From a virus: a DNA stretch of 64,000 bases. The stretch is taken from IMG/VR virus record IMGVR_UViG_3300020195_000009, positions 222,006-286,005 of that record. One strand, given 5' to 3'. The notes beneath the pieces were generated by a model. The model did no database searches. It was not told where the DNA came from and worked only from the letters and a program-made list of their open reading frames with translations. Below, piece after piece: positions 1 to 64,000 of the stretch. Numbering within the stretch: position 1 is the stretch's first letter; the number at the start of each line of letters is the position of its first letter. A program made the translations under genes and the position numbers.

Positions 1-1898
1 GGTGGAAGATCACCCGCGTCATGTTGGCGGCGGGGTGGAAGTACAAGGCCAGTGGGGATACGGCCGTCAAGGAGAGTGCAGGCGTCTCCACCGATGATCG
101 CTGGGCGATCGGTGGAATTACCAATCACGTTCAGGTTGGGGCTCAAGGCGGAACATCTCCGATCATCACGACGGGAGCGAGCGGTGTCATCACCCTCACA
201 GGCATCTCGGGCTTTGTGGCCGCATCGGTAGGTCGCTACATCAGACTCACTGGGTTCGGTGATGCCAACGACGGCCTGTTTCGCATTCTCTCGCAGGGTG
301 GTACAACGCTTACGTACTTCAACCCGAACTGCCCGGGCTCAGCAACGGGGGGTGTAAGCCAGACGTGGTCTGAGCGTCAGGGCGGAACAGCGGCAAGCTC
401 CGGTTTGTCAGGCTCGGCCCCTGCAACACCGGGACGGCAAAACATCACGGGCCTGACTGGGATGGTTCTGGCCACGTCGTTCATGCGTGGTTCGGTAGGA
501 AACCGCCTGACGATCAGTGGTGCAGCGACAGGTGCGAACAACGGTACCTTCATGATCACTCGTGTCTTGTCCGCGACTTCCGTAGAGGTCGACAACGCCG
601 CGGGGGTTGTGGACGCCAACAACGGAGCAATCCTCTGGTCCGAAGTAGACCCCCTTCAACAAGTTTTCCCTGTGGGTACTATCGGAGGCGCAACAGCAGG
701 ACAGTGGATCTGTCTCCAAGGCCCCTCAACGATCAAAGTCCCGATCGGTGCGGGTGTTCCAACCGGCACGTTCCGAAAGGGAGAGAACGTCACGCAGGCG
801 ACGTCCCTAGCTGAAGGTGAAGTCATCGGCGTCCAAGTCGATACCGGAGGAGGTCTCGGCTATCTCGTCATCATGCCCCGCCTGAACGGCATTGGAGCTG
901 GTGTTCGAGGCTGGAGTAACACTGCGGTCATCACCGGCTCTATTTCGGGAGCTACGGCCACGCCAACGGCAACACTGATCGAGTACGTGCGTGAGTGCGT
1001 TTGGACGAAAGGCGTCAACAATACTTCAGGTTACAGTGGCCACTGGTTTCAGCAGTGCGTGGATTCTGTCGGGGAGTCGGCGCAGCGTTTCTCGGTACTA
1101 GCTACGGCAGGGGCGGTCACTGCGTCTCTGATGCCGGGGTTGCCCACGGGAACGTTCCCTACCCTTGGAACCTACGCGGTACTTGGGACGGGCGGGGCCA
1201 ACGCCGCAACGACAGGAGTAAGCAACTTCTATGACGCCAACAATGGCACCGCGAATCTGGGTGTGGTCCAGATGATGTGTGCAAACTGCATTGGCACCTC
1301 CGGGATTTCCGAAGACGGTAGCTGGCTCTTGTGTCCTGGGGTGCCAGTCAACGGTGTCAACGGTTGGTTTGGGTTTCAGTACTGTGAGAATTCCGAAGAT
1401 GGTGATGTAGACCCCTACGTCACGAATCCGCAGAGCAACTCCACTTCATACGGAGGCGTCCGTACGTCTGGCGCTGTGTCTCACGGCCAGTTCAGGGCAG
1501 ATTGGTTCAATCAGTTCGCTTCCGCATCCACGCCTTGGCGTGGATACCGTCGTCGAGGAATGGCGTCAGGGGACGCTTTCCAAGAATTCGGCTGCGCGAT
1601 CCTCGGGAACGCCAGCGCTAACGTGGGTGCGAACAACCCGAACAGCCAAGAGCGAGTGGCGTGTGTTCCAACGCAGCTCACAGTGGTGAAGGATCAACTC
1701 TGGGTGATCTCGACGCAGTCCAGCCAGAAGATGCGCAAGGGAAGTCTGCGTTGGATGGTCTCGATCGCCTTCGTTACGCCTGGCGGTCTCTACGACAACG
1801 GCCGTTTTGTCGGGATCGGCTTGGGTCTGTACGGGACAGCCTTCTCTAGCTACGCGGTTGGTCCGTGGGACGGCGTAACGCCTGGCGGATACTCCTGA
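1..1898 (+). CDS. Virion/tail-fibre-like protein, paralogue A (5' end outside window)
   Basis: The reading frame is open from base 3 upstream of the first ATG (21), and the codons before that ATG (WKITRV) match the WWRLTR of the next gene, so the true start lies left of the window. It contains two beta-rich modules of the pattern GLTGx...GR/NxLTISGA..ANNGTF.IT...SATSVEV, common in phage adhesin or fibre proteins. The C-terminal part shares GDVDPYV, RRRG and KMRKGSLRWM blocks with the downstream gene, so the two arose by duplication. A structural role is inferred from composition and position; no catalytic motif is seen. Confidence 0.75.
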   Translation, partial: WKITRVMLAAGWKYKASGDTAVKESAGVSTDDRWAIGGITNHVQVGAQGGTSPIITTGASGVITLTGISGFVAASVGRYIRLTGFGDANDGLFRILSQGGTTLTYFNPNCPGSATGGVSQTWSERQGGTAASSGLSGSAPATPGRQNITGLTGMVLATSFMRGSVGNRLTISGAATGANNGTFMITRVLSATSVEVDNAAGVVDANNGAILWSEVDPLQQVFPVGTIGGATAGQWICLQGPSTIKVPIGAGVPTGTFRKGENVTQATSLAEGEVIGVQVDTGGGLGYLVIMPRLNGIGAGVRGWSNTAVITGSISGATATPTATLIEYVRECVWTKGVNNTSGYSGHWFQQCVDSVGESAQRFSVLATAGAVTASLMPGLPTGTFPTLGTYAVLGTGGANAATTGVSNFYDANNGTANLGVVQMMCANCIGTSGISEDGSWLLCPGVPVNGVNGWFGFQYCENSEDGDVDPYVTNPQSNSTSYGGVRTSGAVSHGQFRADWFNQFASASTPWRGYRRRGMASGDAFQEFGCAILGNASANVGANNPNSQERVACVPTQLTVVKDQLWVISTQSSQKMRKGSLRWMVSIAFVTPGGLYDNGRFVGIGLGLYGTAFSSYAVGPWDGVTPGGYS

Positions 1899-1913
1899 AG
1901 GAAGAAGAAGACC

Positions 1914-3650
1914 ATGCCTAACGTAACTATCCCCAACGCGTCCCTCATCTCAGGCTCTTCGGACTTCATCAGCTCGTGGTGGCGCCTCACACGTGGCCTG
2001 AAGGCCTCGGGCTGGCGGTACAAGGCCAGTTCAGACGGTGCAGCGAAGGAGACCACGGGCAACCCCTCCCTCGACAAATGGGGCGGCGGTGTTCAGGTCG
2101 GATCGCAGACGGCGACCGTGTCGTTCGTCATCGGAGCCCCGACGACGACGGCCAAAGGCGGTCGTTCGATCATCACTGGGCTGACGGGTTTCACGGCGAC
2201 GACGCCTACTGGTGGATCACCTGGGCGCTTCCTGGTGATCACTGGAGCGACAAACGCCGCGAACAACGGAACTTGGTTGATCACCAAGTTCATCTCGGCC
2301 ACTTCGGTGGAGATCGAGAACCCCGCGGCGATTGCGGAGACAACACCGGGTACGGCGACATGGACCGAGAAGTCCGCGGTCACGGACACGATGCCTGCCG
2401 CGTTCCAAGGAACGGCGGGGTCGGGAGCTTGGTGGTGTGCTGAAGGCCCTTCGACGATGAAGATCCCCATCGGAGCTGGGGTTCCCACGGGCACCTTCAT
2501 TCGAGGAGAGAACGTCGTTCAGACAACCAGCGGAGCCACTGGCGAGTTGCTCGGTGTCATGACCGATGCTGCGGGGGGCGCCGGGCATCTGGTCATCGCT
2601 CCGCGGGCAAGCGGCACAGGAGCTGCCGTTCGAGGGTGGGGCTCCGCGAACACGATCACAGGCTCAACTTCGGGCGCCACGATTGTGTCGGCAGGAACCC
2701 CTATCGAGTACGTGCGGGAGCTTGTGATCTGGAAAGGCAGTTCCACGGCCACGCACGGCCACATGTACTTCCAGTGCATCGACAGCGTGAACGAAAGTAC
2801 GCCCGCAACTACGGTCGGCCGATTCTCGCAGATGGCTACTCTCGGCGGTTGCACTGCAACGGTGGCTCCTGGTGGTGTGACAGCAGCAGCTCCTAGTGCG
2901 AACGGTTTTCCAGTCGTCGGCACCTATGTCATCTGTGGACAGGGCGGCCCTGCAACGCTTGGTACAAACCAGACCCGGCTCTTCAGTGGCTCTTCAAACA
3001 CGGACGCCTATGGTGTCTGCAACGCGATGTGCGCGAACTGCATCGAGGACGTGGGCGTCTCGCAAGACGGTAGCTACATCTTGTCGATCAGCGTGAGCGC
3101 TAGCTCCGCGTACATCGGATCGGCCTTCCAGCGCTGCGATGATGGAGAAGAGGGTGATGTAGACCCGTATGTCCACTGGCAGCAAGGCGCAGCCAACTAC
3201 GATTCGGCGCCGACGACGACAGCCAGAACGATCCGAAACGTGGAGACAGGATCTACTCCCGATACCTTCCGTTCCGGGTTTATTGCTGCGAACGCCTACA
3301 CGCCATTTCTAGGTTCGCGGCGTAGGGGCTTCCCGACACAAGATGCCTACCAAGTCTTCCAGGGAGGGTTCTTGATCTTCTCTCCGGGTACGGGCACGAT
3401 TGCTCAGAACCTCGGCACTGTAGATCGAGTAGCGACAGCTCCGGTCAACACCGCCGTGCGGGAACCTATTTGGGTTCACTCCGTGCAGTACAACCAGAAA
3501 ATGCGCAAAGGCACTTTGCGCTGGATGTTCTGGATCATGGGCGGTGTCGCCACGGACACCTACGACACCAAGAGTTATGTGCAGATGGCCACGACGATCT
3601 TCGCCACCGTTGCTGGTCCATGGGATCAGTCCACAGTTCCTACGCTCTGA
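1914..3650 (+). CDS. Virion/tail-fibre-like protein, paralogue B
   Basis: 578 aa; the ATG is preceded by a purine-rich GAAGGAAGAAG ribosome site 15 nt after the stop of paralogue A. It shares the N-terminal WRLTR...GWRYKAS block, one SATSVEIEN module and the C-terminal GDVDPYV / RRRGF / KMRKGTLRWM / AGPWD blocks with its neighbour, but middle segments differ. Glycine-, threonine- and alanine-rich with no charged domain, as in extended beta-structured virion proteins. Likely surface structural protein; exact position in the particle unknown. Confidence 0.75.
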   Translation: MPNVTIPNASLISGSSDFISSWWRLTRGLKASGWRYKASSDGAAKETTGNPSLDKWGGGVQVGSQTATVSFVIGAPTTTAKGGRSIITGLTGFTATTPTGGSPGRFLVITGATNAANNGTWLITKFISATSVEIENPAAIAETTPGTATWTEKSAVTDTMPAAFQGTAGSGAWWCAEGPSTMKIPIGAGVPTGTFIRGENVVQTTSGATGELLGVMTDAAGGAGHLVIAPRASGTGAAVRGWGSANTITGSTSGATIVSAGTPIEYVRELVIWKGSSTATHGHMYFQCIDSVNESTPATTVGRFSQMATLGGCTATVAPGGVTAAAPSANGFPVVGTYVICGQGGPATLGTNQTRLFSGSSNTDAYGVCNAMCANCIEDVGVSQDGSYILSISVSASSAYIGSAFQRCDDGEEGDVDPYVHWQQGAANYDSAPTTTARTIRNVETGSTPDTFRSGFIAANAYTPFLGSRRRGFPTQDAYQVFQGGFLIFSPGTGTIAQNLGTVDRVATAPVNTAVREPIWVHSVQYNQKMRKGTLRWMFWIMGGVATDTYDTKSYVQMATTIFATVAGPWDQSTVPTL

Positions 3651-3657
3651 TTGACCA

Positions 3658-4062
3658 ATGGCTGATCAAGGAGCTTCTCAGGCAAGGAGCAACGAGACGC
3701 TCAATCGCGCCTCCTCGTTTCAGGGGCGAGATGGGGCGGCTGCGGTCAGTCGTTCGGTAACGTCATCCGCGAACTATCTGGGTCAAGATCGACGCTCGGT
3801 GGAGTCAACCGTAGTAGCAGTCGGGTCAACTTTCGATGGTGCGGACCGCGCTGCTGCAAGACGTTCAAGTGCTGGCGTGCCTCGTGGGACAAGAGACGGT
3901 CTTGTTCGGACGTACGTGCTCCGAAGGTTCCTCGGTTGGAATGGAGGCACGCCCGTTCGTTGGGTCAGTGCTACGGACACACCCCCACAACCAGGACTCA
4001 CCAACATCACTATCGAAGACGAGGCTCTGGTGCGCTTTCCGGTAGGGGGACGGGTTCGATGA
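3658..4062 (+). CDS. Small virion-cassette protein, MADQGASQAR family copy 1
   Basis: 134 aa. It shares its start MADQGASQAR and a C-terminal block (GWNGGTPVRW, then LTNITIEDE) with the protein at 5600-5884, while the middle differs. It overlaps the next gene by ATGA (4059-4062), so translation is coupled. Position between large beta-rich virion genes suggests an adaptor, chaperone or minor structural role; no domain recognised. Confidence 0.7.
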   Translation: MADQGASQARSNETLNRASSFQGRDGAAAVSRSVTSSANYLGQDRRSVESTVVAVGSTFDGADRAAARRSSAGVPRGTRDGLVRTYVLRRFLGWNGGTPVRWVSATDTPPQPGLTNITIEDEALVRFPVGGRVR

Positions 4063-5591
4063 GGAAAGTCCTTCGCCTCCATGACTCCTTCCGTTTCGTT
4101 GCGCCGGTCATCTTCGGGGCAAGGCCGAGCCCGACCGCGAACAATGGTCTCCGTCCCATCACGGTGCTTGGGAAGAACTTCGTCAACGCGCCGGTCGTTA
4201 CGGTGTCTGGGGTTCCCGCTACGAGTGTGTGGCGTTTGTCAGACTCCTTGCTCACGTGCTTGCCCCCGGCTGGTGCGGTGGGGGTGAAGAATCTGGTTGT
4301 CACGAATCCCGATGGGCAGCACAGCGGCACGAGCGGCAACGGTCTCCTTGAATTTGTTTTGTGGCCGCACATCACCTCGATCACGCCCAATACAGGCACT
4401 GCCGATGGTGGCACAGCGATCACCAATCTCGCTGGGTCAGGGTTCGTTAGTGGTTGCACGGTTACGATCGGTGGTGCGCCTGCGCCCAGCGTCGTTTTCG
4501 TTTCGTCTTCCCAGCTGACGTGCGTGACTCCGTTACGCACGATAGGAGCGAAGGATGTAGTCGTAACGAATCCGGACGGGTCGACGTCAGGTACGGCAGG
4601 GAACGGGTTGTTCACGTACACGTTGCCGTTCGATCCGACGACTCTAGTGTTGTCGTCTTACCAGCGAGACTACACGGATGCCGATGCGAGTAGCCTTACT
4701 TGGCTAGGTACTGCCAGCGCAGGAATCAGTGCTCAGCACAAAGAAGGCCAGCTCTCCGCTATGCCGCTCGCAACGGCTCCGTTGAATGGTTTCAAGGGGG
4801 CTGGATACACGCGAGCGTCAGGAAGGAATACGGCGACAAGGAGAGTGTCTGATAACGGGGCTGTCCTGATGGATCCTACGCTGGTCACAAATACAGCATA
4901 CACCGCCTCATTTTTCCTGGATCTCATGGAGGCGAGAAAAGGGAATGCGACGATCTACCTCAACTCCAGCGTGTTCCAAGCGGATGCGCACTGGGGGTGG
5001 ATGTTCAAGTCCACGGCGTCACTTACGACGCAGGTTGCCATCACGATCACTGCGAGCACGCGGACAATCGATCGCGCGAATGGCAGTTGGATTACAGACG
5101 GCTTTGTAACAGGCCAGACGGTCTACATTCGACGGTCAGTTTTCAACGATGGTTTCGTCTCAACGACACTGCTTAGTGTTTCCGCCCTTACGCTCACTTT
5201 CAACGTTGGAAGTAACCTCGTTGATGAGGTCAGCCTCTTTAGCGATGACATCGCGATCTCCGCGGGTCCTTACGCCTTCATGGTGTTCAATTACACCGGG
5301 TCGTTCCCCTTCGTTGAGGTGGTCACAACTCCAGGACTTCATTGGTACTACGTGCGGCGTACAGCTTCTGGCACCATCCAGATTGATATCGACGGAGTAG
5401 CAGGAACGCCGACTGCTCTTGTAGATCACATCGGTGCCAGCGGCATTGGAGCCCAAACAAACACAAGCTATGGAGGTGCTCAGTGTTCGTTCGTGCTGTA
5501 TGAGCGCTTCACTGCGCTTGTCTCTCAGTCCACGACGGAGCGAACCGACTACAAGCGGTACCTGAACGCCAAGTACGGCACGGCCTACTGA
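4059..5591 (+). CDS. Virion protein with two IPT/TIG domains
   Basis: 510 aa from the ATG that overlaps the previous stop. An upstream in-frame TTG at 3936 is possible but lies inside the previous gene. Two tandem immunoglobulin-like IPT/TIG repeats are visible at about residues 20-190, each ending in VVTNPDG followed by SGT..GNGL. The C-terminal third contains a lectin/LamG-like pattern (LHWYYVRRTASGTIQIDIDG). Such proteins usually decorate tails or baseplates and bind carbohydrates; that role is inferred from domain type and location. Confidence 0.75.
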   Translation: MRKVLRLHDSFRFVAPVIFGARPSPTANNGLRPITVLGKNFVNAPVVTVSGVPATSVWRLSDSLLTCLPPAGAVGVKNLVVTNPDGQHSGTSGNGLLEFVLWPHITSITPNTGTADGGTAITNLAGSGFVSGCTVTIGGAPAPSVVFVSSSQLTCVTPLRTIGAKDVVVTNPDGSTSGTAGNGLFTYTLPFDPTTLVLSSYQRDYTDADASSLTWLGTASAGISAQHKEGQLSAMPLATAPLNGFKGAGYTRASGRNTATRRVSDNGAVLMDPTLVTNTAYTASFFLDLMEARKGNATIYLNSSVFQADAHWGWMFKSTASLTTQVAITITASTRTIDRANGSWITDGFVTGQTVYIRRSVFNDGFVSTTLLSVSALTLTFNVGSNLVDEVSLFSDDIAISAGPYAFMVFNYTGSFPFVEVVTTPGLHWYYVRRTASGTIQIDIDGVAGTPTALVDHIGASGIGAQTNTSYGGAQCSFVLYERFTALVSQSTTERTDYKRYLNAKYGTAY

Positions 5592-5599
5592 GATGAACC

Positions 5600-5884
5600 A
5601 TGGCTGATCAAGGAGCGTCACAAGCAAGAGGGATCTCCGTACCGACTTCGAGCACAGCTACGTTTAGTGGTCACAACCACGCCGCAGCTGCTAAGCAGGC
5701 GCCGTTCGTGCGAGCAGGAATACTAGATGGACTAGATCACAAGCAGTTGCCACTAGTGAGCTTCAAGCTCCTGGGGTGGGACGGTGCAACGCCTGTTCGG
5801 TGGATCTCCCGTAGCTACGTTTCAGCCAGAGACAACCTCACGAACATCACGGTCGAAGACGAGTGGGAAGTCGCAGACGAGTGA
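5600..5884 (+). CDS. Small virion-cassette protein, MADQGASQAR family copy 2
   Basis: 94 aa paralogue of 3658-4062: same first ten residues and the same C-terminal pattern GWDGATPVRW...LTNITVEDE. It follows the IPT/TIG gene by 8 nt, so the large-gene plus MADQGASQAR arrangement occurs twice. No enzymatic motif. Confidence 0.7.
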   Translation: MADQGASQARGISVPTSSTATFSGHNHAAAAKQAPFVRAGILDGLDHKQLPLVSFKLLGWDGATPVRWISRSYVSARDNLTNITVEDEWEVADE

Positions 5885-5908
5885 CTTGACGCCAAACCGG
5901 AGACATCC

Positions 5909-6106
5909 ATGACGCTCACTGAACGCAACCATATCGAGGCGCTGTTTCACATCCCCTCGAACAACATCATTGATCTGACCACCCAGCAGGACATCAACGA
6001 TCCCGACGTGTGGACCGGCTACGTTCGCATCTGGCCGGATAGCCCCGTGTTTGATGAGTTCACGGCTCTCGAAGGGTCTGGCCTCACACTCAAGCCAGGT
6101 CCGTAG
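5909..6106 (+). CDS. Hypothetical protein of the virion cluster
   Basis: 65 aa beginning MTLTERNHIEALFHIPSNN, ATG preceded by GGAGACATCC. It is the last intact gene of the left virion cluster and ends in TAG, which matters because amber-reading tRNAs are encoded at 17.9 and 19.1 kb. No domain recognised. Confidence 0.6.
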   Translation: MTLTERNHIEALFHIPSNNIIDLTTQQDINDPDVWTGYVRIWPDSPVFDEFTALEGSGLTLKPGP

Positions 6107-6113
6107 TCCTAAA

Positions 6114-6657
6114 ATGAAATTAGACGCAAACCAGGTCTACCCAGGGATCTGGCAAGGCTCAATCCCACCCGAAGGCTACACCCTCCACAAGTTTGGGTTT
6201 CGTGGGCTCGTCCTTTGCGCTCAAGAACACCAACCCAAGACTGAGCGGTTCCCAGGGATCAACGTCATCCACTCCCCCAACGATGACGACTTCACCCGGC
6301 TCCCAACTAGGGAAGAACTACAGATGGCCCTCCAGAGCGCCAGGAAGGTCGCTGCAATGGTCTCGGGGGGGTGAGTCTGTCCTTGTGACCTGCCGGATGG
6401 GAAAGAACCGCTCAGGGCTTGTCAGCGCCTTGGCGCTTCATCTCCTGACCGGCCAAGAGGGGTTGGCTTGTATCCAGCACATCCAAAGTCGACGTAAAGG
6501 CGCCCTTCGGAACTCTGGGTTCAACCAGTGCCTTGTGAAGCTGCAATCAGTCAGCGCGGGGGGTCTCACTGGCAAAGACGTAAGCCGACCCATCCCACTT
6601 GTAGGTGCGAGTAATCGAACCCGCAGGGCCCCCAGCCGAGCCCCTCAGCACGACTGA
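6114..6657 (+). pseudogene. Dual-specificity/tyrosine phosphatase-like gene with frameshift in a G7 run
   Basis: The N-terminal part (from ATG 6114) stops at TGA 6372, just after seven consecutive G (6365-6371). The next frame continues with GESVLVTCRMGKNRSG, the phosphatase P-loop CX5R (C-R-M-G-K-N-R), and an all-helical tail. Removing one G restores one phosphatase of about 100-180 aa. Either a sequencing error, a real lesion, or programmed frameshifting at the G run. The shifted frame then runs into the antisense gene 6547-6921, so the true end is unclear. Substrate unknown. Confidence 0.65.
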
Positions 6658-6921
6658 CACCTTGAGAATTGACGACGTGGATATCGTGACTCGACCCTCA
6701 CCCGTCCAAACCACCTGCTTTTTCTGGTCCTTCGACACCCGGTAAGCCGTCACATCCGGGGAATAACAAGCACAATCAGGGTCCTCAACCGTGTGGATAC
6801 AGTTGGGGCCAACAAGGGCGTCCCCCACATCACACACGGACTTGGGCTCTGCGGCAGCAAGGCCTGAAACCGAGAGGGTAGCAACCGCGACGAGTCCAGC
6901 GAGGATGTTTCGGAGGCCCAT
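6547..6921 (-). CDS. Secreted or periplasmic small protein
   Basis: 124 aa with a clear signal peptide: MGLRNILAGLVAVATLSVSG followed by LAAAEP, with likely cleavage after AAA. The mature part has five cysteines (CDVG, NCIH, DCACY), suggesting disulfides, then a beta-rich segment. Expressed from its own leaderless-type promoter at 6929-6957. Could act in superinfection exclusion or envelope modification; no family recognised. Confidence 0.7.
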   Translation of the reverse strand: MGLRNILAGLVAVATLSVSGLAAAEPKSVCDVGDALVGPNCIHTVEDPDCACYSPDVTAYRVSKDQKKQVVWTGEGRVTISTSSILKVSVVLRGSAGGPAGSITRTYKWDGSAYVFASETPRAD

Positions 6922-6928
6922 GTATCTA

Positions 6929-6957
6929 GGACACCCGAAAGTGGGTCTGATTCAACC
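6929..6957 (-). promoter_or_regulatory. Phage promoter (TTGAATC/GTGTCC)
   Basis: Boxes TTGAATC at 6949-6955 and GTGTCC at 6929-6934 with a 14-nt spacer. The ATG of the secreted protein starts 7 nt beyond the second box. Confidence 0.75.
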
Positions 6958-6968
6958 AAAATAGACAA

Positions 6969-7268
6969 CTAGGGCTTCTTTTCGAGAGGCCGCTCTGTAG
7001 GTGTAGGGGCACCCTTGTAGAGCCCTGCGCCGGGGGGCAGTCTCTTTTTGATAGCCGGGGGCGGATCACTCTTCACACGATCGATAAACGCCTTCGTAAC
7101 TTCGAGGATCTGCCTAGCCTCCTCGGTGACCGCCTGAATTTGACCCGACTCACGCCGGAAGAGTTTCGGAGCCGTATCGCTCACGGCGTTTGGTTTGACC
7201 TCTTCAGTCCCACCTTCTTGAATTTGGTCAGGTTTGAGCATAAAGAGCCTCGGTGCTGTTCCGCCCAT
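6969..7268 (-). CDS. Hypothetical protein
   Basis: 99 aa, ATG at 7268 preceded by a strong AAGGAGGAGC ribosome site. It has two imperfect repeats of the pattern TAPRLF/TAPKLF followed by DQIQ/GQIQ, and a proline/lysine-rich C-terminus. Hydrophilic, no membrane segment. Function unknown. Confidence 0.6.
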   Translation of the reverse strand: MGGTAPRLFMLKPDQIQEGGTEEVKPNAVSDTAPKLFRRESGQIQAVTEEARQILEVTKAFIDRVKSDPPPAIKKRLPPGAGLYKGAPTPTERPLEKKP

Positions 7269-7322
7269 GGTGCTCCTCCTTACCTAACAGGATCGTTCGA
7301 TAAGTCAAAATGAGGGCACCTT

Positions 7323-7838
7323 TCAACGGGATGGTTTGATCAAACCTAGCGCAGATTGAAGCCCTTGAAGCAAACCCCGAACCTCAGCCATTGTATTTTT
7401 GACCTGAGCAATCTCCTCGGCTCGCTGACGGTCCGCCTGCTCAAAGTCCTCTTCGGGGACACACCTCTTGATCTTGCTTTCAAGCCTTTCGTGGCACTCC
7501 TCGATGTCTTTGAACTGACCCTCCAGCTTACGAAGGCGCTCTTCAAAACCAACGCTCTCCAAGTTGGTGAACGAGCCGGGTCTCCGACGTGGCCAGCTCT
7601 CATCCCCCTGCTGTTCTCGCTGGTAGTGCTCACGAACACTCTTGAGCCCCTCCTCCATGAGGTGAATGGAGTACACGAGGCCTGTCTTGCTATCGATTGA
7701 GCCGATCTTCTTCTCCAGCTCTTCCACTCGCTTTTTGATATCGCGGAAAAAGGCGAGGATCGTAGAAAGAGCCGTACCGCCACCTGAGATGACCGCAGGT
7801 ACAACACTCTCTAGGAGGTGGTCGAGAGAGAAAGCCAT
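7323..7838 (-). CDS. Coiled-coil protein with short hydrophobic N-terminus
   Basis: 171 aa. Residues 8-29 are hydrophobic (LLESVVPAVISGGGTALSTI), then a long heptad-rich region (VEELEKKIG..., LRKLEGQFKDIEE, VKNTMAEVRGLLQGL). A membrane-anchored or self-assembling coiled coil is likely, resembling the layout of holin-associated or spanin-like proteins, but no family signature allows that call. Confidence 0.6.
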   Translation of the reverse strand: MAFSLDHLLESVVPAVISGGGTALSTILAFFRDIKKRVEELEKKIGSIDSKTGLVYSIHLMEEGLKSVREHYQREQQGDESWPRRRPGSFTNLESVGFEERLRKLEGQFKDIEECHERLESKIKRCVPEEDFEQADRQRAEEIAQVKNTMAEVRGLLQGLQSALGLIKPSR

Positions 7839-7941
7839 GATCCTCCGGTTGGACCTTCCAGAAGGCCTAATCTAGCCAAACCATAAGGCAAAAACCGTGG
7901 TAGGTGAGAAGGGGCCCTTGTCTAAAGGTAACCCATAAATT

Positions 7942-7979
7942 GAAAAAGGCCGGCAGGAGTTTTGAACCCCTGCCGGCCT
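7942..7979 (-). terminator. Intrinsic terminator
   Basis: Perfect 11-bp stem (7947-7957 with 7969-7979) and an 11-nt loop; on the minus strand the stem is followed by TTTTT. It sits downstream of the minus-strand fragment at 8002. Confidence 0.75.
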
Positions 7980-8001
7980 CTTGACGTGTTGGAAGGTCTA
8001 C

Positions 8002-8499
8002 TTACAGTTCGACCTTCTCGATTACATCGACCCAGTGGTCCTTCGTGGCACCCTTGGTGAAGGCCGACACAACCTCGAACACGGTGTCCGAGAAACCACC
8101 CACGTTGAGAATGTTACCGTCCTGATCAGGGACCTGAACGGTACTGTGTGGCGTCAAGTCGATGCAGACCAACTTGGCGTTGGGGCAGCGGCGCTTGAGG
8201 ATGAGCCACTGCTCCATCATCGCCGTTCCACGACCCCCGGCCCCAATAGGGTGCGCCCAGGACTCGTAGTCGGAGACGAAAACCACGAGGTCTACATGAG
8301 CCCGCTCCGCATTGAGAGCCCGGAGCGGCGCATCGCAGTTCGTGGCCCCACCCCGGAACGAAGCGAGCCTCGTAGGCCTCCACACGAGCCGGCAGGTTGC
8401 CTTCGATCGGGAAGACCTCCTCCCCGAACTTCGCCGCCGTCTTCCCAATGAGGTAGGCGTGAAGAGCCGAACGAACCTTGGTCTTGAGGTTGGGGGTTA
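8002..8499 (-). pseudogene. Ro60 (TROVE)-type vWA domain remnant, truncated and frameshifted
   Basis: The C-terminal part matches the Ro60 vWA region: RGGATNCDAPLRAL, then VDLVVFVSDYESWAH, AKLVCIDLTP and VGGFSDTVFEVVSAF. The preceding residues (KTKVRSALHAYL...VEAYEARF) are in another frame, with the break beside a GGGGTGGGG run near 8353. There is no start codon, no DxSGS MIDAS segment and no TROVE ring. Intact Ro60 is about 500 aa and binds Y RNA. This copy is very probably non-functional or mis-assembled. Confidence 0.6.
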
Positions 8500-8518
8500 G
8501 TTACATCATAAGGACGAA

Positions 8519-9232
8519 CTAGGCACGCTTTTTCTGACGGCGGCTCGTCCGAGAGGCCACATAGGCCTTCGCAACCCTCTTGAATTTCGGGAACTTCGCC
8601 CCGAAGAGTGAATGTTCTTTCCCAGCCGTCCTGTAGATCGTGTACCCACCCTTCGCGATCGTGAAGGGTTTCTTGAGGACACTCATCTGGTCGAACCGTC
8701 GAAGCGAGTCAGACCCAGGGTCGTTCGAGTCGAACCACTCGGGGAAGAGGAAGTTCGACACGGACACGCTCTTCTTTCCGACCTTGATCGGGTAGGCGTC
8801 CCCCTCGACAGCATCGCAAAGCTCCCAAGCGTGGCTCTTGCCATCCGGGGCATCCCCCCACTTGTTGCAGTTGGGGTCACCCCAAAGCTCCAGGATCTCG
8901 TGGGAGAGGACACAAGAGAGAGAGTTGGGCCCTTCAAACTTGGTGCCTCCGTTGTCGAGGATGACGCCCACGAAGACCTTGCCGTACTCCCTCCCCTCAG
9001 GATCCTCGAAATGGTACCCAAGAGCATCCGCCTCATCCGCTTCGTCAAAGAAGTAGATAGGGCACGCCTCATCCGGCACCTGCCGTGGGTCCTCGTAGAA
9101 GATGACCGGGGCTACCCTAGCATCCCAGGCCGGGGCAGCATGCCGACGCATCTGAGAGGCACACGCCTTCGTCATCAGTAGAACTTCGTCGTTCGTGACC
9201 CTTTTGGACTTGTTTACGATGGCGATGAGCAT
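8519..9232 (-). CDS. Zincin-like phage protein (HEILE motif)
   Basis: 237 aa. The centre carries VLSHEILELWGDPNCN followed by WELCDAVEGD, the HExxE...E(x)CD pattern of a phage/bacterial zincin-like family in which the two acidic blocks complete the metal site. It ends in an arginine/lysine-rich tail. Substrate unknown; hydrolytic activity is inferred only. The family usually reads SHE-hydrophobic-E-DP..N, as here. Confidence 0.6.
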   Translation of the reverse strand: MLIAIVNKSKRVTNDEVLLMTKACASQMRRHAAPAWDARVAPVIFYEDPRQVPDEACPIYFFDEADEADALGYHFEDPEGREYGKVFVGVILDNGGTKFEGPNSLSCVLSHEILELWGDPNCNKWGDAPDGKSHAWELCDAVEGDAYPIKVGKKSVSVSNFLFPEWFDSNDPGSDSLRRFDQMSVLKKPFTIAKGGYTIYRTAGKEHSLFGAKFPKFKRVAKAYVASRTSRRQKKRA

Positions 9233-9266
9233 GCTGGCCTCCGTGGAAGCCAGCGAACAAGTAGGA

Positions 9267-9563
9267 TCACACTGCTACGAAGCTGGGACCCCGGTAGGTC
9301 GCCAGGACTGCACCCGTCTGCTGATCCTTGATGAAAGCCGAGAAGACAACCTGCACCCCGAGGTGCTCATTGCAACCACCCGACTTCGAGGAAGCCTCGA
9401 AGTGCTCGATGTACGCCTTGAGGTTCTCCTCAGTCGGCTTCCCATGTGCCGGGATCTGCCCCTGCTTGCGGGTCCGCCACTCAGCGGGGGTACAACGGGC
9501 CGTCCCGTTGTACCCCGTGATCGTCATCTCCACCGTGACCGGAATCATTCGGCTGCGTCCCAT
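9267..9563 (-). CDS. Hypothetical protein
   Basis: 98 aa, beta-rich (PVTVEMTITGYNGTARC; VVFSAFIKDQQTGAVL). The ATG is 7 nt after the GTGTTC box at 9571-9576, so it is probably translated from a leaderless mRNA. No family recognised. Confidence 0.65.
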   Translation of the reverse strand: MGRSRMIPVTVEMTITGYNGTARCTPAEWRTRKQGQIPAHGKPTEENLKAYIEHFEASSKSGGCNEHLGVQVVFSAFIKDQQTGAVLATYRGPSFVAV

Positions 9564-9570
9564 ACTGAGA

Positions 9571-9599
9571 GAACACGCAGCTCCCCTCTGGATTCAACT
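9571..9599 (-). promoter_or_regulatory. Phage promoter (TTGAATC/GTGTTC)
   Basis: TTGAATC 9591-9597, 14-nt spacer, GTGTTC 9571-9576, then 7 nt to the ATG at 9563. Confidence 0.8.
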
Positions 9600-9608
9600 T
9601 TAATCGTC

Positions 9609-10406
9609 TCATGGGATGAGATATTTGACCCAACCCGAATCCGTACGCTCAGCCAGCCCGAGCGTGATGAAAACCTCGTCCATCTTCAACTCTTGTGCGT
9701 AGAAGAAGCTGTATTTCTTCTTGCTCATCTCGACGTACAGTGTCCTGGCCTCCGTCTTGTCACCCGTCGCCGCCAAGGTGATGAACTTGTCCGCAAAGTC
9801 CTTCTTGATGGCCTCACGCTTGGCCGACAAGGCAGCCTGCTTCGCTTTGGTGGCCGCCACCTTATCGGCCTTTACCTGACGGGCTGCGGCCCGCTCAGCA
9901 GCTCGTACGTCCTTGGCCGCCTTCTCCTCGGCCATACGCTCCTCGATGGTGCGAATGGGGGCGAGTTTCCAAGCCAAGATACGATTCACCAGGCGGAGAA
10001 CTTCGGCCGTGAGCTGGCGAACCATGTACTTGACTTCGTGGGTGGCGCTCTCAAGCTGACGGGTCCAGGTCCAAAGCTCAGTAACGCCGCAGATGTACTC
10101 CGTGGTCTCGATGCTGTAGAAGGAGGCCTTCGACACCGAGAGGTGGGTCACGGCACCGGGGGTCTGGAGCTGAGTAAGGCGCTCCTGCTTGTGTACCAGC
10201 TCCTCTTCGACACTGACCAGATACGACCTCACCAGCTCGCAGGAAACCTCGTAGGGGTCCGCCTTGACGCCGTAGCAGTCACCGACGATCTCCCCGTGAC
10301 CCGGCCTCTTGTAGCCGTGGTGGACAAGCTTACCGTCGTGGAGCTTCTGCTCCTGCTCGCAAATCTGGCAGCAACCGAGGAACCGAGTCTTGAGGTTGGC
10401 GTCCAT
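9609..10406 (-). CDS. Hypothetical protein, Zn-finger-like N-terminus and charged helical middle
   Basis: 265 aa. Residues 11-45 hold CCQICEQEQ...HHGY...GDC, a plausible zinc site. Residues about 150-215 form a long alanine/lysine/glutamate helix (RTIEERMAEEKAAKDVRAAE) like a coiled coil. The C-terminus is a compact mixed domain. Driven by a leaderless-type promoter. No catalytic signature. Confidence 0.65.
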   Translation of the reverse strand: MDANLKTRFLGCCQICEQEQKLHDGKLVHHGYKRPGHGEIVGDCYGVKADPYEVSCELVRSYLVSVEEELVHKQERLTQLQTPGAVTHLSVSKASFYSIETTEYICGVTELWTWTRQLESATHEVKYMVRQLTAEVLRLVNRILAWKLAPIRTIEERMAEEKAAKDVRAAERAAARQVKADKVAATKAKQAALSAKREAIKKDFADKFITLAATGDKTEARTLYVEMSKKKYSFFYAQELKMDEVFITLGLAERTDSGWVKYLIP

Positions 10407-10413
10407 ACTGGAG

Positions 10414-10443
10414 GAACACAGGAGGAGGCCAAGGATTCAACCC
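10414..10443 (-). promoter_or_regulatory. Phage promoter (TTGAATC/GTGTTC)
   Basis: TTGAATC 10434-10440, 14-nt spacer, GTGTTC 10414-10419, 7 nt to ATG 10406. Confidence 0.8.
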
Positions 10444-10506
10444 AAAAGATAAGAAATCGGAAACCTTCTGTTACTACAAGGAAATACAGAAATCGACACG
10501 AGAGGG

Positions 10507-10533
10507 TTGATTCTGAGACCCCCTCCCGTGTTT
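10507..10533 (+). promoter_or_regulatory. Phage promoter of the GHKL-ATPase operon
   Basis: TTGATTC 10507-10513 and GTGTTT 10528-10533. The gene starts about 90 nt downstream, giving a leader with its own GGAGAG site. The 33 bp at 10500-10532 recur exactly at 11983-12015. Confidence 0.75.
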
Positions 10534-10624
10534 ACCTAGCAACGAAGCTCTACTCGAAATCGCTACGGAACCTGTCAGATTCGGCAAGTCGGTGGCGTCC
10601 AACGGTGTACTAGGAGAGACCCCC

Positions 10625-11971
10625 ATGGCGAAGATTCAGCTCACGATCAAGACCGACTACCTCCCCAAGTGGGGCGCCTATGAGGGTGTGAGGGAGTTGG
10701 TCCAGAACGCCAAAGATGCCGAAGTCGAGCATTCGGCGCCCATGACCATCGACTGGTACAACGATACGCTCCGTATCGAGAACGAGGGGACGACGTTGCC
10801 TCTCAAGGCTCTCCTCCTGGGCCACACGACCAAGCTCGGGAACTCCGAGATGATCGGCAAGTTCGGAGAGGGTCTCAAGCTCGGGGTCCTGGCTCTCGTT
10901 CGAGCCGGCCACGATGTCAAGATTCGTAACGGTGAGGAGGTCTGGATCCCCACCATCGAGCGTGACGATCGCTTCGATGATAACGTCCTCACATTCAAGA
11001 TCGAAGGGGGCCGGGAGCAGCGAAACCGCGTCCGTATCGAGATCGGCGGCATCTCGAAAGAGGCTTGGGCAAAGATGAAGGATTGCTTCCTGTTCATCAA
11101 CAAGCCGAAGAAGAACGACTCGATCACGACCTACAATGGGTCGCTTCTCCTCGGTCCCGACTTCAAGGGTCGGATCTACGTGAAGGGCATCTTCGTCCAG
11201 ACCGACCCGGACGCCGCATTCGGCTACGATCTCAAGGAGGTCGAGCTGGACCGTGATCGCAAGATGGTCGAGTCGTGGAACCTCAAGTACCACACCCGCA
11301 AGGTCTTCCTAACCGCGATGAACAAGAAGGAAGAGCTGTTTGCACAGTTCACGGAGATGTTGACCACTCCGACGACGGAGACCGAGAGCATGGACGCCAG
11401 CTCGGTTACCTACGACATCACGAAGGAAGTCGCCGACAAGGTGGCCGACCATTTCCGCAAGGTCCACGGGCCGGACGCTGTCCCGGTCGCCAGCCTTGCA
11501 GACAGCAAGGACATCGAGCACTTCGGTAAGAAGGGGATCGTTGTCTCCAAGCCCCTCGGGGCCGTCCTCGCCAAGTCCCTCGGTGATGCCCTCACCGTCA
11601 AGGAGAACCTCAAGAAGGAGACCCTCAAACTCTATAGCTGGAGCGACCTTACCGAGATCGAACAGTCGGTCATCACAGGCGCCGTCGCCATGATCAACGA
11701 AGTCGAAACCTTCCGGTTGGACGACATCGACGTCGTGGACTTCCGCTCGGTTACGATGGACGGCCAGTTCAAGGACAGCCGAGTCCTCATCGCCAAGAAG
11801 CACTTGGCCAGCGCTGACGAGACCCTCAAGGTTCTTGTCCACGAAGTCGCACATCGCCTCGGGTCCGATGGCTCCAAGAGTCACGTCCAGGCCATCGAGG
11901 AGCTTTGGACGGGGATCGTCCGTAACCTCAGGAATCACCTGGGGGATCGGCTGTCTCGAATCGCCAACTGA
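10625..11971 (+). CDS. GHKL-family ATPase fused to a C-terminal HExxH motif (copy 1)
   Basis: 448 aa; ATG 10625 chosen for the GGAGAGACCCCC upstream. The N-terminus has a Bergerat fold: N-box E24-x3-N28-x2-D31, a G1-like IENEGTT at 51-57 and G2 box GKFGEGLKLG at 78-87. The C-terminus carries VLVHEVAHRL with H406/E407/H410 and a third possible ligand H420. GHKL proteins (MutL, Hsp90, phage rIIA) use ATP-driven N-terminal dimerisation. Fusion to a metallopeptidase-like end suggests ATP-gated proteolysis or remodelling, which is inference. See the second copy at 13101. Confidence 0.75.
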   Translation: MAKIQLTIKTDYLPKWGAYEGVRELVQNAKDAEVEHSAPMTIDWYNDTLRIENEGTTLPLKALLLGHTTKLGNSEMIGKFGEGLKLGVLALVRAGHDVKIRNGEEVWIPTIERDDRFDDNVLTFKIEGGREQRNRVRIEIGGISKEAWAKMKDCFLFINKPKKNDSITTYNGSLLLGPDFKGRIYVKGIFVQTDPDAAFGYDLKEVELDRDRKMVESWNLKYHTRKVFLTAMNKKEELFAQFTEMLTTPTTETESMDASSVTYDITKEVADKVADHFRKVHGPDAVPVASLADSKDIEHFGKKGIVVSKPLGAVLAKSLGDALTVKENLKKETLKLYSWSDLTEIEQSVITGAVAMINEVETFRLDDIDVVDFRSVTMDGQFKDSRVLIAKKHLASADETLKVLVHEVAHRLGSDGSKSHVQAIEELWTGIVRNLRNHLGDRLSRIAN

Positions 11972-11989
11972 AAATTCAACGGGAGAGGG

Positions 11990-12016
11990 TTGATTCTGAG
12001 ACCCCCTCCCGTGTTC
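11990..12016 (+). promoter_or_regulatory. Phage promoter
   Basis: TTGATTC 11990-11996, 14-nt spacer, GTGTTC 12011-12016, 7 nt to ATG 12024. Near-identical to the promoter at 10507. Confidence 0.8.
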
Positions 12017-12023
12017 CCTCAAC

Positions 12024-12236
12024 ATGGACACCCAGACGATGATCACGCGCAACCAGGACGGCTCGCTCCCCCTCGTGCGACTCTCGCCCGAGACTTCGGG
12101 CGACTGCCCTTGCGGGTGCGGCGACGCCGCCTTCGCCTTCGGTATGGACGGCTTCGACGGCTACGTGGATGCGGCTCCCGCGTGCGCGCAGGACGCCGGG
12201 GAAGAGGCGCTCTTGTCCTCGGTGGAGTTCCCGTGA
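12024..12236 (+). CDS. Small acidic cysteine-containing protein
   Basis: 70 aa with a CPCGCG cluster in an acidic context. Leaderless-type start; its stop overlaps the GTG of the next gene (GTGA). Function unknown. Confidence 0.55.
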   Translation: MDTQTMITRNQDGSLPLVRLSPETSGDCPCGCGDAAFAFGMDGFDGYVDAAPACAQDAGEEALLSSVEFP

Positions 12237-12562
12237 GCAACTGCGTCGTCACTCGTCGCGAGGCTCTCGAAAACTTCGTGAAGCTCGCTCAGGCTCTCGT
12301 CGACAACCACATGTCGTCCACCTTTGCGCTCAACAGGCGCAAGGTGCTCACGGTGGAATCGGGTCGTCGATACGCCCGCATCGTCATCCAGAGCGAAGGT
12401 GACGTTCTATCCCGCTCTGCTTTCTGTTTCGTCGACATGACGAACGGTGACGTGCTCAAGCCTGAGGGCTGGAAGAAGCCGGCCAAGCACGCACGTGGGA
12501 GCATTTTCGCTTCCAACCCGGTCGAGGGTATCGGCCCCTACGGCGCCCTGAGTCTCAAATGA
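12233..12562 (+). CDS. Hypothetical protein
   Basis: 109 aa from GTG 12233, chosen because it overlaps the previous stop and its own stop overlaps the next ATG. Contains VLTVESGRRYARIVIQSEGD and a basic C-terminal half (KPEGWKKPAKHARGSIF), so nucleic-acid contact is possible. Unrecognised. Confidence 0.6.
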   Translation: MSNCVVTRREALENFVKLAQALVDNHMSSTFALNRRKVLTVESGRRYARIVIQSEGDVLSRSAFCFVDMTNGDVLKPEGWKKPAKHARGSIFASNPVEGIGPYGALSLK

Positions 12563-12702
12563 AACGCTGCACTAGGTGTGGGAAAAAAGATGCGAAGGTC
12601 ACGGTTACGAACCGTGACTGCGCCGATGTCGTTCATTGGTGGCACTCCAAGTGCTGGGCTCAGATGAAGGCGTGGTTGGCTTGCAAGCCGATCCCAAAAT
12701 AA
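12559..12702 (+). CDS. 47-aa zinc-ribbon-like protein
   Basis: Starts in an ATGA overlap with the previous gene. MKRCTRCGKK followed by HWWHSKCW gives a CxxC...HxxxC pattern typical of a minimal zinc knuckle. Confidence 0.55.
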   Translation: MKRCTRCGKKDAKVTVTNRDCADVVHWWHSKCWAQMKAWLACKPIPK

Positions 12703-12714
12703 AACACTCCCTGG

Positions 12715-12741
12715 TTGATTCCCCAAGCCCCTCACGTGTTC
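12715..12741 (+). promoter_or_regulatory. Phage promoter
   Basis: TTGATTC 12715-12721, 14-nt spacer, GTGTTC 12736-12741, 7 nt to ATG 12749. Confidence 0.8.
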
Positions 12742-12748
12742 TTTCAAC

Positions 12749-13099
12749 ATGAGTCACCGAACCTCCAGTGTCAGTATCACCTTCCACGTTGAACGAGACG
12801 GGGTAGAGGTCGATCTTCGGATTGCCGGTCGGTACACCCCCGGCCTTGAAGGACGGACCTTCGGCCCCCCCGAGAACTGCTACCCCTCGGAGCCCGCTGA
12901 GGCCGAGATTGAGGCCCTCTGGATGGGTGGCCACCCTTGGGCCGGTACGCTGACGGACGAGGAAGAGGAAGCCGTCATCGAGGCCCTCATCGCTTCGGCT
13001 GAGGAGTCCATCTCGGACGGCCCGGACCCGGACGACGACTACGACTCACGGTGCGACCGTGATGACGACTACCGCGAAGACTCCCGAGAGGACTACTGA
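12749..13099 (+). CDS. Very acidic small protein
   Basis: 116 aa; the C-terminal third is almost purely Asp/Glu/Arg (PDPDDDYDSRCDRDDDYRED). DNA-mimic or charge-based inhibitor roles are known for such phage proteins, but nothing here proves one. It lies one base upstream of the second GHKL gene, so they are probably co-expressed. Confidence 0.6.
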   Translation: MSHRTSSVSITFHVERDGVEVDLRIAGRYTPGLEGRTFGPPENCYPSEPAEAEIEALWMGGHPWAGTLTDEEEEAVIEALIASAEESISDGPDPDDDYDSRCDRDDDYREDSREDY

Positions 13100-13100
13100 G

Positions 13101-14576
13101 ATGGACTGGTTCACCGTAGATAAGGCCGGGCTCGCCAAGCTCTTGGACAAGAAGGGCAAGGCCTTCGCTGTCTTCGAGCTGATTCAGAACGGCTGGGATA
13201 CCTCAGCGAAGAACGTTCAAGTGACCATCACTCCGGTCCCAGGGAAGGCCCGCGTCACCCTCAAGGTCGAGGATGATGACCCGGAAGGCTTCAAAAACCT
13301 CACCCACGCTTTCACTCTCTTTGCCGAGAGTGAGAAGAAAGGCGATCCCTCCAAGCGAGGTCGATTCAATCTCGGGGAGAAACTCGTCCTGGCTCTCTGC
13401 GATGAAGCCTCCGTGATCTCCACGAAGGGCTCCGTGGTCTTCGACGCTGAGGGCCGCCACGAGTCCCGTAGGAGGCGGGACACGGGCTCCGTGTTTCAAG
13501 GGGTCATGCGGATGACCCGCGAGGAGCTGGCCGAAGTCGAGGCCGCCGTCCAACGACTCATTCCGCCGATCGGGTGTGGGACGGTCTTTAACGGAACGGC
13601 CCTCCCCTCACGGGAGATCCTCCGTAAGTTCGAGGCCACCCTCCCCACGGACATCAGTGATGAAGAGGGTTACCTTCGTCGGACCCAGCGTAAGACCGAG
13701 GTGACCGTTCATGAGGTCAAAGCCGGCGAGACCGCCACCCTCTACGAGATGGGGATCCCTGTTGTAGAGCTGTCCGGGGGTGAGCCGTGGCATGTGAACG
13801 TCCACCAAAAGATCCCCTTGAACGTGGACCGAGATAACGTCACCCCGGCGTATCTCCAGACGATCCGGGTCCTCCTCGCCAACGAGATGAGCGGCGCCAT
13901 CACGAAGGAAGGCGCCGATCAGGTATGGGTCAACGCTGCCACGGAGGATGAGCGTATCGACTCCCTCGCCGTGGAGAAAGTGCTTGATCATCGCTTCGGG
14001 AAGAAGCGAGCGATCTTTGACGCCAGTGATCCCGAGGCCAACAAGCAGCTCATGAACGAAGGCTTTTCCATCATCCACGGAGGCTCCCTCTCGAAGGGCC
14101 AGTGGAACAACGTGAGGGACGCCGGGCTGGCCATCCCCTCTGGTCAGCTCCGTCCGAGCGGGGTTCAATACGACCCTGACGGGGACCCCGAGAAGATCAT
14201 CCCCGAGTCGGACTACACGTCCGGGATGAGAGAGATCGTAGACTTGTCTAAGGCGCTTGCCAGACTCCTCATCGGTAAAGAGATCGGCGTCAAGCTCGTC
14301 AACGAGCCCATCGCCCTCCCTCATGCTGCATGGTACGGCCATGGCGTCCTCGCCTTCAACATCGGCCGGCTAGGTAAGGCCTGGTTTCACGATGGCATCC
14401 ACCCGAAGCACGTTGAGCTGATCCTCCACGAACTGGCTCACGATCGGGTGAAGGATCATCTTACGTGTGAGTTTGCCGATGAGGTCGGCCGGCTCGGAGT
14501 GAAGCTCGTTCGTCTCGCCCTTGCTGATCCTGGGTTCTTCAAGACCCACAACGTGTTCACTCTGTCGCCCCACTGA
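13101..14576 (+). CDS. GHKL-family ATPase fused to a C-terminal HExxH motif (copy 2)
   Basis: 491 aa. N-box E26-x3-N30-x2-D33 within VFELIQNGWD, an acidic G1 region (VEDDDPEGF) and a G2-like RGRFNLGEK. Near the end ELILHELAHDRVKDH gives H443/E444/H447 with H453 as possible third ligand. The architecture matches copy 1 although sequences are very divergent. Two such proteins in one operon suggest a pair acting together or on different targets. The G1 glycine motif is degenerate, so ATP hydrolysis needs proof. Confidence 0.75.
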   Translation: MDWFTVDKAGLAKLLDKKGKAFAVFELIQNGWDTSAKNVQVTITPVPGKARVTLKVEDDDPEGFKNLTHAFTLFAESEKKGDPSKRGRFNLGEKLVLALCDEASVISTKGSVVFDAEGRHESRRRRDTGSVFQGVMRMTREELAEVEAAVQRLIPPIGCGTVFNGTALPSREILRKFEATLPTDISDEEGYLRRTQRKTEVTVHEVKAGETATLYEMGIPVVELSGGEPWHVNVHQKIPLNVDRDNVTPAYLQTIRVLLANEMSGAITKEGADQVWVNAATEDERIDSLAVEKVLDHRFGKKRAIFDASDPEANKQLMNEGFSIIHGGSLSKGQWNNVRDAGLAIPSGQLRPSGVQYDPDGDPEKIIPESDYTSGMREIVDLSKALARLLIGKEIGVKLVNEPIALPHAAWYGHGVLAFNIGRLGKAWFHDGIHPKHVELILHELAHDRVKDHLTCEFADEVGRLGVKLVRLALADPGFFKTHNVFTLSPH

Positions 14577-14578
14577 TC

Positions 14579-15694
14579 ATGAAGAAAAGGGACATCCAGG
14601 CGAAGGCTACGATCAAGGTCGGACGAGACGGAAGCGTTTCCGTCTCGTCACCGGATGTCGTTGACCCCCGCGTGCTCATGAAGCTCGGGATGACCGAGAT
14701 GTCCCGGCGTAAGTTCGCTCAGGTCGCCCCCAAGGCTTTCGGGTTCACCCCCGACGTAGCGGACAAGGACGACCTCATGCGGCTCGGGGAGGTTCTCCGA
14801 AAGGAGACCTACCAGCACGGTGGGGATGAGGTTGCCGCCCCGAAGCTTCTTGAATGGGCGAAAGCTCAGGGTGAAGACTTCATGGATTTGTTCCAGGTTG
14901 AACAGAACGCGATCGTCTACTTCGCCGCCGCCCGGTGGGCCGATCAAGCCTTCCCCGTCGTGACGATGGGAGAACGGTTCTGCGCTGCCCTCATGGCAAC
15001 GAAGATCCCGGAGGAGATGCTCGAAGAGATCGAGGCCCCCTGGCATGCGTTCATGATCGAAGTCCCCGGCAACATGCTGAGTGTCTTCGACCCGGACTCC
15101 ATGCGCCGGACAAGCATCGTCCGGATCTTCGTTCACAAGACGATCGATGTCGATGAGCCGTGGCGCTGGGTCGCGATGGGTAAAGATGGCCAGCACGTCT
15201 GGCGCATGGGGTCCTCTTTGAACCTCGTCACTCCAGTCCAATTCCGGAAGCGCGAGACGGTCCCTTACGAGGTCAACAGCGACGACTGGGAAAACGACCT
15301 TCACCGGGACGAGCGGCTCTACGTTCTCGTAGGTCGCCTCATCCTCAACGCCTGTTTGGTCCTTGCCGACCCAGATCAAGTGAAGCCGCTGGGGTCAAGC
15401 CACAAGCGCCACGAGGCCAACAAGGCCCGCCGACCCGGCCCCCCGGAGCAACGCGTTTTCCAGATCGGTCGACCCATCAACCTGGATTGCCGGGATGCCA
15501 TCCGGGAATACGTAGAGGGGGAGCGCTCTGGACACGAGTTGAAAATTCAGGCGCTCATCCGAGGCTACTGGCGCCGGCAACCCTACGGGCCGAAACTCGC
15601 CTTCCGCCGTAGGCAGTGGATTCAACCCTATTGGAGAGGCCCCGAAGACGCCCCCATTCTCATTCGCCCTCACATGATCCCAGAGGACACATGA
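14579..15694 (+). CDS. Conserved phage protein with RGYWRRQ...QPYWRG C-terminus
   Basis: 371 aa, starting 2 nt after the GHKL gene stop. The last 90 residues (FQIGRPINLDCRDAIREYVE, then IRGYWRRQPYGPK and WIQPYWRGPE) resemble a module I have seen at the end of many actinophage and plasmid proteins of unknown function. The N-terminal two thirds are unrecognised. Operon position links it to the ATPase pair. Confidence 0.6.
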   Translation: MKKRDIQAKATIKVGRDGSVSVSSPDVVDPRVLMKLGMTEMSRRKFAQVAPKAFGFTPDVADKDDLMRLGEVLRKETYQHGGDEVAAPKLLEWAKAQGEDFMDLFQVEQNAIVYFAAARWADQAFPVVTMGERFCAALMATKIPEEMLEEIEAPWHAFMIEVPGNMLSVFDPDSMRRTSIVRIFVHKTIDVDEPWRWVAMGKDGQHVWRMGSSLNLVTPVQFRKRETVPYEVNSDDWENDLHRDERLYVLVGRLILNACLVLADPDQVKPLGSSHKRHEANKARRPGPPEQRVFQIGRPINLDCRDAIREYVEGERSGHELKIQALIRGYWRRQPYGPKLAFRRRQWIQPYWRGPEDAPILIRPHMIPEDT

Positions 15695-15885
15695 AATACA
15701 TTGAACCGAAGTGGGTAGAAGAGAAGATGATGGTCATCGCACCTTTCGATGGGGCTACGGGTGTCCGGTGTTCTGTCATCGTGGCAACCGGCAAGCACGC
15801 AAGAGTCCTCAACGCCAAGCGGAACATCGACCGCTGGTTCCCCCTTACCGACCTTCGAGTCCCCGAAGGAGATCCTCACGCATGA
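15691..15885 (+). CDS. Hypothetical protein
   Basis: 64 aa, ATGA-coupled to the previous gene and followed by another ATGA overlap. Beta-rich (KMMVIAPFDGATGVRCSVIV). Unrecognised. Confidence 0.6.
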   Translation: MKYIEPKWVEEKMMVIAPFDGATGVRCSVIVATGKHARVLNAKRNIDRWFPLTDLRVPEGDPHA

Positions 15886-16376
15886 AAGCCAAGCGCCGAG
15901 ACGAGCCCGTCTACAACAAGAAGGAGCGGGAGGAAATCCTCGCCTCCATGGAGAAGGTCCGAACCGCCTTCTACTACCAAGCTGTCCAAACCAAGTGCCA
16001 CCCGTTCATCGAGTTCTGCGGGGTCATGGGGGAGTACGTTACCGTTTGCCGAGAGGCTCACAAGAACGGGATCGACTTCACCCAGGCGAATACTCACTCG
16101 GGACAGGCCCTCCCCATCCAGACCTTCCACGCCAATTACCTGGCGGAGAAGCTTAATTGCATCTACGGGCCGAGCCTCATCCAAGACGAGGCCGTTCGAG
16201 ATGCCTTCATCTCCAGGCTTTTCGACGGACAGTTCAAGCTAGTTCCCGTTGTCGAGAAGAGCGAGTTGGCTGAAAAGGCGGAACGACTCCGGGATCCTAA
16301 CTACGGGTCGATGTCCGGGGAAGAGCAGTGGGCAGACGACAAAGCAAACGGCCTTCTCGATTGGGACGGCCGCTAG
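15882..16376 (+). CDS. Hypothetical protein, end of the GHKL operon
   Basis: 164 aa; ATG 15882 overlaps the upstream stop. Largely helical and hydrophilic with scattered cysteines (CHPFIEFC, VCREAH, LNCIYG). The ending MSGEEQWADDKANG is acidic. No family recognised. Confidence 0.6.
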   Translation: MKAKRRDEPVYNKKEREEILASMEKVRTAFYYQAVQTKCHPFIEFCGVMGEYVTVCREAHKNGIDFTQANTHSGQALPIQTFHANYLAEKLNCIYGPSLIQDEAVRDAFISRLFDGQFKLVPVVEKSELAEKAERLRDPNYGSMSGEEQWADDKANGLLDWDGR

Positions 16377-16417
16377 CGTTCACCCCAAACCCGGTGTAGA
16401 GTTCATACACGGGTAAG

Positions 16418-16483
16418 CCGAGACCTGTCGCCCCACCTCCCCCACACCCCCCTGTGAATGGTTTGGCTGGCGACAGGTTTCGG
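16418..16483 (+). promoter_or_regulatory. Long-stem hairpin between genes
   Basis: 15-bp stem (16418-16432 with 16469-16483, one mismatch) around a pyrimidine-rich 36-nt loop. No U-tract follows. It could terminate the GHKL operon, protect mRNA ends or be the leader of 16498. Confidence 0.5.
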
Positions 16484-16497
16484 ATCCCTCTCCCCCC

Positions 16498-16692
16498 ATG
16501 CAACAGATCCCCGACTTCCTGATCCCGACAGAAGAGCAGGTTCGTAAGGACCTGGCTTACTACCATGCGAAGGTGGTGTTCTGTTTCCAACGGATGCCAC
16601 GGGACCGGGCTACGACGGCTACCGAACGAACGCGGAAGCTCATCCGCCTCATTAAGAAGACTGCCTTTCTAGCTGGGATGGACATTCGGTAG
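16498..16692 (+). CDS. Small basic helical protein
   Basis: 64 aa, C-terminal half strongly basic (TERTRKLIRLIKKTAF). No good ribosome site (upstream is pyrimidine-rich), so the start is uncertain. Confidence 0.45.
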   Translation: MQQIPDFLIPTEEQVRKDLAYYHAKVVFCFQRMPRDRATTATERTRKLIRLIKKTAFLAGMDIR

Positions 16693-16722
16693 CGAGTCTT
16701 TCGTTACGGTGTCATCAGGTGC

Positions 16723-17649
16723 ATGATCATCCCAGCTCCATTAGTCGGGGAGGGTGTTGGGGATGCTCTTGGTATGGCCTTCGAGACTAAGAAGGCCGAC
16801 CACGAGGAGCTACTCCAGTGGGACGGGGAAACGTACCATGGTAGCGAGTACCATGGGTTGAGCCCCGGCCAGTGGACCGATGACACGATGATGGCGAAGC
16901 TCATCGCCGAGAGCCTCGTCACGTGCGGTGGTTACTACCCCCGTGATGTAGCGGACCGCTACCGAACCTGGTACCGAAGCGATGACCACCGAGGGATGGG
17001 GAAGACAACCAAAGCGGCCCTCCTGAACCTAGACAACGGGATCCCTTGGGACCGGAGCGGCATCAATGGAGCTGAGGGGAACGGGACCGCCATGCGGATC
17101 GCCCCACTCGGGTTCTTCTTCCATGAAGACCTGGTGACCACCCGCCAGTTTGCGCAGATCGATGCTCGCATCACCCACTGCTCGAAGGAAGCCGAGATGG
17201 GCTCCATCGCTGTAGGGTTGGCTGTCGCCTTGCTCGTTGAAGGGGTTACCTTCGAGATCCTCACGGAACGGGTCCTTGAAAACCTAGAAGACTGCCAGGT
17301 GAAGCAAGGCCTTAAAAAGGTCTCTTTCTATCAGAGGCAGCCAGACTTCCCCGTACGAGATGCCTTGAGGGTGATCGGAACCCACGCTCACGTTACCCAG
17401 ACGGTACCCGCAGCCTTTGCCGCTTTCGTCCTAACCAAGTCCTTTGAGGAGGCGGTTCAAGCCGCGATTCGGGCTGGCGGAGACACTGACACGACGGCCG
17501 CCATTACGGGGGCGCTTGCGGGAACCCACTACGGGTTGGATGCTATCCCCATCGCTTGGCGGAAGGGTTTGGAGGACTTCGACCACCTCCACCGGCTTGA
17601 GTTGAAGATCGCTGGCGGCCCGAGAAGCAGCGCCATCTGGCTCCGCTAA
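16723..17649 (+). CDS. ADP-ribosylglycohydrolase (DraG/ARH family)
   Basis: 308 aa, close to the usual family length. Family motifs are in order: GEGVGDALG at 9-17, WTDDTMM (metal-binding T52-D53-D54-T55), ITHCS with H152, and the dinuclear-Mg signature GGDTDT at 252-257 followed by TGALAG. These enzymes remove ADP-ribose from proteins or nucleic acids. In a phage it could reverse host ADP-ribosylating toxins or the phage's own modifications. A macro-domain gene lies 4 kb away, which supports an ADP-ribose theme. Confidence 0.85.
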   Translation: MIIPAPLVGEGVGDALGMAFETKKADHEELLQWDGETYHGSEYHGLSPGQWTDDTMMAKLIAESLVTCGGYYPRDVADRYRTWYRSDDHRGMGKTTKAALLNLDNGIPWDRSGINGAEGNGTAMRIAPLGFFFHEDLVTTRQFAQIDARITHCSKEAEMGSIAVGLAVALLVEGVTFEILTERVLENLEDCQVKQGLKKVSFYQRQPDFPVRDALRVIGTHAHVTQTVPAAFAAFVLTKSFEEAVQAAIRAGGDTDTTAAITGALAGTHYGLDAIPIAWRKGLEDFDHLHRLELKIAGGPRSSAIWLR

Positions 17650-17874
17650 GATACGCTCGAACCTGGTCTTGTAGGGCTCGGGTGGGGGTGGCACAAAGTA
17701 GACGTAACCTCGACGGGGGCCGCCATTCGGCTCTCGTGCGACAGCTCCAGTGTTGTTGAAGGCGCACAAGGTCGAAGCGACCGATGAGGTCTTGGCTTGA
17801 AGAGCGTGTGATATTTCCGTAGCGCTCTTGCCAGGGTTCCCCCGGACGTAGTTCAAGATCCTGTCTTTGAGCAT
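17431..17874 (-). CDS. Winged-helix-like protein with TRFERI motif; 3' end doubtful
   Basis: From ATG 17872-17874 the N-terminus MLKDRILNYVRGNPGKSATE...TLCAFNNTGAVARE looks like a small winged helix. Then PPPPEPYKTRFERI, after which the frame continues 220 nt antisense to the conserved ADP-ribosylglycohydrolase end, which is unlikely to be real. Loss of one T near 17655 would give TRFERI-stop, as in the gene at 45523. The tRNA's CCA end abuts the gene at 17880. Confidence 0.55.
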   Translation of the reverse strand: MLKDRILNYVRGNPGKSATEISHALQAKTSSVASTLCAFNNTGAVAREPNGGPRRGYVYFVPPPPEPYKTRFERILAEPDGAASRAASDLQLKPVEVVEVLQTLPPSDGDSIQPVVGSRKRPRNGGRRVSVSASPNRGLNRLLKGLG

Positions 17875-17879
17875 CTCCA

Positions 17880-17957
17880 TGGTGGTCCCGACGGGATTTG
17901 AACCCGCACCCCGCGAATTTAGAATTCGCTGCTTCAAACCATTTGAGCTTCAGGACC
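17880..17957 (-). tRNA. tRNA with CUA anticodon (putative amber suppressor) 1
   Basis: 7-bp acceptor GGTCCTG/CGGGACC, discriminator A and encoded CCA; D-arm; anticodon stem GCGAA/TTCGC with loop TTCTAAA giving anticodon CUA; 5-nt variable loop; T-arm with TTCAAAT loop. CUA pairs with UAG. Position 8 is A rather than the usual U, and the D stem has only three good pairs, so efficiency is uncertain. Confidence 0.8.
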
Positions 17958-18030
17958 GTGCTGCCTAGGGCTGCCTAGGGTCTACACCGCGAAATGTCAC
18001 GGGTGGTGACTAAGGGTTTCCCTTATGGGG

Positions 18031-18042
18031 TGGTGTACACCA
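18031..18042. promoter_or_regulatory. 12-bp perfect palindrome upstream of pyrC
   Basis: TGGTGTACACCA lies 6 bp before the likely pyrC ATG (18048), where a dimeric regulator could block transcription or translation. A related GGTGTAC half occurs at 26694. Confidence 0.4.
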
Positions 18043-18047
18043 ACCCG

Positions 18048-19070
18048 ATGCGTATTGAGATCCCTACCCCCGATGACCTCCACGTCCATCTTAGACAAGA
18101 CTGGATGCTGGAGCACACGGTCGAACAATCCGCCCTCCACTTCGGCCGGGCTCTCGTAATGCCCAACCTCACCCCACCTGTCAAGACGGGGGCGGATGTC
18201 GAGAAGTACCGTTCGGACATCCTCGCTTGGAGACGATTCAGCAAGAAGCCGTTCGAGCCTCTCATGACGATCAAGCTCATGCCGGACACAACGCCGGAAA
18301 TCATCAAAGAGGCCTTTACTGCTGGGGCAGTCGCGGGCAAATTGTATCCCGAAGGCGTCACCACAAACTCTGAGGACGGGATCTCGTTCCAAGGCATCTA
18401 CGAGATGAACGCAGTCTTCAAGGCGATGGAAGACGTAGGAATGGTACTGAGCCTTCACGGCGAGAAGCCCGGTGCCTTTTGCATGGATCGAGAGGAAGCG
18501 TTCCTCAACACTCTCGGGACTATCGCTCATGCTTTCCCAAAGCTCCGCATCGTTATGGAGCACATCACGCACCAGAATACGGTGAAGACAGTGAAGGCGC
18601 TTCCCACCAACGTAGCGGCAACCATCACGGTTCACCATCTGGTCCTCAGCCTCGATGATGTCATCGGAGGCTCGCTTCAACCCCACAATTTCTGCAAGCC
18701 GATCGCAAAAAGCCCCGAGGACCGAGAAGTCCTTCGTGATGCAGCTATCAGTGGCAACCCCAAGTTCTTCTTGGGGACGGACTCGGCACCCCACCTCAAA
18801 GAGAAGAAAGAGTCCGCCTCCGGGTGTTCGGGGGTCTACACGGCACCGATAGCGATGCCCATCCTTGCTCACATCTTCGAGGAAATGGAAGCTCTCGACA
18901 AACTAGCCAACTTCACCTCGAAGTTCGGTGCTGACTTCTACGGGCTGCCCGCTCCGAAAGGGACTCTCGTTCTTGAAAAGGGCGAGCCCTGGGAGATTCC
19001 AAAGAGCTACCACGATGTTGTACCCCTTTGGGCGGGACGTTCAATCGAGTGGAGAGCCGAGCGTCTGTAA
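18048..19070 (+). CDS. pyrC: Dihydroorotase, class II (PyrC-like)
   Basis: 340 aa from ATG 18048; an in-frame ATG at 17994 would add 18 non-conserved residues. Metal and catalytic residues are in place: H12-x-H14 in DDLHVHLRQ, carbamylated-lysine candidate K98 (AGKLYPEG), H137 (LSLHGE), H172/H175 (MEHITH) and D245 in LGTDSAPH. The enzyme interconverts carbamoyl-aspartate and dihydroorotate, step three of pyrimidine synthesis. Phages rarely carry it; it lies between two amber-type tRNAs. The ending is complete, so it is probably active. Confidence 0.88.
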   Translation: MRIEIPTPDDLHVHLRQDWMLEHTVEQSALHFGRALVMPNLTPPVKTGADVEKYRSDILAWRRFSKKPFEPLMTIKLMPDTTPEIIKEAFTAGAVAGKLYPEGVTTNSEDGISFQGIYEMNAVFKAMEDVGMVLSLHGEKPGAFCMDREEAFLNTLGTIAHAFPKLRIVMEHITHQNTVKTVKALPTNVAATITVHHLVLSLDDVIGGSLQPHNFCKPIAKSPEDREVLRDAAISGNPKFFLGTDSAPHLKEKKESASGCSGVYTAPIAMPILAHIFEEMEALDKLANFTSKFGADFYGLPAPKGTLVLEKGEPWEIPKSYHDVVPLWAGRSIEWRAERL

Positions 19071-19103
19071 ACAGATTCTCCACAGCCTGTGGATAGAACG
19101 GGG

Positions 19104-19176
19104 CGCTCCCGGCAGGACTTGAACCTGCGACGTACGGATTTAGAAACCGATGTTCTGCCGACTGAACTACGGGAGC
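19104..19176 (-). tRNA. tRNA with CUA anticodon (putative amber suppressor) 2
   Basis: 7-bp acceptor GCTCCCG/CGGGAGC, D stem GTTC/GAAC, anticodon loop TTCTAAA (CUA), T-arm GCAGG-TTCAAGT-CCTGC, discriminator G, no encoded CCA. The anticodon arm resembles tRNA-Trp with CCA changed to CUA, but has T-T mismatches at 27-43 and 31-39. G73 also fits a Trp origin. Confidence 0.7.
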
Positions 19177-19182
19177 ACACAT

Positions 19183-19509
19183 TCACGCTAGCGCTAAAGG
19201 TAAATTCTTACACAACCGTTTAGCCGCAGGTTCCAAGGCGATTGCAGTTGTCTCATTGTCCCGATCTGGCTCTTTGAAGACCGAAACTTTCAAGCCTTGA
19301 TCCCCGGCCCTTTCAACGAGGCGGAGAAGAGCCGCCTCGTTGGGGACCGCTAGGATCGCAAGATGATTCGAGGTCTCATACCAATGGAGGTCTGTTTCAC
19401 TGTGCTGGGCGGAAAACTCCCGCCTGGCGTGGGCTGCTTGAACGGCTTGTTGCCCTGCGGGAAGGTCCGACCTCACAACGAGATAGAGCTTTTCCACCGA
19501 AAGCCCCAC
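19183..19509 (-). CDS. Peptidyl-tRNA hydrolase 2 (Pth2)-like protein
   Basis: 108 aa. The pattern LYLVVRSDLPAGQQAVQAAH near the N-terminus and VSVFKEPDRDNETTAIAL near the end are typical of the Pth2/Bit1 fold seen in bacteria and phages. Pth2 enzymes recycle peptidyl-tRNAs. The catalytic Lys of archaeal Pth2 is not obvious here, so activity may differ. Adjacent to tRNA genes, which fits a translation role. Confidence 0.7.
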   Translation of the reverse strand: MGLSVEKLYLVVRSDLPAGQQAVQAAHARREFSAQHSETDLHWYETSNHLAILAVPNEAALLRLVERAGDQGLKVSVFKEPDRDNETTAIALEPAAKRLCKNLPLALA

Positions 19510-20033
19510 AGCTCCAAGTTCGCCTTCACTCGCTGGAGAAGCGAAGGGCGCTGACTAGGCTTGGAAGGCTCCTGAACTTCAACCACCTCTTCGATGGGAA
19601 CCTTCGGAGCCGGCCCCCCATCGAGCCAGGACTTGATGGCGGTCTCGGGGAAGTGAACCATCAGGTCCTTGCTGAGGACGTTCCCCAGGGCTCTGTAGAG
19701 AGCCCCAGAGTACATCTTGTTCCAAGGGTGGCACTTGGCCTCGATGGTCTTGTACGGCCTCCCTCGGAGCAACCCAAGGAGCAGGAAGTAGACCCTGGCG
19801 TTCGAGCCCACCCCTCGCTTGTCGACCCAGAGGGCAGCCCTCTGGGTTCCAGTCTCAGGCCGCTTGAAGGCAATCCAAGCCTTCTTGCCCGTCACCTTTC
19901 GGCCGGACACATCCTTCTGGACCGGAGGCCGACCCTCCTTCCACTTGAGAGTTTGAATCTCCAGGCGGAGCTTCTTGCTCTCCTCGATGCGGTCTTTGAT
20001 GAGCTGCTTGATCGTCTGCTTTGCGTTTCTCAT
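19473..20033 (-). CDS. Hypothetical basic protein
   Basis: 186 aa from ATG 20031-20033 (an earlier GTG/ATG at 20072 is possible). The N-terminal third is a lysine-rich helix (NAKQTIKQLIKDRIEESKKL), then a compact region (RGVGSNARVYFLLLGLLRGR, YKTIEAKCHPWNKMYSGALY) that looks like a small DNA/RNA-binding domain. Overlaps the Pth2 start by 37 nt. Confidence 0.6.
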   Translation of the reverse strand: MRNAKQTIKQLIKDRIEESKKLRLEIQTLKWKEGRPPVQKDVSGRKVTGKKAWIAFKRPETGTQRAALWVDKRGVGSNARVYFLLLGLLRGRPYKTIEAKCHPWNKMYSGALYRALGNVLSKDLMVHFPETAIKSWLDGGPAPKVPIEEVVEVQEPSKPSQRPSLLQRVKANLELWGFRWKSSISL

Positions 20034-20178
20034 GACATTCTCCAGTTCTTTCGTTCGGGTTTGACCAGGCACGAAGGAACGGGAGGTGGGCCACGCGGAC
20101 CGCGTAGCTAGAAAAACGGAGGCTGTACCTACCAGTAGCGGGACATGGAAGTGAGAGTAACCCTCGGAGGGGCTGAGG

Positions 20179-20385
20179 TCAACAGCCGTGGAAGCTCTCT
20201 CGGACCCCCTGCTGGATGACCCGGATCGTGAGGGTATCCCAGCGGAACGCCTTAGCGTCCTGAACCAGGTTACCCATGGCTTCGTCCTCGGTCATGCCCC
20301 CAAGAGTGCCGAGGAAGTTCTCGATAGCGACCGTTCGGACCCCGTCCTGGTTCGCCAGCTCATGAATGCGGTTGAAGGTCAGCAT
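20179..20385 (-). CDS. Hypothetical helical protein
   Basis: 68 aa, MLTFNRIHELANQDGVRTVA; its ATG overlaps the stop of the upstream gene, showing coupling. Contains GGMTEDEAMGNLVQDAKAF. Unrecognised. Confidence 0.6.
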   Translation of the reverse strand: MLTFNRIHELANQDGVRTVAIENFLGTLGGMTEDEAMGNLVQDAKAFRWDTLTIRVIQQGVRESFHGC

Positions 20386-20768
20386 TAGAATTGCTCCACG
20401 AAGTAGATGTCCCCGCCGCCCGTGTGAACCTTGATTTCCGTAACCCGTACGGTGAAGGGTTTGCTTCCGTGGAAGCTCTTGTCCACGACCTCCACGACTT
20501 CCCCAACGGCGGGGGGCGTCCGTTTCCGGCAAACGTGTAGAACTTGAGCCGGGTGTGTCCCGACCTTGAACCGGAGCCTCACCGGCCGTCCCAATCGGTC
20601 CAGGCGTCCTCGGAGGACACACCCATGACCCGGCACCACCTCGGCCTCGACCGGCTCCACCTTCGCAGCCTTGACGGTGCGGGCGTAGGAGTTGGCAAGC
20701 GCCTCCGAGGGGAACGTCGCCTTGCCAGGGGTGCCGTTCTTCTGCGTGAAAGTAACTCGAAACGCCAT
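20385..20768 (-). CDS. Hypothetical beta-rich protein
   Basis: 127 aa, ATG preceded by an AGGAGG site in the leader of the promoter at 20789. Alternating beta pattern (GCVLRGRLDRLGRPVRLRFK, FTVRVTEIKVHTGGG). No family recognised. Confidence 0.6.
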   Translation of the reverse strand: MAFRVTFTQKNGTPGKATFPSEALANSYARTVKAAKVEPVEAEVVPGHGCVLRGRLDRLGRPVRLRFKVGTHPAQVLHVCRKRTPPAVGEVVEVVDKSFHGSKPFTVRVTEIKVHTGGGDIYFVEQF

Positions 20769-20788
20769 CGTCGTGCCTCCTGTTGAGA

Positions 20789-20817
20789 GGACACGCGAGA
20801 GGGGTCAGGGTTCAACC
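20789..20817 (-). promoter_or_regulatory. Phage promoter with ribosome site leader
   Basis: TTGAACC 20809-20815, 14-nt spacer, GTGTCC 20789-20794. At the place where other copies have the ATG there is AGGAGG, and the gene starts 14 nt later. Confidence 0.7.
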
Positions 20818-20825
20818 AGAAAACA

Positions 20826-21260
20826 TCAAGGGTCGGATTTTCGCCTCGTACCTGAACGTCTTGTGTGGGAAAGAGTCACGGCGTTGTTGACCCATCCGAG
20901 AACCCTGCCTAGATCGTAGGGCTTCAGGATGATCTTGAACACTCTTCGGTCCTTACGAGCGGCCACCACCTTCACCAAGTCGAACGGTTCTGTGAGCAGC
21001 AAGGCAACCAAGTAGGGCACCAAAGAGCCGGACTTCTGGAGGATATCGAGCCCGGTCCCATCGGGGAGCTGGTAGTCTGCAACCAGTACGTCAATGGGGC
21101 TCCGCCGTAAAACCTGGAGGGCTTGGGCAACCGTAGCTACAACCGTAACGTCTACGTGTGGGATGAGGAGTGGCCCCAACGTCTGACAAACCTCGCCCCC
21201 TTCGACGAGCAAGATTTGGCCGCGAACTGCTTGTATACCTTTGGCTAGTACCTGCGCCAC
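20826..21260 (-). CDS. Response-regulator receiver domain, degenerate acidic pocket
   Basis: 144 aa, receiver fold only. Phosphoacceptor Asp in VLVADYQLPDGTGLDIL, Thr in ALLLTEP and Lys in IILKPYD are present, but the usual N-terminal acidic pair is EG (ILLVEGGEV). Loss of one Mg ligand may make it phosphorylation-independent. No output domain and no histidine kinase nearby. Confidence 0.7.
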   Translation of the reverse strand: MAQVLAKGIQAVRGQILLVEGGEVCQTLGPLLIPHVDVTVVATVAQALQVLRRSPIDVLVADYQLPDGTGLDILQKSGSLVPYLVALLLTEPFDLVKVVAARKDRRVFKIILKPYDLGRVLGWVNNAVTLSHTRRSGTRRKSDP

Positions 21261-21354
21261 GTTGGCCTTCAGTTTAGGTTGTATTTTGAAGTTGTCCTAA
21301 CTTTTCCACAACCTCACGAAACCCGTAGTAAAACTCGGTGTAATTGAGTTAGGC

Positions 21355-21762
21355 ATGCCTTTCCGCATCGGTTACCTCTATCGCCTCGAAGGTCACACGC
21401 CCGTGGCCGTGTCTTCGTTCGAGGAGTTCATGCGTTGGGAGCTGGAGACTCTCCACGAACAGAAAATCGTACGGAAGGATGTCGTGGGGGGCGTAGAGAT
21501 TTCCACGGTCTTCCTCGGCCGAAACCATCAGTTCCGGGATGGACCCCCTCTTGTGTTTGAGACGATGGTGTTTGGAGGTGCTGGGGATTACCAGGCTCGC
21601 TACTCCACGTGGGAGCAGGCCGAGCAAGGCCACGCTCGGGCTCTTGCTCAGGTACTTGCTCAAACTCAAGCCCTTGTACCCACGCACAAGGCTCCCGATT
21701 CAAACAAGCCACCCGACCCCTCCTTGAAAACCCGTCTGGAGCGAGTTGAGGAAGAGGACTAA
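21355..21762 (+). CDS. Conserved phage protein with C-terminal TRLERVEEED tag
   Basis: 135 aa. The core VGGVEISTVFLGRNHQFRDG, PPLVFETMVFGG is a pattern I know from many phage proteins of unknown function. The tail after residue 110 is disordered and ends KTRLERVEEED, matching the shared C-terminal peptide of this genome. Divergent from the receiver gene. Confidence 0.7.
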   Translation: MPFRIGYLYRLEGHTPVAVSSFEEFMRWELETLHEQKIVRKDVVGGVEISTVFLGRNHQFRDGPPLVFETMVFGGAGDYQARYSTWEQAEQGHARALAQVLAQTQALVPTHKAPDSNKPPDPSLKTRLERVEEED

Positions 21763-21920
21763 CCCCTTCCAGCATCGAGCTTCACCATGGGTGCCGGCTC
21801 TGGCGGCATCGGTCCCGTCTTCACAGCGGGGCGGAAAAGGGACCAGATGATCCCCCCAAGGCAGACGGTGAACAGCACTGCCCCGAAGACTTTGATGAGG
21901 GTTGCAGGTGTCTTTGTCAT
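21759..21920 (-). CDS. 53-aa single-pass membrane protein
   Basis: MTKTPATLIKVFGAVLFTVC followed by LGGIIWSLFRP gives one N-terminal transmembrane helix, then a short proline-rich tail. Convergent with 21355, overlapping 4 nt. Possible holin-like or envelope protein, unproven. Confidence 0.55.
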   Translation of the reverse strand: MTKTPATLIKVFGAVLFTVCLGGIIWSLFRPAVKTGPMPPEPAPMVKLDAGRG

Positions 21921-21952
21921 ACCCTCAGACCTTCCATAAGAAAGACACCGGG

Positions 21953-22459
21953 ATGATTACCTACCTCAAAGGCGATGCGACCTGCCCTCAAGCGAAGGGG
22001 ACCAAGCTGATTATACACATTTCAAACACGTTGGGCGGTTGGGGCAAAGGCTTCGTTCTAGCGATTTCCAAGCGTTGGAAGGCTCCTGAGGCTATGTACC
22101 GCCAGTGGTACCACCAACGAGATCCGATTCAAAACACCGAGCCCGGTGCGATCGTAATGACTTCCGGGCGTTTCGCTCTCGGGGAGACCCAGCTCGTAAT
22201 GGTCCAGTCAGGCTTGGCGGTCGTCAACATGATCGCCCAAGAGGGCATGCGAACTGGAAGCAAAGGACCGCCCATCCGGTACGAAGCTCTCAAGACGTGC
22301 CTTGGACTGGTCAACGGATATGCTAATTCTTTCAAGGCTTCCATCCATGCACCCAGAATTGGATGTGGACTTGCGGGCGGAAGCTGGGACAAGGTGGAAC
22401 CCATCATCCAGGAAACCCTTTCAGAGCGGGACGTGTACGTTTACGACTTTTCCGGTTGA
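21953..22459 (+). CDS. Macro domain protein (ADP-ribose binding, Poa1-like)
   Basis: 168 aa, a single macro domain. Motifs: YLKGDAT at 4-10, ISNTLGGWGKGFVLAISKRW, VVNMIAQEG, and the phosphate-binding loop RIGCGLAGGSW near the C-terminus. Such proteins bind or hydrolyse ADP-ribose 1-phosphate or ADP-ribosylated targets; DarG is a macro-domain antitoxin against DNA ADP-ribosylation. Together with the ADP-ribosylglycohydrolase at 16723 it suggests counter-defence or NAD metabolism. Confidence 0.85.
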   Translation: MITYLKGDATCPQAKGTKLIIHISNTLGGWGKGFVLAISKRWKAPEAMYRQWYHQRDPIQNTEPGAIVMTSGRFALGETQLVMVQSGLAVVNMIAQEGMRTGSKGPPIRYEALKTCLGLVNGYANSFKASIHAPRIGCGLAGGSWDKVEPIIQETLSERDVYVYDFSG

Positions 22460-22481
22460 TTCCCCAACCCCTCAAGTGTTC
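22456..22481 (+). promoter_or_regulatory. Phage promoter
   Basis: TTGATTC 22456-22462 overlaps the stop of the macro gene, 13-nt spacer, GTGTTC 22476-22481, 7 nt to ATG 22489. Confidence 0.8.
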
Positions 22482-22488
22482 CTCAAAC

Positions 22489-22818
22489 ATGAGCAAGGTT
22501 GCCCTCCCCGAGTCGATCAAGTCCCAGATGTCCGCCTGGCGTGAGGGCTTTTGCGACATGCCGTCCGAGTACGTCGCCTTCCACAAGGATCTTGCCGAGA
22601 AGGCGCTTCCCGTCCTCGTTGCGGAGCACGGGCTGACGGTCCACAGCACGACGATGAAGGGTGACGGTTGGATGGACGGCATGAACGTCCTCCAGGTGGT
22701 CATCGAAGAGAAATCGGGCCGCCTGGTGAAGCTCTCGTGGCACGACGGGAACCAGGAGTTCTTCGAGCGTGGCATCGGCTCGTTCCGCTACCGCCCGAAC
22801 CGGAAGGTGTCGTCGTGA
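22489..22818 (+). CDS. Hypothetical protein
   Basis: 109 aa, leaderless-type start. Mixed alpha/beta; MNVLQVVIEEKSGRLVKLSW in the middle. Its stop overlaps the next GTG. Unrecognised. Confidence 0.6.
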   Translation: MSKVALPESIKSQMSAWREGFCDMPSEYVAFHKDLAEKALPVLVAEHGLTVHSTTMKGDGWMDGMNVLQVVIEEKSGRLVKLSWHDGNQEFFERGIGSFRYRPNRKVSS

Positions 22819-23147
22819 AGATCGAAGCAGAGAAGGAGCGCCTCCAAGCGCAGCTCAAGACCGAGACGTACGAAAAGAACGGGGCCCTCTACTGGTCCGT
22901 GGGTTGTACGTGGAGTCCCCCGGAGGACCGCCCGGTCCCGATGGACGTCTTCCGGGATGCGGGCGTCGAGCCTCCGGCCGGTCAACAGGCCGCCGTCACG
23001 GCCCACACGGATGCGAATCTCGCCGCCTATCGTAAGGCCATGGAGAACCATGTCCCGAGCGCTGAGGAGATGTTCGAGATGCGGGCTGCGTTCGGTCCCG
23101 GAGCCACGGTCGTCAACGTCATCACGGGCAAGGAGACGAAGCTGTGA
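22815..23147 (+). CDS. Hypothetical protein
   Basis: 110 aa from GTG 22815 (GTGA coupling). Begins with a charged helix (KIEAEKERLQAQLKTETYEK), then a Trp/Pro-containing segment. Unrecognised. Confidence 0.6.
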   Translation: MKIEAEKERLQAQLKTETYEKNGALYWSVGCTWSPPEDRPVPMDVFRDAGVEPPAGQQAAVTAHTDANLAAYRKAMENHVPSAEEMFEMRAAFGPGATVVNVITGKETKL

Positions 23148-23473
23148 ACACCACCAAGCCGGAAGGTCTCAGCGAGGCCGGGTCTAAGGCCTATGACGCC
23201 ATCATGCAGATTATCACGGAGAACGGCGCCACTAACACCGGGGAGTGCAAGGCGTTCTACTCCCCGACGGAGTGGGAGAAACGGGGCGAGTCCTACGGCA
23301 AGGGAGCCGAGCTGATCGTGGTCTACGACGGCGGGGACCACCGGAGGTTCTTCAACATGGACGCTGCGTACCCGACGTACATCAGTCACCTAAAGATGGT
23401 GAACGCTCTCGGGGCGGAAGGCTTGTTCTTCGAGGAATGCACGGGTTGGTATGCCGCCATCTACAAGGGGTAG
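23144..23473 (+). CDS. Conserved phage hypothetical protein
   Basis: 109 aa from GTG 23144, coupled to the previous gene. Pattern GSKAYDAIMQIITENG...YGKGAELIVVYDGGDHRRFF is one I associate with small conserved phage proteins of unknown role. Ends in TAG. Confidence 0.6.
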   Translation: MNTTKPEGLSEAGSKAYDAIMQIITENGATNTGECKAFYSPTEWEKRGESYGKGAELIVVYDGGDHRRFFNMDAAYPTYISHLKMVNALGAEGLFFEECTGWYAAIYKG

Positions 23474-23489
23474 CGGTGTAGAACCAACG

Positions 23490-23726
23490 GTGATTGATCT
23501 CGACCGCCTGGAACGACTCATCTCGTCTCGTTCCCGCGAGCCGCTCGTTTGGGAACGCAAGAAGAACGGCCGGGTCTTCCAAGGATCACACCTCGGACAG
23601 ACCCTCATCGCTCTCGATGACACCTACGAGGACAGCCAAGTCGACTGCGAGTTCATCGAGGCCGCCTGCGAGGCGCTCCCGGCTCTCATTGCCGAGGTCC
23701 GCAACCTCCGAAAGAAGAAGGTATGA
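23490..23726 (+). CDS. Hypothetical protein
   Basis: 78 aa from GTG 23490; weak start context. VIDLDRLERLISSRSREPLV then ALPALIAEVRNLRKKKV, helical. ATGA overlap with the next gene. Confidence 0.5.
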   Translation: MIDLDRLERLISSRSREPLVWERKKNGRVFQGSHLGQTLIALDDTYEDSQVDCEFIEAACEALPALIAEVRNLRKKKV

Positions 23727-23992
23727 GCCAGGTCGACGCTCCGTGGACGGATGACCAGGTGGCCTCCCTCAACGGCTACCAAGCGTGTGATTTCGTTCAC
23801 CCGTTCACCGGGAAGCGAGGCCCCAACGGAGAGGAGACTGTCCTCATCGCCACGAAGACCGGCTGGATCGAGAAGGAAGGCGGTCCGATCGTTCAGGAAT
23901 GGGCTCACGAATTCATGGCTGATTGGGGCTGGAAGAAAATGGTCCCGGAATGGCTTTGGGCCGCCAAAAAGGCTAGCGATGAGACCGCCTGA
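23723..23992 (+). CDS. Hypothetical protein
   Basis: 89 aa, tryptophan-rich (WTDDQ, GWIEKE, EWAHEFMADWGWKK). The pattern CDFVHPFTG....GWIEKEGG recurs in phage proteins without known function. Overlaps the next gene by 14 nt. Confidence 0.6.
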   Translation: MSQVDAPWTDDQVASLNGYQACDFVHPFTGKRGPNGEETVLIATKTGWIEKEGGPIVQEWAHEFMADWGWKKMVPEWLWAAKKASDETA

Positions 23993-24467
23993 GCGGCTCC
24001 ACTGGAAGATCATCAGTATCACCGGGCACCGCTCACTCACCTCGACTGATAGAGCCGTGGTCAGGAAGGGCATTCAAGCTCTCGTCAACAACAAGACGAT
24101 CGATGCCCTCTACTTCGGTGGAGCGAAGGGGGTCGATACGGAAGCCCTCAAGGCAGCCTTGGAGCTACGAACAGACAATAAGCCTTGGCTCACCGTGGTC
24201 CTCCCGGACACAATCTCTGACCAACCCTTTGAAACACGTGAGTGGACCCGCAAGGCCGATGAAGTCATCGAGCTGAAAAACCCCATCACCAAGGACAACA
24301 AGTTCGCGAGCTACCGAATCCGCAACCAGTACCTCGTGGACATCTGCAAGTTCCTCGTGGCCTTCTTCAATGGGGACTACAAGAGCGGTACGGGGCAAGC
24401 GGTCCGCATGGCCGAGAAGGTTGGCTTGGTCATCTATAGGGTCCCGGTATCAGGGAGAGATTCGTGA
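23979..24467 (+). CDS. SLOG/DprA-like Rossmann-fold nucleotide-binding protein
   Basis: 162 aa. Opens with SITGHRSL, then ALYFGGAKGVDTEAL, WLTVVLPDTI, KADEVIEL and LVAFFNGDYKSGTGQAVRMA, the order of strands and glycine loops of SLOG-superfamily proteins (DprA, YspA, LOG, TIR-coupled sensors). They bind nucleotides or nucleotide-derived signals. With the macro and ADP-ribosylglycohydrolase genes this makes a third nucleotide-ligand protein in 8 kb. Confidence 0.7.
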   Translation: MRPPERLHWKIISITGHRSLTSTDRAVVRKGIQALVNNKTIDALYFGGAKGVDTEALKAALELRTDNKPWLTVVLPDTISDQPFETREWTRKADEVIELKNPITKDNKFASYRIRNQYLVDICKFLVAFFNGDYKSGTGQAVRMAEKVGLVIYRVPVSGRDS

Positions 24468-24781
24468 GCATTCCTTGGGCCATGGCGATCGGAGTTGGAA
24501 GCACTCTTGTCTTCATCCTCCTGTGCCTCGTGACCTTTAATTGGTGGTTCAACCGCCAACGGGAACAAGCACGTGTTGAGCCTAGGGTACCGGAACCTGA
24601 GGACACACTCACCCCTGAAGCCGAGGCCTTTCACAACGCACCAAGCGGAGCAAACCCCGCTGCCCGCCTTACCACGGTCAAAACCAAGAAGGTAAAGAAG
24701 AAGGCCAAGGCCGCCAAGCCAAGACGGCCCCCGAAGACCCGCAAGACCCGGTTCGACCGAATAGGTGAGGAGGACGATTAA
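24464..24781 (+). CDS. Membrane-anchored basic protein with TRFDRI tag
   Basis: 105 aa from GTG 24464. Residues 4-28 form a transmembrane helix (AMAIGVGSTLVFILLCLVTF). The tail is lysine-rich (KTKKVKKKAKAAKPRRPPKT) and ends KTRFDRIGEEDD, the shared C-terminal peptide. Topology suggests the tag faces the cytoplasm. Function unknown. Confidence 0.65.
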   Translation: MSIPWAMAIGVGSTLVFILLCLVTFNWWFNRQREQARVEPRVPEPEDTLTPEAEAFHNAPSGANPAARLTTVKTKKVKKKAKAAKPRRPPKTRKTRFDRIGEEDD

Positions 24782-25524
24782 CAGGGCTCGATGGTGAACG
24801 TCGGGTCAAAGTCCCTGTTGGGCTCTCCTGGCAACCGGCTGTTGACGTAGCCGAAGGGGTTGCAGACCACCCGCGTCTTGCCGACCACGTAGTCGTGGCT
24901 CGTATGTGTATGCCCGTGGATCCAGAGCTTCGCTTCCCCGTGTTCCACGATGTCCCCAACGTTGTGGACGAAGTAGCCGTTAATGGGTGATCGCTTGAAC
25001 CGAGGGGCGATGCTGTTGAGGTGCGGCACCATATGGGTGATGACCACGTCCCCTGGTTGAACCGTCTCACGAAGGAACTTGGCGGAAGCCTTCGCTCGTT
25101 CATGAACCCACTGAAGGCCGCCTTCGATATACTCGAAGTCCCCCATCTCAAAGTCGGTCAGAAGGCCAACCGGATGCTCATACCAGAGGGTGCAACCTAC
25201 GAAGCGTTGCCCTTGAACCTCGCACACACTCTGTTCGAGAATGGTCAAGTTGGAGCAGACCTCTTTGACCTTCTCGGCTTCCTCGAAGGCACCCTCCAAA
25301 GAGCCCCCGTAGGCCTCGTGATTACCTAGAACGTAGAGCACAGGCCGAGGAGCCACCGCAGATGAGAGGAGCGTCACCGCTTGGTAGAGCGTGTTGAAGG
25401 CTCCGATGTCCCCGGCAAGGATGAGGACATCAAACTCACCCTGGGTGACTTCGTTGACGAGGCTCCGCCCCCCATCCTTGTGGAACTCGAAGTGGAGGTC
25501 CGAGACGATCCGAAGTCTTGTCAT
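24778..25524 (-). CDS. Calcineurin-like metallophosphoesterase
   Basis: 248 aa with all family blocks: D9-x-H11 in SDLHFEF, GD at 38-39, GNHE at 67-70, THMVPH and GHTHTS. Likely a Mn/Fe-dependent phosphodiesterase acting on nucleotides or nucleic acid; cytoplasmic, no signal. Converges with 24464 (4-nt overlap) and is coupled to 25521. Confidence 0.85.
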   Translation of the reverse strand: MTRLRIVSDLHFEFHKDGGRSLVNEVTQGEFDVLILAGDIGAFNTLYQAVTLLSSAVAPRPVLYVLGNHEAYGGSLEGAFEEAEKVKEVCSNLTILEQSVCEVQGQRFVGCTLWYEHPVGLLTDFEMGDFEYIEGGLQWVHERAKASAKFLRETVQPGDVVITHMVPHLNSIAPRFKRSPINGYFVHNVGDIVEHGEAKLWIHGHTHTSHDYVVGKTRVVCNPFGYVNSRLPGEPNRDFDPTFTIEPC

Positions 25525-25877
25525 TTGGACCTGCGAAGCAACTCCCCCCAGATCGCACGATCCAGAACATGCAGGGAATTAGCGTAAGCGTAACTTAAGA
25601 ACGCTGTCGGGTGCCGCAAGACTTCTCTATGGAAAAGACGTAGAATTTCATCGGTCTCCTCTGCTGTCGCATTGGGTTTCGAGGCGACGGTATCAACCCA
25701 AAGAGGGCGCAAGGAATCCACCTTGGAGATGGCTTGGTTCGCCTTCTTGCGGGCATCCCGCATCTGAGATCCAATGAACCCTCGGAGTGAGGTAAGCTCC
25801 GCACTCGTCAGGTGGGTGAGGTCGGGGACCTCAACGGGCATCGTGAGATGTTCAACGGGCACGTCCGGTACGAACAC
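25521..25877 (-). CDS. Hypothetical helical protein
   Basis: 118 aa; SQMRDARKKANQAISKVDSL suggests a helical hairpin. Ends LDRAIWGELLRRSK, similar to FDSAVWCELLGR in the fragment at 27056, so the two may share an ancestor. Its start lies inside the end of the J-domain gene. Confidence 0.6.
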   Translation of the reverse strand: MFVPDVPVEHLTMPVEVPDLTHLTSAELTSLRGFIGSQMRDARKKANQAISKVDSLRPLWVDTVASKPNATAEETDEILRLFHREVLRHPTAFLSYAYANSLHVLDRAIWGELLRRSK

Positions 25878-26301
25878 CGCCGGGCTGCATGGTTACAGCT
25901 GCCCACGCATTTTGCGGGGGTCGGGCAGGTCGAGGGGCGTTAGCCGTTGCGTAGTACTGGACGAAGACAACCTGCTGGATGTTGACCTGCTGGAAGTTGA
26001 CCGTCTGGACTTGGATAAAAGGTACCGGAGCCGGCCTCGATACCGAGACACTGAGCTTGTCGACATCGTTCTTGATGGCGCAAGCGAGCTTGAACTTACG
26101 GGTCTTCTCGGGATCGTTGTCCGTCCGATCCGGGTGAAGCTCGAAGGCCAGCTTCTTGAACCCAGCCTTTACCTTGTCTTTGAGCGCTTCGAGCTGACGC
26201 TGTGCATCCTCGAAGGAAGGAGCCCGTTGAATCAAGTGAAAGTCTTGGGGATTTACCCCCATCTCACCGAGGAGCTTCTGAACTTCGGGGTCCACGTTCA
26301 C
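25852..26301 (-). CDS. J-domain-like protein
   Basis: 149 aa. AGFKKLAFELHPDRTDNDPE contains the HPD motif with the flanking helices of a J domain at about residues 25-75. The C-terminal half is Gln/Val/Pro-rich (VNFQQVNIQQVVFVQYYATA). May recruit host DnaK or act as a minimal co-chaperone; the domain is short and divergent. Confidence 0.6.
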   Translation of the reverse strand: MNVDPEVQKLLGEMGVNPQDFHLIQRAPSFEDAQRQLEALKDKVKAGFKKLAFELHPDRTDNDPEKTRKFKLACAIKNDVDKLSVSVSRPAPVPFIQVQTVNFQQVNIQQVVFVQYYATANAPRPARPPQNAWAAVTMQPGGVRTGRAR

Positions 26302-26662
26302 CTACCAAGTTTTGAATAGCCTGACGGACCACCTGAATGTCTGTCTTCTCTAGCAACGGAACTGCGGCTTTACGCACTCTCTCGACCAGGTCCGTGGGGC
26401 CTCCCCCTGACCAAATGATAAAGCGATCCGCCAACCGAGGCATACTCCCTTGGACCCACAAGTAGAGGTCTAGCCCCGTGCCACCCGGCATCATGAGGTC
26501 CGAGATTATCCCATCAAACACGATCGAACGATCCGTCAGAATCTGCTTCGCCTCTTCTACATTTGAAGCCACGGAGGTTATGAAGTCCCCCTTCAGGAAT
26601 CGGACGAGACTCTGACGAACCATCAGGTCGTCATCAACGATCAACAAGTGAAGTTGAGGCAT
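26264..26662 (-). CDS. Response-regulator receiver domain (CheY-like)
   Basis: 132 aa from ATG 26660-26662. LLIVDDDLM supplies the acidic pair, ISDLMMPGGTGLDL the phosphoacceptor Asp, IIWSGG the Ser/Thr position and PLLEKTD the Lys. Receiver only, no output domain. Second receiver in the window; the first (20826) lacks the acidic pair. Confidence 0.75.
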   Translation of the reverse strand: MPQLHLLIVDDDLMVRQSLVRFLKGDFITSVASNVEEAKQILTDRSIVFDGIISDLMMPGGTGLDLYLWVQGSMPRLADRFIIWSGGGPTDLVERVRKAAVPLLEKTDIQVVRQAIQNLVGERGPRSSEAPR

Positions 26663-26733
26663 GTTTAACACTACACCTGGACGGTAACCGTTCTATGGTG
26701 TACTTAGCATAAAGGAAGTCCGTTGGAAAAACC

Positions 26734-27045
26734 ATGAGCAACGAGACCGATCAGACCCTCAACTGTCGTGACTGCAAGCAGCCTTTCGTCTTCACGGCGG
26801 GGGAAGCGAAGTTCTTTGCCGAGCGACAATTCACCACTCCGAACCGATGCAAGCCTTGCAGGGACAAGCGCAAGGCAGCCAAGGAAGCTGGGGAGGCCCC
26901 CGGTACCTTCAACCCCTCGGGTGGGTACACAACGACCAGCGCTCCGACTCCGGAAGCCCCCTATGACAGCGGGAAGGGTCCAGGTCGTCGGGGTGGTGGG
27001 GGTCGTGGTCGTAGAGGTCAAAACGCAGGCGGTTACGACGACTGA
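26734..27045 (+). CDS. Zinc-ribbon (zf-trcl-like) protein with Gly/Arg tail
   Basis: 103 aa. CRDCKQPFVFTAGE...FFAERQF...CKPCRDKR is the probable zinc-ribbon family found in many bacteria. The tail (GRRGGGGRGRRGQNAGG) is an RGG-type RNA-binding-like segment. Possibly an RNA-binding or condensate-forming protein. Confidence 0.7.
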   Translation: MSNETDQTLNCRDCKQPFVFTAGEAKFFAERQFTTPNRCKPCRDKRKAAKEAGEAPGTFNPSGGYTTTSAPTPEAPYDSGKGPGRRGGGGRGRRGQNAGGYDD

Positions 27046-27055
27046 CTGTTATCAC

Positions 27056-27235
27056 CTAGGCCAACTCGACGGGGGCGAGGATGCCGCCCAGTAATTCGTC
27101 CGTGTTGGAGCACCGACCAAGTAGCTCACACCACACAGCGGAATCGAAGGGCCCCCGTCCGTACCGATGCTGATAGCTCCTAGGTTGAATTGAGCCGTAA
27201 CCCCAGCCGTTAGGTAGGTATGAGACCGTGAACAG
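27056..27235 (-). pseudogene. C-terminal gene fragment at the edge of an island
   Basis: Open frame ending FDSAVWCELLGRCSNTDELLGG...PVELA, resembling the C-terminus of 25521. No start codon occurs before the frame enters the island gene at 27228 antisense, so it looks like the stump of a gene cut by insertion. Ends in TAG. Confidence 0.4.
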
Positions 27236-28031
27236 GATCCCAGGCAGCAAGCTCACGACCGAGCGACCAGACATCTGGATGCTCGGCATGCAACTCGCGA
27301 CGTCGCTCACGGGCTACGCCTACCTGCCAAAGCTGGAGAATCCAGACGGCACGCTCTGGGCCTGCGGAGGCGGAGGCGGAGGCGGCATCGCCCCGAACTA
27401 CAATCCGAGTCACGTCCCGAGATACGTCCCGTCTCCTCCTGAGCCCGAGGATGAGGAGGAAGAGGAAGAGGAGGTGGAGGACCCATCTCAGATCGAGAGG
27501 GAGCGAATCGATCGAGAGATCGAGGACATCGAGGATTCGATCAAAAATGCTGAGGAGTCGATCCTGGAGATCAGCGATGAACTCGTCCAAAAAAAGAAGG
27601 AGCTGGTCGACCTGCAAAAACAACGCAAGCAGTTGATCAAGGATCGCAAGGTGCTGCTGGCATCCCCCGTCGTCTGGGTGCCGGAGGGAGCCATGGAGTG
27701 GCTGCTCCATGAGGTCGGCCACTACGTGGCGTCCACGCCGGCCGAGCGTCGGCTTCCGAACTACGGAGTCACTTCCGCCGAGTTTGGTCACGACGGCGAC
27801 CGTGAATGGCAAGCGTGGGCGTTCCAAGAAATCGTTCTCGCGCCGTGGGGACCAGCCCGCCACTTCGCGCCTCCGACCCAGCGAGACGGGGCGGCGTTCG
27901 CAAAGGCCGGTCCGATGCCGCAGCGTGCGCTTCACCACGTAGATCGGCGCATCGCGGAGCTGGGTCTAGACATCGAACGATGGCGCATCGTATGGGGCGC
28001 GTGGGCTGACTGGTTGAGGGTGACGCCGTGA
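27228..28031 (+). CDS. Zincin-like protein with coiled coil (HEVGH), foreign-looking
   Basis: 267 aa from GTG 27228. Poly-Gly and acidic linker, coiled coil at about 85-150 (IDREIEDIEDSIKNAEESIL), then WLLHEVGHYVASTPAERRLP and REWQAWAFQEIVLAP. The HExxH plus EWQAWAFQE pattern resembles proteins I associate with deltaproteobacteria. Composition and codon choice differ from neighbours; start and end coincide with disturbed sequence, suggesting recent transfer. Confidence 0.65.
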   Translation: MNRIPGSKLTTERPDIWMLGMQLATSLTGYAYLPKLENPDGTLWACGGGGGGGIAPNYNPSHVPRYVPSPPEPEDEEEEEEEVEDPSQIERERIDREIEDIEDSIKNAEESILEISDELVQKKKELVDLQKQRKQLIKDRKVLLASPVVWVPEGAMEWLLHEVGHYVASTPAERRLPNYGVTSAEFGHDGDREWQAWAFQEIVLAPWGPARHFAPPTQRDGAAFAKAGPMPQRALHHVDRRIAELGLDIERWRIVWGAWADWLRVTP

Positions 28032-28096
28032 GCGACCTCGAATGCGTCCCGGATGCGGGGACTGCGCCGAGCTGCGGGTGACGCCGTGAGCGACCT
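28018..28096 (+). repeat. 21-bp direct repeat pair
   Basis: The 21 bp at 28018-28038 recur exactly at 28076-28096, each including the GTGA overlap start of a gene. The first copy opens a 17-codon abortive frame, the second the gene at 28086, indicating a partial tandem duplication. Confidence 0.75.
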
Positions 28097-28247
28097 GGAG
28101 TGCGACCACGCGTTGACGTCGCTCGTCATTCGCGACGGCGTGATGTGGCTCACTGTCTGCGCTATCGACAGCAGGACGTGGATCGTGACGTGGAGCAACG
28201 TGCCGCCGGCGGCGGATCCGATCGAGGAAGGCAAGGAGGAGCGATGA
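28086..28247 (+). CDS. Small hypothetical protein of the island
   Basis: 53 aa from GTG 28086 (VSDLECDHALTSLVIRDGVM). Its N-terminus is duplicated in the abortive frame at 28028. ATGA overlap with a following 18-codon frame. Unrecognised. Confidence 0.45.
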   Translation: MSDLECDHALTSLVIRDGVMWLTVCAIDSRTWIVTWSNVPPAADPIEEGKEER

Positions 28248-28300
28248 GCACTATCACCGTCCCGCAGCGTCGCTGCCGTCAACAGCCGATCAGCTCGTAG
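28244..28300 (+). CDS. 18-aa ORF, probable truncated gene start
   Basis: MSTITVPQRRCRQQPISS then TAG; starts in an ATGA overlap, so it may be the stump of a third island gene. Confidence 0.25.
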   Translation: MSTITVPQRRCRQQPISS

Positions 28301-28428
28301 TTCACGCCGATCAGCTCGTGTGGCTCATGATTATCACAGACCAAGTCCTCCACGTGGTCTGTAACGCCTTCGCCCTTCGGTACCTCACGTGATTTCTCGG
28401 TAGTCGTTTTCTAAGCTTCCCTCGGCAT
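28279..28428 (-). other. Amber-interrupted ORF (readthrough candidate)
   Basis: From ATG at 28426-28428: MPREA, then UAG, then 43 sense codons (KTTTEKSREVPKGEGVTDHV...ELIGVNYELIGC) to TGA. If a CUA tRNA inserts an amino acid this gives a 49-aa product. The ATG overlaps the start of the opposite gene, which weakens the case. Confidence 0.3.
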
Positions 28429-28744
28429 GAGCCACGACTACGATCGCCGAACGGCTGCGTCCAAAACAAAGAAGCTCCCGTCGGTTGGGGCAACCCAGAG
28501 GTGGGCTGTCATGGATGGAGACCAACAGATCGGGATCGTCGAGAAGAATCGGTCCACCGCGAGTTCTCTGGAGCCCTACCACGCCTCCGTGGGGGTTGGG
28601 AAAGAGGAGAAGTCCGTGGGGGCTTTCTATGACGAAGAGGAAGCCAAGAAGAAAGGCCCTCAGATGTCCGACGAGACACGGAAGAAGGTCAAGTGGGGTG
28701 GCCTGGACGCTGCAATCAAGGCGGTCGAGCAAGCAGCCAAGTGA
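28427..28744 (+). CDS. Hypothetical protein
   Basis: 105 aa, lysine/glutamate-rich and soluble; TQRWAVMDGDQQIGIVEKNR is the most ordered part. The GTG of the next gene overlaps its stop. Confidence 0.6.
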   Translation: MSHDYDRRTAASKTKKLPSVGATQRWAVMDGDQQIGIVEKNRSTASSLEPYHASVGVGKEEKSVGAFYDEEEAKKKGPQMSDETRKKVKWGGLDAAIKAVEQAAK

Positions 28745-29058
28745 AGTCCCTCCGGGATCTCGTCACGACCAAGGCCACCTCGGATACCGACATTCACGGG
28801 TCGGCTCGTGGCGAGGGTCCGACTGCCGATCCTGGGGTTCACCCGGATGAAGCTCGCTTTACGGCGAGGATGCCCGGAGACGCATCCGACCACCCGTTGA
28901 ACTCCGACAACCCCTTCAGGGGGAAGAACCCTCAGACGGTCCTCCGGGCTCTCCGAGAAGGCAACCTCTCCCCTGACCAGGAGCGCCAAGCTCGGGCAGC
29001 CATCGACACCTACGCGAAGCTTTCAGGTGATCCCGTCGGGGGTCCTAGGAAGCCCTAG
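28741..29058 (+). CDS. Hypothetical protein
   Basis: 105 aa from GTG 28741. Middle region low-complexity; C-terminus ALREGNLSPDQERQARAAID is helical. Overlaps the convergent gene 29023 by 36 nt. Ends in TAG. Confidence 0.55.
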   Translation: MKSLRDLVTTKATSDTDIHGSARGEGPTADPGVHPDEARFTARMPGDASDHPLNSDNPFRGKNPQTVLRALREGNLSPDQERQARAAIDTYAKLSGDPVGGPRKP

Positions 29059-29292
29059 ACCTTTCACGATCTTCAAGATGTCCCGCGATGTGACCACAAG
29101 ACACTTCGCTTGAATTTCGGTGATACGACGCTTGGGGATGTCGTAGTGAGGGTACGAAGACTTCGAGTGGAACCAGCAGCGGAGGATGCCTAGTTCCTTT
29201 GCCATTCGGTGCAAGTTCTCGATACTGTAGGGTTCGCAGACAAGGTGCCGAGCCTCATCGCAGTAGAACGTGAGCTTCTCAGTCAACGTCAT
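29023..29292 (-). CDS. DUF4031-like protein
   Basis: 89 aa. HLVCEPYSIENLHRMAKELG, WFHSKSSYPHYDIPKRR and KCLVVTSRDILK follow the pattern of DUF4031, a short domain found in bacteria and phages, function unknown. It starts inside the end of 29279. Confidence 0.65.
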   Translation of the reverse strand: MTLTEKLTFYCDEARHLVCEPYSIENLHRMAKELGILRCWFHSKSSYPHYDIPKRRITEIQAKCLVVTSRDILKIVKGLGLPRTPDGIT

Positions 29293-29716
29293 CGAGGCTA
29301 CCCTGACCGACCAGGGTACTCATCGTCGCTCCACAGAGGTTGCACTCTCTAAGCTCGAAAGTGCCCCACGGGTGCCGTTCCATCCGACTCGCCAGTTGTT
29401 CAAACTCAGACTTGGCGTAAGGGCGCCCGCATTCGCACCTTCGATGAATCTCCCCGGAATCGAGGAGTTGGTGCCGGATGTCCTTGATGAGCCCTTCAAG
29501 TTTGGCCCGCCCCACTTTGGGATCGAGGAGGAGATAGACCTCCTTGAGGTCCTCAGGCTCATCGAGGCGAAGGATCTCCCCCAAACCCTCGGGAGGAACC
29601 GGCCGTCTCCCCCAAATGAGACCCGCCACCAGTTGCACGGCTTCTTCGCGGGCCCACACCTTCACGAGAAGAACCCGATCTATCGTGGGTAGGTGGACCC
29701 TGTAGTAGTTGTCCAT
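29279..29716 (-). CDS. Hypothetical protein with C-terminal zinc ribbon
   Basis: 145 aa. RRCECGRPYAKSE and LRECNLCGATM supply CxC and CxxC pairs of a zinc ribbon after a helical N-terminal domain. Overlaps the DUF4031 start by 14 nt, indicating coupling. Confidence 0.6.
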   Translation of the reverse strand: MDNYYRVHLPTIDRVLLVKVWAREEAVQLVAGLIWGRRPVPPEGLGEILRLDEPEDLKEVYLLLDPKVGRAKLEGLIKDIRHQLLDSGEIHRRCECGRPYAKSEFEQLASRMERHPWGTFELRECNLCGATMSTLVGQGSLDDVD

Positions 29717-29724
29717 GGCCCTAT

Positions 29725-30342
29725 CTATTCTTGAGGATCAACATCACGTTCAAACCTCGTGGGGGCAAGAGGCTTGCCGGTCTCGTCCCATCGGGCTGTC
29801 TCCCCAGAAGGTACCGTTTCCCACATAGTGACTTCGACTGCGTCCGCTGGGAAATGAAACCCTGCGATCGTTCGAGGACCCATGATGCCATCCTCAGCTA
29901 CCCCTGCGGCTCGTTGAATCCTCCGAACCTCATCGGGAGTCGGAGGTCGAATCACGAAGAAGTCCGCTAGGTTGGGGATGATACGGATCTCTCTCGTCAC
30001 CCGAACCATCGGCTCAAACACCTGCTCAGGGAAGTCCCTAGCCATGAAGGTACCGGATTCTTGGCTGATCCCCGTAACAAGCAGACAGTACCCGTTGGAA
30101 TCCTCCAGGACATCGCCCACTTGGAAGATGCGGTTCCCCTGGGCGTCCTGGATCTGCTGGTGGCTGATCGTGCCCCAAGGCGGCCCATCGCCTAGCCCCG
30201 TGAGCCTAGCAAGCGCCACGTGAACAGGGCAATCGGCTTCTACCCGATCGTGGGCACCATTGTCTGACCAGACGCACGAGCAGACTTCTTCGGTCGAATT
30301 CCCAGCAACGGGTGCCGGAGGTTGAGGGTCTTCGGAAGGCAC
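29725..30342 (-). CDS. Hypothetical protein with PG-binding-like segment and TRFERD tag
   Basis: 205 aa from GTG 30340-30342. CSCVWSDNGAH...DCPVH near the start is a possible zinc site. RRIQRAAGVAEDGIMGPRT resembles one repeat of the PG_binding_1 motif, but only one short copy is seen. Ends APTRFERDVDPQE, the shared C-terminal peptide. A degenerate promoter at 30352-30376 precedes it. Confidence 0.6.
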   Translation of the reverse strand: MPSEDPQPPAPVAGNSTEEVCSCVWSDNGAHDRVEADCPVHVALARLTGLGDGPPWGTISHQQIQDAQGNRIFQVGDVLEDSNGYCLLVTGISQESGTFMARDFPEQVFEPMVRVTREIRIIPNLADFFVIRPPTPDEVRRIQRAAGVAEDGIMGPRTIAGFHFPADAVEVTMWETVPSGETARWDETGKPLAPTRFERDVDPQE

Positions 30343-30351
30343 GTCAGAAGT

Positions 30352-30376
30352 TTACACCTGATGGGGTGCGATTCCA
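30352..30376 (-). promoter_or_regulatory. Degenerate phage promoter
   Basis: TGGAATC 30370-30376 and GTGTAA 30352-30357 with a 12-nt spacer; GTG start 9 nt further. Weaker match than the others. Confidence 0.45.
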
Positions 30377-30379
30377 GCC

Positions 30380-30994
30380 AACTTAGGGCGTTAAATCGCG
30401 AAACCCCGCAAGTCTTTCGACTAGCAGGGTTCGTTACCACGATCCAACAGCCTTTTTAGGGCATGTCCTCGCCCGGTTACCCGGATGTGGCCGAGGTCCG
30501 CCTCAGATTTCTCTGAAACAGATAAACAGTGCCTTGTTTCAACTGCCTGATGGTTTGACCCACCTGCTTAGCCGATCCAACCAACCTGGAGTTACCCCCA
30601 GACTGAAGACACCCACGAGACCTTTCGATCCCCCGACCTCCCCGGTTCTTCTCCTCTTGCGAAGAGTCCCTCGGAGACCACCGCCAACCTCCCTTGCGGG
30701 AGGCCAACCGTGTTGGAATGAGATTTACTCATTCCCAGGTTCCAAACAGCCTTTCGACCATCTGAAGGGAGCCGGACTTCTTGCGTCCTCCGACCCTACC
30801 TTGAATTCCTTGCGGTCTCCAAGGGCCTGTCTGCCTGACTTGCGCCAGCACTGCTTGTTTCAACACGAAGAGTTGCCTCCCCGTGTTCAGAACGAGGCGG
30901 ACAGTACAGGCAGACCTCGCTGTAAGCAAACACTTTTTTCTACCTACTTGTCGATTCCCTACAGCTCATATAAAGTAGGTGGTCTGAACCACAA
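30380..30994 (-). ncRNA. Candidate large ornate structured RNA (about 0.6 kb)
   Basis: No convincing gene in this 615-nt stretch. Read on the minus strand it holds at least eight hairpins or short stems capped by GNRA loops (GCAA five times, GAAA three times). Examples: CCTCCC-GCAA-GGGAGG (30688-30703), TAGTC-GAAA-GACTT within 30399-30433, CTGGC-GCAA-GTCAG near 30838; also an 8-bp stem at 30715-30735 and a 9-bp long-range helix 30829-30837 with 30907-30915. A phage-type promoter at 31002-31030 points into it. Layout recalls GOLLD/ROOL-type phage RNAs. The 3' end is not defined. Confidence 0.65.
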
Positions 30995-31001
30995 GCCTCT
31001 A

Positions 31002-31030
31002 AAACACCAAGGTGGGATAAGGAAATCCAA
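31002..31030 (-). promoter_or_regulatory. Phage-type promoter for the structured RNA
   Basis: Minus strand TTGGATTTC (31022-31030), 14-nt spacer, GTGTTT (31002-31007). Predicted start near 30994; no ATG there. Confidence 0.6.
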
Positions 31031-31049
31031 CAACGGTTGACGATTCCGG

Positions 31050-31076
31050 TTGAAAACCAAAGTGGTCAAGGTGTCT
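31050..31076 (+). promoter_or_regulatory. Phage promoter
   Basis: TTGAAAA 31050-31056, 14-nt spacer, GTGTCT 31071-31076; a GGAAGGGGA ribosome site and ATG 31097 follow. Back-to-back with the RNA promoter. Confidence 0.6.
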
Positions 31077-31096
31077 CAAAGGGAAGGGGATCGACA

Positions 31097-31327
31097 ATGA
31101 CCTACGACGAGATGGCTGTGGAGATTCTGATGGGCCCTGGCTTGGTCAAGACCAAGCAGTCGAAGCTCTCGAAGCTTGCCAAGCAGGCGGCGGCTCGTCT
31201 GGAAAACCGTGTCGAGTGTCCCGAATGTGGACACGAGGGCCCGCACGAGGACAACGGGTGTTCGGGTTCGCAGAAGTCTTACCTCTGCTCCGGCTGCGGT
31301 TGCTGCTTCGATGCGGTGGCGTCGTGA
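31097..31327 (+). CDS. Small zinc-ribbon protein
   Basis: 76 aa. Lysine-rich helix then VECPECGHEG...YLCSGCGCCFD, two CxxC pairs of a zinc ribbon. Stop overlaps the next GTG. Confidence 0.65.
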   Translation: MTYDEMAVEILMGPGLVKTKQSKLSKLAKQAAARLENRVECPECGHEGPHEDNGCSGSQKSYLCSGCGCCFDAVAS

Positions 31328-31593
31328 AGGGGTTGGCGAATTTCAGCCGAACGCAGGAGGCCCTCAAAACCTACGACACCGACAAGTCTCGTCGGGACGC
31401 CGTTTGGGGCGCAACCGACACGAACGAGGCTGTCTATGCAGCCCAGGCCGAAGACAAGAAGGCGGCTGACAAGGTTCGTGAGGCTTTCGCCGAGGACACC
31501 AAGAACATCAACAGCCGCGAACAAGCCTTCCTCGTCAACCCAGACGATCCCTGGCTTCGCGGGCTGGTCACCAAGTACGGAGACGAATCATGA
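31324..31593 (+). CDS. Hypothetical charged protein
   Basis: 89 aa from GTG 31324 (GTGA). Alanine- and charge-rich helices (DKKAADKVREAFAEDTKNIN). ATGA overlap downstream. Unrecognised. Confidence 0.6.
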   Translation: MKGLANFSRTQEALKTYDTDKSRRDAVWGATDTNEAVYAAQAEDKKAADKVREAFAEDTKNINSREQAFLVNPDDPWLRGLVTKYGDES

Positions 31594-32120
31594 GTATTGT
31601 GTACTTTCAAACCGATCACGACGATCGCTGTCACGAGCTAAACGGGGAAACCCCGGCTCGTCTCAAAGACAAGACCCTCATGGGTCTTCTTCAAGACATG
31701 CCTGCCACCGGGGACACCCTGGAGGTTTACCTCGGGACCGACTGGGTGTCCGGTTGGATCCGTGGGGAACCCAACACCTACAAGTTCGAGATCGAATGCG
31801 TGTCGTTCGAGGACGAACGAACCGTCCACGGCGCCATCCACGATGGGCTCATCAAGTACTACAGTGCTCGAAGCAGCCCCCTTCCGTGGCACAAGATCAT
31901 CCCGCCTTCCAAGCAGTGCAACAACCTCCCGGACGAGGTCTACGTGGTCATCGCCAGGGAGGACCGCCAGCCGGACGGCTCCCAGGGTCGGTACACGCTC
32001 GCAACCCGAGCCTTCTTCAAGACTGAAGAGAAAGCCAAAGACTACGCCGTGGGGATCAGCTCCTCTCGGGAACCCCTGGTCATTCCAGGCCGTTTCAATC
32101 AAATGCGAAAGTCTGGTTGA
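31590..32120 (+). CDS. Hypothetical protein ending GRFNQMRKSG
   Basis: 176 aa. Mixed alpha/beta; IVYFQTDHDDRCHELN at the start and LPDEVYVVIAREDRQPDGSQ later. Its last codons are read from the first box of the next promoter. The end GRFNQMRKSG is weakly similar to the TRFER peptide. Confidence 0.6.
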   Translation: MSIVYFQTDHDDRCHELNGETPARLKDKTLMGLLQDMPATGDTLEVYLGTDWVSGWIRGEPNTYKFEIECVSFEDERTVHGAIHDGLIKYYSARSSPLPWHKIIPPSKQCNNLPDEVYVVIAREDRQPDGSQGRYTLATRAFFKTEEKAKDYAVGISSSREPLVIPGRFNQMRKSG

Positions 32121-32143
32121 TTCCAACAACCCCTCAAGTGTTC
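32117..32143 (+). promoter_or_regulatory. Phage promoter
   Basis: TTGATTC 32117-32123, 14-nt spacer, GTGTTC 32138-32143, 7 nt to ATG 32151. Confidence 0.8.
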
Positions 32144-32150
32144 TTCTACT

Positions 32151-32378
32151 ATGAACGCCGACCTCATCTTCGTCCTCGCTGTTTCCTTCACGAACGGCAC
32201 GGTCCTGACCGCCAACAACGTTACCGCTGGTAACGGAATGGTGATCGACTGGCGCAACGTGAAGTCCGGTGAGACTGTCGTGTCTGAGGGTGATGCCTAC
32301 GACATGGCTGTCACCTTCGTTGGGCTCGTCGGGTGGGGTGCGGCGGCCATGGCTCTCGATGAGAAGGAGGCCGCATGA
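32151..32378 (+). CDS. Small hydrophobic-ended protein
   Basis: 75 aa; hydrophobic N-terminus (ADLIFVLAVSF) and AVTFVGLVGWGAAAMALDEK near the end could be membrane-interacting. Leaderless-type start, ATGA coupling downstream. Confidence 0.55.
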   Translation: MNADLIFVLAVSFTNGTVLTANNVTAGNGMVIDWRNVKSGETVVSEGDAYDMAVTFVGLVGWGAAAMALDEKEAA

Positions 32379-32560
32379 ACCGCACCGAAGCCTACCAGAA
32401 GGACCGTAAGGGGGACTTCTACGTTGACGACTGCGAGGTCACCGGAGGCCATGGCGTCTTCGGGTCGGAGACCGGCTTCTGTTACGGGTCGTTCTCCGAC
32501 GCCTCCGACGCCTATAGGCTCTGCAACGACCTCATGGACGGAAAGGCCAGGATTCAGTGA
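32375..32560 (+). CDS. Hypothetical protein
   Basis: 61 aa, GGHGVFGSETGFCYGSFSDA; a DUF-like small phage protein without known function. GTGA overlap with the next gene. Confidence 0.55.
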   Translation: MNRTEAYQKDRKGDFYVDDCEVTGGHGVFGSETGFCYGSFSDASDAYRLCNDLMDGKARIQ

Positions 32561-32730
32561 GCCACGGGGAGGTCCGCCACCACGGCTTGAAGGAAGAACC
32601 GGACGGCTCCGCTCAGACCATCACCGAGACTTGGTGCAACCATTGCCGGAAGTGGATCCCTACCAATGGGGTTCTCGGCCCTCTCACTTTCATGGCGAAG
32701 CACCGAGACGGAGACTGTCAGCAGTCATGA
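32557..32730 (+). CDS. 57-aa zinc-site protein
   Basis: GTG start in GTGA overlap, stop in ATGA overlap. TWCNHCRKWIPT...HRDGDC gives CxxC plus H/C, a likely zinc site. Confidence 0.55.
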   Translation: MSHGEVRHHGLKEEPDGSAQTITETWCNHCRKWIPTNGVLGPLTFMAKHRDGDCQQS

Positions 32731-33059
32731 GCCTTACCGAGCAAGAGATCCAAGACAGCATCCTCCGGTCCCAACGGGACGTCGCCCTTCTCCTCAAAGA
32801 AGCCAAAGCCAAGCTCACTTACGTGGAGAAGCTCGTCTCTGAGGGTCAGTGTGTTCTTCTTCGGTCCGATATTCCGATCGCTGAGCTAACGGCCATCCTT
32901 TGCAAATTTGACGCGATCGAAACCTGTCGGGAGGTCCTCCGCAAAGTCAAATCGGAGCGAAGCCGCAGGCAAGCTAAAGCCAGGGAGGGTGGTCGATGTA
33001 GGTTCAACCGCATCTCTCGGGGCAAAGTCCTGAAGGAAGAAAATTCAAAGTCTGGTTGA
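32727..33059 (+). CDS. Helical protein with RFNRI near the C-terminus
   Basis: 110 aa, ATG 32727. Coiled-coil-like (ILRSQRDVALLLKEAKAKLT). Ends in a basic segment with CRFNRISRGKVL, a variant of the TRF(E/D)RI peptide. Its stop lies in the next promoter. Confidence 0.6.
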   Translation: MSLTEQEIQDSILRSQRDVALLLKEAKAKLTYVEKLVSEGQCVLLRSDIPIAELTAILCKFDAIETCREVLRKVKSERSRRQAKAREGGRCRFNRISRGKVLKEENSKSG

Positions 33060-33081
33060 TTCCAACCCAACCCAAGTGTTC
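33056..33081 (+). promoter_or_regulatory. Phage promoter
   Basis: TTGATTC 33056-33062, 13-nt spacer, GTGTTC 33076-33081, 7 nt to ATG 33089. Confidence 0.8.
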
Positions 33082-33088
33082 TTCCAAC

Positions 33089-33652
33089 ATGAGCACGAAC
33101 GAGAACAATCAGGTCAGCATCACGGGTCCACGCCCCTGCACGCGTTGCAAGGGTGAGGGCCGTACGCACAGCCAGTGGGCTGTGGAGAACGGTTACGAGA
33201 CCGCTGAGGGTAAGCCCTGCACCCGCTGCAACGGAACGGGCCAGTTCGAGGGTCTCGATGTTGGAGCTATCATCGATGCGCTCTTCACGACCAAGGGCAA
33301 GAAGGCGTTTCGCAAGGCCTTCCCGGCCAAGATGGACCACTACAAGGGTGGGTTCGCTGCCCGTGTATACTACGTCTGGCGCCTCACTCGCTTTCACGGC
33401 GGCCGAGACGTCACGATGCCGATGACGGCCGACATGGTCATCGGCGGCGACCCCTTCCAGAAAGAGCTGGACGCCCTCGCGGGTCTCGTCGCCAAGAAGG
33501 TCTTTGGGACCGACATGGCGGCGGCTTACCGCTGGGGAATCCTCCTCGGCTTCCACAAGGGTGAGGTCCCTGCCGGTCTCCCCGAGACGGCCTACGAGGG
33601 TCCAGTCGCTGACGAGTTCAAGCCGGCCTTCGAGGCCCCCGAGCTTCGCTAA
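33089..33652 (+). CDS. DnaJ-type zinc-finger protein
   Basis: 187 aa. Two CxRCxGxG-type repeats near the N-terminus (CTRCKGEG and CTRCNGTG) form a DnaJ-like cysteine-rich knuckle; the rest is helical (ALFTTKGKKAFRKAFPAK). No J domain. Could bind RNA or unfolded peptide. Overlaps the next start by one base (TAATG). Confidence 0.65.
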   Translation: MSTNENNQVSITGPRPCTRCKGEGRTHSQWAVENGYETAEGKPCTRCNGTGQFEGLDVGAIIDALFTTKGKKAFRKAFPAKMDHYKGGFAARVYYVWRLTRFHGGRDVTMPMTADMVIGGDPFQKELDALAGLVAKKVFGTDMAAAYRWGILLGFHKGEVPAGLPETAYEGPVADEFKPAFEAPELR

Positions 33653-33984
33653 TGCCTCGCCAACGACGCCGTAGGGAGCCCGAGCCGGCTCCCGTAAACC
33701 CGGCCCTTGAGGTCCTTCTGGACCGCCGTGAGAAGCTGGAAGAGCAGCTCAGTGAGCTGGACGAGGAGCAGATGTGGACGGTCCTCCGGCTCGTCACCGA
33801 GAACCGGGACAAGATCCTGGAGTACCCCAAGAGTTTTCTCTTGGGCGCTGTGTTCACGGAGGACGACCTAACCCTCGGGGTCCACTCCTGCGAGAGCCCA
33901 ATCGGGATCTGCGTCTACGACGATATCAACGATCCCACCCACGACCACTGCCTCTTCTGCGGCGATCCTCGCGAAAGAAAGTAG
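33652..33984 (+). CDS. Hypothetical protein with C-terminal Cys/His cluster
   Basis: 110 aa. Basic/proline start, coiled coil (LLDRREKLEEQLSELDEEQM), and an ending HSCESPIGIC...HDHCLFCGDP that may bind zinc. Ends in TAG. Confidence 0.6.
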   Translation: MPRQRRRREPEPAPVNPALEVLLDRREKLEEQLSELDEEQMWTVLRLVTENRDKILEYPKSFLLGAVFTEDDLTLGVHSCESPIGICVYDDINDPTHDHCLFCGDPRERK

Positions 33985-34011
33985 TTGAATACTTAACCCT
34001 CTCGGGTGTCC
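33985..34011 (+). promoter_or_regulatory. Phage promoter
   Basis: TTGAATA 33985-33991, 14-nt spacer, GTGTCC 34006-34011, 7 nt to ATG 34019. Confidence 0.75.
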
Positions 34012-34018
34012 CTTCAAC

Positions 34019-34255
34019 ATGAAGACCCTCACCATCCTCAGCCAGCTCGACAAGATCGCCGCAGCGGACCTTCGTACGGCACTTAAGGACAAATACTCCG
34101 TCATCGGCAACACAAAGCGGGGCACGCTCACGCTGTCCTACTCCGAGGGCACGTACACGCTCTCGACCTTCAGTCACAACCCTGTCTGCATCGCCCAGGG
34201 CACCCCGGCCGTCGTTCGACCCATCCTCGCTTCCCTGTATGCTTGCGCCCGATGA
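34019..34255 (+). CDS. Hypothetical protein
   Basis: 78 aa (MKTLTILSQLDKIAAADLRT), beta hairpin in the middle. The first residues MKTL recur in 34705 (MKTLRIVSSDKI) and both sit behind the same promoter type, suggesting paralogous starts. Confidence 0.55.
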   Translation: MKTLTILSQLDKIAAADLRTALKDKYSVIGNTKRGTLTLSYSEGTYTLSTFSHNPVCIAQGTPAVVRPILASLYACAR

Positions 34256-34347
34256 GCCAGCGCAAGTACAGCATCGTGTGCCCCGTCGGCCTCCAGGCGT
34301 TTGGTGAGGATGGGCACCCCAAGTACAACGAGAACCACTATTCGTGA
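34252..34347 (+). CDS. 31-aa ORF in the overlap chain
   Basis: MSQRKYSIVCPVGLQAFGED; starts in ATGA and ends in TGATG overlaps, so it is very likely translated despite its size. Confidence 0.45.
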   Translation: MSQRKYSIVCPVGLQAFGEDGHPKYNENHYS

Positions 34348-34514
34348 TGTCCAACGTGGGTGTGTACATCACCAAGGAAGAGTATGCCCAGCAGGAGCGT
34401 GACTGTGAGGCTCGGGGAGCTTGCTCTGACGACCTCGGGGAGTACCCCATCGGCTCAGACTGCACCAAGAAGCTAAAAGCGGCTGGCGTCCCGGTTTACA
34501 CGAGGGGATCGTGA
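34347..34514 (+). CDS. 55-aa ORF in the overlap chain
   Basis: MSNVGVYITKEEYAQQERDC; three cysteines. Start and stop both overlap neighbours (TGATG, GTGA). Confidence 0.5.
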   Translation: MSNVGVYITKEEYAQQERDCEARGACSDDLGEYPIGSDCTKKLKAAGVPVYTRGS

Positions 34515-34708
34515 ACCTCCACGAGCGTATCGCTAAGGCTCTAGGTTGGTCCGTCCAGGATACCCAGAGCTGCTCGCTGCCAACCTTGCGAGAACTCGTA
34601 CGGCCCGTCTCCCCGTCCCTCGCCTACGAAATCAGCCAAGTCATTCAGTCGGGCTCTCGTCTCTTTTTGGTTGAATCCGAACCTCCCTCAGGTGTTCCCT
34701 CAACATGA
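34511..34708 (+). CDS. Hypothetical protein whose C-terminus is encoded by a promoter
   Basis: 65 aa from GTG 34511. The last 12 codons (VESEPPSGVPST) are the promoter at 34671-34697, and its TGA overlaps the ATG of the next gene. Unrecognised. Confidence 0.5.
   Translation: MNLHERIAKALGWSVQDTQSCSLPTLRELVRPVSPSLAYEISQVIQSGSRLFLVESEPPSGVPST
34671..34697 (+). promoter_or_regulatory. Phage promoter inside a coding end
   Basis: TTGAATC 34671-34677, 14-nt spacer, GTGTTC 34692-34697, 7 nt to ATG 34705. Confidence 0.8.
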
Positions 34709-34983
34709 AGACGCTCCGCATCGTCAGCAGCGACAAGATCAACCAGGCGACCAAGGACGTGCGGTACAACGATTACCGCCTGTCCAACTGGCTGGGTGAG
34801 ACCCAGCTTTGGGCTTGGGGGGGCGGGGACGCGATGGTCGTCGTGACCGGGACTCTCCCCGGTCGAGTCACCGGCTACACGGTCATCCGTGTCGGCAAGA
34901 CCGTCCGCGTCATCGAGGGGAGCGTCAACAACGCTCTCCGTGAGATGGGGTTCAACCCCGAGAAGGATTTCAAGGTCGCATGA
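34705..34983 (+). CDS. Hypothetical beta-rich protein
   Basis: 92 aa; AMVVVTGTLPGRVTGYTVIR core. Leaderless-type start overlapping the upstream stop, ATGA overlap downstream. Confidence 0.6.
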   Translation: MKTLRIVSSDKINQATKDVRYNDYRLSNWLGETQLWAWGGGDAMVVVTGTLPGRVTGYTVIRVGKTVRVIEGSVNNALREMGFNPEKDFKVA

Positions 34984-35216
34984 ACATTCAACAATTCCTT
35001 GCGGAACTGAAGATATACGCCGACACGGGTAGTGCGGTGGAATCTCTCCGGGTTGCACTCCTACTCGGATCCGCTCCTGCGGCCAGTGAGGCGTTGGAGG
35101 CGGCTCGTGAGCAACTAGAGCGAAATCAAGAACGGGGCCAGTTCTCCAGCGAGGAGCATCAGAACCGATTGGCTGGGCTCCTCGATTTTCTCAAGATCAT
35201 TGACCCGCCAGGTTGA
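34980..35216 (+). CDS. Hypothetical helical protein
   Basis: 78 aa, all-alpha (SAVESLRVALLLGSAPAASE). Its stop lies in the next promoter's first box. Unrecognised. Confidence 0.55.
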   Translation: MNIQQFLAELKIYADTGSAVESLRVALLLGSAPAASEALEAAREQLERNQERGQFSSEEHQNRLAGLLDFLKIIDPPG

Positions 35217-35238
35217 TTCCCAACCCCCTCCCGTGTTC
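35213..35238 (+). promoter_or_regulatory. Phage promoter
   Basis: TTGATTC 35213-35219, 13-nt spacer, GTGTTC 35233-35238, 7 nt to ATG 35246. Confidence 0.8.
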
Positions 35239-35245
35239 TTCCAAC

Positions 35246-35551
35246 ATGAGCAACGTAGTCGCAAACACCATCGTCTCGCAGATCGGCCGCTCTACGGGCC
35301 GCATGGCCTCGATGATCGGAGCCTACAACTTCATCGCCGGGGCCTACGCCCTGACGTTCAGGTTCAAGGCTCGGGCCAAGAACGCAGCCAACTGCGTTCG
35401 CATCACCCTCGGGGCCTCGGATACCTACCGGGTCGAGTTCATCAGTGTTCGGGGTGTGAAGGTCAACACGAAGGGCGACTTCTCCGACGTGTACGCTGAG
35501 GACCTCAAGCCCCTCTTCGAGCGTGAGACCGGCCTTTACCTTTCGCCCTGA
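35246..35551 (+). CDS. Conserved phage protein
   Basis: 101 aa. SMIGAYNFIAGAYALTFRFK and VEFISVRGVKVNTKGDF..VYAEDL.PLFERETGL form a pattern I recognise from many phages; no function is known. Well-formed leaderless-type start. Confidence 0.7.
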   Translation: MSNVVANTIVSQIGRSTGRMASMIGAYNFIAGAYALTFRFKARAKNAANCVRITLGASDTYRVEFISVRGVKVNTKGDFSDVYAEDLKPLFERETGLYLSP

Positions 35552-35556
35552 AGCCA

Positions 35557-35748
35557 ATGACTACCTGCAACGCGGATCTCGATCACCCGTGCGATGCCGG
35601 CCCAGACGAGTCCCCGTGCTCGGCTTGTCGGGCAGAGCACACCTACTGGCAGGCTCAATGGAAGGTGGCCTCCCCCGAAGAGAAGAACCCGGCTCAGTAC
35701 GCTCAAGACCTTCGGGATGCCGGGAGAGGTCATCTACTCCCCGAGTGA
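35557..35748 (+). CDS. Small cysteine-rich protein
   Basis: 63 aa. TTCNADLDHPCDAGPDESPC then SACRAEH: four cysteines likely binding zinc. Confidence 0.55.
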   Translation: MTTCNADLDHPCDAGPDESPCSACRAEHTYWQAQWKVASPEEKNPAQYAQDLRDAGRGHLLPE

Positions 35749-35752
35749 CCAA

Positions 35753-35866
35753 CTTCGAGGCAGAGTGCAGCGGCCCGCCACAAAGCGGGACGAGGGTAAA
35801 GCGGTCCGGCCGGACGCCCCCTCAGTGTGAGGTGCAAGCCCTCACCCCTTGCACTCTGCCCCGAAG
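35753..35866 (+). ncRNA. Candidate multi-branched structured RNA (114 nt)
   Basis: A 190-nt gap without a gene holds a 16-bp closing helix with one mismatch (35753-35769 with 35850-35866). Inside are hairpins CCCGC/GCGGG, a 12-bp self-complementary GTCCGGCCGGAC, CCTCA/TGAGG and GGTG/CACC. Strand is taken from neighbours. A riboswitch, sRNA or processed leader is possible. Confidence 0.55.
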
Positions 35867-35879
35867 ATGTCGATTTAGG

Positions 35880-35906
35880 TTGAATCTCAAACACCCTTCC
35901 GTGTTG
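35880..35906 (+). promoter_or_regulatory. Phage promoter
   Basis: TTGAATC 35880-35886, 14-nt spacer, GTGTTG 35901-35906; gene ATG 35939 with an AGGAG site. Confidence 0.7.
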
Positions 35907-35938
35907 ACGGTCAAGAAGGCCGTTCAGGAGTCCGTGTC

Positions 35939-36196
35939 ATGAAACCCATCAACCTGACCCAGAAGGAAATCCAGCGAGCTTGTGACGGCCTCACCGTCGT
36001 GGTTCGCCTCCAGGCTTCGACCAACCTCTACATGGTCGCAGCCGTCAACGTTCAGACCGGCCTTCCGGTCTTCAAGCCGAGCATGGTCTCCAAGAGCGAG
36101 ATTCACAAGGCTGTCAGGACTGAGCTTCGGATGGCCTCCAAGTGTGGGATGGGCGGCTCGATGGCCGACGCATCCCGCTTTCGTGAGGTCTCGTGA
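35939..36196 (+). CDS. Hypothetical protein
   Basis: 85 aa, MKPINLTQKEIQRACDGLTV; alpha/beta with a methionine/glycine-rich C-terminus. GTGA overlap downstream. Confidence 0.6.
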   Translation: MKPINLTQKEIQRACDGLTVVVRLQASTNLYMVAAVNVQTGLPVFKPSMVSKSEIHKAVRTELRMASKCGMGGSMADASRFREVS

Positions 36197-36375
36197 GTCC
36201 TCGAATCCAAGCAGTTACGGATTTTCTCCGTTGGCTCGATGACAACGAGAAGCCGGTTGCTCTATGCAATACGGACGACTACGACCGCCCATTCGCCAAC
36301 AACATCGAGGCTCTCCTGGCAGAATGGGAGAAAAGTGAACATCATGCCCATCCCCATTCATCGCGAAGACCCTGA
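36193..36375 (+). CDS. Hypothetical protein
   Basis: 60 aa from GTG 36193; IQAVTDFLRWLDDNEKPVAL then a His-rich end. Overlaps the next gene by 32 nt. Confidence 0.5.
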   Translation: MSPRIQAVTDFLRWLDDNEKPVALCNTDDYDRPFANNIEALLAEWEKSEHHAHPHSSRRP

Positions 36376-36625
36376 AGATCCCCCGGTGGAGCGTTGCTGC
36401 TTCTGCCGTAACGTGACGCCCTTCTGGACGTCACTGTCGGACCGCAAGGGTGGGCAACAGGTAGCTTGCTGCGAGCACTGTGCAGGCCGGGGTGACCCGG
36501 TTGACGTTCCGACAAAGGACCAGTGGTGCCGGAGGGAGAGGATTGCGCATCGGCCGACCATCGGGGAAATCTCCCAGGGTCGTGACCGAAACTACCCTCC
36601 CCCTCCCATCACGAACCGTCCCTAG
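36344..36625 (+). CDS. Zinc-ribbon protein
   Basis: 93 aa. VERCCFCRNVTPF...VACCEHCAGRG supplies paired CxxC motifs. Convergent with 36622, stops overlapping 4 nt. Ends in TAG. Confidence 0.6.
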   Translation: MPIPIHREDPEDPPVERCCFCRNVTPFWTSLSDRKGGQQVACCEHCAGRGDPVDVPTKDQWCRRERIAHRPTIGEISQGRDRNYPPPPITNRP

Positions 36626-37131
36626 TTGGCGTTGGCGAACGCGTGGGTCGACTTCCCGCTCATCGACTTCCCGTTGGTGACCTTGGGGGGAAGAAGGGTC
36701 CAAACCATTTGGCCCTTCTTCCCTGACTTGGATCGGACCAAGCCAGCCTTCCCGAGCTTGACGAGCATGGGAGCGAGACCCTGAGCCCCACGGAGCCCGA
36801 TGCTCTTGGCGATCTCTCTGGCAAGCATCCCCTCAGAACCCTCCAGGGCACCAAGGACTCGACTCTGACGCTCCTCGGGGGTCATCTTGGACAACTTGGT
36901 CTTGCGCCCTGGCTTGCCCGCCTTGGGCTTGAGGGAGAGCTTCTCGACGAGCTTCTGACCCTGGGGTGAGACGGCTTGGATGAGCGTCCCAGAAGCCACC
37001 GTGGTCATGAGTCGGGAGACTTGCAGGATGTCTGTCTCGCTCATGCTTGGGTGTTGGGCTCGGATCTGGAACAAGAGCCTCCCAAGGTGAAGGAACTGGT
37101 TGATGGCCTCTTTGTCCTGATCTGTCTTCAT
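36622..37131 (-). CDS. Probable DNA-binding protein (HTH-like C-terminal half)
   Basis: 169 aa. A basic linker KPKAGKPGRKTKLSKM is followed by SRVLGALEGSEGMLAREIAK, IGLRGAQGLAPMLVKLGKAG, LVRSKSGKKG, the helix-turn-helix plus wing of a winged helix. The N-terminal half may oligomerise. Similar layout to 56280. Likely transcription regulator or nucleoid protein. Confidence 0.6.
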   Translation of the reverse strand: MKTDQDKEAINQFLHLGRLLFQIRAQHPSMSETDILQVSRLMTTVASGTLIQAVSPQGQKLVEKLSLKPKAGKPGRKTKLSKMTPEERQSRVLGALEGSEGMLAREIAKSIGLRGAQGLAPMLVKLGKAGLVRSKSGKKGQMVWTLLPPKVTNGKSMSGKSTHAFANAN

Positions 37132-37634
37132 TTGATGTACCCCATTTTGGTTAGAGCGGCTTCTAACTGCCCAACCCGCCGTTTCAGTTTCGCGTTCTCT
37201 TTCCTCAGCTTCACAATTTGAGGTGAGACCCTCGGGGGTGTTTGAAGTCCAAGCTCCTGCCTCCTCTGGCGGACATACTCCGCCACGAGCTGGTAAGTAG
37301 GGGGCACCTTGTGAGCCTTGATCCAGCCGAGAGTCTTCCGCGTCACGCTCTGACGATGATCCTTGGGGAGACGGGCCAGGGCGGCACTGCCGTACACTCC
37401 AAATGTTCGCACATCTAGGAACTTGGACGCCGCCTTAAAGGCTCGGTACAAGGTTGGAGTGCAGAGCCGGTCTTCCCGAAGGAGCACATCCCAGCGGTGC
37501 GTTTTATGGGGATTGTCCCACCAGATCGCCGTCTTGGGTTCCGTCTCTACGAGAAGCGTCATCAGAGAGAGCCGTTGCTCTTCGCCTAAATTCGCGTACT
37601 TCCGCGCTGTTCGGACGAACGTGTCGTAGTTCAC
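37128..37634 (-). CDS. Hypothetical protein with C-terminal coiled coil
   Basis: 168 aa. Helical N-terminal domain (TFVRTARKYANLGEEQRLSL), then a leucine-zipper-like end IVKLRKENAKLKRRVGQLEA. ATGA coupling to 36622 suggests they work together. Confidence 0.6.
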   Translation of the reverse strand: MNYDTFVRTARKYANLGEEQRLSLMTLLVETEPKTAIWWDNPHKTHRWDVLLREDRLCTPTLYRAFKAASKFLDVRTFGVYGSAALARLPKDHRQSVTRKTLGWIKAHKVPPTYQLVAEYVRQRRQELGLQTPPRVSPQIVKLRKENAKLKRRVGQLEAALTKMGYIK

Positions 37635-37712
37635 CCTCGGCTCATATCACCGGACGGGTGACCCCTCAAAGCAGAAACGACACGGCGCCTCTACTTTTGC
37701 AGGTCGAGTGAG

Positions 37713-37892
37713 TTAGATCCGGTCAAACCGTGTAGATCGCTTAGGCTTTGGAGCGGACCTAAGAATTTGGACGAGCCCCTCCGCCCAGTCCCGGCACTTC
37801 GAGCAAAGGGGGATGGGGAGCCCTTTGCCTGTCGGATCCTCAAACGAACACGCTGGGTCCGCTGGGCTGGAGCACTCGTTACACTTCACCAT
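37713..37892 (-). CDS. 59-aa zinc-site protein ending exactly in TRFDRI
   Basis: MVKCNECSSPADPACSFEDP then LCSKCRDW gives two CxxC pairs. The last residues are KRSTRFDRI followed directly by TAA, the cleanest example of the shared C-terminal peptide. TGATG overlap with the upstream gene supports translation. Confidence 0.65.
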   Translation of the reverse strand: MVKCNECSSPADPACSFEDPTGKGLPIPLCSKCRDWAEGLVQILRSAPKPKRSTRFDRI

Positions 37893-38146
37893 CAGGAACT
37901 CTTCGCCGGGTACTTCTCACGTAGGTAGACTTCGAGCCCCTGTTTGAGAAGATGTTCTTCACCCCAGTTGATGCCGAAGGACTCCTCAAACTCCGCGTCG
38001 GGGAACTCCAGCTTGGCTCGATCCTTCAAAGGGTTGAGCCAACCGCCCTTGTAGAAGCGACCTTGGCCTACAATACACCAGCCGATGGTCTTGCCGTTGT
38101 ACTGATGACCATCGCTGATTGCGTGGCAGGTGAACTTCGTCGCCAT
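37892..38146 (-). CDS. Hypothetical protein
   Basis: 84 aa, KTIGWCIVGQGRFYKGGWLN; aromatic-rich alpha/beta. Coupled to 37713. Unrecognised. Confidence 0.55.
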   Translation of the reverse strand: MATKFTCHAISDGHQYNGKTIGWCIVGQGRFYKGGWLNPLKDRAKLEFPDAEFEESFGINWGEEHLLKQGLEVYLREKYPAKSS

Positions 38147-38172
38147 GCCCTAAGCGTACACCGGAGGTAAAG

Positions 38173-38733
38173 CTAACATTCGACAAGCTCCCCATTTCTG
38201 AGCCAGCCGTGATACCCGTTTGGCCCGTTGAAAAGGATCGAAGGGTTTGCCGTCACGTTGGGAGGTACGCCAGTCCTAGTCCAACGGTTGGGGCCGTCAA
38301 CGACCCACTCCCCACCGGGAGTCTTGACGACCAAGCAATGCCCATCCGACCCCTTCCAAGGATACCAATCGGCGTACCACATAGCGCCGACCGGAGCTGA
38401 TTCAAGAGTCACCCAAAGCGGGAACGCTTCCGTCTTGAATAGACGGTTCAAGTTGTGCTGCCACTGATCTTCCGGTTTGAAATCATAACCACACTTGGAA
38501 CAAGCCTTAGGCCAACGGGGATCTTCATGGGGAAAGTTGTCTGCCCCTTCCCCCATCATTACTTCCGCCCCTTCCCCCATCTGATAAGAAACGGTTTCCA
38601 ACACAACCGACGCATCATGACCCCAAGTACCTGCCCCCGGGCAGGTAGCACGATCCCCGTACGTGAATCGCCTTAGACTCTGGCGGGCTTGGTCAATGGG
38701 TTGGAGGAAGAAACATTTGATGGTACTGCCCAT
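38173..38733 (-). CDS. Conserved phage protein (GSDGHCLVV family)
   Basis: 186 aa. CSKCGYDFKPEDQW is a zinc knuckle; later WKGSDGHCLVVKTPGGEWVV, then VPPNVTANPSILFNG and YHGWLRNGEL. I recognise this arrangement from many phage and plasmid proteins of unknown function. Confidence 0.65.
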   Translation of the reverse strand: MGSTIKCFFLQPIDQARQSLRRFTYGDRATCPGAGTWGHDASVVLETVSYQMGEGAEVMMGEGADNFPHEDPRWPKACSKCGYDFKPEDQWQHNLNRLFKTEAFPLWVTLESAPVGAMWYADWYPWKGSDGHCLVVKTPGGEWVVDGPNRWTRTGVPPNVTANPSILFNGPNGYHGWLRNGELVEC

Positions 38734-38776
38734 ACCATTTCAAAATTCATCGACAGAAATTCAAGAGGAGATTTAC

Positions 38777-39124
38777 TTACACGGGCTCGTCTCTGTTAAA
38801 TCTGGTTCGCGTGTGATCCAGGCACTTTGCTTCGTACTTGGCGTGAACGCCCTCGTCTTCCGACACGACCCGAATGAGTCGAAGATGAGTCTGGGAGCCG
38901 GCGTAAAACGTCCTCTCACAAACGATGCACTTCCGATCTTCTTGGAGGGTCTCCACGACCCAACCCCCAACCTGGACCTCGCACGCCCCCGCATGGATCC
39001 TACCAAGCGAGATGTAAGCTCTAGCCTCTTCCTCGGTACGAAAGGCCGTCACGAGAGCCCATGGCTCCGTTGAGGTCTCGTAGACGTGCCATCGGCCGTT
39101 ACGCTCTTGAACCGAAAGGGACAC
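38777..39124 (-). CDS. Hypothetical protein with TRTRFNRDEPV tail
   Basis: 115 aa. Beta-rich start (VQERNGRWHVYETSTEPWAL), a CIVCERTFYAGSQTH zinc-like site, and the ending HTRTRFNRDEPV, a version of the shared C-terminal peptide. Upstream lies CCGGTGTTATA, an extended -10-like sequence. Confidence 0.6.
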   Translation of the reverse strand: MSLSVQERNGRWHVYETSTEPWALVTAFRTEEEARAYISLGRIHAGACEVQVGGWVVETLQEDRKCIVCERTFYAGSQTHLRLIRVVSEDEGVHAKYEAKCLDHTRTRFNRDEPV

Positions 39125-39169
39125 GGGTGTCCCTGGTATAACACCGGAACCCAGGCCTTTCGAGGGATC

Positions 39170-40288
39170 TCAACCTTGGATGGAACCCATCATCCCTAGT
39201 TGATAACCTGTTGGGTTTCCGTTGTCCCCATAGAACGTAGCCGATGCTCCGTTTACATACTCCAACCAGTAAATTTGGTGGAACCCAAGGCCTGGGTAAT
39301 TCTCGTAAGTCGCTTCGGTCCCTACGGCCTGAGCAGAGCTTTGATTACCCCCATAGATATCAGCGCTGTTCGTGCTCGTTGAGTCGATACCGACCCCAGT
39401 TGAGCCAGTCCCCTCACTTCCTGAACCGATACCTAAAATATGAGCATTAACGCTAAGAAGCGCATCCCCCATCCCGCATACATATTGAAAACTGTTGGAG
39501 GAGGAGCCGTTTACAGCCCGCCAAGTGGCTGTACCGTAACTCCACGAGTCCGTAGATTCGGTGACCTTAAGCTTGCGTTTGACTGGGTTGTAGTAGTTCC
39601 AGACAAACCGCTTAGCTATTGAATCCTCAGTGGTTGTGGTGCTCGTCGTCCGAATCGTTCCAAGGTAACGTCGAGTCAAACTGCCAGACTTTACCCAGAC
39701 CCCGTCTTGAAGAGCGAGAGCATCTGTTCGAGCCGTGTCCGTCGACCACGCAGCGGATAGTTCGATCGTCAGCGTGCCGGAGTTATCGTACAAAAATACG
39801 TCGTAGTTCTTGTCGTTTGTGAGGCTAGTAAGGGTGAACGAGACCTCACTAGCGCCGTACAGTTTCCAGATCGTCCCGTTGTAAAGAGCGATCCGGTTAC
39901 CCTTATAGGGGGTGAAATACAACGTGGCGGCGGCCGTCACATCACTCGTTGTTACCGGGACGGCCGTGGTCAAGGTGAGTCGACCACCAACTTCGCTGAG
40001 GGGCATCGTATCTGAGGTCTGAGCTTCAATGGCCCCAGCGGTTACAACATGAGTGATCGTCGCTCCGTCCGCATGAGAAGCTGCGGTGGAGCCTTCGATC
40101 CCTCGGGTAACCGTGAAGTTGGACCCTGAGACCGCCGTGACAAGAAGCAGCTCAGCGTCGATCTTGATCCGAAAGTTCCCAGTGGTGGGGAACAGCGTCG
40201 CCGAAGTCACGACGATAGGCGTGACAACCGAGTCAATCGCCCCGTTCAGGGTCGTGAAAGCCTTGTTGGCAAATTTCTCGGTGGCCAA
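39170..40288 (-). CDS. Tail/virion structural protein
   Basis: 372 aa, Thr/Ser/Ala-rich. The N-terminal third (VVTSATLFPTTGNFRIKIDA, TVTRGIEGSTAASHADGATI) is the beta-module seen at the start of many phage tail and fibre proteins. The C-terminus is glycine-rich and repetitive. It is away from the left virion cluster and on the other strand. Confidence 0.65.
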   Translation of the reverse strand: MATEKFANKAFTTLNGAIDSVVTPIVVTSATLFPTTGNFRIKIDAELLLVTAVSGSNFTVTRGIEGSTAASHADGATITHVVTAGAIEAQTSDTMPLSEVGGRLTLTTAVPVTTSDVTAAATLYFTPYKGNRIALYNGTIWKLYGASEVSFTLTSLTNDKNYDVFLYDNSGTLTIELSAAWSTDTARTDALALQDGVWVKSGSLTRRYLGTIRTTSTTTTEDSIAKRFVWNYYNPVKRKLKVTESTDSWSYGTATWRAVNGSSSNSFQYVCGMGDALLSVNAHILGIGSGSEGTGSTGVGIDSTSTNSADIYGGNQSSAQAVGTEATYENYPGLGFHQIYWLEYVNGASATFYGDNGNPTGYQLGMMGSIQG

Positions 40289-40330
40289 GGTGTGCCTCTA
40301 CCCCTGGCAAGCGAACAAGAAGATTCGGAT

Positions 40331-40609
40331 CTAGAGTCGCTCAAACCGGGTCCGAGCCGTATTCAAGATGACGTCCACGGCCTTCTGCACCTCATCAGGG
40401 ATCTGGTACCAGAGGGAATTTCGGAAGTCCCGCCACGAGTGCTCTTCCGACTCGAACCCCTCAAGCGAATTCTCAATGCTTTCACGATACGGCCCTAATA
40501 TCTTGAGAACGAGTTGAATCTTCTCCTCAGGGATCTCACCCAGCAAGCTGTCCCTCACCCACTCATCGAACCCACCCCCGTCGTAACTAGACACAAGGTT
40601 CTCGTTCAA
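40331..40609 (-). CDS. Helical protein ending exactly in ARTRFERL
   Basis: 92 aa, all-alpha and acidic (IPEEKIQLVLKILGPYRESI). Ends NTARTRFERL directly before the stop, an unmodified copy of the shared peptide. Confidence 0.65.
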   Translation of the reverse strand: MNENLVSSYDGGGFDEWVRDSLLGEIPEEKIQLVLKILGPYRESIENSLEGFESEEHSWRDFRNSLWYQIPDEVQKAVDVILNTARTRFERL

Positions 40610-40615
40610 ACCTGG

Positions 40616-40879
40616 TCAAGGGGCCGTCCCTCCAACCCTCAGGCCCCTAGACTCTTCCGGTACAACTTGCCCGGTCTTATGGGGACCGTCAAACATAGGC
40701 TCACGTTTCACCGTTACGAGAGAAGTCTCCTCTCGTAACTCCCTCGCTTGGGCGACCTCAAGGGTCCCCCCTTCCTCAACGAGACCTCCTGGGAATGACC
40801 ACCCCCCGTACCTGCGGTTCCAAACGCAGAGGAGGCGACCGTCTTTGCGTTCGATGTAGGAAACGGCGGACTGCTTCAT
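40616..40879 (-). CDS. Short NUDIX-like protein, one catalytic Glu missing
   Basis: 87 aa. GGWSFPGGLVEEGGTLEVAQ, ARELREETS matches the Nudix box but the first metal-related Glu (after GX5) is Gly, and the EExG glycine is Ser. Also truncated: normal proteins have about 130 aa. Activity on nucleoside diphosphate derivatives is doubtful. ATGA-coupled to 40876. Confidence 0.65.
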   Translation of the reverse strand: MKQSAVSYIERKDGRLLCVWNRRYGGWSFPGGLVEEGGTLEVAQARELREETSLVTVKREPMFDGPHKTGQVVPEESRGLRVGGTAP

Positions 40880-41085
40880 CGAACATCCTTGGGCACGAAC
40901 CCAGCCGCCAGTAGCGCTGTCTCTAGATCGGCGGAGAACTCAGCATCAACCGAACGCCTACGCTGGGCGTACCCCCAAAGCAAGTCTTGAGCGGTTGCGT
41001 CTTTTACGCTCAAGGGAACCTTCCCACGAGGGGTCGTGGGATACTTGTCGGACTGGAATTCGCCGTCGATCAGATGAGCGCCCAT
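40876..41085 (-). CDS. Conserved small phage protein (HLIDGEFQSDKYP family)
   Basis: 69 aa from ATG 41083-41085. MGAHLIDGEFQSDKYP, PLSVKDATAQDLLWGYAQRR and DAEFSADLETAL form a pattern widespread in phages; function unknown. A longer GTG start is possible. Confidence 0.7.
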   Translation of the reverse strand: MGAHLIDGEFQSDKYPTTPRGKVPLSVKDATAQDLLWGYAQRRRSVDAEFSADLETALLAAGFVPKDVR

Positions 41086-41116
41086 CCAAAGGTCTACACC
41101 AAGGCTTTTATCATCG

Positions 41117-41642
41117 TCACACCACGTCGTCCTGGAGCACACGAGCGAGTCGCCCCCACCTACGCTCCTTCGGAGCGTAACCCACCATCGCCTCAAAAGC
41201 CATAAGATTGTAAGCCTTCCGACACTCGGCTCGGGTGCCATAAGCCCTCCCCAAGCAGATGTCCCTGGCGTCTACCGCAACGAAAGCCAAACCAAGACTC
41301 CTCACCCGGATCCACCGGCTCGACGAGAAGGTAACTGTCGGTCTTCTCGACCACGACCCCATACCAACGGTTCTGGACTTGATTTCCGCTCCATGCCAGA
41401 CGGTCCGCCCCAAACTCCACAGGATCGAAGAGGCTGAGCTGTTCGACCATGTAGAAGCAATCGCCCCGAGCCCTAGGCATCCACCGCCGATCGAGACCCC
41501 CCGGTTTCGTCCCGTCCACGTTGATGACGGCCAGCCAGTTCTTCGCTCTTCGCTCCTCCCACACGGGAACCGAGAGGAGAGCGTTGTTCACACAGGGGAG
41601 CTTCAAGAGCCCCGTCTCTACTTTCAGGGCAGTTTCAGACAT
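41117..41642 (-). pseudogene. Conserved phage protein broken by a frameshift
   Basis: From ATG 41640-41642 a protein with PGGLDRRWMPRARGDCFY and VEFGADRL...RWYGVVVEKT (known phage pattern) reads to VDPGEES near 41295, where the sensible continuation (AFVAVDARDICLGRAYGTRA to ARVLQDDVV) shifts frame. Restored length would be about 174 aa. Genuine mutation or sequencing error. Confidence 0.55.
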
Positions 41643-41692
41643 GGCTTCTAATCTATACACCAGAGAAAAAACGACCAACCTGCTTTTCTTGG

Positions 41693-41719
41693 TTGATTCG
41701 GAACGAGCCTCGGGTGTTC
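41693..41719 (+). promoter_or_regulatory. Phage promoter without a start at the usual place
   Basis: TTGATTC 41693-41699, 14-nt spacer, GTGTTC 41714-41719. At the expected ATG position the sequence is ACAAGAGCAAG instead of ACATGAGCAAG; an ATG directly abuts the box. Confidence 0.6.
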
Positions 41720-41869
41720 ATGGGACAAGAGCAAGGACGGGAAACCCCGGACGCCGATTGGGACCAACTTGACCGTGGTAGGACCCTTGGGCTGATGCAA
41801 AAGAAACGGCACGTACGCCCTCCGTGGCACCCTGTTCCGTCCAGTACCTCTGCTAGCGAGGTAGTCTGA
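41720..41869 (+). CDS. 49-aa ORF behind an odd promoter
   Basis: MGQEQGRETPDADWDQLDRG; ATG immediately after GTGTTC, so the predicted transcript would start inside it. May not be translated. Confidence 0.3.
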   Translation: MGQEQGRETPDADWDQLDRGRTLGLMQKKRHVRPPWHPVPSSTSASEVV

Positions 41870-41882
41870 CCGTCCAGGGTAG

Positions 41883-42308
41883 TCACGGGGGCTCGTGCGT
41901 TTCCATCACCAGGAAGACCGCGTGATCCCCGAGGATCTTCGTGAACCTGTTGGCCGGCTGGATCTGGAGCGGCTTGTTCGACCCCTGGTAAACATGCGGC
42001 CCACCCTCGAAGATGAGGTCGTGGACCCCATCGATTCGCCAGCCGTGAGCCCAAGCTACGATGGTCCCAGCCCTAAGGGCGATGCCTCGTTGCTCTCGGG
42101 GGTAGCTGGGCCACCCCCGAGCCTTGGCGTCCCTATCGAACCCTGAAGCGAGAACCGGCACAAGCTTATCTCCGTGCTGCTCATACCCCAGCAAATCCTC
42201 AGAGATGACGTTCCTGGCAACAGGCTGGCTGCTTGGGGAGAACGTCGTCATCGGGTGGATGGTGACACTCTGAGTCACGGACGGGATGGTGAAGTAATAC
42301 TCTGCCAT
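41883..42308 (-). CDS. Hypothetical protein
   Basis: 141 aa, beta-rich with long basic surface (ALRAGTIVAWAHGWRIDGVH, DLIFEGGPHVYQG). Might be a virion or tail-associated protein; no family. Confidence 0.55.
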   Translation of the reverse strand: MAEYYFTIPSVTQSVTIHPMTTFSPSSQPVARNVISEDLLGYEQHGDKLVPVLASGFDRDAKARGWPSYPREQRGIALRAGTIVAWAHGWRIDGVHDLIFEGGPHVYQGSNKPLQIQPANRFTKILGDHAVFLVMETHEPP

Positions 42309-42406
42309 CGGGCGGGTTATACTGAGCGACCGCCCTTGGCGGCATCCTATGTGGAGACACCGCCAAAAACCCGCGAACTATTTTACAGCTCACGTCGTTT
42401 AGTAGG

Positions 42407-42544
42407 TCAGTGTAGGACCATCAGAACGCAACCGGCCATGAGACCCGCAGCGACCGAAAGGCCAACCGCCAGGAACCACGGAAGAACCGGAGTCGATCTG
42501 AAGTACACCCAACGGAGCCGAGAAGCTGTAGGCGAGGAGGTCAT
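42407..42544 (-). CDS. 45-aa single-pass membrane protein
   Basis: MTSSPTASRLRWVYFRSTPV then LPWFLAVGLSVAAGLMAGCV, a single C-terminal hydrophobic helix. Size and shape fit a small holin or lysis regulator, without proof. Confidence 0.45.
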   Translation of the reverse strand: MTSSPTASRLRWVYFRSTPVLPWFLAVGLSVAAGLMAGCVLMVLH

Positions 42545-42578
42545 CAACAGACTTGAGGGCATCAAAGGATTTGAAAGC

Positions 42579-43847
42579 CTACAAGTACCCAGACAGCTCA
42601 AGGTTGTTCAAGGCTGCCCACTCCTTGAGGACTTGGAACTCCCGAGCCGTGGACTTGCGGTTGTACTTCCCTCGAACCTGCACAACTTTGCGGATATCGT
42701 TGCGAAGCTCGATGGTCACCATCTTCATGGGGGTTGAGCCCTCAGGGGACTCAGCGGTCATCGACCAAATGGAAGTCTGCCCTTTCTCCACGGACCACGA
42801 GTACGAGTACACGCAGTGGTTGAGCTTCCGCCCTTCGTCAAGCAACGCCTTGGAGGTGAGAAGCTCCGTCACCCGCCAGGCTTCCGTGATGTAATTTCCG
42901 AAGGTGTCTCGGTACCCCTTCGCCGTTTCAAAGGGACGGAACCCGCTCGGCTTGAAGGGGGTCCCCGTGATGGCCTTCTCCTTGGAGAGGGTTGCGTGCC
43001 ACTCCTCCATACCTCGGATCATGGCGAGGACAGTCCGACCCTTCATCGAGAAGTTGATGTCCTGCCGCTGACGAAAGAGGATGAAGTCCACAAGGGGGCT
43101 CACCTGGTTGGGATCGACCATGAGGTTCTTCCCAAACCATTCCAGGACCGTCATCCAGAAGGCTTCGTTGATCTTCGAGTGGAGGACCCGTCCCGCTTGG
43201 GAGGTCATCCATACGTTGAGGAACCTCTCGGTACCACCGAAAGAGAAGATAGTGATTCGACGGAGAGCCCGAAGGAAGGTCCCATCCGAGGGCGTGCTCA
43301 TGAAGTCGTGGCACATCTTCCTGGTGAACGGGATCTGAAGCAGGCCGTTCTTGACCGCCTCGAAGACGCTGCCACCCCCAGCAACGAACCCCACGAACGG
43401 AGCGAAGGTCGGAGCGTCCCCGTCAAAGAAGGCCGACCACAGGAAGTAGGGCATCGGGTACTTCGCCAACAGGTGCTCACAGAGCCCACGGAAGAGCGTG
43501 TCACGGCCTTTCCCCTTCGGCTTCCAAGAAGCCGGGGATCGAAGGAACGGGAGCTTCGCCACCTCTCGGAAGGCGTTCAACGTGGAGGTCTCTGCCAAAC
43601 GAGGAGCCTTGTCCTGGATGACTTCCAGGATCTCCAAGTAAGCTCGATCCAACCCCGTTGGCTGACCGTCGAAACGAGGACCGTGCTTTTCCACCAAGGT
43701 CTTGGGCTTCTCCGAGAGGGCCTTGCGGACCTTGGCTTCCTTCTCGGCTGCCTCGGCTTCCCGAGCGGCCTGAACCTGTTCACGCTGACGACGAGCTTCC
43801 GCCTTCGCCTTTACGGCCTCTTGGGCCGCACTCAATGGACGACGCAT
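42579..43847 (-). CDS. PcfJ-like protein
   Basis: 422 aa. A charged N-terminal coiled coil (AKAEARRQREQVQAAREAEA) precedes a long helical region. The C-terminal 100 residues contain LLDEGRKLNHCVYSYSWSVE, SIWSMTAE, VTIELRNDIRKVVQVRGKYN, the signature of PcfJ-like proteins found on conjugative elements and phages. Function unknown. Confidence 0.75.
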   Translation of the reverse strand: MRRPLSAAQEAVKAKAEARRQREQVQAAREAEAAEKEAKVRKALSEKPKTLVEKHGPRFDGQPTGLDRAYLEILEVIQDKAPRLAETSTLNAFREVAKLPFLRSPASWKPKGKGRDTLFRGLCEHLLAKYPMPYFLWSAFFDGDAPTFAPFVGFVAGGGSVFEAVKNGLLQIPFTRKMCHDFMSTPSDGTFLRALRRITIFSFGGTERFLNVWMTSQAGRVLHSKINEAFWMTVLEWFGKNLMVDPNQVSPLVDFILFRQRQDINFSMKGRTVLAMIRGMEEWHATLSKEKAITGTPFKPSGFRPFETAKGYRDTFGNYITEAWRVTELLTSKALLDEGRKLNHCVYSYSWSVEKGQTSIWSMTAESPEGSTPMKMVTIELRNDIRKVVQVRGKYNRKSTAREFQVLKEWAALNNLELSGYL

Positions 43848-43860
43848 GACGCACTACTCC

Positions 43861-43911
43861 CTAGAATTGCCTACAAAAAGTGGGAAAACCCTAACTCTTT
43901 GTAGTTTCTAG
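43861..43911 (-). promoter_or_regulatory. Hairpin in the leader of the PcfJ-like gene
   Basis: Nested complementarity: CTAGAA/TTCTAG outside, CTACAAA/TTTGTAG inside, GGG-AAAA-CCC at the tip. It lies 14 nt before the ATG on the minus strand, so it may mask or regulate translation. Confidence 0.45.
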
Positions 43912-43957
43912 GAGCAGGCCACGCATGGGACTCATCCTATAACACCGGAGCGAAGAG

Positions 43958-44206
43958 TCAACCCTCAGATAGCCGTTCAAACCTAGAACGGCCTTCGTTG
44001 AGGCTCTTGGGGTCGGGGGCCTTCAGGAAGATCCGAAGTGCTTCAACGACTTCCTTGTCGTTCTCGACCAGCCGACCCCTTACGTAGATGTCCCCGTTGG
44101 GTTTGAACCGGAGAACCTCTCCGCTCTTCACGGAGAAGACCATCTCCCCCTCTTCGAGAGAGCCGAGGGTGATGGGCATGTCTTCGAGAGGGCCGAGAGA
44201 ACTCAC
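43958..44206 (-). CDS. Conserved small phage protein with RSRFERLSEG tail
   Basis: 82 aa. VLRFKPNGDIYVRGRLVEND, KEVVEALR is a recurring phage pattern. Ends NEGRSRFERLSEG, a copy of the shared C-terminal peptide. ATGA overlap with 44203. Confidence 0.7.
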   Translation of the reverse strand: MSSLGPLEDMPITLGSLEEGEMVFSVKSGEVLRFKPNGDIYVRGRLVENDKEVVEALRIFLKAPDPKSLNEGRSRFERLSEG

Positions 44207-44457
44207 GGGTGAGCCCCGAAGCGGCTCGTGACGAAGGCTTGGATCTCTGCCTCGATGGCTCGGGCCTCATCGTTCAACGGGCTCAGCTCCCCCGTGATGA
44301 AAGGGCCGAAATCTGTGTTGCTTCCGATGGCCCCGAAGATGACCGTACACCTAGGGCAGCAACGCCTCGCATCCGTCACCACCTTTCCCAAGTGGCCGCT
44401 GTAGTCCTCACCGCTGCCTTCAGGGTCGATCTTCACTACAGTGAACTTAGCGCTCAT
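44203..44457 (-). CDS. Hypothetical protein with CCPRC
   Basis: 84 aa; DARRCCPRCTVIFGAIG and a helical C-terminus. Between the uracil-DNA glycosylase gene and 43958, overlapping both by 4 nt. Confidence 0.55.
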   Translation of the reverse strand: MSAKFTVVKIDPEGSGEDYSGHLGKVVTDARRCCPRCTVIFGAIGSNTDFGPFITGELSPLNDEARAIEAEIQAFVTSRFGAHP

Positions 44458-45224
44458 TCGTCAAACTCCAGGTTGGCGAGAAGGGTATCAAGGTCCCCAC
44501 CCACAGGAGGAGCCTTCGCCTCTTCCACTTTGACGGGGTCGATCATCGGGACCTCTTCCTCCGGGTCCGTAGGGAGAGCCCAGTTGATAGGCGGGATCCA
44601 AGCCCGTGACAACGCCTTGTTGGCTTGCGAGAAAGGCTTGGACCCAAGGAACCCAGACCCACCCATAGGGGACGGGTGGGAAGCCGCAAGGACCGTGTGC
44701 TTGGCCGTGTTGATGAGACCCCCTTTGTCCTGAGCGTGCTTCCCCCAGAGCAGGAAGACCATCGGGGTCTCCCTCTCACTCAAGACAGAGATGACCCGAT
44801 CGGTGAAGGTCTCCCAGCCGGCCCCCTTGTGGGAGTTGGCTGACTTCTGCCGAGCCGTCAAGACCGTATTGAGCAGGAACACTCCCCGCCTCGCCCACGC
44901 TTTCAGGTGCCCATGAGAAACCTGAGCCAACCCAAGGTCGGCCTCCAACTCCTTGTAGATGTTGACCAAGCTAGGAGGGATCTTCACCCCTGATCTCACG
45001 GAAAACGATAGCCCGTGGGCTTGACCCGACCCATGATAAGGATCCTGTCCGAGAATGACACACTTGACCCGATCGAGCGGGGTCTCCTCGAACGCCGTGA
45101 AAACCTCCCCGTTCGGAGGGTAGACCGGGCCGTCCTCTCGCTCGCTCTTTAGGTAGGCAACAAGATTCACAAAGTAGGGCTTCGTGAACTCGTCCTTCAA
45201 CTGGGCTTGCCATGTCCGGTGCAT
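44454..45224 (-). CDS. ung: Uracil-DNA glycosylase, family 1
   Basis: 256 aa. Water-activating loop GQDPYH (D61, H64) with QAHGLSFSV after it, NTVLT, and the minor-groove loop HPSPMGGSGF (H183). It removes uracil from DNA. A 50-residue acidic C-terminal extension (DPEEEVPMIDPVKVEEAKAP) is unusual and may be a docking tail. Phage copies protect or repair the genome after cytosine deamination. First gene of a minus-strand operon. Confidence 0.9.
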   Translation of the reverse strand: MHRTWQAQLKDEFTKPYFVNLVAYLKSEREDGPVYPPNGEVFTAFEETPLDRVKCVILGQDPYHGSGQAHGLSFSVRSGVKIPPSLVNIYKELEADLGLAQVSHGHLKAWARRGVFLLNTVLTARQKSANSHKGAGWETFTDRVISVLSERETPMVFLLWGKHAQDKGGLINTAKHTVLAASHPSPMGGSGFLGSKPFSQANKALSRAWIPPINWALPTDPEEEVPMIDPVKVEEAKAPPVGGDLDTLLANLEFDE

Positions 45225-45502
45225 CGCCCGGTGTCTTACACCAAGTGACCGATCTTCTCCTAGGGGGCCTGTCGACCGACAAGCCGGGGGAATGGTTCAA
45301 GGTTGGAGCGAAGGTCCTCAGCCTTCTAAACTCTTGGGTCATCGTTCAAATCGATGCTGACTCGTTCCTCGCTGTTATAGAGGGTGTGGATGAATGGACC
45401 CGCAAGCCGTTCGAGCCCATTCGGTTCCAAACGCACGAGCTGTTCTGGTTCACTCCTGTGCCAGACCGCTTTAATCGTGAGATTTCGATTGAAGGCAAGT
45501 AG
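45212..45502 (+). CDS. Hypothetical protein ending in PDRFNREISIEGK
   Basis: 96 aa; starts antisense inside the first codons of ung (13 nt overlap). Core WFKVGAKVLSLLNSWVIVQI. The end (DRFNREI) is weakly like the TRFER peptide. Ends in TAG. Confidence 0.5.
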   Translation: MSGASPGVLHQVTDLLLGGLSTDKPGEWFKVGAKVLSLLNSWVIVQIDADSFLAVIEGVDEWTRKPFEPIRFQTHELFWFTPVPDRFNREISIEGK

Positions 45503-45522
45503 CCTTCGGTGTCTTAAGGGGT

Positions 45523-45873
45523 ATGGCCGACTGGCACCACGTCTCCCTCATCTGGCGGGGGCGGCCACCGGAAACTTCTCGTATCCAGGAGCTAAACGAA
45601 CTCCTCCATGAGCTAGACTACGATTGCCCCCAGCTCACACAGAAGGGGCTCGACACCGCTCGATGGCGGAGCCCTCTTCTCACTTTATTGGAATTTCTGG
45701 ACTTTCTCGACAACATGGGGCACGCCTGCCAAGGCCGACTCACCCTCAGTTACGAGGATGATGACGACTGGCAGACCCACCAACGTGCATCCTGGACCGA
45801 GTCAACTACCAGAGTTCACGAGAAGTTTGCTCACCTCTTGAAGCCCGTCCCTACAAGGTTCGAGCGTATCTAG
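45523..45873 (+). CDS. Hypothetical protein ending exactly in PTRFERI
   Basis: 116 aa, WHHVSLIWRGRPPETSRIQE; helical. Ends KPVPTRFERI then TAG, an unmodified copy of the shared peptide. With amber readthrough it would be extended. Confidence 0.65.
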   Translation: MADWHHVSLIWRGRPPETSRIQELNELLHELDYDCPQLTQKGLDTARWRSPLLTLLEFLDFLDNMGHACQGRLTLSYEDDDDWQTHQRASWTESTTRVHEKFAHLLKPVPTRFERI

Positions 45874-46050
45874 GCAAGCGAAACACCGGGCCTTTTCACT
45901 CGGAACATAGTCTCCCCGGTACACCTTCGTGTGACCACACTCCAGGTGGAGCGTCGTGATCGGTACCATCCACCAGGTGAAACCTCGACCCTTCCCGACG
46001 TGATCTTCCTGGGTTCGGACCTTTTGCTTGATTTTCCGCCACGGGCTCAT
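45802..46050 (-). CDS. Small zinc-site protein, overlapping its neighbour
   Basis: 82 aa from ATG 46048-46050. LHLECGHTKVYRGDY...ARCFACLDT gives CxH...CxxC. Overlaps the convergent gene by 72 nt, so its 3' end is uncertain. Confidence 0.45.
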   Translation of the reverse strand: MSPWRKIKQKVRTQEDHVGKGRGFTWWMVPITTLHLECGHTKVYRGDYVPSEKARCFACLDTLEPCRDGLQEVSKLLVNSGS

Positions 46051-46092
46051 ACGAAGCCCTACACCGAAATTTACGAATTTGAAGACTCGTAG

Positions 46093-46119
46093 TTGAATCT
46101 CAGACCCTCTTCCGTGTTC
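46093..46119 (+). promoter_or_regulatory. Phage promoter
   Basis: TTGAATC 46093-46099, 14-nt spacer, GTGTTC 46114-46119, 7 nt to ATG 46127. Confidence 0.8.
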
Positions 46120-46126
46120 TTCAACC

Positions 46127-46495
46127 ATGAGCCTCCAAGATTACTACCAGATGTTCAACTCGGGTTGCTGGGCGACTTCGGATGTCGAGGAGTGCCTCTG
46201 CCACGGTAACGGTTGGGCGCTCTCCGACGTGGACACGTGGCACAAGTGCCCGGTTCATTTCGCCGGCCAGCTTCACCCGGAGGCTGACGAGCGCTTCGAG
46301 GACGAAGCCGACTACCTGTCGGCTGAGGCGGATTCGATGAAGGCCTTCAAGGACTTCCAGGTCGCTCGGGCGGCTCGTTCGTTCTCTGGTTCGTTCGAGG
46401 ACTTCCAGGCCAAGCGCTACTTCGCTTCGGCTCCTACCCTCCCGGCTCCGGTCGAGACCGCCTCGGACGTGGGCGACGACGAGATCCCCTTCTGA
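46127..46495 (+). CDS. Hypothetical protein with acidic tail
   Basis: 122 aa. VEECLCHGNGW...WHKCPVHF is a possible zinc site of a kind common in phages. Then charged helix and ending SDVGDDEIPF, reminiscent of acidic protein-docking tails such as that of SSB. Unproven. Confidence 0.6.
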   Translation: MSLQDYYQMFNSGCWATSDVEECLCHGNGWALSDVDTWHKCPVHFAGQLHPEADERFEDEADYLSAEADSMKAFKDFQVARAARSFSGSFEDFQAKRYFASAPTLPAPVETASDVGDDEIPF

Positions 46496-46845
46496 TGGCC
46501 ATCTCGTTGCACATCTACCCGATACGAGATGTATTCTCGGAGTCCTTCTACTGTCCGACTCACCTCCATTGTGGTTATGCGTCTCACGAGCTGGCCGAAG
46601 CCATCGAAGCGCTGGGCACCTTACTCAACGTCCGAGGCATCCTCCCCGCTGTGGATACCGGATGCGAAGAGGGTCACGAGGTTCCCTCAAGTGGCTTCTC
46701 GGTCCTTACAGCCGCTCAGCTCCTCCAAGTACCGTGGCAGAAGTTGTCCGAGGATCCTGAAGGCATGATCTCCAAACGAGCAGCGTGGGCCTACCTCGCT
46801 GCTCTCGCCCCTGAGACTCAGATCATCGTCTGGGTCTCTCGGTGA
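46495..46845 (+). CDS. Hypothetical protein
   Basis: 116 aa, TGATG-coupled. HLHCGYASHELAEAIEALGT then KLSEDPEGMISKRAAWAYLA; helical. Unrecognised. Confidence 0.55.
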   Translation: MAISLHIYPIRDVFSESFYCPTHLHCGYASHELAEAIEALGTLLNVRGILPAVDTGCEEGHEVPSSGFSVLTAAQLLQVPWQKLSEDPEGMISKRAAWAYLAALAPETQIIVWVSR

Positions 46846-46870
46846 CACAACACGAAGGTCACGGTCATCA

Positions 46871-47128
46871 ATGAAGACCCTCGAAAAACTGAGAGCCCGC
46901 TACCGCAAAGCAAGGAAAGAACTAGATGCCGCCAACACGGCCTTGGAAGCTCACCTTCGCCCCTTGGTCGTAGAGGCCATCCAAACCGGGGACTTCGACA
47001 AAGCCTTAGACCTCGCCTTGATGCTTCCTCCTCGATACCATCCGTCAAGCAAAGCTCCTCGCAAACAAGAAACCCATGAAGATCCCCGAAGTCATCGTTC
47101 ACCGGGACACCAACGGAACCACCGTTGA
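46871..47128 (+). CDS. Hypothetical helical protein
   Basis: 85 aa. LRARYRKARKELDAANTALE coiled-coil start; the last 18 codons overlap the next gene and may not be functional. Confidence 0.5.
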   Translation: MKTLEKLRARYRKARKELDAANTALEAHLRPLVVEAIQTGDFDKALDLALMLPPRYHPSSKAPRKQETHEDPRSHRSPGHQRNHR

Positions 47129-47408
47129 CTCCCCCTGCAAATGCTTCGGGAGCCCAACCCGAGCCCACTCCACGACGGAGTGCCCCTGGCTCAAGTTCCG
47201 CACAGAGTTCCCGGAAGGGAGGCGTGTCCAGCTTCACCCAGGAACCGACCAGTGGATGAGGGGGGACCGTTTCGGTACGGTTCGTAAGGTCGACCTCAAG
47301 ACCTTCCTGGTTCACGTAAAAATGGATGTCTCCAAGAAGACCCTCAAGTGCAAGCCCGAGCACATCCTCAAGCGGGACCCCAAGACGGACAACAGGCTGG
47401 AGCCGTGA
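47076..47408 (+). CDS. Hypothetical protein
   Basis: 110 aa. PCKCFGSPTRAHSTTECPWL is a cysteine/histidine site; then a beta-barrel-like part RGDRFGTVRKVDLKTFLVHV. GTGA overlap downstream. Confidence 0.55.
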   Translation: MKIPEVIVHRDTNGTTVDSPCKCFGSPTRAHSTTECPWLKFRTEFPEGRRVQLHPGTDQWMRGDRFGTVRKVDLKTFLVHVKMDVSKKTLKCKPEHILKRDPKTDNRLEP

Positions 47409-47836
47409 ACCCCGTTGAAACCAGAATAGCTCGTCGAGCCTACGTCGAAAAGGTCGGGTGGGGTCTCACCCAAGAGGGTTGGGACCGCATCGACCGAGCC
47501 ATTGAGGCAATCGACACCTGGGAGGATGAAGATAGGCGAGCTATCGCCGAAATGATCATCGTGGGTCTAGAGATCGGAGCCAACGCAGACAAGGTGGCCA
47601 AAGTCACCGGCCTCAACCGAGACAAGTTCGTCCGCCCCAAAGCCAAACTCCTCCGTGAAAACGAATGTTGGGTCAACGGCAAAACCGCCTTCACCCCAGA
47701 TTCCATGGGCGACGACGAGGCCTCAGCTCTCAACACCGCTACTGAAATCCTGCTCTTCGTCCTAACTGCCGAAGGGCGTATCAAAAGGTCACAGCACCGT
47801 TGGCTGCCTCCAAGCACAAGGGAAGAGACTCTATGA
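47405..47836 (+). CDS. Probable HTH-type protein
   Basis: 143 aa from GTG 47405. GANADKVAKVTGLNRDKFVR, PKAKLLRENECWVNGKTAF resembles a helix-turn-helix with wing, so DNA binding is plausible. ATGA overlap with the next gene. Confidence 0.55.
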   Translation: MNPVETRIARRAYVEKVGWGLTQEGWDRIDRAIEAIDTWEDEDRRAIAEMIIVGLEIGANADKVAKVTGLNRDKFVRPKAKLLRENECWVNGKTAFTPDSMGDDEASALNTATEILLFVLTAEGRIKRSQHRWLPPSTREETL

Positions 47837-48135
47837 GCCACCTCGAAACTGCCGCCTATGAGGCTATCCAAGCCGCCCTCCTGGATTCAAGCTGCCACCC
47901 AAGGGCCGCTATCCAAGCCGCCCTCCGGGCACTCGTGGAGTTCGCGGAGGGGGAGGACATCCTTCGATCACCCAATCGAGAAGCCACCCTCCAAGACGCA
48001 ATCAGCCACGGCGAATCCCACCACAAGGTCCAGGAATACCGAAAGGCTCTTGAAGAAGGGGCTCTTGAAGACCTGATCGAAATGGTCAAGGCAGCCTGGG
48101 AAGAACGAACGAAGTTAGGACGACTAAACCAATGA
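47833..48135 (+). CDS. Hypothetical helical protein
   Basis: 100 aa; contains an internal near-repeat (EAIQAALLDSS / AAIQAALRALV). ATGA overlaps on both sides. Confidence 0.55.
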   Translation: MSHLETAAYEAIQAALLDSSCHPRAAIQAALRALVEFAEGEDILRSPNREATLQDAISHGESHHKVQEYRKALEEGALEDLIEMVKAAWEERTKLGRLNQ

Positions 48136-48557
48136 CCACCAAGTACAACCTCACCGTCACCGAAGAGCAAGCCCGTATCCTCACGGACGCACTTGACCTC
48201 TACAGCCGGATCGGGATCGGCCAGTTCGAGGAGGTTCTTCAAGTCTACGACCGAAACCTAAAACTCGATGAGGAGACACGGGACCGCATCAGGATCGGCC
48301 TCGACATCGCCAAGAGAGAAGCCGGCCACCCTCGCAGCGGCTCTCATGGCATCCACAACGAGAAGGTTGATGACCGTTTCCGAGCCGCCTACGACCTCCA
48401 GCAGGTCGTGAGAAACAGGCTCGCTTGGGACAGAAACCCCAAGGGGGGCATCCAGGTTCAATTCGATGAACCCAGGGCCATCAGTCAGATGAGACTTGCC
48501 ACCATCGAGAAGGTGAAGCCCCCCGTCATCGACGAAGAGTTTCAACCTGAGGGTTGA
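48132..48557 (+). CDS. Conserved phage protein
   Basis: 141 aa. LTVTEEQARILTDALDLYSR, IGIGQFEEVLQVY is a pattern found in many phages. C-terminal half RAAYDLQQVVRNRLAWDRNP. Function unknown. Its stop lies in the next promoter. Confidence 0.65.
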   Translation: MTTKYNLTVTEEQARILTDALDLYSRIGIGQFEEVLQVYDRNLKLDEETRDRIRIGLDIAKREAGHPRSGSHGIHNEKVDDRFRAAYDLQQVVRNRLAWDRNPKGGIQVQFDEPRAISQMRLATIEKVKPPVIDEEFQPEG

Positions 48558-48581
48558 ATTCCTGACCCCTCTCCCGTGTTC
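48554..48581 (+). promoter_or_regulatory. Phage promoter
   Basis: TTGAATT 48554-48560, 15-nt spacer, GTGTTC 48576-48581, 7 nt to ATG 48589. Confidence 0.75.
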
Positions 48582-48588
48582 TAGCCTC

Positions 48589-48819
48589 ATGCTCGTTCAC
48601 CTCTCCAAAAAGAAGTCTGTCGAAGTCGCCTCCTTCGCAGCCGCCAGCGCGGAAGTCCGAGCCTATTGGAACGATCGTTCCTCGACCACGTTTTACCGAG
48701 ACCCCAAGGCGGGCATCATCGAGGACAGCGGTAAGCCCGTCGCTCACGTGTCCTACAATGGCCGCGTGTGGGAAGGTACTTCCCGCTTCACTCTCGGTAA
48801 CACCGAGATTCAGCTCTGA
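48589..48819 (+). CDS. Hypothetical protein
   Basis: 76 aa, SAEVRAYWNDRSSTTFYRDP; beta-rich. Leaderless-type start. Confidence 0.55.
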   Translation: MLVHLSKKKSVEVASFAAASAEVRAYWNDRSSTTFYRDPKAGIIEDSGKPVAHVSYNGRVWEGTSRFTLGNTEIQL

Positions 48820-48879
48820 CTCCCAGCTCTCTAAACCCCAAGACCGACAACCATGATCAAGCCCAACAAGACCTAACCC

Positions 48880-49019
48880 ATGATCGACCTAGCTTACGTT
48901 CAGAAAAGAATGGCGAATTCATCAACGAGACCGCCTACTCGTTCTGGTACGGCTGCCACATGCTCGGGGTCCATACGGTCCCTTATGTCGCCAAAGACGA
49001 AGAAGCACAACCACGATGA
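48880..49019 (+). pseudogene. N-terminal piece of an ATP-grasp protein, frameshifted
   Basis: ATG 48880 reads MIDLAYVQK; after an A4 run near 48905 the sensible frame is NGEFINETAYSFWYGCHMLG...DEEAQPR, ending in an ATGA overlap with 49016. This matches the start of ATP-grasp (DUF4343-like) proteins whose remainder is the next gene. Confidence 0.5.
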
Positions 49020-49468
49020 AGGAGGTCCGCTACCGCTTGGAAGAGGGCCGGCACATCTTCATCAAGCCGTTGAAAGTTCAAAAGGCCTTCACGGGGTTCG
49101 TCACATCGGGAGAGGTCAAAGACCTCATCAAGACCGCCGGCTTCGAGGACGATTTTGAAATCCTCGCCTCCGATGTCGTCGAATTCATCACTGAGTACCG
49201 GCTCTTCATCCACGACGGCCTCATCATCGGCTGCAAGAACTACCGAGGAGACTTCACCAAACTCCCTGACTTCAAGGTGGCGGAGGACTGCCTCCGGGCC
49301 TTCAAGAATCAACCTGTCGCCTTTTCCCTCGATCTGGGTGTGACGGATCAAGGTCAAACGCTGGTCGTCGAAATCAACGATTTCTACGCTCTAGGGGCTT
49401 ACGGCCTCCCGTCCATCCCCTACGCTCAAGCAGTCATCTCCCGCTGGGAACAGATGGTCGGCCCGTGA
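49016..49468 (+). CDS. ATP-grasp domain protein (C-terminal part)
   Basis: 150 aa. RHIFIKPLKVQKAFTGFV, then VEFITEYRLFIHDGLIIGCK and TLVVEINDFYALGAYG provide the ATP-grasp lysines and the Mg-binding E-x-N-D. Full-length relatives have about 250 aa; the first 100 residues are missing or moved to the damaged 48880 piece. Ligase activity is uncertain. Confidence 0.65.
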   Translation: MKEVRYRLEEGRHIFIKPLKVQKAFTGFVTSGEVKDLIKTAGFEDDFEILASDVVEFITEYRLFIHDGLIIGCKNYRGDFTKLPDFKVAEDCLRAFKNQPVAFSLDLGVTDQGQTLVVEINDFYALGAYGLPSIPYAQAVISRWEQMVGP

Positions 49469-49707
49469 GCATAGACCACGAGTGGGTCCTTGAGAGGGTC
49501 GGGGAAGACACTCGGATCTGGCGCTGTACCGTCTGCAAACGAGCGGCTCGCCGCATCCGAGGCATCCTCGAAGACGACGACAAGTGGAACGAAGACGGAC
49601 CCCCATCTACGGAGAAGTTCGGGTTTTGCGACATCGACAAGCGTATCGCACACTTGGAGGCTGAGTTAAAAACCCTCAAAGAAAAGAAGAACCCGGTTGA
49701 ATCCTGA
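49465..49707 (+). CDS. Zinc-site protein with coiled-coil end
   Basis: 80 aa from GTG 49465. RCTVCKRAARR, later GFCDIDKRIAHLEAELKTLK. Its end overlaps the next promoter. Confidence 0.55.
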   Translation: MSIDHEWVLERVGEDTRIWRCTVCKRAARRIRGILEDDDKWNEDGPPSTEKFGFCDIDKRIAHLEAELKTLKEKKNPVES

Positions 49708-49723
49708 CGGACCCACCGTGTTC
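49697..49723 (+). promoter_or_regulatory. Phage promoter
   Basis: TTGAATC 49697-49703, 14-nt spacer, GTGTTC 49718-49723, 7 nt to ATG 49731. Confidence 0.8.
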
Positions 49724-49730
49724 TTCCAAC

Positions 49731-50006
49731 ATGAACCCCGCCGACCTCGTCCAGACCCAAGTTCTCCATCTGACCGTCTCCGAAGCTGAGAACCTCCTTC
49801 GTCGGGTCCGCAACTGCCGGACCTTCATAACATATGGGATCGAGGTCTACACGGTGACGGCGTCCAAGCAGGCCGTCATCAACCCGGTGACCGGCGAAGT
49901 GACGGAAGAGGATGGCGTCAACGTCATGGTCCGAGCTGAGACCGACATGCAGGCTGGCATCGGCAAGGGCTTCCTCTTCGCCGTCTACGAAGGGATCGGC
50001 AAGTGA
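49731..50006 (+). CDS. Hypothetical protein
   Basis: 91 aa; helix then beta sheet (GVNVMVRAETDMQAGIGKGF). GTGA overlap downstream. Confidence 0.55.
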   Translation: MNPADLVQTQVLHLTVSEAENLLRRVRNCRTFITYGIEVYTVTASKQAVINPVTGEVTEEDGVNVMVRAETDMQAGIGKGFLFAVYEGIGK

Positions 50007-50176
50007 AAGCGATTCACTACGGCGTCCCCGGAACCAAGCAGGACGGAGCGGCCCTCGTCCCCTACTGCGAGAACGGCTACGCCGCCTTCCAGCGGAACGC
50101 CCTCGTCATCATGAACACCATCCCAGCCATGGTCGACTGCAAACACTGCCTCGCCGGCATGAAGAGGGCCGCATGA
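50003..50176 (+). CDS. 57-aa ORF in the overlap chain
   Basis: GTG start; VPYCENGYAAFQRNALVIMN then DCKHCLAGMK, a CxxC near the end. Both ends overlap neighbours. Confidence 0.5.
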   Translation: MKAIHYGVPGTKQDGAALVPYCENGYAAFQRNALVIMNTIPAMVDCKHCLAGMKRAA

Positions 50177-50448
50177 AATTCAAGACAGGACAGATCGTCG
50201 GTACCCCCGGAGCTACCGAGACCTTCGAGGTCCCCTTCATGGCTCGCTGCCTCGCCCGGCACGTGGAAGGCGATTGGGGTGATGTCGATACCCACGACAA
50301 GGCCGCCAACGAAGACGCCCTCAAAGACGGCTCCCGCCTCATGAGCGTCTACAAATCCGAGGGGAAGACCCTATGGATCATCACCGAGGCCGCCGATGAT
50401 ACCGGGGACCGCTCTGCTACCACTTTCCTCTTGCCGGAAGATTACTGA
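50173..50448 (+). CDS. Plasmid/phage-type conserved protein (ATPGA...HVEGDWG family)
   Basis: 91 aa from ATG 50173. GQIVGTPGATETFEVPFMAR, HVEGDWGDVDTHDKAANEDA and LWIITEA match a small family common on plasmids and phages (often mislabelled restriction-related). Function unknown. Confidence 0.7.
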   Translation: MKFKTGQIVGTPGATETFEVPFMARCLARHVEGDWGDVDTHDKAANEDALKDGSRLMSVYKSEGKTLWIITEAADDTGDRSATTFLLPEDY

Positions 50449-50451
50449 GCC

Positions 50452-50757
50452 ATGAAGATCGAATTCAAATGCCCCAAGTGTGGAGCACTGCCCAACGAGC
50501 ACGGGAAAGGCGGGGGGCTGAAGTGCAACGAGCGCCGCCACGAGTCCTGCATGGGCTTCATCTGCGACTGCAATGACGATACGGGGGAAACCCACGGTGA
50601 GTCCTTCGAGGACCCGTGCCCCGAGGCCAACTGCTACCACTGTGGATGGGGTGGCGTCTTCCCGGTCAAACCCAAAGGCCTTCAGGCGTGGGAGAAGAAA
50701 GCGCTCGATGCCGGGTGGACCATGTCTGAGACACGCAAGAAGGAGCTTGGGTTATGA
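50452..50757 (+). CDS. Zinc-ribbon protein
   Basis: 101 aa. FKCPKCGALP...LKCNERRHESCMGFICDC...ANCYHCGWGG holds several CxxC pairs. ATGA overlap downstream. Confidence 0.6.
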   Translation: MKIEFKCPKCGALPNEHGKGGGLKCNERRHESCMGFICDCNDDTGETHGESFEDPCPEANCYHCGWGGVFPVKPKGLQAWEKKALDAGWTMSETRKKELGL

Positions 50758-51251
50758 AGCGTCCCACAACTAACGGACTCAGCGGTTCACTCGTCACGAC
50801 CCCACGAGCCTCGATGATGATGCAGCTCCTCGGATCTGGAGCTATCCAGGGCTCCGTGGCTCTGACCCGAGACGAGTTCACTGCGGTCAAGAAGCTCTAC
50901 GGTTACAAGGCCGAGAAGCCCAACAAGAAACCGGAGCCCCCCAAGGCTCCCGAGCGCTCCGACTTCGCAGACATCTGGAAGTACGATGAGGCTGTCAAAG
51001 CTCACGAGCGGGCTCTCAAGGCCCACGCCAACTGGAAAGACCCCAAGCCGCTCATGCAAGCGGGGGCTGACCGAAACGCCATCCGTCATGCCGAAGCCGA
51101 CGGACTCCGACTCCTCGCTTGGATCTCCAAGTTCGTTCCGGCCGGAGAGGACCCTATGAGGACCCTCATCCGAGCCACAGCCGATGCCGGCTGGGACGTA
51201 GACCACGAGGACATCGCGTGGGCTGACGACGAAGAGTTGGAGGACGCTTGA
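50754..51251 (+). CDS. Hypothetical protein
   Basis: 165 aa. Pro/Lys linker (EKPNKKPEPPKAPERSDFAD) followed by a helical C-terminal domain with acidic end. Its stop overlaps a TTG start. Confidence 0.55.
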   Translation: MKRPTTNGLSGSLVTTPRASMMMQLLGSGAIQGSVALTRDEFTAVKKLYGYKAEKPNKKPEPPKAPERSDFADIWKYDEAVKAHERALKAHANWKDPKPLMQAGADRNAIRHAEADGLRLLAWISKFVPAGEDPMRTLIRATADAGWDVDHEDIAWADDEELEDA

Positions 51252-51946
51252 TCCGCTGGCTCATCAACGAGGTCTCCGAGAAGGTCAACCTCCCCAAGGT
51301 CTACCGGGACCTCAAAGCCCTAGGGAAGAAACACGGAAGACGGTTCTTCTGGGTAGCTCTCATCTGGGAGCTTATCGAAGACGTAGTGTTCCCGTTCCTC
51401 TCCTGGCTCCTTGGGGTCCCCGAACTCATCCCCGTCTTCCTTGTCCTTCACTTCGAGCCCATCGTCTACCCGGCGTTCTTCTGGGGTTTCAGGATGTGGG
51501 ACCGAGCCAAGGGCCGAGAACCCTGGGAGCCGGACCGCTCCGCTCAATCGGCTTACTGGAGATCCTTCGCCAAAGTCCTGACCTTCCAACTCGCAGCTTC
51601 AGGTTGGTTGTCTCGGATGATCCTGTGGAAGCCGTTGGTCGTCTTCGCTGTCCTGACCAGCGCCTTCGGTTTCGTTCACGAGCGCATTTGGCATGACGTC
51701 AACTACGGGATTCTTCCTGATGATTCAGTGGCAGCCAAAAGAACCATCGGGAAGACCGGGACCTACCTGCTCGTCTCGACCATGACCCTCTTTCCGCTTC
51801 TACGTGTCTCAGGGGCGGCCCCCATCTGGAAGCCCCTCTTCCTCGTTCAAGGGGTGGCGGGCCTTCTGTACCTCATCCTCGAAGCCGTGTGGGCTAAGTC
51901 CGCCTGGGGTGTCACCCCTTGCGAACCACCTAAGCCGAAGGCTTAA
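51248..51946 (+). CDS. Multi-pass membrane protein
   Basis: 232 aa from TTG 51248 (TTGA overlap with previous stop, unusual codon). Four or five hydrophobic segments (VVFPFLSWLLGVPELIPVFL, LVVFAVLTSAFGFVHE, YLLVSTMTLFPLL, FLVQGVAGLLYLILEAV). FGFVHERIWHDVNYG lies in a loop. No family recognised; likely inner membrane. Confidence 0.6.
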   Translation: MIRWLINEVSEKVNLPKVYRDLKALGKKHGRRFFWVALIWELIEDVVFPFLSWLLGVPELIPVFLVLHFEPIVYPAFFWGFRMWDRAKGREPWEPDRSAQSAYWRSFAKVLTFQLAASGWLSRMILWKPLVVFAVLTSAFGFVHERIWHDVNYGILPDDSVAAKRTIGKTGTYLLVSTMTLFPLLRVSGAAPIWKPLFLVQGVAGLLYLILEAVWAKSAWGVTPCEPPKPKA

Positions 51947-51966
51947 AAATGGGGGTAGGGCCATTT

Positions 51967-52536
51967 TTACCTTTCGTATGTAGGTGGAGTTGAATCCGAG
52001 AGCCCTCCCGTGTTCCTCCAAACATGAAGACCCAAGCTGCTGCCTTCTTTCATCGGATATCCGGGGCGGAAACCCCGTCCTTTAGGGCGGGGAGGAAGCC
52101 CCTCTCTAAGAGCGAGCCCCATGAACGAGTTGGACGAACTACCGAGTCTCCGAATCCTTGCGGTGCAGGTCAAGAAGCATTTTGAGGGGGTGAAGGTGGC
52201 CCGTTCGCTCCCCGACCGCTCCAGCTCGTCCTGGAGAACCTCCCCGTAGACTTCGAGAGCCCTCCGAGCGGCTAGGTCCTTGGCTCTTTTGAGTTTGGCT
52301 TCTGTCACCGAGGACACCTGTTCCAATGGTGGGCTTTGCAGCGCTTGCACCAGGGAGACGGTGGACGTGTCGCCTGGGTTGGGTAGTAGTCCGCGTCGGA
52401 TCATCTCCCACTCAAAAATGTGATACCGAGCTGAGCCCTTTCCGCCCTTCGCAGCGGCCTTCTCGTACGAATCCAAAATCTGCGAATCCGAAGCATGGGC
52501 CGCCCATGTCTTCAGATTCGTTTGACGCGTCGTCAC
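51967..52536 (-). CDS. Hypothetical helical protein, C-terminus running through an IS-type hairpin
   Basis: 189 aa from GTG 52534-52536, which overlaps the stop of 52533. The helical core (ILDSYEKAAAKGGKGSARYH; RAKDLAARRALEVYGEVLQD) looks real. The last 60 residues are read through the IS605-type hairpin (52073-52100) and a plus-strand promoter, so the original C-terminus was probably replaced. Confidence 0.5.
   Translation of the reverse strand: MTTRQTNLKTWAAHASDSQILDSYEKAAAKGGKGSARYHIFEWEMIRRGLLPNPGDTSTVSLVQALQSPPLEQVSSVTEAKLKRAKDLAARRALEVYGEVLQDELERSGSERATFTPSKCFLTCTARIRRLGSSSNSFMGLALREGLPPRPKGRGFRPGYPMKEGSSLGLHVWRNTGGLSDSTPPTYER
51990..52015 (+). promoter_or_regulatory. Phage promoter
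   Basis: TTGAATC 51990-51996, 13-nt spacer, GTGTTC 52010-52015, 8 nt to ATG 52024. Confidence 0.75.
52024..52185 (+). CDS. 53-aa ORF interrupted by an IS-type hairpin
   Basis: Leaderless-type start MKTQAAAFFHR, but the following codons are the IS605-type hairpin. Probably the head of a gene displaced by an insertion, or simply the leader of an RNA. Confidence 0.35.
   Translation: MKTQAAAFFHRISGAETPSFRAGRKPLSKSEPHERVGRTTESPNPCGAGQEAF
52073..52100 (+). mobile_element. IS200/IS605-type end hairpin (omega-RNA 3'-like)
   Basis: CCCCGTCC-TTTA-GGGCGGGG (52073-52092), preceded by AA and followed by AGGAAG, is the hallmark end hairpin of tnpB-carrying IS200/IS605-group elements. No tnpA or tnpB frame is present, so it is a remnant, a miniature element or a co-opted RNA. 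Confidence 0.55.
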
Positions 52537-52742
52537 GTGAACGTGCTCCAGCTCTCCAGCGTCTCGTCCCATCTCCAGCCAAGCTTCCCCAGCTCCCCCT
52601 TGTGTGCCTCAGAGAGGTCTTCCGGTCGAGGACCTGTCGCATGAAGTACGTCATGCTGAGCATCGCAGTTCCACGTCACCCCGTCAGGCTTGTACCCGTT
52701 CAAGATAGTGAGCCCTTGGGCTATGTCGTGCTGACTTGCCAT
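52533..52742 (-). CDS. Conserved small protein
   Basis: 69 aa from ATG 52740-52742. IAQGLTILNGYKPDGVTWNC, DAQHDVLHATG...LGWRWDETLESW; compact, likely globular. Coupled (GTGA) to the downstream gene. Confidence 0.6.
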   Translation of the reverse strand: MASQHDIAQGLTILNGYKPDGVTWNCDAQHDVLHATGPRPEDLSEAHKGELGKLGWRWDETLESWSTFT

Positions 52743-52754
52743 CTTGCGCCCCAT

Positions 52755-52775
52755 AGCCAAAAATGAGAGGTTTCC
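52755..52775 (+). repeat. AAATGAGAGG repeat, copy 1
   Basis: AGCCAAAAATGAGAGGTTTCC, read from 52755, 13 bp upstream of the minus-strand gene start. Confidence 0.8.
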
Positions 52776-52837
52776 AACCAAACCCACCCCCTCGCTGACA
52801 CCGAGAGTCTAAAGTGACTCACCAAATGAGATCGGAG

Positions 52838-52858
52838 AGCCAAAAATGAGGGGTTTCC
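52838..52858 (+). repeat. AAATGAGAGG repeat, copy 2
   Basis: Same unit with one change (AAATGAGGGG). Confidence 0.8.
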
Positions 52859-52918
52859 GAGAGCCCTACCTCTTCTTACTCTTTTTCTTCAAAGAGATAC
52901 CGCCCTCTAAGACCCCAG

Positions 52919-52939
52919 AGCCAAAAATGAGAGGTTTCC
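52919..52939 (+). repeat. AAATGAGAGG repeat, copy 3
   Basis: Identical to copy 1 over the whole unit; about 80 bp after copy 2, as copy 2 is after copy 1. Confidence 0.8.
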
Positions 52940-52974
52940 GAGCAGGTTCGGCCTCCGCTCGCCTACGACGGACC

Positions 52975-53397
52975 TCACGGATGAGAGCCAGGACCAGACG
53001 GCCGTTGAGTCGGAGCCCTTCCTTGGACTCTCGAAGACAAGAGATCGGCTTCTTCTAGGTCCCGTGGGTGAGCATCTCCAGTTCTCACGTGGTAAGTCTT
53101 CGGTACCTTCTCAAGGAAGCTTTCTCCTACCTCACCAGGTGAGAGCTTCCTGGCTTCATTCATCACCCCGGCCACAAGAGGCTGCCATGAACGGCCCTCG
53201 CGAAGGACAAGAAGCCCACCCGACGGGCTCATGAGCGTCACTCTGTACTCTTTTGATCCGAAGGGATGGGTCAGCTCCAAGATTCGACCCACCTCGTCTT
53301 CCCAGACTCTCCGGTCAAACGTGTGCCACGACGGAGCGGCGTAGCCGCTCGTCGAGTGAGCGTCTCGGACCCCAGGATACGTCAAGCGCCAAGGCAT
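52975..53397 (-). CDS. Hypothetical protein
   Basis: 140 aa from ATG 53395-53397. SWHTFDRRVWEDEVGRILEL, VTLMSPSGGLLVLREGRSWQ; beta-rich. The C-terminal 30 residues are Arg/Pro-rich. Unrecognised. Confidence 0.5.
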   Translation of the reverse strand: MPWRLTYPGVRDAHSTSGYAAPSWHTFDRRVWEDEVGRILELTHPFGSKEYRVTLMSPSGGLLVLREGRSWQPLVAGVMNEARKLSPGEVGESFLEKVPKTYHVRTGDAHPRDLEEADLLSSRVQGRAPTQRPSGPGSHP

Positions 53398-53402
53398 GGT
53401 CC

Positions 53403-53651
53403 CTAGTATTCCCCAGGGTTTCGTCCCGACCAATCCAAGTCCATCGTCTGGTCCGCCAAGACCTCGTACCCGAGCCCGGCCCACGAGTGAAGCGTCTCGT
53501 CCCGCAGCCGAAGTTGCTCAGGTCCAGACCCAAACATAACGATGAGCGGCCAGTCTTTCGTAGGAAGACGCCGGACCTTATCGAAGCGGTCCAGACCCGG
53601 AGGGTCTTCTTGCCCTTCCCGAAGCTGTACATGAATCGTCGGGAAGCCCAT
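53403..53651 (-). CDS. Hypothetical protein
   Basis: 82 aa. KDWPLIVMFGSGPEQLRLRD then YEVLADQTMDLDW; alpha/beta. Coupled to 52975 (5-nt gap). Confidence 0.5.
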   Translation of the reverse strand: MGFPTIHVQLREGQEDPPGLDRFDKVRRLPTKDWPLIVMFGSGPEQLRLRDETLHSWAGLGYEVLADQTMDLDWSGRNPGEY

Positions 53652-53790
53652 GCCAGGGAGTACACCGGGGATTACCCCCTTCCCCTCAAAAATGAGCCGG
53701 GCTATGAAATTTAGGTCCGGGCAGGGACAGGGGGTTTAGCTCCTGGGCTCCAAAAATTGACCGGCACCCAAAATTTAAGGTCGGGGCGCT

Positions 53791-53808
53791 CGGAATCCTC
53801 TCATTTCT
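53791..53808 (-). repeat. AAATGAGAGG repeat, copy 4 (inverted)
   Basis: CGGAATCCTCTCATTTCT on the plus strand, reverse complement of the unit core. Confidence 0.75.
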
Positions 53809-53882
53809 TAGGGGTTACCCGTCAAACGGGAGCCTCGCGGGGGTAAGGCTAGGCGCAAGAGCCCTCGTCAGGGGCGTTTGGT

Positions 53883-53900
53883 CGGAATCCTCTCATTTCT
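53883..53900 (-). repeat. AAATGAGAGG repeat, copy 5 (inverted)
   Basis: Same 18 bp as copy 4, 92 bp downstream. Confidence 0.75.
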
Positions 53901-54060
53901 AGGGCTCGTCAGGTCATTCGTCGGGTGTTACGTCCTATTACCCCTCGGCCGGACCACATGTCCGTGTTAATTCGATACGCCCTTTTTGCCGATTTCCCAT
54001 AGTCAAGGGGAATAATCGAGCGGTTTTTATTTTTACAGGAAATATGTATGCCACCTGACA

Positions 54061-54083
54061 CCCCCTGGTCCTGAGGGGTTTTT
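54061..54083 (+). terminator. Weak intrinsic terminator
   Basis: CCCCT/AGGGG stem with 7-nt loop followed by TTTTT, just before the integrase promoter. Confidence 0.5.
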
Positions 54084-54098
54084 GAGGAATCGTGCCAG

Positions 54099-54125
54099 TT
54101 GATTCAGGGCACCCCTGCCGTGTTC
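54099..54125 (+). promoter_or_regulatory. Phage promoter of the integrase
   Basis: TTGATTC 54099-54105, 14-nt spacer, GTGTTC 54120-54125, 7 nt to ATG 54133. Confidence 0.8.
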
Positions 54126-54132
54126 TCCAGGG

Positions 54133-54969
54133 ATGGACCGTGACCTCTCAGGTGCATCGAATGACGCAGAACTCATGCAGCTCTGGTTACAAGGGAGACC
54201 TGAGAGCACCATGAGAGTGTACGAGCCTGTAGCTCAGGCCTTCATGGCCGCTCTCCCCCAAGGCTTGCGAGGGGCAACCGTCAAGGACGTGCTCACCTAC
54301 ATTCAAACACACGTGAAGGGTGAGCCTGCTACCAGGGCTAGGTTGGTGAGCACCATCAAGAGCCTGCTCTCATGGGCCTGGAGGACGGGCTATACAACCG
54401 TCAACGTAGGTAAGGCTATTAGGTGCGTACGGGTGCCCAGTACCCTACACAAGAAGCTGTTAGATGAAGGTCAGATACAAGGGCTATGCCGGGCCGCAAG
54501 CGGCCGTGACCATGCCCTTGTTGTTCTTCTGTACGTGAGCGGTCTTCGTATCAGCGAGGCCTGTGGCCTTCTCGGGTCCGACTTGAGGGGATGTCATGTG
54601 ACGGTCCTTGGTAAGGGCACCAAGACCCGAACCGTCCTGATCCCCCAGGCAGTAGCCGACCTTCTCATGACCCTTACCAAGGGGCACCAGGTTGACCCGA
54701 GTAAGCCGCTCTTCTGTTCCCGGTGGGGGAGGCGCCCCCTGGGCGTCCGGGCCGCTAGGGAGGCTATCTACAAGGCGGCATCAAAGGTCGGCCTGGACGA
54801 CCTGTCGCCTCACTGGCTCCGGCACGCTCATGCGACCCATGCCATGGACCGGGGGGCTCCCCTCCACGTCGTCCAACAGGGCCTTGGTCACGCCTCCGTG
54901 GCAACCACCTCGAAGTACCTCCACGTGAAGCCGAGCGTAGGCGCTTCGCAGTGGCTCGCTCCGGTGTAG
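54133..54969 (+). CDS. Tyrosine recombinase (integrase / XerC-D type)
   Basis: 278 aa. N-terminal SAM-like core-binding half (about 10-100) and catalytic half with the full set: R139 in GLRISEACGL, K161/K164 in LGKGTKTR, H227-x-x-R230 in SPHWLRH, H253 in GLGHASVATTSKY and nucleophile Y262. Active enzyme expected. It may integrate the phage, resolve multimers or act on the nearby repeats. Leaderless-type promoter indicates expression with the other small-gene operons. Confidence 0.9.
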   Translation: MDRDLSGASNDAELMQLWLQGRPESTMRVYEPVAQAFMAALPQGLRGATVKDVLTYIQTHVKGEPATRARLVSTIKSLLSWAWRTGYTTVNVGKAIRCVRVPSTLHKKLLDEGQIQGLCRAASGRDHALVVLLYVSGLRISEACGLLGSDLRGCHVTVLGKGTKTRTVLIPQAVADLLMTLTKGHQVDPSKPLFCSRWGRRPLGVRAAREAIYKAASKVGLDDLSPHWLRHAHATHAMDRGAPLHVVQQGLGHASVATTSKYLHVKPSVGASQWLAPV

Positions 54970-54993
54970 AGTAGGTAGCTCCTTCGGGAGTAA

Positions 54994-55046
54994 GAAGCCC
55001 GCTGTCGTGACCTTGCCCCCCCGAGTGTCCGCAGCGGGCTTCGCTA
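54994..55046 (+). terminator. Intrinsic terminator after the integrase
   Basis: 11-bp stem 54994-55004 / 55032-55042, followed by GCTATTTT. Confidence 0.65.
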
Positions 55047-55054
55047 TTTTCGAG

Positions 55055-55080
55055 TTGAATCCCGAGCGTCTCAGGTGTTC
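55055..55080 (+). promoter_or_regulatory. Phage promoter driving a non-coding RNA
   Basis: TTGAATC 55055-55061, 13-nt spacer, GTGTTC 55075-55080. At +7 nt there is GAAGCGGA instead of ATG. Confidence 0.75.
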
Positions 55081-55087
55081 CTGAAAC

Positions 55088-55245
55088 GAAGCGGACGGTA
55101 GGAAAGCTCTCAGAGAGGCTTGACCGGACGGAGTAGGGACGCTTCGGGGAGATCCGTCCGGGACGCCGGATTCTGAACGGATCTCCCCGAAGCCCGGACT
55201 ACTTCGTCTGGGTCTCTCCCGTTTCGGGAGGGGGCCATCCGCTTC
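55088..55245 (+). ncRNA. Candidate 158-nt structured RNA with closing helix
   Basis: The predicted 5' end GAAGCGGA (55088-55095) pairs with TCCGCTTC (55238-55245). Inside: a 7-bp hairpin with one bulge (55100-55117 region), a perfect 17-bp stem (55141-55157 / 55177-55193), CCCGGA/TCTGGG and CTCCCG-TTTC-GGGAG hairpins. No start codon follows the promoter. Confidence 0.65.
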
Positions 55246-55279
55246 TTCTGGTAAACACAGAGCTTCGCTCGGAATCAAC

Positions 55280-55301
55280 CCAGAAATGAGAGAAATTCGA
55301 G
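55280..55301 (+). repeat. AAATGAGAGG repeat, copy 6
   Basis: CCAGAAATGAGAGAAATTCG; pairs with copy 7 as a 23-bp imperfect inverted repeat. Confidence 0.7.
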
Positions 55302-55349
55302 CGTAGCGAGCCTGCCCCAAAGGGTGCCCTTCCTGTAGGGCGCGAAGCT

Positions 55350-55371
55350 CGAAAACCTCTCATTTCCAGGG
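55350..55371 (-). repeat. AAATGAGAGG repeat, copy 7 (inverted)
   Basis: Right arm of the inverted repeat with copy 6, reading GCTCGAAAACCTCTCATTTC on the plus strand from about 55347. Confidence 0.7.
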
Positions 55372-55436
55372 CCTTTCCCACGTGGTAGCTAGGCAACCGA
55401 AAACGTGACTTTTCGGATCTAGTGCCCAAAAAGGGG

Positions 55437-55462
55437 TTGAATCCGAGCGTCCTCGGGTGTTC
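55437..55462 (+). promoter_or_regulatory. Phage promoter
   Basis: TTGAATC 55437-55443, 13-nt spacer, GTGTTC 55457-55462, 7 nt to ATG 55470. Confidence 0.8.
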
Positions 55463-55469
55463 CTAGATC

Positions 55470-55665
55470 ATGAGCAAGACCCGATTCGACCGGATTCTGG
55501 CCCTCATCGGGCTACCGCCCCAGAACCTCCGAACCAAGGAGGGGCGTAGGCTCAAGGCGTGGTCCGTTCCGCAAGGCCTTCCTGGCCATCAAGATCGCTG
55601 ACGCCTACGACGCTGCCATGGTTGCCCTCGGGGACGACCGACGAGCCTGGCGGGGCTCCAACTGA
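55470..55665 (+). pseudogene. Small protein with N-terminal KTRFDRI, frameshifted
   Basis: MSKTRFDRILALIGLPPQNL...RLKAW reads to TGA 55601 in the first frame, but after about 55565 the +1 frame gives a sensible helix (RKAFLAIKIADAYDAAMVAL) to TGA 55663. Restored length about 65 aa. The peptide found at other C-termini is here at the N-terminus. Confidence 0.5.
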
Positions 55666-55666
55666 G

Positions 55667-55687
55667 AGCCAGAAATGAGAGGTTTCC
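55667..55687 (+). repeat. AAATGAGAGG repeat, copy 8
   Basis: AGCCAGAAATGAGAGGTTTCC, one base from copy 1, directly after the gene at 55470. Confidence 0.8.
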
Positions 55688-55804
55688 GTTGAACCGTGGG
55701 TCTCTTTTGAGGTACCCCAAATTATCTTCTCTCTTCGGAAAGAAATCAGTTGAAACAAGAGGCCGGCGAAGACAAAGCTGTCTGCCTCTACGCCCGTGTG
55801 GAAC

Positions 55805-55897
55805 ATGACCTACGAGACCCTCGACGCCCTCCTTGACGAAGGGACCAAGAGCGCCAACGTCATCTCCATCTTCCGCAACGTAAAGAAGGCGGCCTGA
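55805..55897 (+). CDS. 30-aa ORF
   Basis: MTYETLDALLDEGTKSANVI; amphipathic helix. Preceded by GTGTGGAAC, a weak version of the promoter box. Confidence 0.35.
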   Translation: MTYETLDALLDEGTKSANVISIFRNVKKAA

Positions 55898-55950
55898 GCG
55901 CCAAGGCCCAGGTGAGGCTGGCGAAGCTCCGAGAAGGCTGGGCCTCTTGA

Positions 55951-55999
55951 GAGACAGAAGAGCCGGGCCTCCTCACGGGGGGTCCGGCTCTTCTGTCTC
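55951..55999. terminator. Long bidirectional hairpin
   Basis: 19-bp stem with one G-T pair (55951-55969 / 55981-55999) and an 11-nt loop between convergent genes. No U-tract, so it may stop or stabilise transcripts from both sides. Confidence 0.5.
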
Positions 56000-56015
56000 A
56001 ACGCAGGCTCGGAGC

Positions 56016-56270
56016 CTACACCTTCTGGCTCGCCTTCAGGAGGTCTTTCCAAGAAGACTTCTTGCCTCGGGAGCGAGCGGCGTTCTTGGGCATCTTGTAC
56101 CTTCGGGGCGTGTCCCAAAGCCGGCTATAGCAACGAGGGCATATAGAAGGCTTTGGAAAGGGCTCCTCCGGCTTCGAGCCGTCTTCCTCCAGCTCAAGTC
56201 CTTTCGGCACCCATTCCCCATCGCAACGAAGGCAGCGGTAACCCCAGACCACGATCTGGTGAAGGCCCAT
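56016..56270 (-). CDS. Zinc-ribbon protein with basic tail
   Basis: 84 aa. YRCLRCDGEW...ICPRCYSRLW supplies two CxxC pairs, then KNAARSRGKKSSWKDLLKAS, basic. Possibly nucleic-acid binding. Confidence 0.6.
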   Translation of the reverse strand: MGLHQIVVWGYRCLRCDGEWVPKGLELEEDGSKPEEPFPKPSICPRCYSRLWDTPRRYKMPKNAARSRGKKSSWKDLLKASQKV

Positions 56271-56279
56271 CGTTCCCTT

Positions 56280-56717
56280 TCAGGAGGGCTGGGCCGGGTG
56301 GTACTTGGTCTTCGACCGCTCCCCCGTCTTCGTGATCCTCCCCGAAGTGAGGGCCGTCTTGATCAGGTCGCTCAGCTTCGGACCTACTTCACAACCCATC
56401 CGCTTCGCAATCTCAGAGGACGGGATACCCGACGGCTCTGTGACGACCGCTACCAGGGCGTCCAGCTTCTCTTCTGAGCCATTCCCGGAAGGGGACGACT
56501 CAGAACCTTCACGCTCGGCCTTGAAGAAGTACGTCTCTCCACGGCTCAGGATGAGCATGGAGCGACCCTCGACCATGTGAGGGCCCTTTCCAGCCGCATC
56601 GAAGACCTGCTTTGCCAGGGCGCTCCGCTTGATCTTCGTCACCTCCAAGGCCTTCTCGACCTTCTCCAGGAGCTTGTTCTGCTCCACCCACGCAGCAATC
56701 AACTTGTCCTTGTCCAT
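56280..56717 (-). CDS. Probable winged-helix protein
   Basis: 145 aa. N-terminal coiled coil (WVEQNKLLEKVEKALEVTKI); C-terminal LDALVAVVTEPSGIPSSEIA, KRMGCEVGPKLSDLIKTALT and GRITKTGERSKT form a winged helix. Same plan as 36622, suggesting a pair of related regulators. Confidence 0.6.
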   Translation of the reverse strand: MDKDKLIAAWVEQNKLLEKVEKALEVTKIKRSALAKQVFDAAGKGPHMVEGRSMLILSRGETYFFKAEREGSESSPSGNGSEEKLDALVAVVTEPSGIPSSEIAKRMGCEVGPKLSDLIKTALTSGRITKTGERSKTKYHPAQPS

Positions 56718-56932
56718 CGTTTGTTCGACCTCGCTTCCATCGCCTACCTACACCAACCATAAGAACTCGGGGGTTGTCTTTCGTCGGGGTCAGAAAGACA
56801 CCCGGAATCAAGCCTCGTGCCGGGAAATTCAAATGAAGAACTGGCCCCCTTCTTGACGGGCCTCTTGGTACGGCTCTTGATTCAATAACTGTTTCAAGGA
56901 AATGACCAAACGTTCATGAACGCGCATTTGGT
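56718..56932. other. Non-coding gap
   Basis: 215 bp with no credible gene. A TTGATTC followed too closely (1 nt) by GGGTGTC lies at about 56795-56810 on the minus strand and is not a normal promoter copy. Confidence 0.4.
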
Positions 56933-57463
56933 TTACGGGGGTCTGAGGGTCATTCCAGTGGGGACGGATCCTACCCTTCTCTTAGCCCTTCGGGCTGTTG
57001 TCTGGGTGAAAAACTCAGGTGTTGTCTGGGTGAAACCAAGGCATAACCCAGGTGCCGCCCACCCTTCAAGATGATCAGAGATGAACTTCTTGTATTCGGG
57101 TTGACGCTTCCGATCGCCGAAGACGTCGTCGGGTGGAACTTGTTTTTCCTTTTGCCAAGTCTTGGATGCCTCTTGCCAACTGGGGTATTTAGCCAGGTAT
57201 TTCACGTATTCGTTCCTTGGCTGCTGATCCTCCTTGGCGAACGCGGCAAGTTTTGTTGAGATAGCGTCGTCGTGCTCAAGCAAACGACGAACGACGTTGC
57301 GAATACCCGCCGGCCGGCGTGTTTGCTGGCACGCTTCTGGATGGGTTCTCTCGATGGTTCGGTTTGCCCAAGCGAGCTTCTCTGAGGCGGGCATCCTTCC
57401 TGTCTCATGGTGGCACTCAGAGCAGCGTAGGAAGGCTTCTGCTTCTCTCTCGGGGGTCTTCAT
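56933..57463 (-). CDS. Hypothetical protein with CSECH motif
   Basis: 176 aa from ATG 57461-57463. FLRCSECHHETGRMPASEKL then HPEACQQT give a possible zinc site; helical middle (NVVRRLLEHDDAISTKLAAF); C-terminus low quality with repeated FTQTT. Unrecognised. Confidence 0.5.
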   Translation of the reverse strand: MKTPEREAEAFLRCSECHHETGRMPASEKLAWANRTIERTHPEACQQTRRPAGIRNVVRRLLEHDDAISTKLAAFAKEDQQPRNEYVKYLAKYPSWQEASKTWQKEKQVPPDDVFGDRKRQPEYKKFISDHLEGWAAPGLCLGFTQTTPEFFTQTTARRAKRRVGSVPTGMTLRPP

Positions 57464-57465
57464 GG

Positions 57466-57549
57466 TCAGGACTTGGGTGAGCACTCCAGGGCGCTTGTAC
57501 AGGGTGGGCCGATTAGCTCAAACGGGTAGGTGACTTTGGGGTTGGCCAT
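57466..57549 (-). CDS. 27-aa ORF
   Basis: MANPKVTYPFELIGPPCTSA; ends 2 nt before the next ATG. Confidence 0.3.
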   Translation of the reverse strand: MANPKVTYPFELIGPPCTSALECSPKS

Positions 57550-57551
57550 GG

Positions 57552-58389
57552 GCGTGTTCTTTCTTCTTCGGCTGTGTTGCCTCGTTCGCCTGTGGACTTG
57601 GTTGGTTTCACCTATCCTCGGGGGCCACGGGGGATACGACCGGCGCCGGTTCGTCCTGGGTGGAGCGTCGAAGAGCGAGGCCCGCTCGCTTCCGTTCCTT
57701 CGGTTGTCGAGGTTATGGTGTCGGGAGCCGAAGCCGAAGTGGCCAGTGTTCCAGAGGGGGTTGAAGAGGTCGTGGAGCTTGCGAGCGTGAGCGAGGATGA
57801 GTTTCGTACGGATCTCGTTTCCCATGGGGTCGTAGGGTGTGAGGTCGCTCTCGCGGGCTACATCACGGGTGGGTGCTGCATTCGAGCTTCTCGACGGTTG
57901 GTGGAGGGCAGCAATCGCGGGCGTTGTCGTCGAAGTCGTCGGGTGCGTCTTTGGGCTTGGGGGTTGAGGGCTTCAGGAAAGAGAGCGGGTCGTCATCACC
58001 ATCGGTGGGCTCCGTCACGGTACGGATCTACACCCTCGTGTCTGGTCGGTGTCACTGTTACGCATGGAGCCGAACCTTCGAGGGTTGTTCAAGTGTGGCG
58101 GTCATAACGGGTCAGTCGCCTACGAGAAGGAACCTGGGCAGCCTTGCTACATCATCGGATCCGAGGGGGAGAACATCCTCATGGTTGAGAAGCCGTCTCG
58201 GGCGTCGTACCACCTCTTTACGGGCCTTGTCACTTCGGGGACGAGCCGGTCATCATCCTCGGTGTGTGTCAGGGGGAGTTTCTTGGCGAAGTAGCGGAGG
58301 TTTCGTACACGGTGAATGGGGTGGGGGTCTGGTCGTGTGCGCTTTCGGTTTTGAACCCACGTGGAGTGTTGGCGCTACGGGTCACGTAG
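57552..58389 (+). pseudogene. Damaged gene with several frame changes
   Basis: No single frame is convincing, but sensible segments follow each other in different frames: SVTVRIYTLVSG (about 58010), VAYEKEPGQPCYIIGSEGEN (about 58120) and HFGDEPVIILGVCQGEFLGE...LRVT ending at TAG 58387. Looks like a decayed or badly read gene. Confidence 0.35.
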
Positions 58390-59094
58390 GGCGACCTTTC
58401 GCTTCTCGGTATAGTACCGGACGCACCTTTTCTCCAGGCGAGCGAAGTAGGCAGCCCAATACGATCGCATCCTTGAAGTCATCGACGGGATTTCCCATGG
58501 TCTTCTCCCCCTCGGCGAGTCGCATGACCGCCTTTCCGTAGAGCCCCGACAACGACAGGGTGCGTTGCATCCGGTACTTGGCCGAGACCTTCATGATCTT
58601 CATGGCGGCGCCCGAGCCTCCCTCACGCTCGTTCGTCTTACCGTAATCGGTCACGACTTCCAGGTCGTCGAGCTTCTTCTTCCGGTCTGCGTTATCGCGT
58701 TGGTCGCGGTTGCGCGGATCCGCGAGGTCCGCCACGCCGGCCCAAGGCTCGTTCCACACTTCGGCAGCCGCGCCGTTGATGTAGTTGAGGTGGATGTAGT
58801 GACCAAACTCGTGGAGCACGGTCTCACCCGACCCTGACTCAACGAACCTCCCCGCGGTTCGTTGAGGTAGTCGAGGCCGGAGAGAACGCTTCGGCACTTC
58901 TCATCGGAGAGGTGCTGCTTGTTCTCGACCTTGATGCCCTCGTAGCTGAAGTGCTCCGGGGCAGTGCTATCGACAATCTCCTGCAAAGTCCGCTTGTACT
59001 GCTGGATGACGTCGGACAAGGCGTCTTCCGGGGCCGCGTCCTTCTCCTTCGACAGCTTTGAGAGCGCCCTTCGGACCGCCAGAAACTTGGCCAC
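58382..59094 (-). pseudogene. Zincin-like protein (HEFGH) with frameshift
   Basis: From ATG 59092-59094: MAKFLAVRRALSKLSKEKDA...LDYLNEPRG, then beside a GGGG run near 58855 the frame changes to RFVESGSGETVLHEFGHYIH, AEVWNEPWAGVADL. HEFGH with downstream acidic residues (EREGG) is a metallopeptidase-like site. Restored length about 237 aa. Resembles zincin domains carried by phage head-injected proteins. Confidence 0.5.
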
Positions 59095-59111
59095 CTGGTT
59101 CGGGGAGTGAC

Positions 59112-59289
59112 ATGACGACGTTGCGCGACTTCCAGGATAGCCTCTGCTGCGACGAACTACTGGGAAGGCGCGACCGCCGACCTCAAGAAGTTCAACTCGC
59201 TGTACGCTCCTGTCGAGAAGAAGCCGGGCGACAAGGCGACGCTCGTGAAGTGTGCGGTCTGGGCGACCAAGTGCCTCACGCCGGAGCTA
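59112..59289 (+). pseudogene. Truncated, frameshifted virion-like gene
   Basis: ATG 59112 reads MTTLRDFQDSL, similar to MSDAVREFQDAL of the opposite gene at 59784. After about 59135 the next frame gives ATNYWEGATADLKKFNSLYA, VKCAVWATKCLTPELDAF, then runs antisense into 59287. A rearranged fragment. Confidence 0.35.
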
Positions 59290-59784
59290 GACGCCTTTCG
59301 CGTCGTCGTTCGGAAAGAGGTTGCCTGCCTTGGCGAGGACCCTCTTCTTCAATTCAGCACGAAGGCCAGGCGCCTGGTTGAAATGCTGAATCGTACCGTC
59401 AAGAGCGTAATGCTCCATGCCGGGCTTGATACGATGGACGCGATCCACCGTGAACTTGACCATCCGATCCCAGAGCGCCCCTTCGAGGGTCTTCGGGTCG
59501 ATGAGGGTGATGCCCGGTCCGAAGAACATGTTTTCGGATCCTGAGAGCTTCTTGACGGTGTCCTTCGCGGCCGACGTCGGGCTCTTGCCCTTCATCATCG
59601 TGCGCACCGCGTACTCGACGACCGTGTCGTGCGTGGAGCGGTCGGTGCGGGACGTCGCCTTTGCGGCTTCGCTGTCGGCACTCTCGGCCGAGGCGGTACG
59701 CGCAACGAACGTCGGGCCCTTGGCCGCCAGAACGACCCGCTCGACGATGAGGGCATCTTGAAACTCTCGCACGGCGTCCGACAT
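59287..59784 (-). CDS. Hypothetical protein (REFQDAL start)
   Basis: 165 aa from ATG 59782-59784. REFQDALIVERVVLAAKGPT, then helical/charged, ending LAKAGNLFPNDDAKGV before TAG. Sequence style (FNQAPGLRAELKKRVL) suggests a virion or injected protein. Unrecognised. Confidence 0.5.
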   Translation of the reverse strand: MSDAVREFQDALIVERVVLAAKGPTFVARTASAESADSEAAKATSRTDRSTHDTVVEYAVRTMMKGKSPTSAAKDTVKKLSGSENMFFGPGITLIDPKTLEGALWDRMVKFTVDRVHRIKPGMEHYALDGTIQHFNQAPGLRAELKKRVLAKAGNLFPNDDAKGV

Positions 59785-59871
59785 GGCAAAGACCTCGTTG
59801 GGTTTACAACGAGGTCTGCCTATCAAAGGAGTCTCAGGCGCTCTTACCTGGGCTTTTAGGGCCCCGTAACT

Positions 59872-59990
59872 TCACGCCTTCTTCTTCTTGGGCTCTTTCA
59901 CCTCGGCCGCCGGAGTCACCCACGCCCGACTTCAAGTGCGTGGAAATGTACACTTTCCCGTAAAGCACCTGCGGAAAGGTCGAGCATCAC
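59872..59990 (-). pseudogene. Gene remnant
   Basis: FPQVLYGKVYISTHLKS, frame change, then AWVTPAAEVKEPKKKKA and stop. A short piece of a protein without a start. Confidence 0.3.
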
Positions 59991-60044
59991 GATTGTCAGA
60001 AACGACACCACCCCATTCGCGAACCCGTCTTGCTCCCCAGCGTC

Positions 60045-60440
60045 ATGAGGGAAGTGGCGACCTGGCCGAAGGCACTTCGCACGCTGGAGATCGCCAGCTC
60101 GGCTTCAGATGAGACCCTGGAGATCAAACACGGCCTGTACAAGGCATCTGCGAAGCTACGCTCGACCTCCGGTCCTGTGATTGTCATCGGTTGCTTTGAG
60201 GTTGAGAAGCTCGATGGTGAACGTTGGCGGTGCAAGAACACCCTCACGACCTACGAGCACGTCTCGTACGGGACCGAGGCGGAGATCCGGGAGCTACTCG
60301 AAGCTCAGACCGTCTCCTGGAATCGCCGCCTGGAACCCAAGGCAAGCGGGAAGAGTGCTCGCCTCAGTAGCTCCAAGTGGAGTACCCAGAACACGGCCGA
60401 GGTCGCCCGCTTGAAGCAAGAGAAAGAGAAGGGCAAGTGA
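60045..60440 (+). CDS. Hypothetical protein
   Basis: 131 aa from ATG 60045. VIGCFEVEKLDGERWRCKNT and EIRELLEAQTVSWNRRLEPK; basic C-terminus. First gene of the right-end operon; GTGA overlap downstream. Confidence 0.55.
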   Translation: MREVATWPKALRTLEIASSASDETLEIKHGLYKASAKLRSTSGPVIVIGCFEVEKLDGERWRCKNTLTTYEHVSYGTEAEIRELLEAQTVSWNRRLEPKASGKSARLSSSKWSTQNTAEVARLKQEKEKGK

Positions 60441-60499
60441 CGGTCCACTATCTCGCCAACCAGATTCCAGGTTCGAGAGTATCGGAGCCTGCCCCATGA
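60437..60499 (+). CDS. 20-aa coupled ORF
   Basis: GTG start overlaps the previous stop and TGA overlaps the next ATG, so it is probably translated (VTVHYLANQIPGSRVSEPAP). May serve only to carry ribosomes. Confidence 0.35.
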   Translation: MTVHYLANQIPGSRVSEPAP

Positions 60500-60651
60500 T
60501 CTGCCCGAAGTGTGGGGGAGCTATCAAGCCCTGGCATTGGGAGGGTGACGGCGGCTACCGGGGTATTCAGTGCATAGGATGCGGTCAACAGTGGTGGTCT
60601 GGATCCCTCGTCAAGACGTTCCACGACGTGGGACCAGATCCGAGCCGCTGA
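60496..60651 (+). CDS. 51-aa zinc-ribbon protein
   Basis: MICPKCGGAIKPWHW...QCIGCGQQWW, two CxxC pairs spaced as in a classical zinc ribbon. Confidence 0.6.
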   Translation: MICPKCGGAIKPWHWEGDGGYRGIQCIGCGQQWWSGSLVKTFHDVGPDPSR

Positions 60652-60684
60652 ACCAACCTCAACCCACCGGATGTATTCCCGCAA

Positions 60685-60912
60685 ATGACGCAAGATGAAG
60701 TCCGGGCTATCAAGATAGCCTTCCAGCATCAATTGACGGCCTCCAGCGTCCCGCCCTGGCTCCGAGGCGTCGGCATCGGGAAGGACGAGCAGGGCTACTA
60801 CATCAAGGTCAACACGGGAGAGGCCCTCCCCGAAGGGATCGTAGCCTCATCATTCAACGGTGTACGCATCGTCCAAGATGTCGTGGGGGACATCCGAGCC
60901 CATGAGACCTGA
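60685..60912 (+). CDS. Hypothetical protein (host-factor-like fold)
   Basis: 75 aa. PPWLRGVGIGKDEQGYYIKV, NTGEALPEG is a pattern seen in small conserved bacterial and phage proteins. A weak promoter-like GATGTATTCC precedes the ATG. Confidence 0.55.
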   Translation: MTQDEVRAIKIAFQHQLTASSVPPWLRGVGIGKDEQGYYIKVNTGEALPEGIVASSFNGVRIVQDVVGDIRAHET

Positions 60913-61153
60913 CCTCCCCGAAGTCCTCGTCATCAAAGAGGGAACCACTGCCGAAGAGCTTGGAGCCTACCTCCAAGGCGGCCCGATGCCCGAAGGAGCC
61001 CCCCTCCCCATGAAGACGGTCGAAGACGAAGAGACCGGCAAGACCCAGCTCAAGCCCGACAACGACTGGGGGTGTATCTTCTGTACCAGCTTCGTTTGCG
61101 GCAACTGCTACTCGCAGCACACGGAAGAGAAGCACCCGGAGAAGTACACGTGA
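60902..61153 (+). CDS. Hypothetical protein with C-terminal zinc site
   Basis: 83 aa; WGCIFCTSFVCGNCYSQH...EKHPEKY holds CxxC pairs and His. Overlaps neighbours on both sides. Confidence 0.55.
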   Translation: MRPDLPEVLVIKEGTTAEELGAYLQGGPMPEGAPLPMKTVEDEETGKTQLKPDNDWGCIFCTSFVCGNCYSQHTEEKHPEKYT

Positions 61154-61350
61154 ACGCCGGATTCAAAGAAGCCAAACGCCCACATAAGAATGCACATGTG
61201 TTCACCGAGCCCTACAGGACGGCGTACAAGGCGCACCTCGAAGCCGTGATGGGTGAGGCGTTCCCCGTCCCGGTTCGCAAGCTGATGTTCGACGCCTTCA
61301 ACGCCGGCTGGGTCGCCAGCCGGCAAGTACCACCGACGAAGAGCCCATGA
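61150..61350 (+). CDS. Hypothetical protein
   Basis: 66 aa from GTG 61150 (GTGA). AVMGEAFPVPVRKLMFDAFN, AGWVASRQ; helical. Unrecognised. Confidence 0.55.
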   Translation: MNAGFKEAKRPHKNAHVFTEPYRTAYKAHLEAVMGEAFPVPVRKLMFDAFNAGWVASRQVPPTKSP

Positions 61351-61718
61351 CCATCCCCTCCAAGAAGACCCGAAAGATCGTCGTCAACACGCCGGGAGGA
61401 CCGCACCCCTTCCGTTGGATGGTCGGCTCAGGGAAAGGCCGCCTCATCGGCACGTCTGGCCCTGGACTCGTCCTCACCGTTCAAGCCAACGGTCCCCACG
61501 GGGGCGTCTTCCAAATGCACCTGTTTTCCAAGGCTTACACCCTCCAGAACGACTACGACGAAGAGCATACGGGGCTCAAGAGCACCCTCGGCCCCAAGGA
61601 CGTCAAGAAGGCCATCGAGTACGCCCTCAAGTCAGGTTGGGACCCCAACGACAAGAGGCAAAAAGGCGCACCGTTCAAGCCGAAGGGGCCTCTGGACCTC
61701 GGGGAGTACGAGCTGTGA
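61347..61718 (+). CDS. Conserved phage protein
   Basis: 123 aa. FRWMVGSGKGRLIGTSGPGL then TLGPKDVKKAIEYALKSGWD, ending LDLGEYEL; a recurring phage pattern of unknown role. GTGA overlap downstream. Confidence 0.6.
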   Translation: MTIPSKKTRKIVVNTPGGPHPFRWMVGSGKGRLIGTSGPGLVLTVQANGPHGGVFQMHLFSKAYTLQNDYDEEHTGLKSTLGPKDVKKAIEYALKSGWDPNDKRQKGAPFKPKGPLDLGEYEL

Positions 61719-61924
61719 GCCTGTTCAAGGTCGGCTTCCGTGGCTCAGGTGGTACCATCCTTCCCAAGGCGGTCGAGGCTGACTCCCCCGAAGGAGCCCT
61801 CCGAAAGATTGACGGCCCCACCTTGGAGAACACGGTGGCCTTGGTCGTTGGCAACGACGCTCTATCCTCGTTCCGTCGTGAGAACGGCACGTGGGTCCTC
61901 CTGGAGCAACGCAAATTCCCATGA
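61715..61924 (+). CDS. Hypothetical protein
   Basis: 69 aa from GTG 61715. SPEGALRKIDGPTLENTVAL; alpha/beta. ATGA overlap downstream. Confidence 0.55.
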   Translation: MSLFKVGFRGSGGTILPKAVEADSPEGALRKIDGPTLENTVALVVGNDALSSFRRENGTWVLLEQRKFP

Positions 61925-62253
61925 GCTACTGGCTCCCAAACTTCCGAAGGGATGAGGCTTGGAAAGAGATAGCCAACCGTAAGCTCACCTCCGAAGAGAT
62001 CGCCCGTGAGTGCCACGACATCCGTTCGAGGCCTTGGCCCGAGATGACCAGGCTCCACATGAAGAACCTGTACTCGAAACCCCTTCGATGCGGCTTGCTC
62101 TTCAAGAGACCAACCGGGGAGGTCGATCCCGTCATCCAAGCGCAGTTCAACATCGGCATCGGGCCCAGCTTTTATGCCTCACCGGAAGCCCCTAAAGTCT
62201 CAACTTTCAAGACCTTGGAAGACCTCGTCACTGCCGGTTGGGTCGTGGATTAG
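61921..62253 (+). CDS. Hypothetical protein
   Basis: 110 aa. RDEAWKEIANRKLTSEEIAR and MTRLHMKNLYSKPLRCGLLF. Ends in TAG. Unrecognised. Confidence 0.55.
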   Translation: MSYWLPNFRRDEAWKEIANRKLTSEEIARECHDIRSRPWPEMTRLHMKNLYSKPLRCGLLFKRPTGEVDPVIQAQFNIGIGPSFYASPEAPKVSTFKTLEDLVTAGWVVD

Positions 62254-62255
62254 CG

Positions 62256-62531
62256 ATGGACGTCACCTACGCCCCTTCGTTTGAAAGGTTCCTGGACGCT
62301 CTCCGAGAACAAATACACAAGCACGGGCGGCCCTCCTGCCAAGCTAAGGATGACCCAAAGTCCCGTGCGATCGGCTTCACAAGCCCCGACGGTTGGTTCC
62401 TCATCCCCATCGGACCCCTCAAAGAGTGGGTCGCATGGCAGATGAAAGAACGAGAGGGACTCACCCGCATTGGCCCGAAGCAACTTGTCCAAGAAGCCCT
62501 CCAAACTGTCTGGGACGCAGCACCCTCATGA
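62256..62531 (+). CDS. Hypothetical protein
   Basis: 91 aa from ATG 62256. APSFERFLDALREQIHKHGR; GFTSPDGWFLIPIGPLKEWV. Overlaps the next ATG. Confidence 0.55.
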   Translation: MDVTYAPSFERFLDALREQIHKHGRPSCQAKDDPKSRAIGFTSPDGWFLIPIGPLKEWVAWQMKEREGLTRIGPKQLVQEALQTVWDAAPS

Positions 62532-62986
62532 AGAAGCCCAAGCACCTCTCGACGCCGCTGTCCGAGTGCCTCCTCTTTGACCCCACGTCACCGGGTGGGG
62601 CCATTCATGATCTCGACCCGTTCGGCTCCTACCTCACCGGGGAAGCCGGTACCATCGTCTTGTTCCGGGTCTTCCTCGCGGTCGCCAAGAACACCAAGAG
62701 GTTCCTGGTCACCAGCTATGAAGGTGGGAACAGCCTCCTCCAGCACCGGGTCGACGGCAAGCTATTCTCTGGTGGAGCCCTCGATTTGAACGGGATCAAG
62801 AGCCACACCCACGTCAACGCCCTCCCCGACAACAGCGAACCCGAAGAGGTAGGGCGCCTTTGTTACTTCGACGGCTCGGGGACCCAGTCCTCCTGTCACC
62901 CGAAGCAATGGGGGGCGAAGAAGGCCACCCGAAGAGCCCGTAGAAGGGTCTCCAAGGTCGTCATCCGAGAGGGGCTGCAAGGGTGA
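62528..62986 (+). CDS. Hypothetical protein
   Basis: 152 aa; beta-rich (GTIVLFRVFLAVAKNTKRFL) with a basic C-terminal tail (KKATRRARRRVSKVVIREG) that could bind nucleic acid. Confidence 0.55.
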   Translation: MKKPKHLSTPLSECLLFDPTSPGGAIHDLDPFGSYLTGEAGTIVLFRVFLAVAKNTKRFLVTSYEGGNSLLQHRVDGKLFSGGALDLNGIKSHTHVNALPDNSEPEEVGRLCYFDGSGTQSSCHPKQWGAKKATRRARRRVSKVVIREGLQG

Positions 62987-63582
62987 CGGCCTATCGCCCA
63001 CCGAACGAAATAGCCGAACTGCTCGTCATGCTCGTCGGCCGGCGGACCGCGATGGACCTATGTGCCATCGCCCCGTCCGTCACGGAGGACCCGCCAGGCA
63101 AGAGGGACCTTCACCACCGACTCACTGAGGTCACGGACAAGATTCTCGGCCCGGTACCCACGATGCCCCTCGAAGCCCTCGTGGAGCGGTTGGAGAAGGC
63201 TGCACCCCGTCTTCAAAAGGCGTGGGATGACGAGGACGCTCCGATTATCTTCGCTGCCCTTGCTGCCATGGTGGCGGACGTTCACGCCCCACAAGACCTC
63301 TTGACCGGACTCCAATGGGAGCGAGCTGAGGAGCTATTCAAGAGCTTGAATGAGGGTGAGCCCCGTGAGCCCCGCCCGTTCAACAACGATGATCCAAACG
63401 ACGGGTCGTTCAAGCGCTTCACCTGCGAATGCGGAACCTGCATCGAGGTTACCCCGACGTGGCGCAACACCCACAACAACCCCTGGTGGATCGAGACCTT
63501 CTGCTCAGAGAAGTGTGGGTGGAAGGCCCGTGGGGTCACCTTACGAGCTTGGGCAGAAGACGCCGAGAAGCCACGTGGGTAA
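62983..63582 (+). CDS. Hypothetical protein with C-terminal zinc ribbon
   Basis: 199 aa from GTG 62983. Helical N-terminal domain; C-terminal FTCECGTCIEV...TFCSEKCGWK is a zinc ribbon of the type seen in many phage proteins. Overlaps the next gene by 8 nt. Confidence 0.6.
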   Translation: MTAYRPPNEIAELLVMLVGRRTAMDLCAIAPSVTEDPPGKRDLHHRLTEVTDKILGPVPTMPLEALVERLEKAAPRLQKAWDDEDAPIIFAALAAMVADVHAPQDLLTGLQWERAEELFKSLNEGEPREPRPFNNDDPNDGSFKRFTCECGTCIEVTPTWRNTHNNPWWIETFCSEKCGWKARGVTLRAWAEDAEKPRG

Positions 63583-63814
63583 CGTTTTCCTCTTCCCGAT
63601 CCGGTGTAATTCATGCGGGAAGCTCGTCGAACAAGCCCGTAGGTGCTACGCCATCCCGACCTGCTTCACTTGCCTCCCGCCCCCCGAACCCCTGCCGATC
63701 TGTCCGATGAAGAAGCCCCGTTGCCCCCACACGACGGTAAACGACACCCCGATTGGCCTCGTCTGTGCCCGTTGCGGGGATGTCGTCAAACCAAAGAAGG
63801 CTCGCTCCAAGTGA
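63575..63814 (+). CDS. Small multi-cysteine protein
   Basis: 79 aa from GTG 63575. RCNSCGKLVEQARRC...TCFTC, then CPHTT...CARCGDV: two zinc sites. GTGA overlap downstream. Confidence 0.55.
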   Translation: MGNVFLFPIRCNSCGKLVEQARRCYAIPTCFTCLPPPEPLPICPMKKPRCPHTTVNDTPIGLVCARCGDVVKPKKARSK

Positions 63815-63954
63815 GCCAAGAAGACCGAGCCAAGAAGAAGGCCGTGGCTACGACCAGTGAGGGCTGGGGTCGGGACCGGATGAACAAGACCCACCGCAAG
63901 GGCCGGAAGGGCGCCAAGAAGCAAGAGGGCCGAGCCCGACGAAGGGGTCTGTAA
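63811..63954 (+). CDS. 47-aa highly basic protein
   Basis: GTG start; about half the residues are Lys/Arg (HRKGRKGAKKQEGRARRRGL). Likely binds nucleic acid. Confidence 0.5.
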   Translation: MSQEDRAKKKAVATTSEGWGRDRMNKTHRKGRKGAKKQEGRARRRGL

Positions 63955-64000
63955 GCTCCTCAACCCGTTCTTCTATGCGGCTAACCGCACCATCGAAACG

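Follow-up and report, generated by a model that had tools for sequence, protein, structure and literature searches.

The locus at 30380-31000 raises a simple question: does this intergenic stretch encode a protein or an RNA and, in the latter case, is the RNA of a known kind? An initial annotation had read it as a large structured RNA of the minus strand with its own phage promoter, possibly a member of the GOLLD or ROOL families or else of a new class. Positions refer to the window, i.e. the whole stretch of 64,000 nucleotides that was analysed (bases 222006-286005 of a virus record that is 286,005 bases long); those labelled "genome" refer to the record itself. This contig belongs to a jumbo phage, with a large terminase (TerL) at genome 145385-147394. 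The latter reaches 46% against that of LR745208, a 485-kb uncultured phage, and has relatives on many IMG/VR contigs, up to 529 kb; those in the sample sets IMG 3300037483 and 3300022562 are 100% and 84% identical. A RecD-like helicase, a DNA ligase, a ribonucleotide reductase and an exonuclease are encoded as well. The region of the window is poorly conserved overall and holds many orphan genes.

Codon log-odds are negative in all six frames of 30380-31000. The longest ORF (168 aa, plus strand, 30534-31040) has -0.22 log-odds per codon, at about the 5th percentile among ORFs of 100-200 aa, while the range for the flanking ORFs (29725-30342, 31216-31593 and 31590-32120) is +0.06 to +0.18. Thus all six frames look non-coding, in agreement with the earlier statement that no believable gene is present. 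The neighbouring 205-aa ORF gives a weak match to PF01471 (peptidoglycan-binding domain; E 0.0028, below cut-off), and no relative of its protein was found in the viral contigs searched.

The minus strand of 30380-31000 folds with an MFE of -280.1 kcal/mol, i.e. a z of -8.4 against 160 dinucleotide shuffles (an early value of -16 for the same stretch came from only 20 shuffles and was inflated). On the opposite (plus) strand z is about -3.4 to -3.8. For 110 windows of 621 nt drawn at random from this genome the mean z is -1.3 (sd 1.35, lowest -4.6), so that the minus-strand RNA lies more than 5 sd out on the scale of these genome windows. Measured likewise, the phage's own tmRNA has a z of -2.6 and a genuine ROOL (pMP118) a z of -1.3; the minus-strand RNA is therefore exceptional even beside functional RNAs. 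It is singled out by the 621-nt shuffle test and not by a regression of folding energy in sliding 200-nt windows, because coding regions vary widely.

Strong folding was also seen at two other places of the window. The stretch 54945-55566 has an extreme z of about -7 (minus strand), its plus strand being also strong in a shorter window; it contains the repeat GTTGAATCC..GAGCGTC..GGTGTTCCT and has no Rfam match near any family cut-off. The stretch 7796-8417 (minus strand) has a z of about -6.4, with ORFs overlapping on both strands and a strong terminator-like hairpin included.

The loops of the predicted fold are equally unusual. On the minus strand of 30380-31000, 10 of the 15 MFE hairpin loops are GNRA (4 GCAA, 4 GAAA and 2 GUAA), against a mean of 0.33 and a maximum of 2 in the folds of 200 shuffles. 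A local count of GNRA hairpins made without folding (stems of 4 bp or more with no more than one G-U) also gives 10, one of them a probable chance GGGA, against a mean of 0.39 and a maximum of 4 in 2000 shuffles. By such a count the plus strand has zero GNRA hairpins, and the next best 600-nt stretch genome-wide, with five, is the tRNA array. The initial annotation had described at least eight GCAA- or GAAA-capped stems on the minus strand only, together with long-range helices. Both descriptions hold: the stem at 30784 is weak, its GCAA loop being closed by one lonely pair, and long-range helices of 14 bp and 9 bp are predicted with pair probabilities of at least 0.98. The fold z, the GNRA excess, the restriction to one strand and the six non-coding frames together indicate that the minus strand of 30386-30994 very probably specifies a real structured RNA.

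Table. Positions in the window of the predicted RNA, its parts and the neighbouring elements discussed in the text.
Feature	Position	Strand	Remarks
Large structured non-coding RNA (predicted)	30386-30994	-	Fold z, GNRA loops, six non-coding frames; ends approximate, from the outermost predicted helices
Phage promoter proposed initially	31002-31030	-	Not supported
Possible 5' H-type pseudoknot	30919-30980	-	ACCTACTT 30980-30973 with 30949-30942; GCTGTA 30965-30960 with 30924-30919; competes with the nested MFE stems there
Domain I (predicted)	30829-30915	-	9-bp closing helix GTCTGCCTG/CAGGCAGAC (30915-30907/30837-30829), pair probability 1.00, spanning 87 nt; inside, an 11-bp stem capped by GCAA (30876); a GCAA hairpin at 30843 as alternative
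Domain II (predicted)	30668-30825	-	14-bp long-range helix CCCTTGGAGACCGC/GTGGTCTCCGAGGG (30825-30812/30681-30668), pair probability at least 0.98, across 158 nt, closing a junction; GNRA stems 30784 (weak), 30755 and 30697; UAAAU-loop stem 30735-30715
Domain III (predicted)	30461-30666	-	GNRA stem loops 30660, 30626, 30595, 30511, 30480; connecting long-range pairs of lower probability
3' hairpin (predicted)	30388-30452	-	11-bp and 9-bp stems, pair probabilities 0.95-1.00; tip AGTC-GAAA-GACT, loop at 30418
GCAA loops (MFE)	30876, 30784, 30697, 30660	-	
GAAA loops (MFE)	30755, 30626, 30511, 30418	-	
GUAA loops (MFE)	30595, 30480	-	
GGTGTA copies (examples in the window)	30353-30358 (-), 21337 (+), 38162 (-), 63603 (+)		
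205-aa ORF	29725-30342	-	Neighbour 3' of the RNA, separate from it; codon score +0.056

The predicted parts of the RNA are given in the Table. The pseudoknot in the 5' 80 nt is suggestive only and not convincing alone: when the 110-nt 5' part is shuffled 2000 times, an equally good one arises in 66 cases. The word GTTGAAACAAG is present twice in the minus-strand RNA, at 30864 and 30543.

Rfam 15 was scanned with cmscan at E ≤ 10 over the 1-kb stretch 30200-31200. This gave one unrelated chance match only, and no match to the group I intron, group II intron or RNase P RNA models. A reading as RNase P, from GGACGCAAGAAGTCCGGCTCC, which we take to resemble an RNase P core motif, was dropped; Rfam finds no RNase P. 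At E ≤ 10 the ROOL model (RF03087) has no match in the whole genome, and the same search detects the pMP118 ROOL, used as positive control, at 130.4 bits. The GOLLD model (RF02032) likewise has no match in the whole genome at E ≤ 10, the positive control being ROOL only. Fifty related or comparison records contain no ROOL or GOLLD above cut-off. Membership in ROOL or GOLLD is thus not borne out, neither family model matching. With Rfam giving no match and both models empty in the genome, a new class is favoured over a known one, and the class likely lies outside Rfam.

The RNA nonetheless shares traits with known large RNAs. GOLLD and ROOL are phage-associated and form RNA-only nanocages of unknown function; ROOL is frequently near tRNA islands, and a studied example has 659 nt (PMC12286853), a size near that of the RNA here. 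Like ROOL, the latter is an ornate non-coding RNA of about 0.6 kb from a phage with a tRNA-rich genome, ROOL being known from phages and prophages; it is not beside the main tRNA array of its genome, and two CUA tRNAs lie 11-13 kb from it. The nanocage of ROOL is a homo-octamer. In its MFE fold the pMP118 ROOL, the one ROOL checked here, lacks GNRA loops, and its z is -1.3, against 10 and -8.4 for the RNA here; the argument from style, by which known phage RNAs like this one are GOLLD and ROOL, is accordingly weak. GOLLD is similarly a giant phage-associated non-coding RNA, often within tRNA clusters; a tRNA inside or flanking it is frequent, not universal, and no tRNA was found within or beside 30380-31000. 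OLE RNA and the raiA motif are also large, compact, highly structured and a few hundred nucleotides long, but are known as bacterial RNAs, not phage ones, and Rfam has no match here. The long non-coding RNAs of phage K have been likened to GOLLD/ROOL by their abundance and tRNA proximity (PMC9241854); with them the likeness is by description, as long non-coding RNAs of a large phage.

Homologues were then sought by several routes. With blastn the RNA has no match in the phage collection, two tiny chance matches only among plasmids, and no homologue in nine TerL relatives, two named phages and fifty further TerL relatives, many of which are fragments; the stray matches in TerL relatives are short, apparently coding or repetitive, and were judged chance. 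A covariance model of Domain II (R1, built on 30666-30826) matched only itself over 50 relatives and 1.08 Mb of sequence. Viral and genome contigs were also searched for patterns: GTTGAAACAAG..CGCAAG, an array of GNRA loops, paired TTGAAACAA words, and R/Y patterns that tolerate transitions. None gave a relative among the matches listed. Scans of GNRA density in 14 related or comparison genomes and contigs (including LR745208 and Tunturi_5) found no counterpart; what they picked up were tRNA arrays and chance hits that look coding. Since it was not found in the relatives scanned, the RNA is probably dispensable for the phage group as a whole.

One candidate from the TTGAAACAA-word scan, a repeat array in viral contig L297 (about 200-600), was rejected as a relative; it looks CRISPR-like, and its repeat includes GCGGGGCGCGTGGATTGAAAC.

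How would such an RNA be expressed? The initial annotation had placed a phage promoter just upstream. The proposed pair TTGGATTTC/GTGTTT (TTGGATT..GTGTT) occurs once in 286 kb, and the enriched motif is instead GGTGTA: 36 copies in intergenic DNA against 11.3 expected, many of them 8-20 nt before a start codon. Its best form, CGGTGTA, has 17 intergenic copies against 4.1 expected. GGTGTA is probably the phage's own type of promoter, which would produce very short leaders. For the minus-strand RNA no sigma-70-like site and no recognisable promoter or terminator was found. An intergenic stretch of relative G010 has a copy of GGTGTA too, at about base 15,360. Overall, the large structured RNA of the initial annotation is retained and, of the alternatives offered there, the new class is favoured; membership in ROOL or GOLLD and the phage promoter are not supported.

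The GGTGTA copy at 30358-30353 (minus strand) sits in the gap between the RNA and the following gene, whose GTG start (30342) comes about 10 nt later. It bears on the idea that the RNA is a very long structured cis-regulatory 5' leader of the minus-strand genes 29725-30342, 29279-29716 and 29023-29292. Such a leader would be on the same strand as the genes downstream, some 40 nt separate the 3' end of the RNA from the next start codon, and no intrinsic terminator was found between the two. We regard it as unlikely, because a motif often found just before start codons in this phage separates the RNA from the start of the next gene; moreover the downstream genes have no recognised function pointing to a riboswitch, and 0.6 kb is long for a leader. 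A ROOL or GOLLD diverged past recognition by the Rfam models would agree with the similar size, the phage host, the tRNA-rich genome and the ornate fold. It is improbable: the ROOL model is empty here and yet finds the pMP118 ROOL, the GOLLD model is empty too (with ROOL as its only positive control), the control ROOL is not GNRA-rich, and the main tRNA array (genome 186.9-203.8 kb) is about 49 kb from the RNA (genome 252.4-253.0 kb).

Self-splicing introns and ribozymes can be of this size, GNRA-rich and phage-borne, and an unrecognised or degenerate group I or group II intron, or another ribozyme, would be compatible with these traits of the RNA. We give it little credence, the position being intergenic and not within a gene, the Rfam models of introns and RNase P having no match in the 1-kb stretch at E ≤ 10, and the flanking ORFs scanned having no match to an intron-type endonuclease or reverse transcriptase. 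The GNRA hairpins or small domains could also be separate small RNAs cut from one transcript, as many stems are local and the long-range pairing of Domain III is weak; the two helices with pair probabilities of at least 0.98 tie domains of 87 and 158 nt together, however, and leave this reading a slim chance. Finally, chance or a decayed relic without function would explain that no homologue was found in a region rich in orphan genes. It is very improbable, as the GNRA excess and the folding energy are far outside the shuffled and genomic controls and decay would break stems.

There remains an RNA that stands alone. This reading is favoured by the size near that of ROOL, by the tRNA array and tmRNA of the phage, and by the GGTGTA that follows the 3' end of the RNA. 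The minus strand would be transcribed as a stand-alone RNA of about 0.6 kb folding into several helical domains. Judging from the loop type, its roughly ten GNRA loops would most likely make docking contacts with helices, whether within one molecule or between copies, and so yield a particle that is compact and rigid, and possibly oligomers. As has been proposed for GOLLD and ROOL, the RNA might then be abundant and act in phage development as a scaffold or cage, on its own or together with protein. Particle assembly by GNRA docking would be, we infer, the mechanism best supported by the predicted anatomy. We see about an even chance that the locus encodes a stand-alone, multi-domain phage RNA of a new class with a scaffold-like role as in GOLLD/ROOL and membership in neither. 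The reading that it is the first representative of a class of its own among large ornate phage RNAs, without relation to ROOL, GOLLD or OLE, and that its unusually numerous GNRA tetraloops give rise to a compact or self-assembling particle for jumbo-phage infection, falls slightly short of an even chance; that it would work as a self-assembled scaffold is proposed more tentatively still.

To our knowledge natural RNAs this large and complex number only a handful. If confirmed, a phage RNA as large as GOLLD and ROOL and unrelated to either, the third of its size, would suggest that phages repeatedly evolve such particles. The RNA also lends itself to structure determination, as its predicted fold exceeds shuffles far more than ROOL or tmRNA measured likewise.

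As regards the tRNA genes of the phage, ARAGORN counts 47 in the record. The tmRNA (genome 186576-186925, i.e. L011:6576-6925, minus strand; 77 bits with Rfam) borders an array of 45 tRNAs. Two tRNAs with a CUA anticodon, labelled tRNA-Pyl by ARAGORN, lie at 17880-17957 and 19101-19177 (minus strand), 11-13 kb from the minus-strand RNA. They are possible amber suppressors, with which the use of TAG as stop in 41 of the 212 ORFs of at least 150 aa sits awkwardly. Huge-phage relatives carry tRNA-like genes with a TTA (ochre) anticodon (L253:7629-7705 and L526:2622-2713, in LR745208 and G034; ARAGORN).
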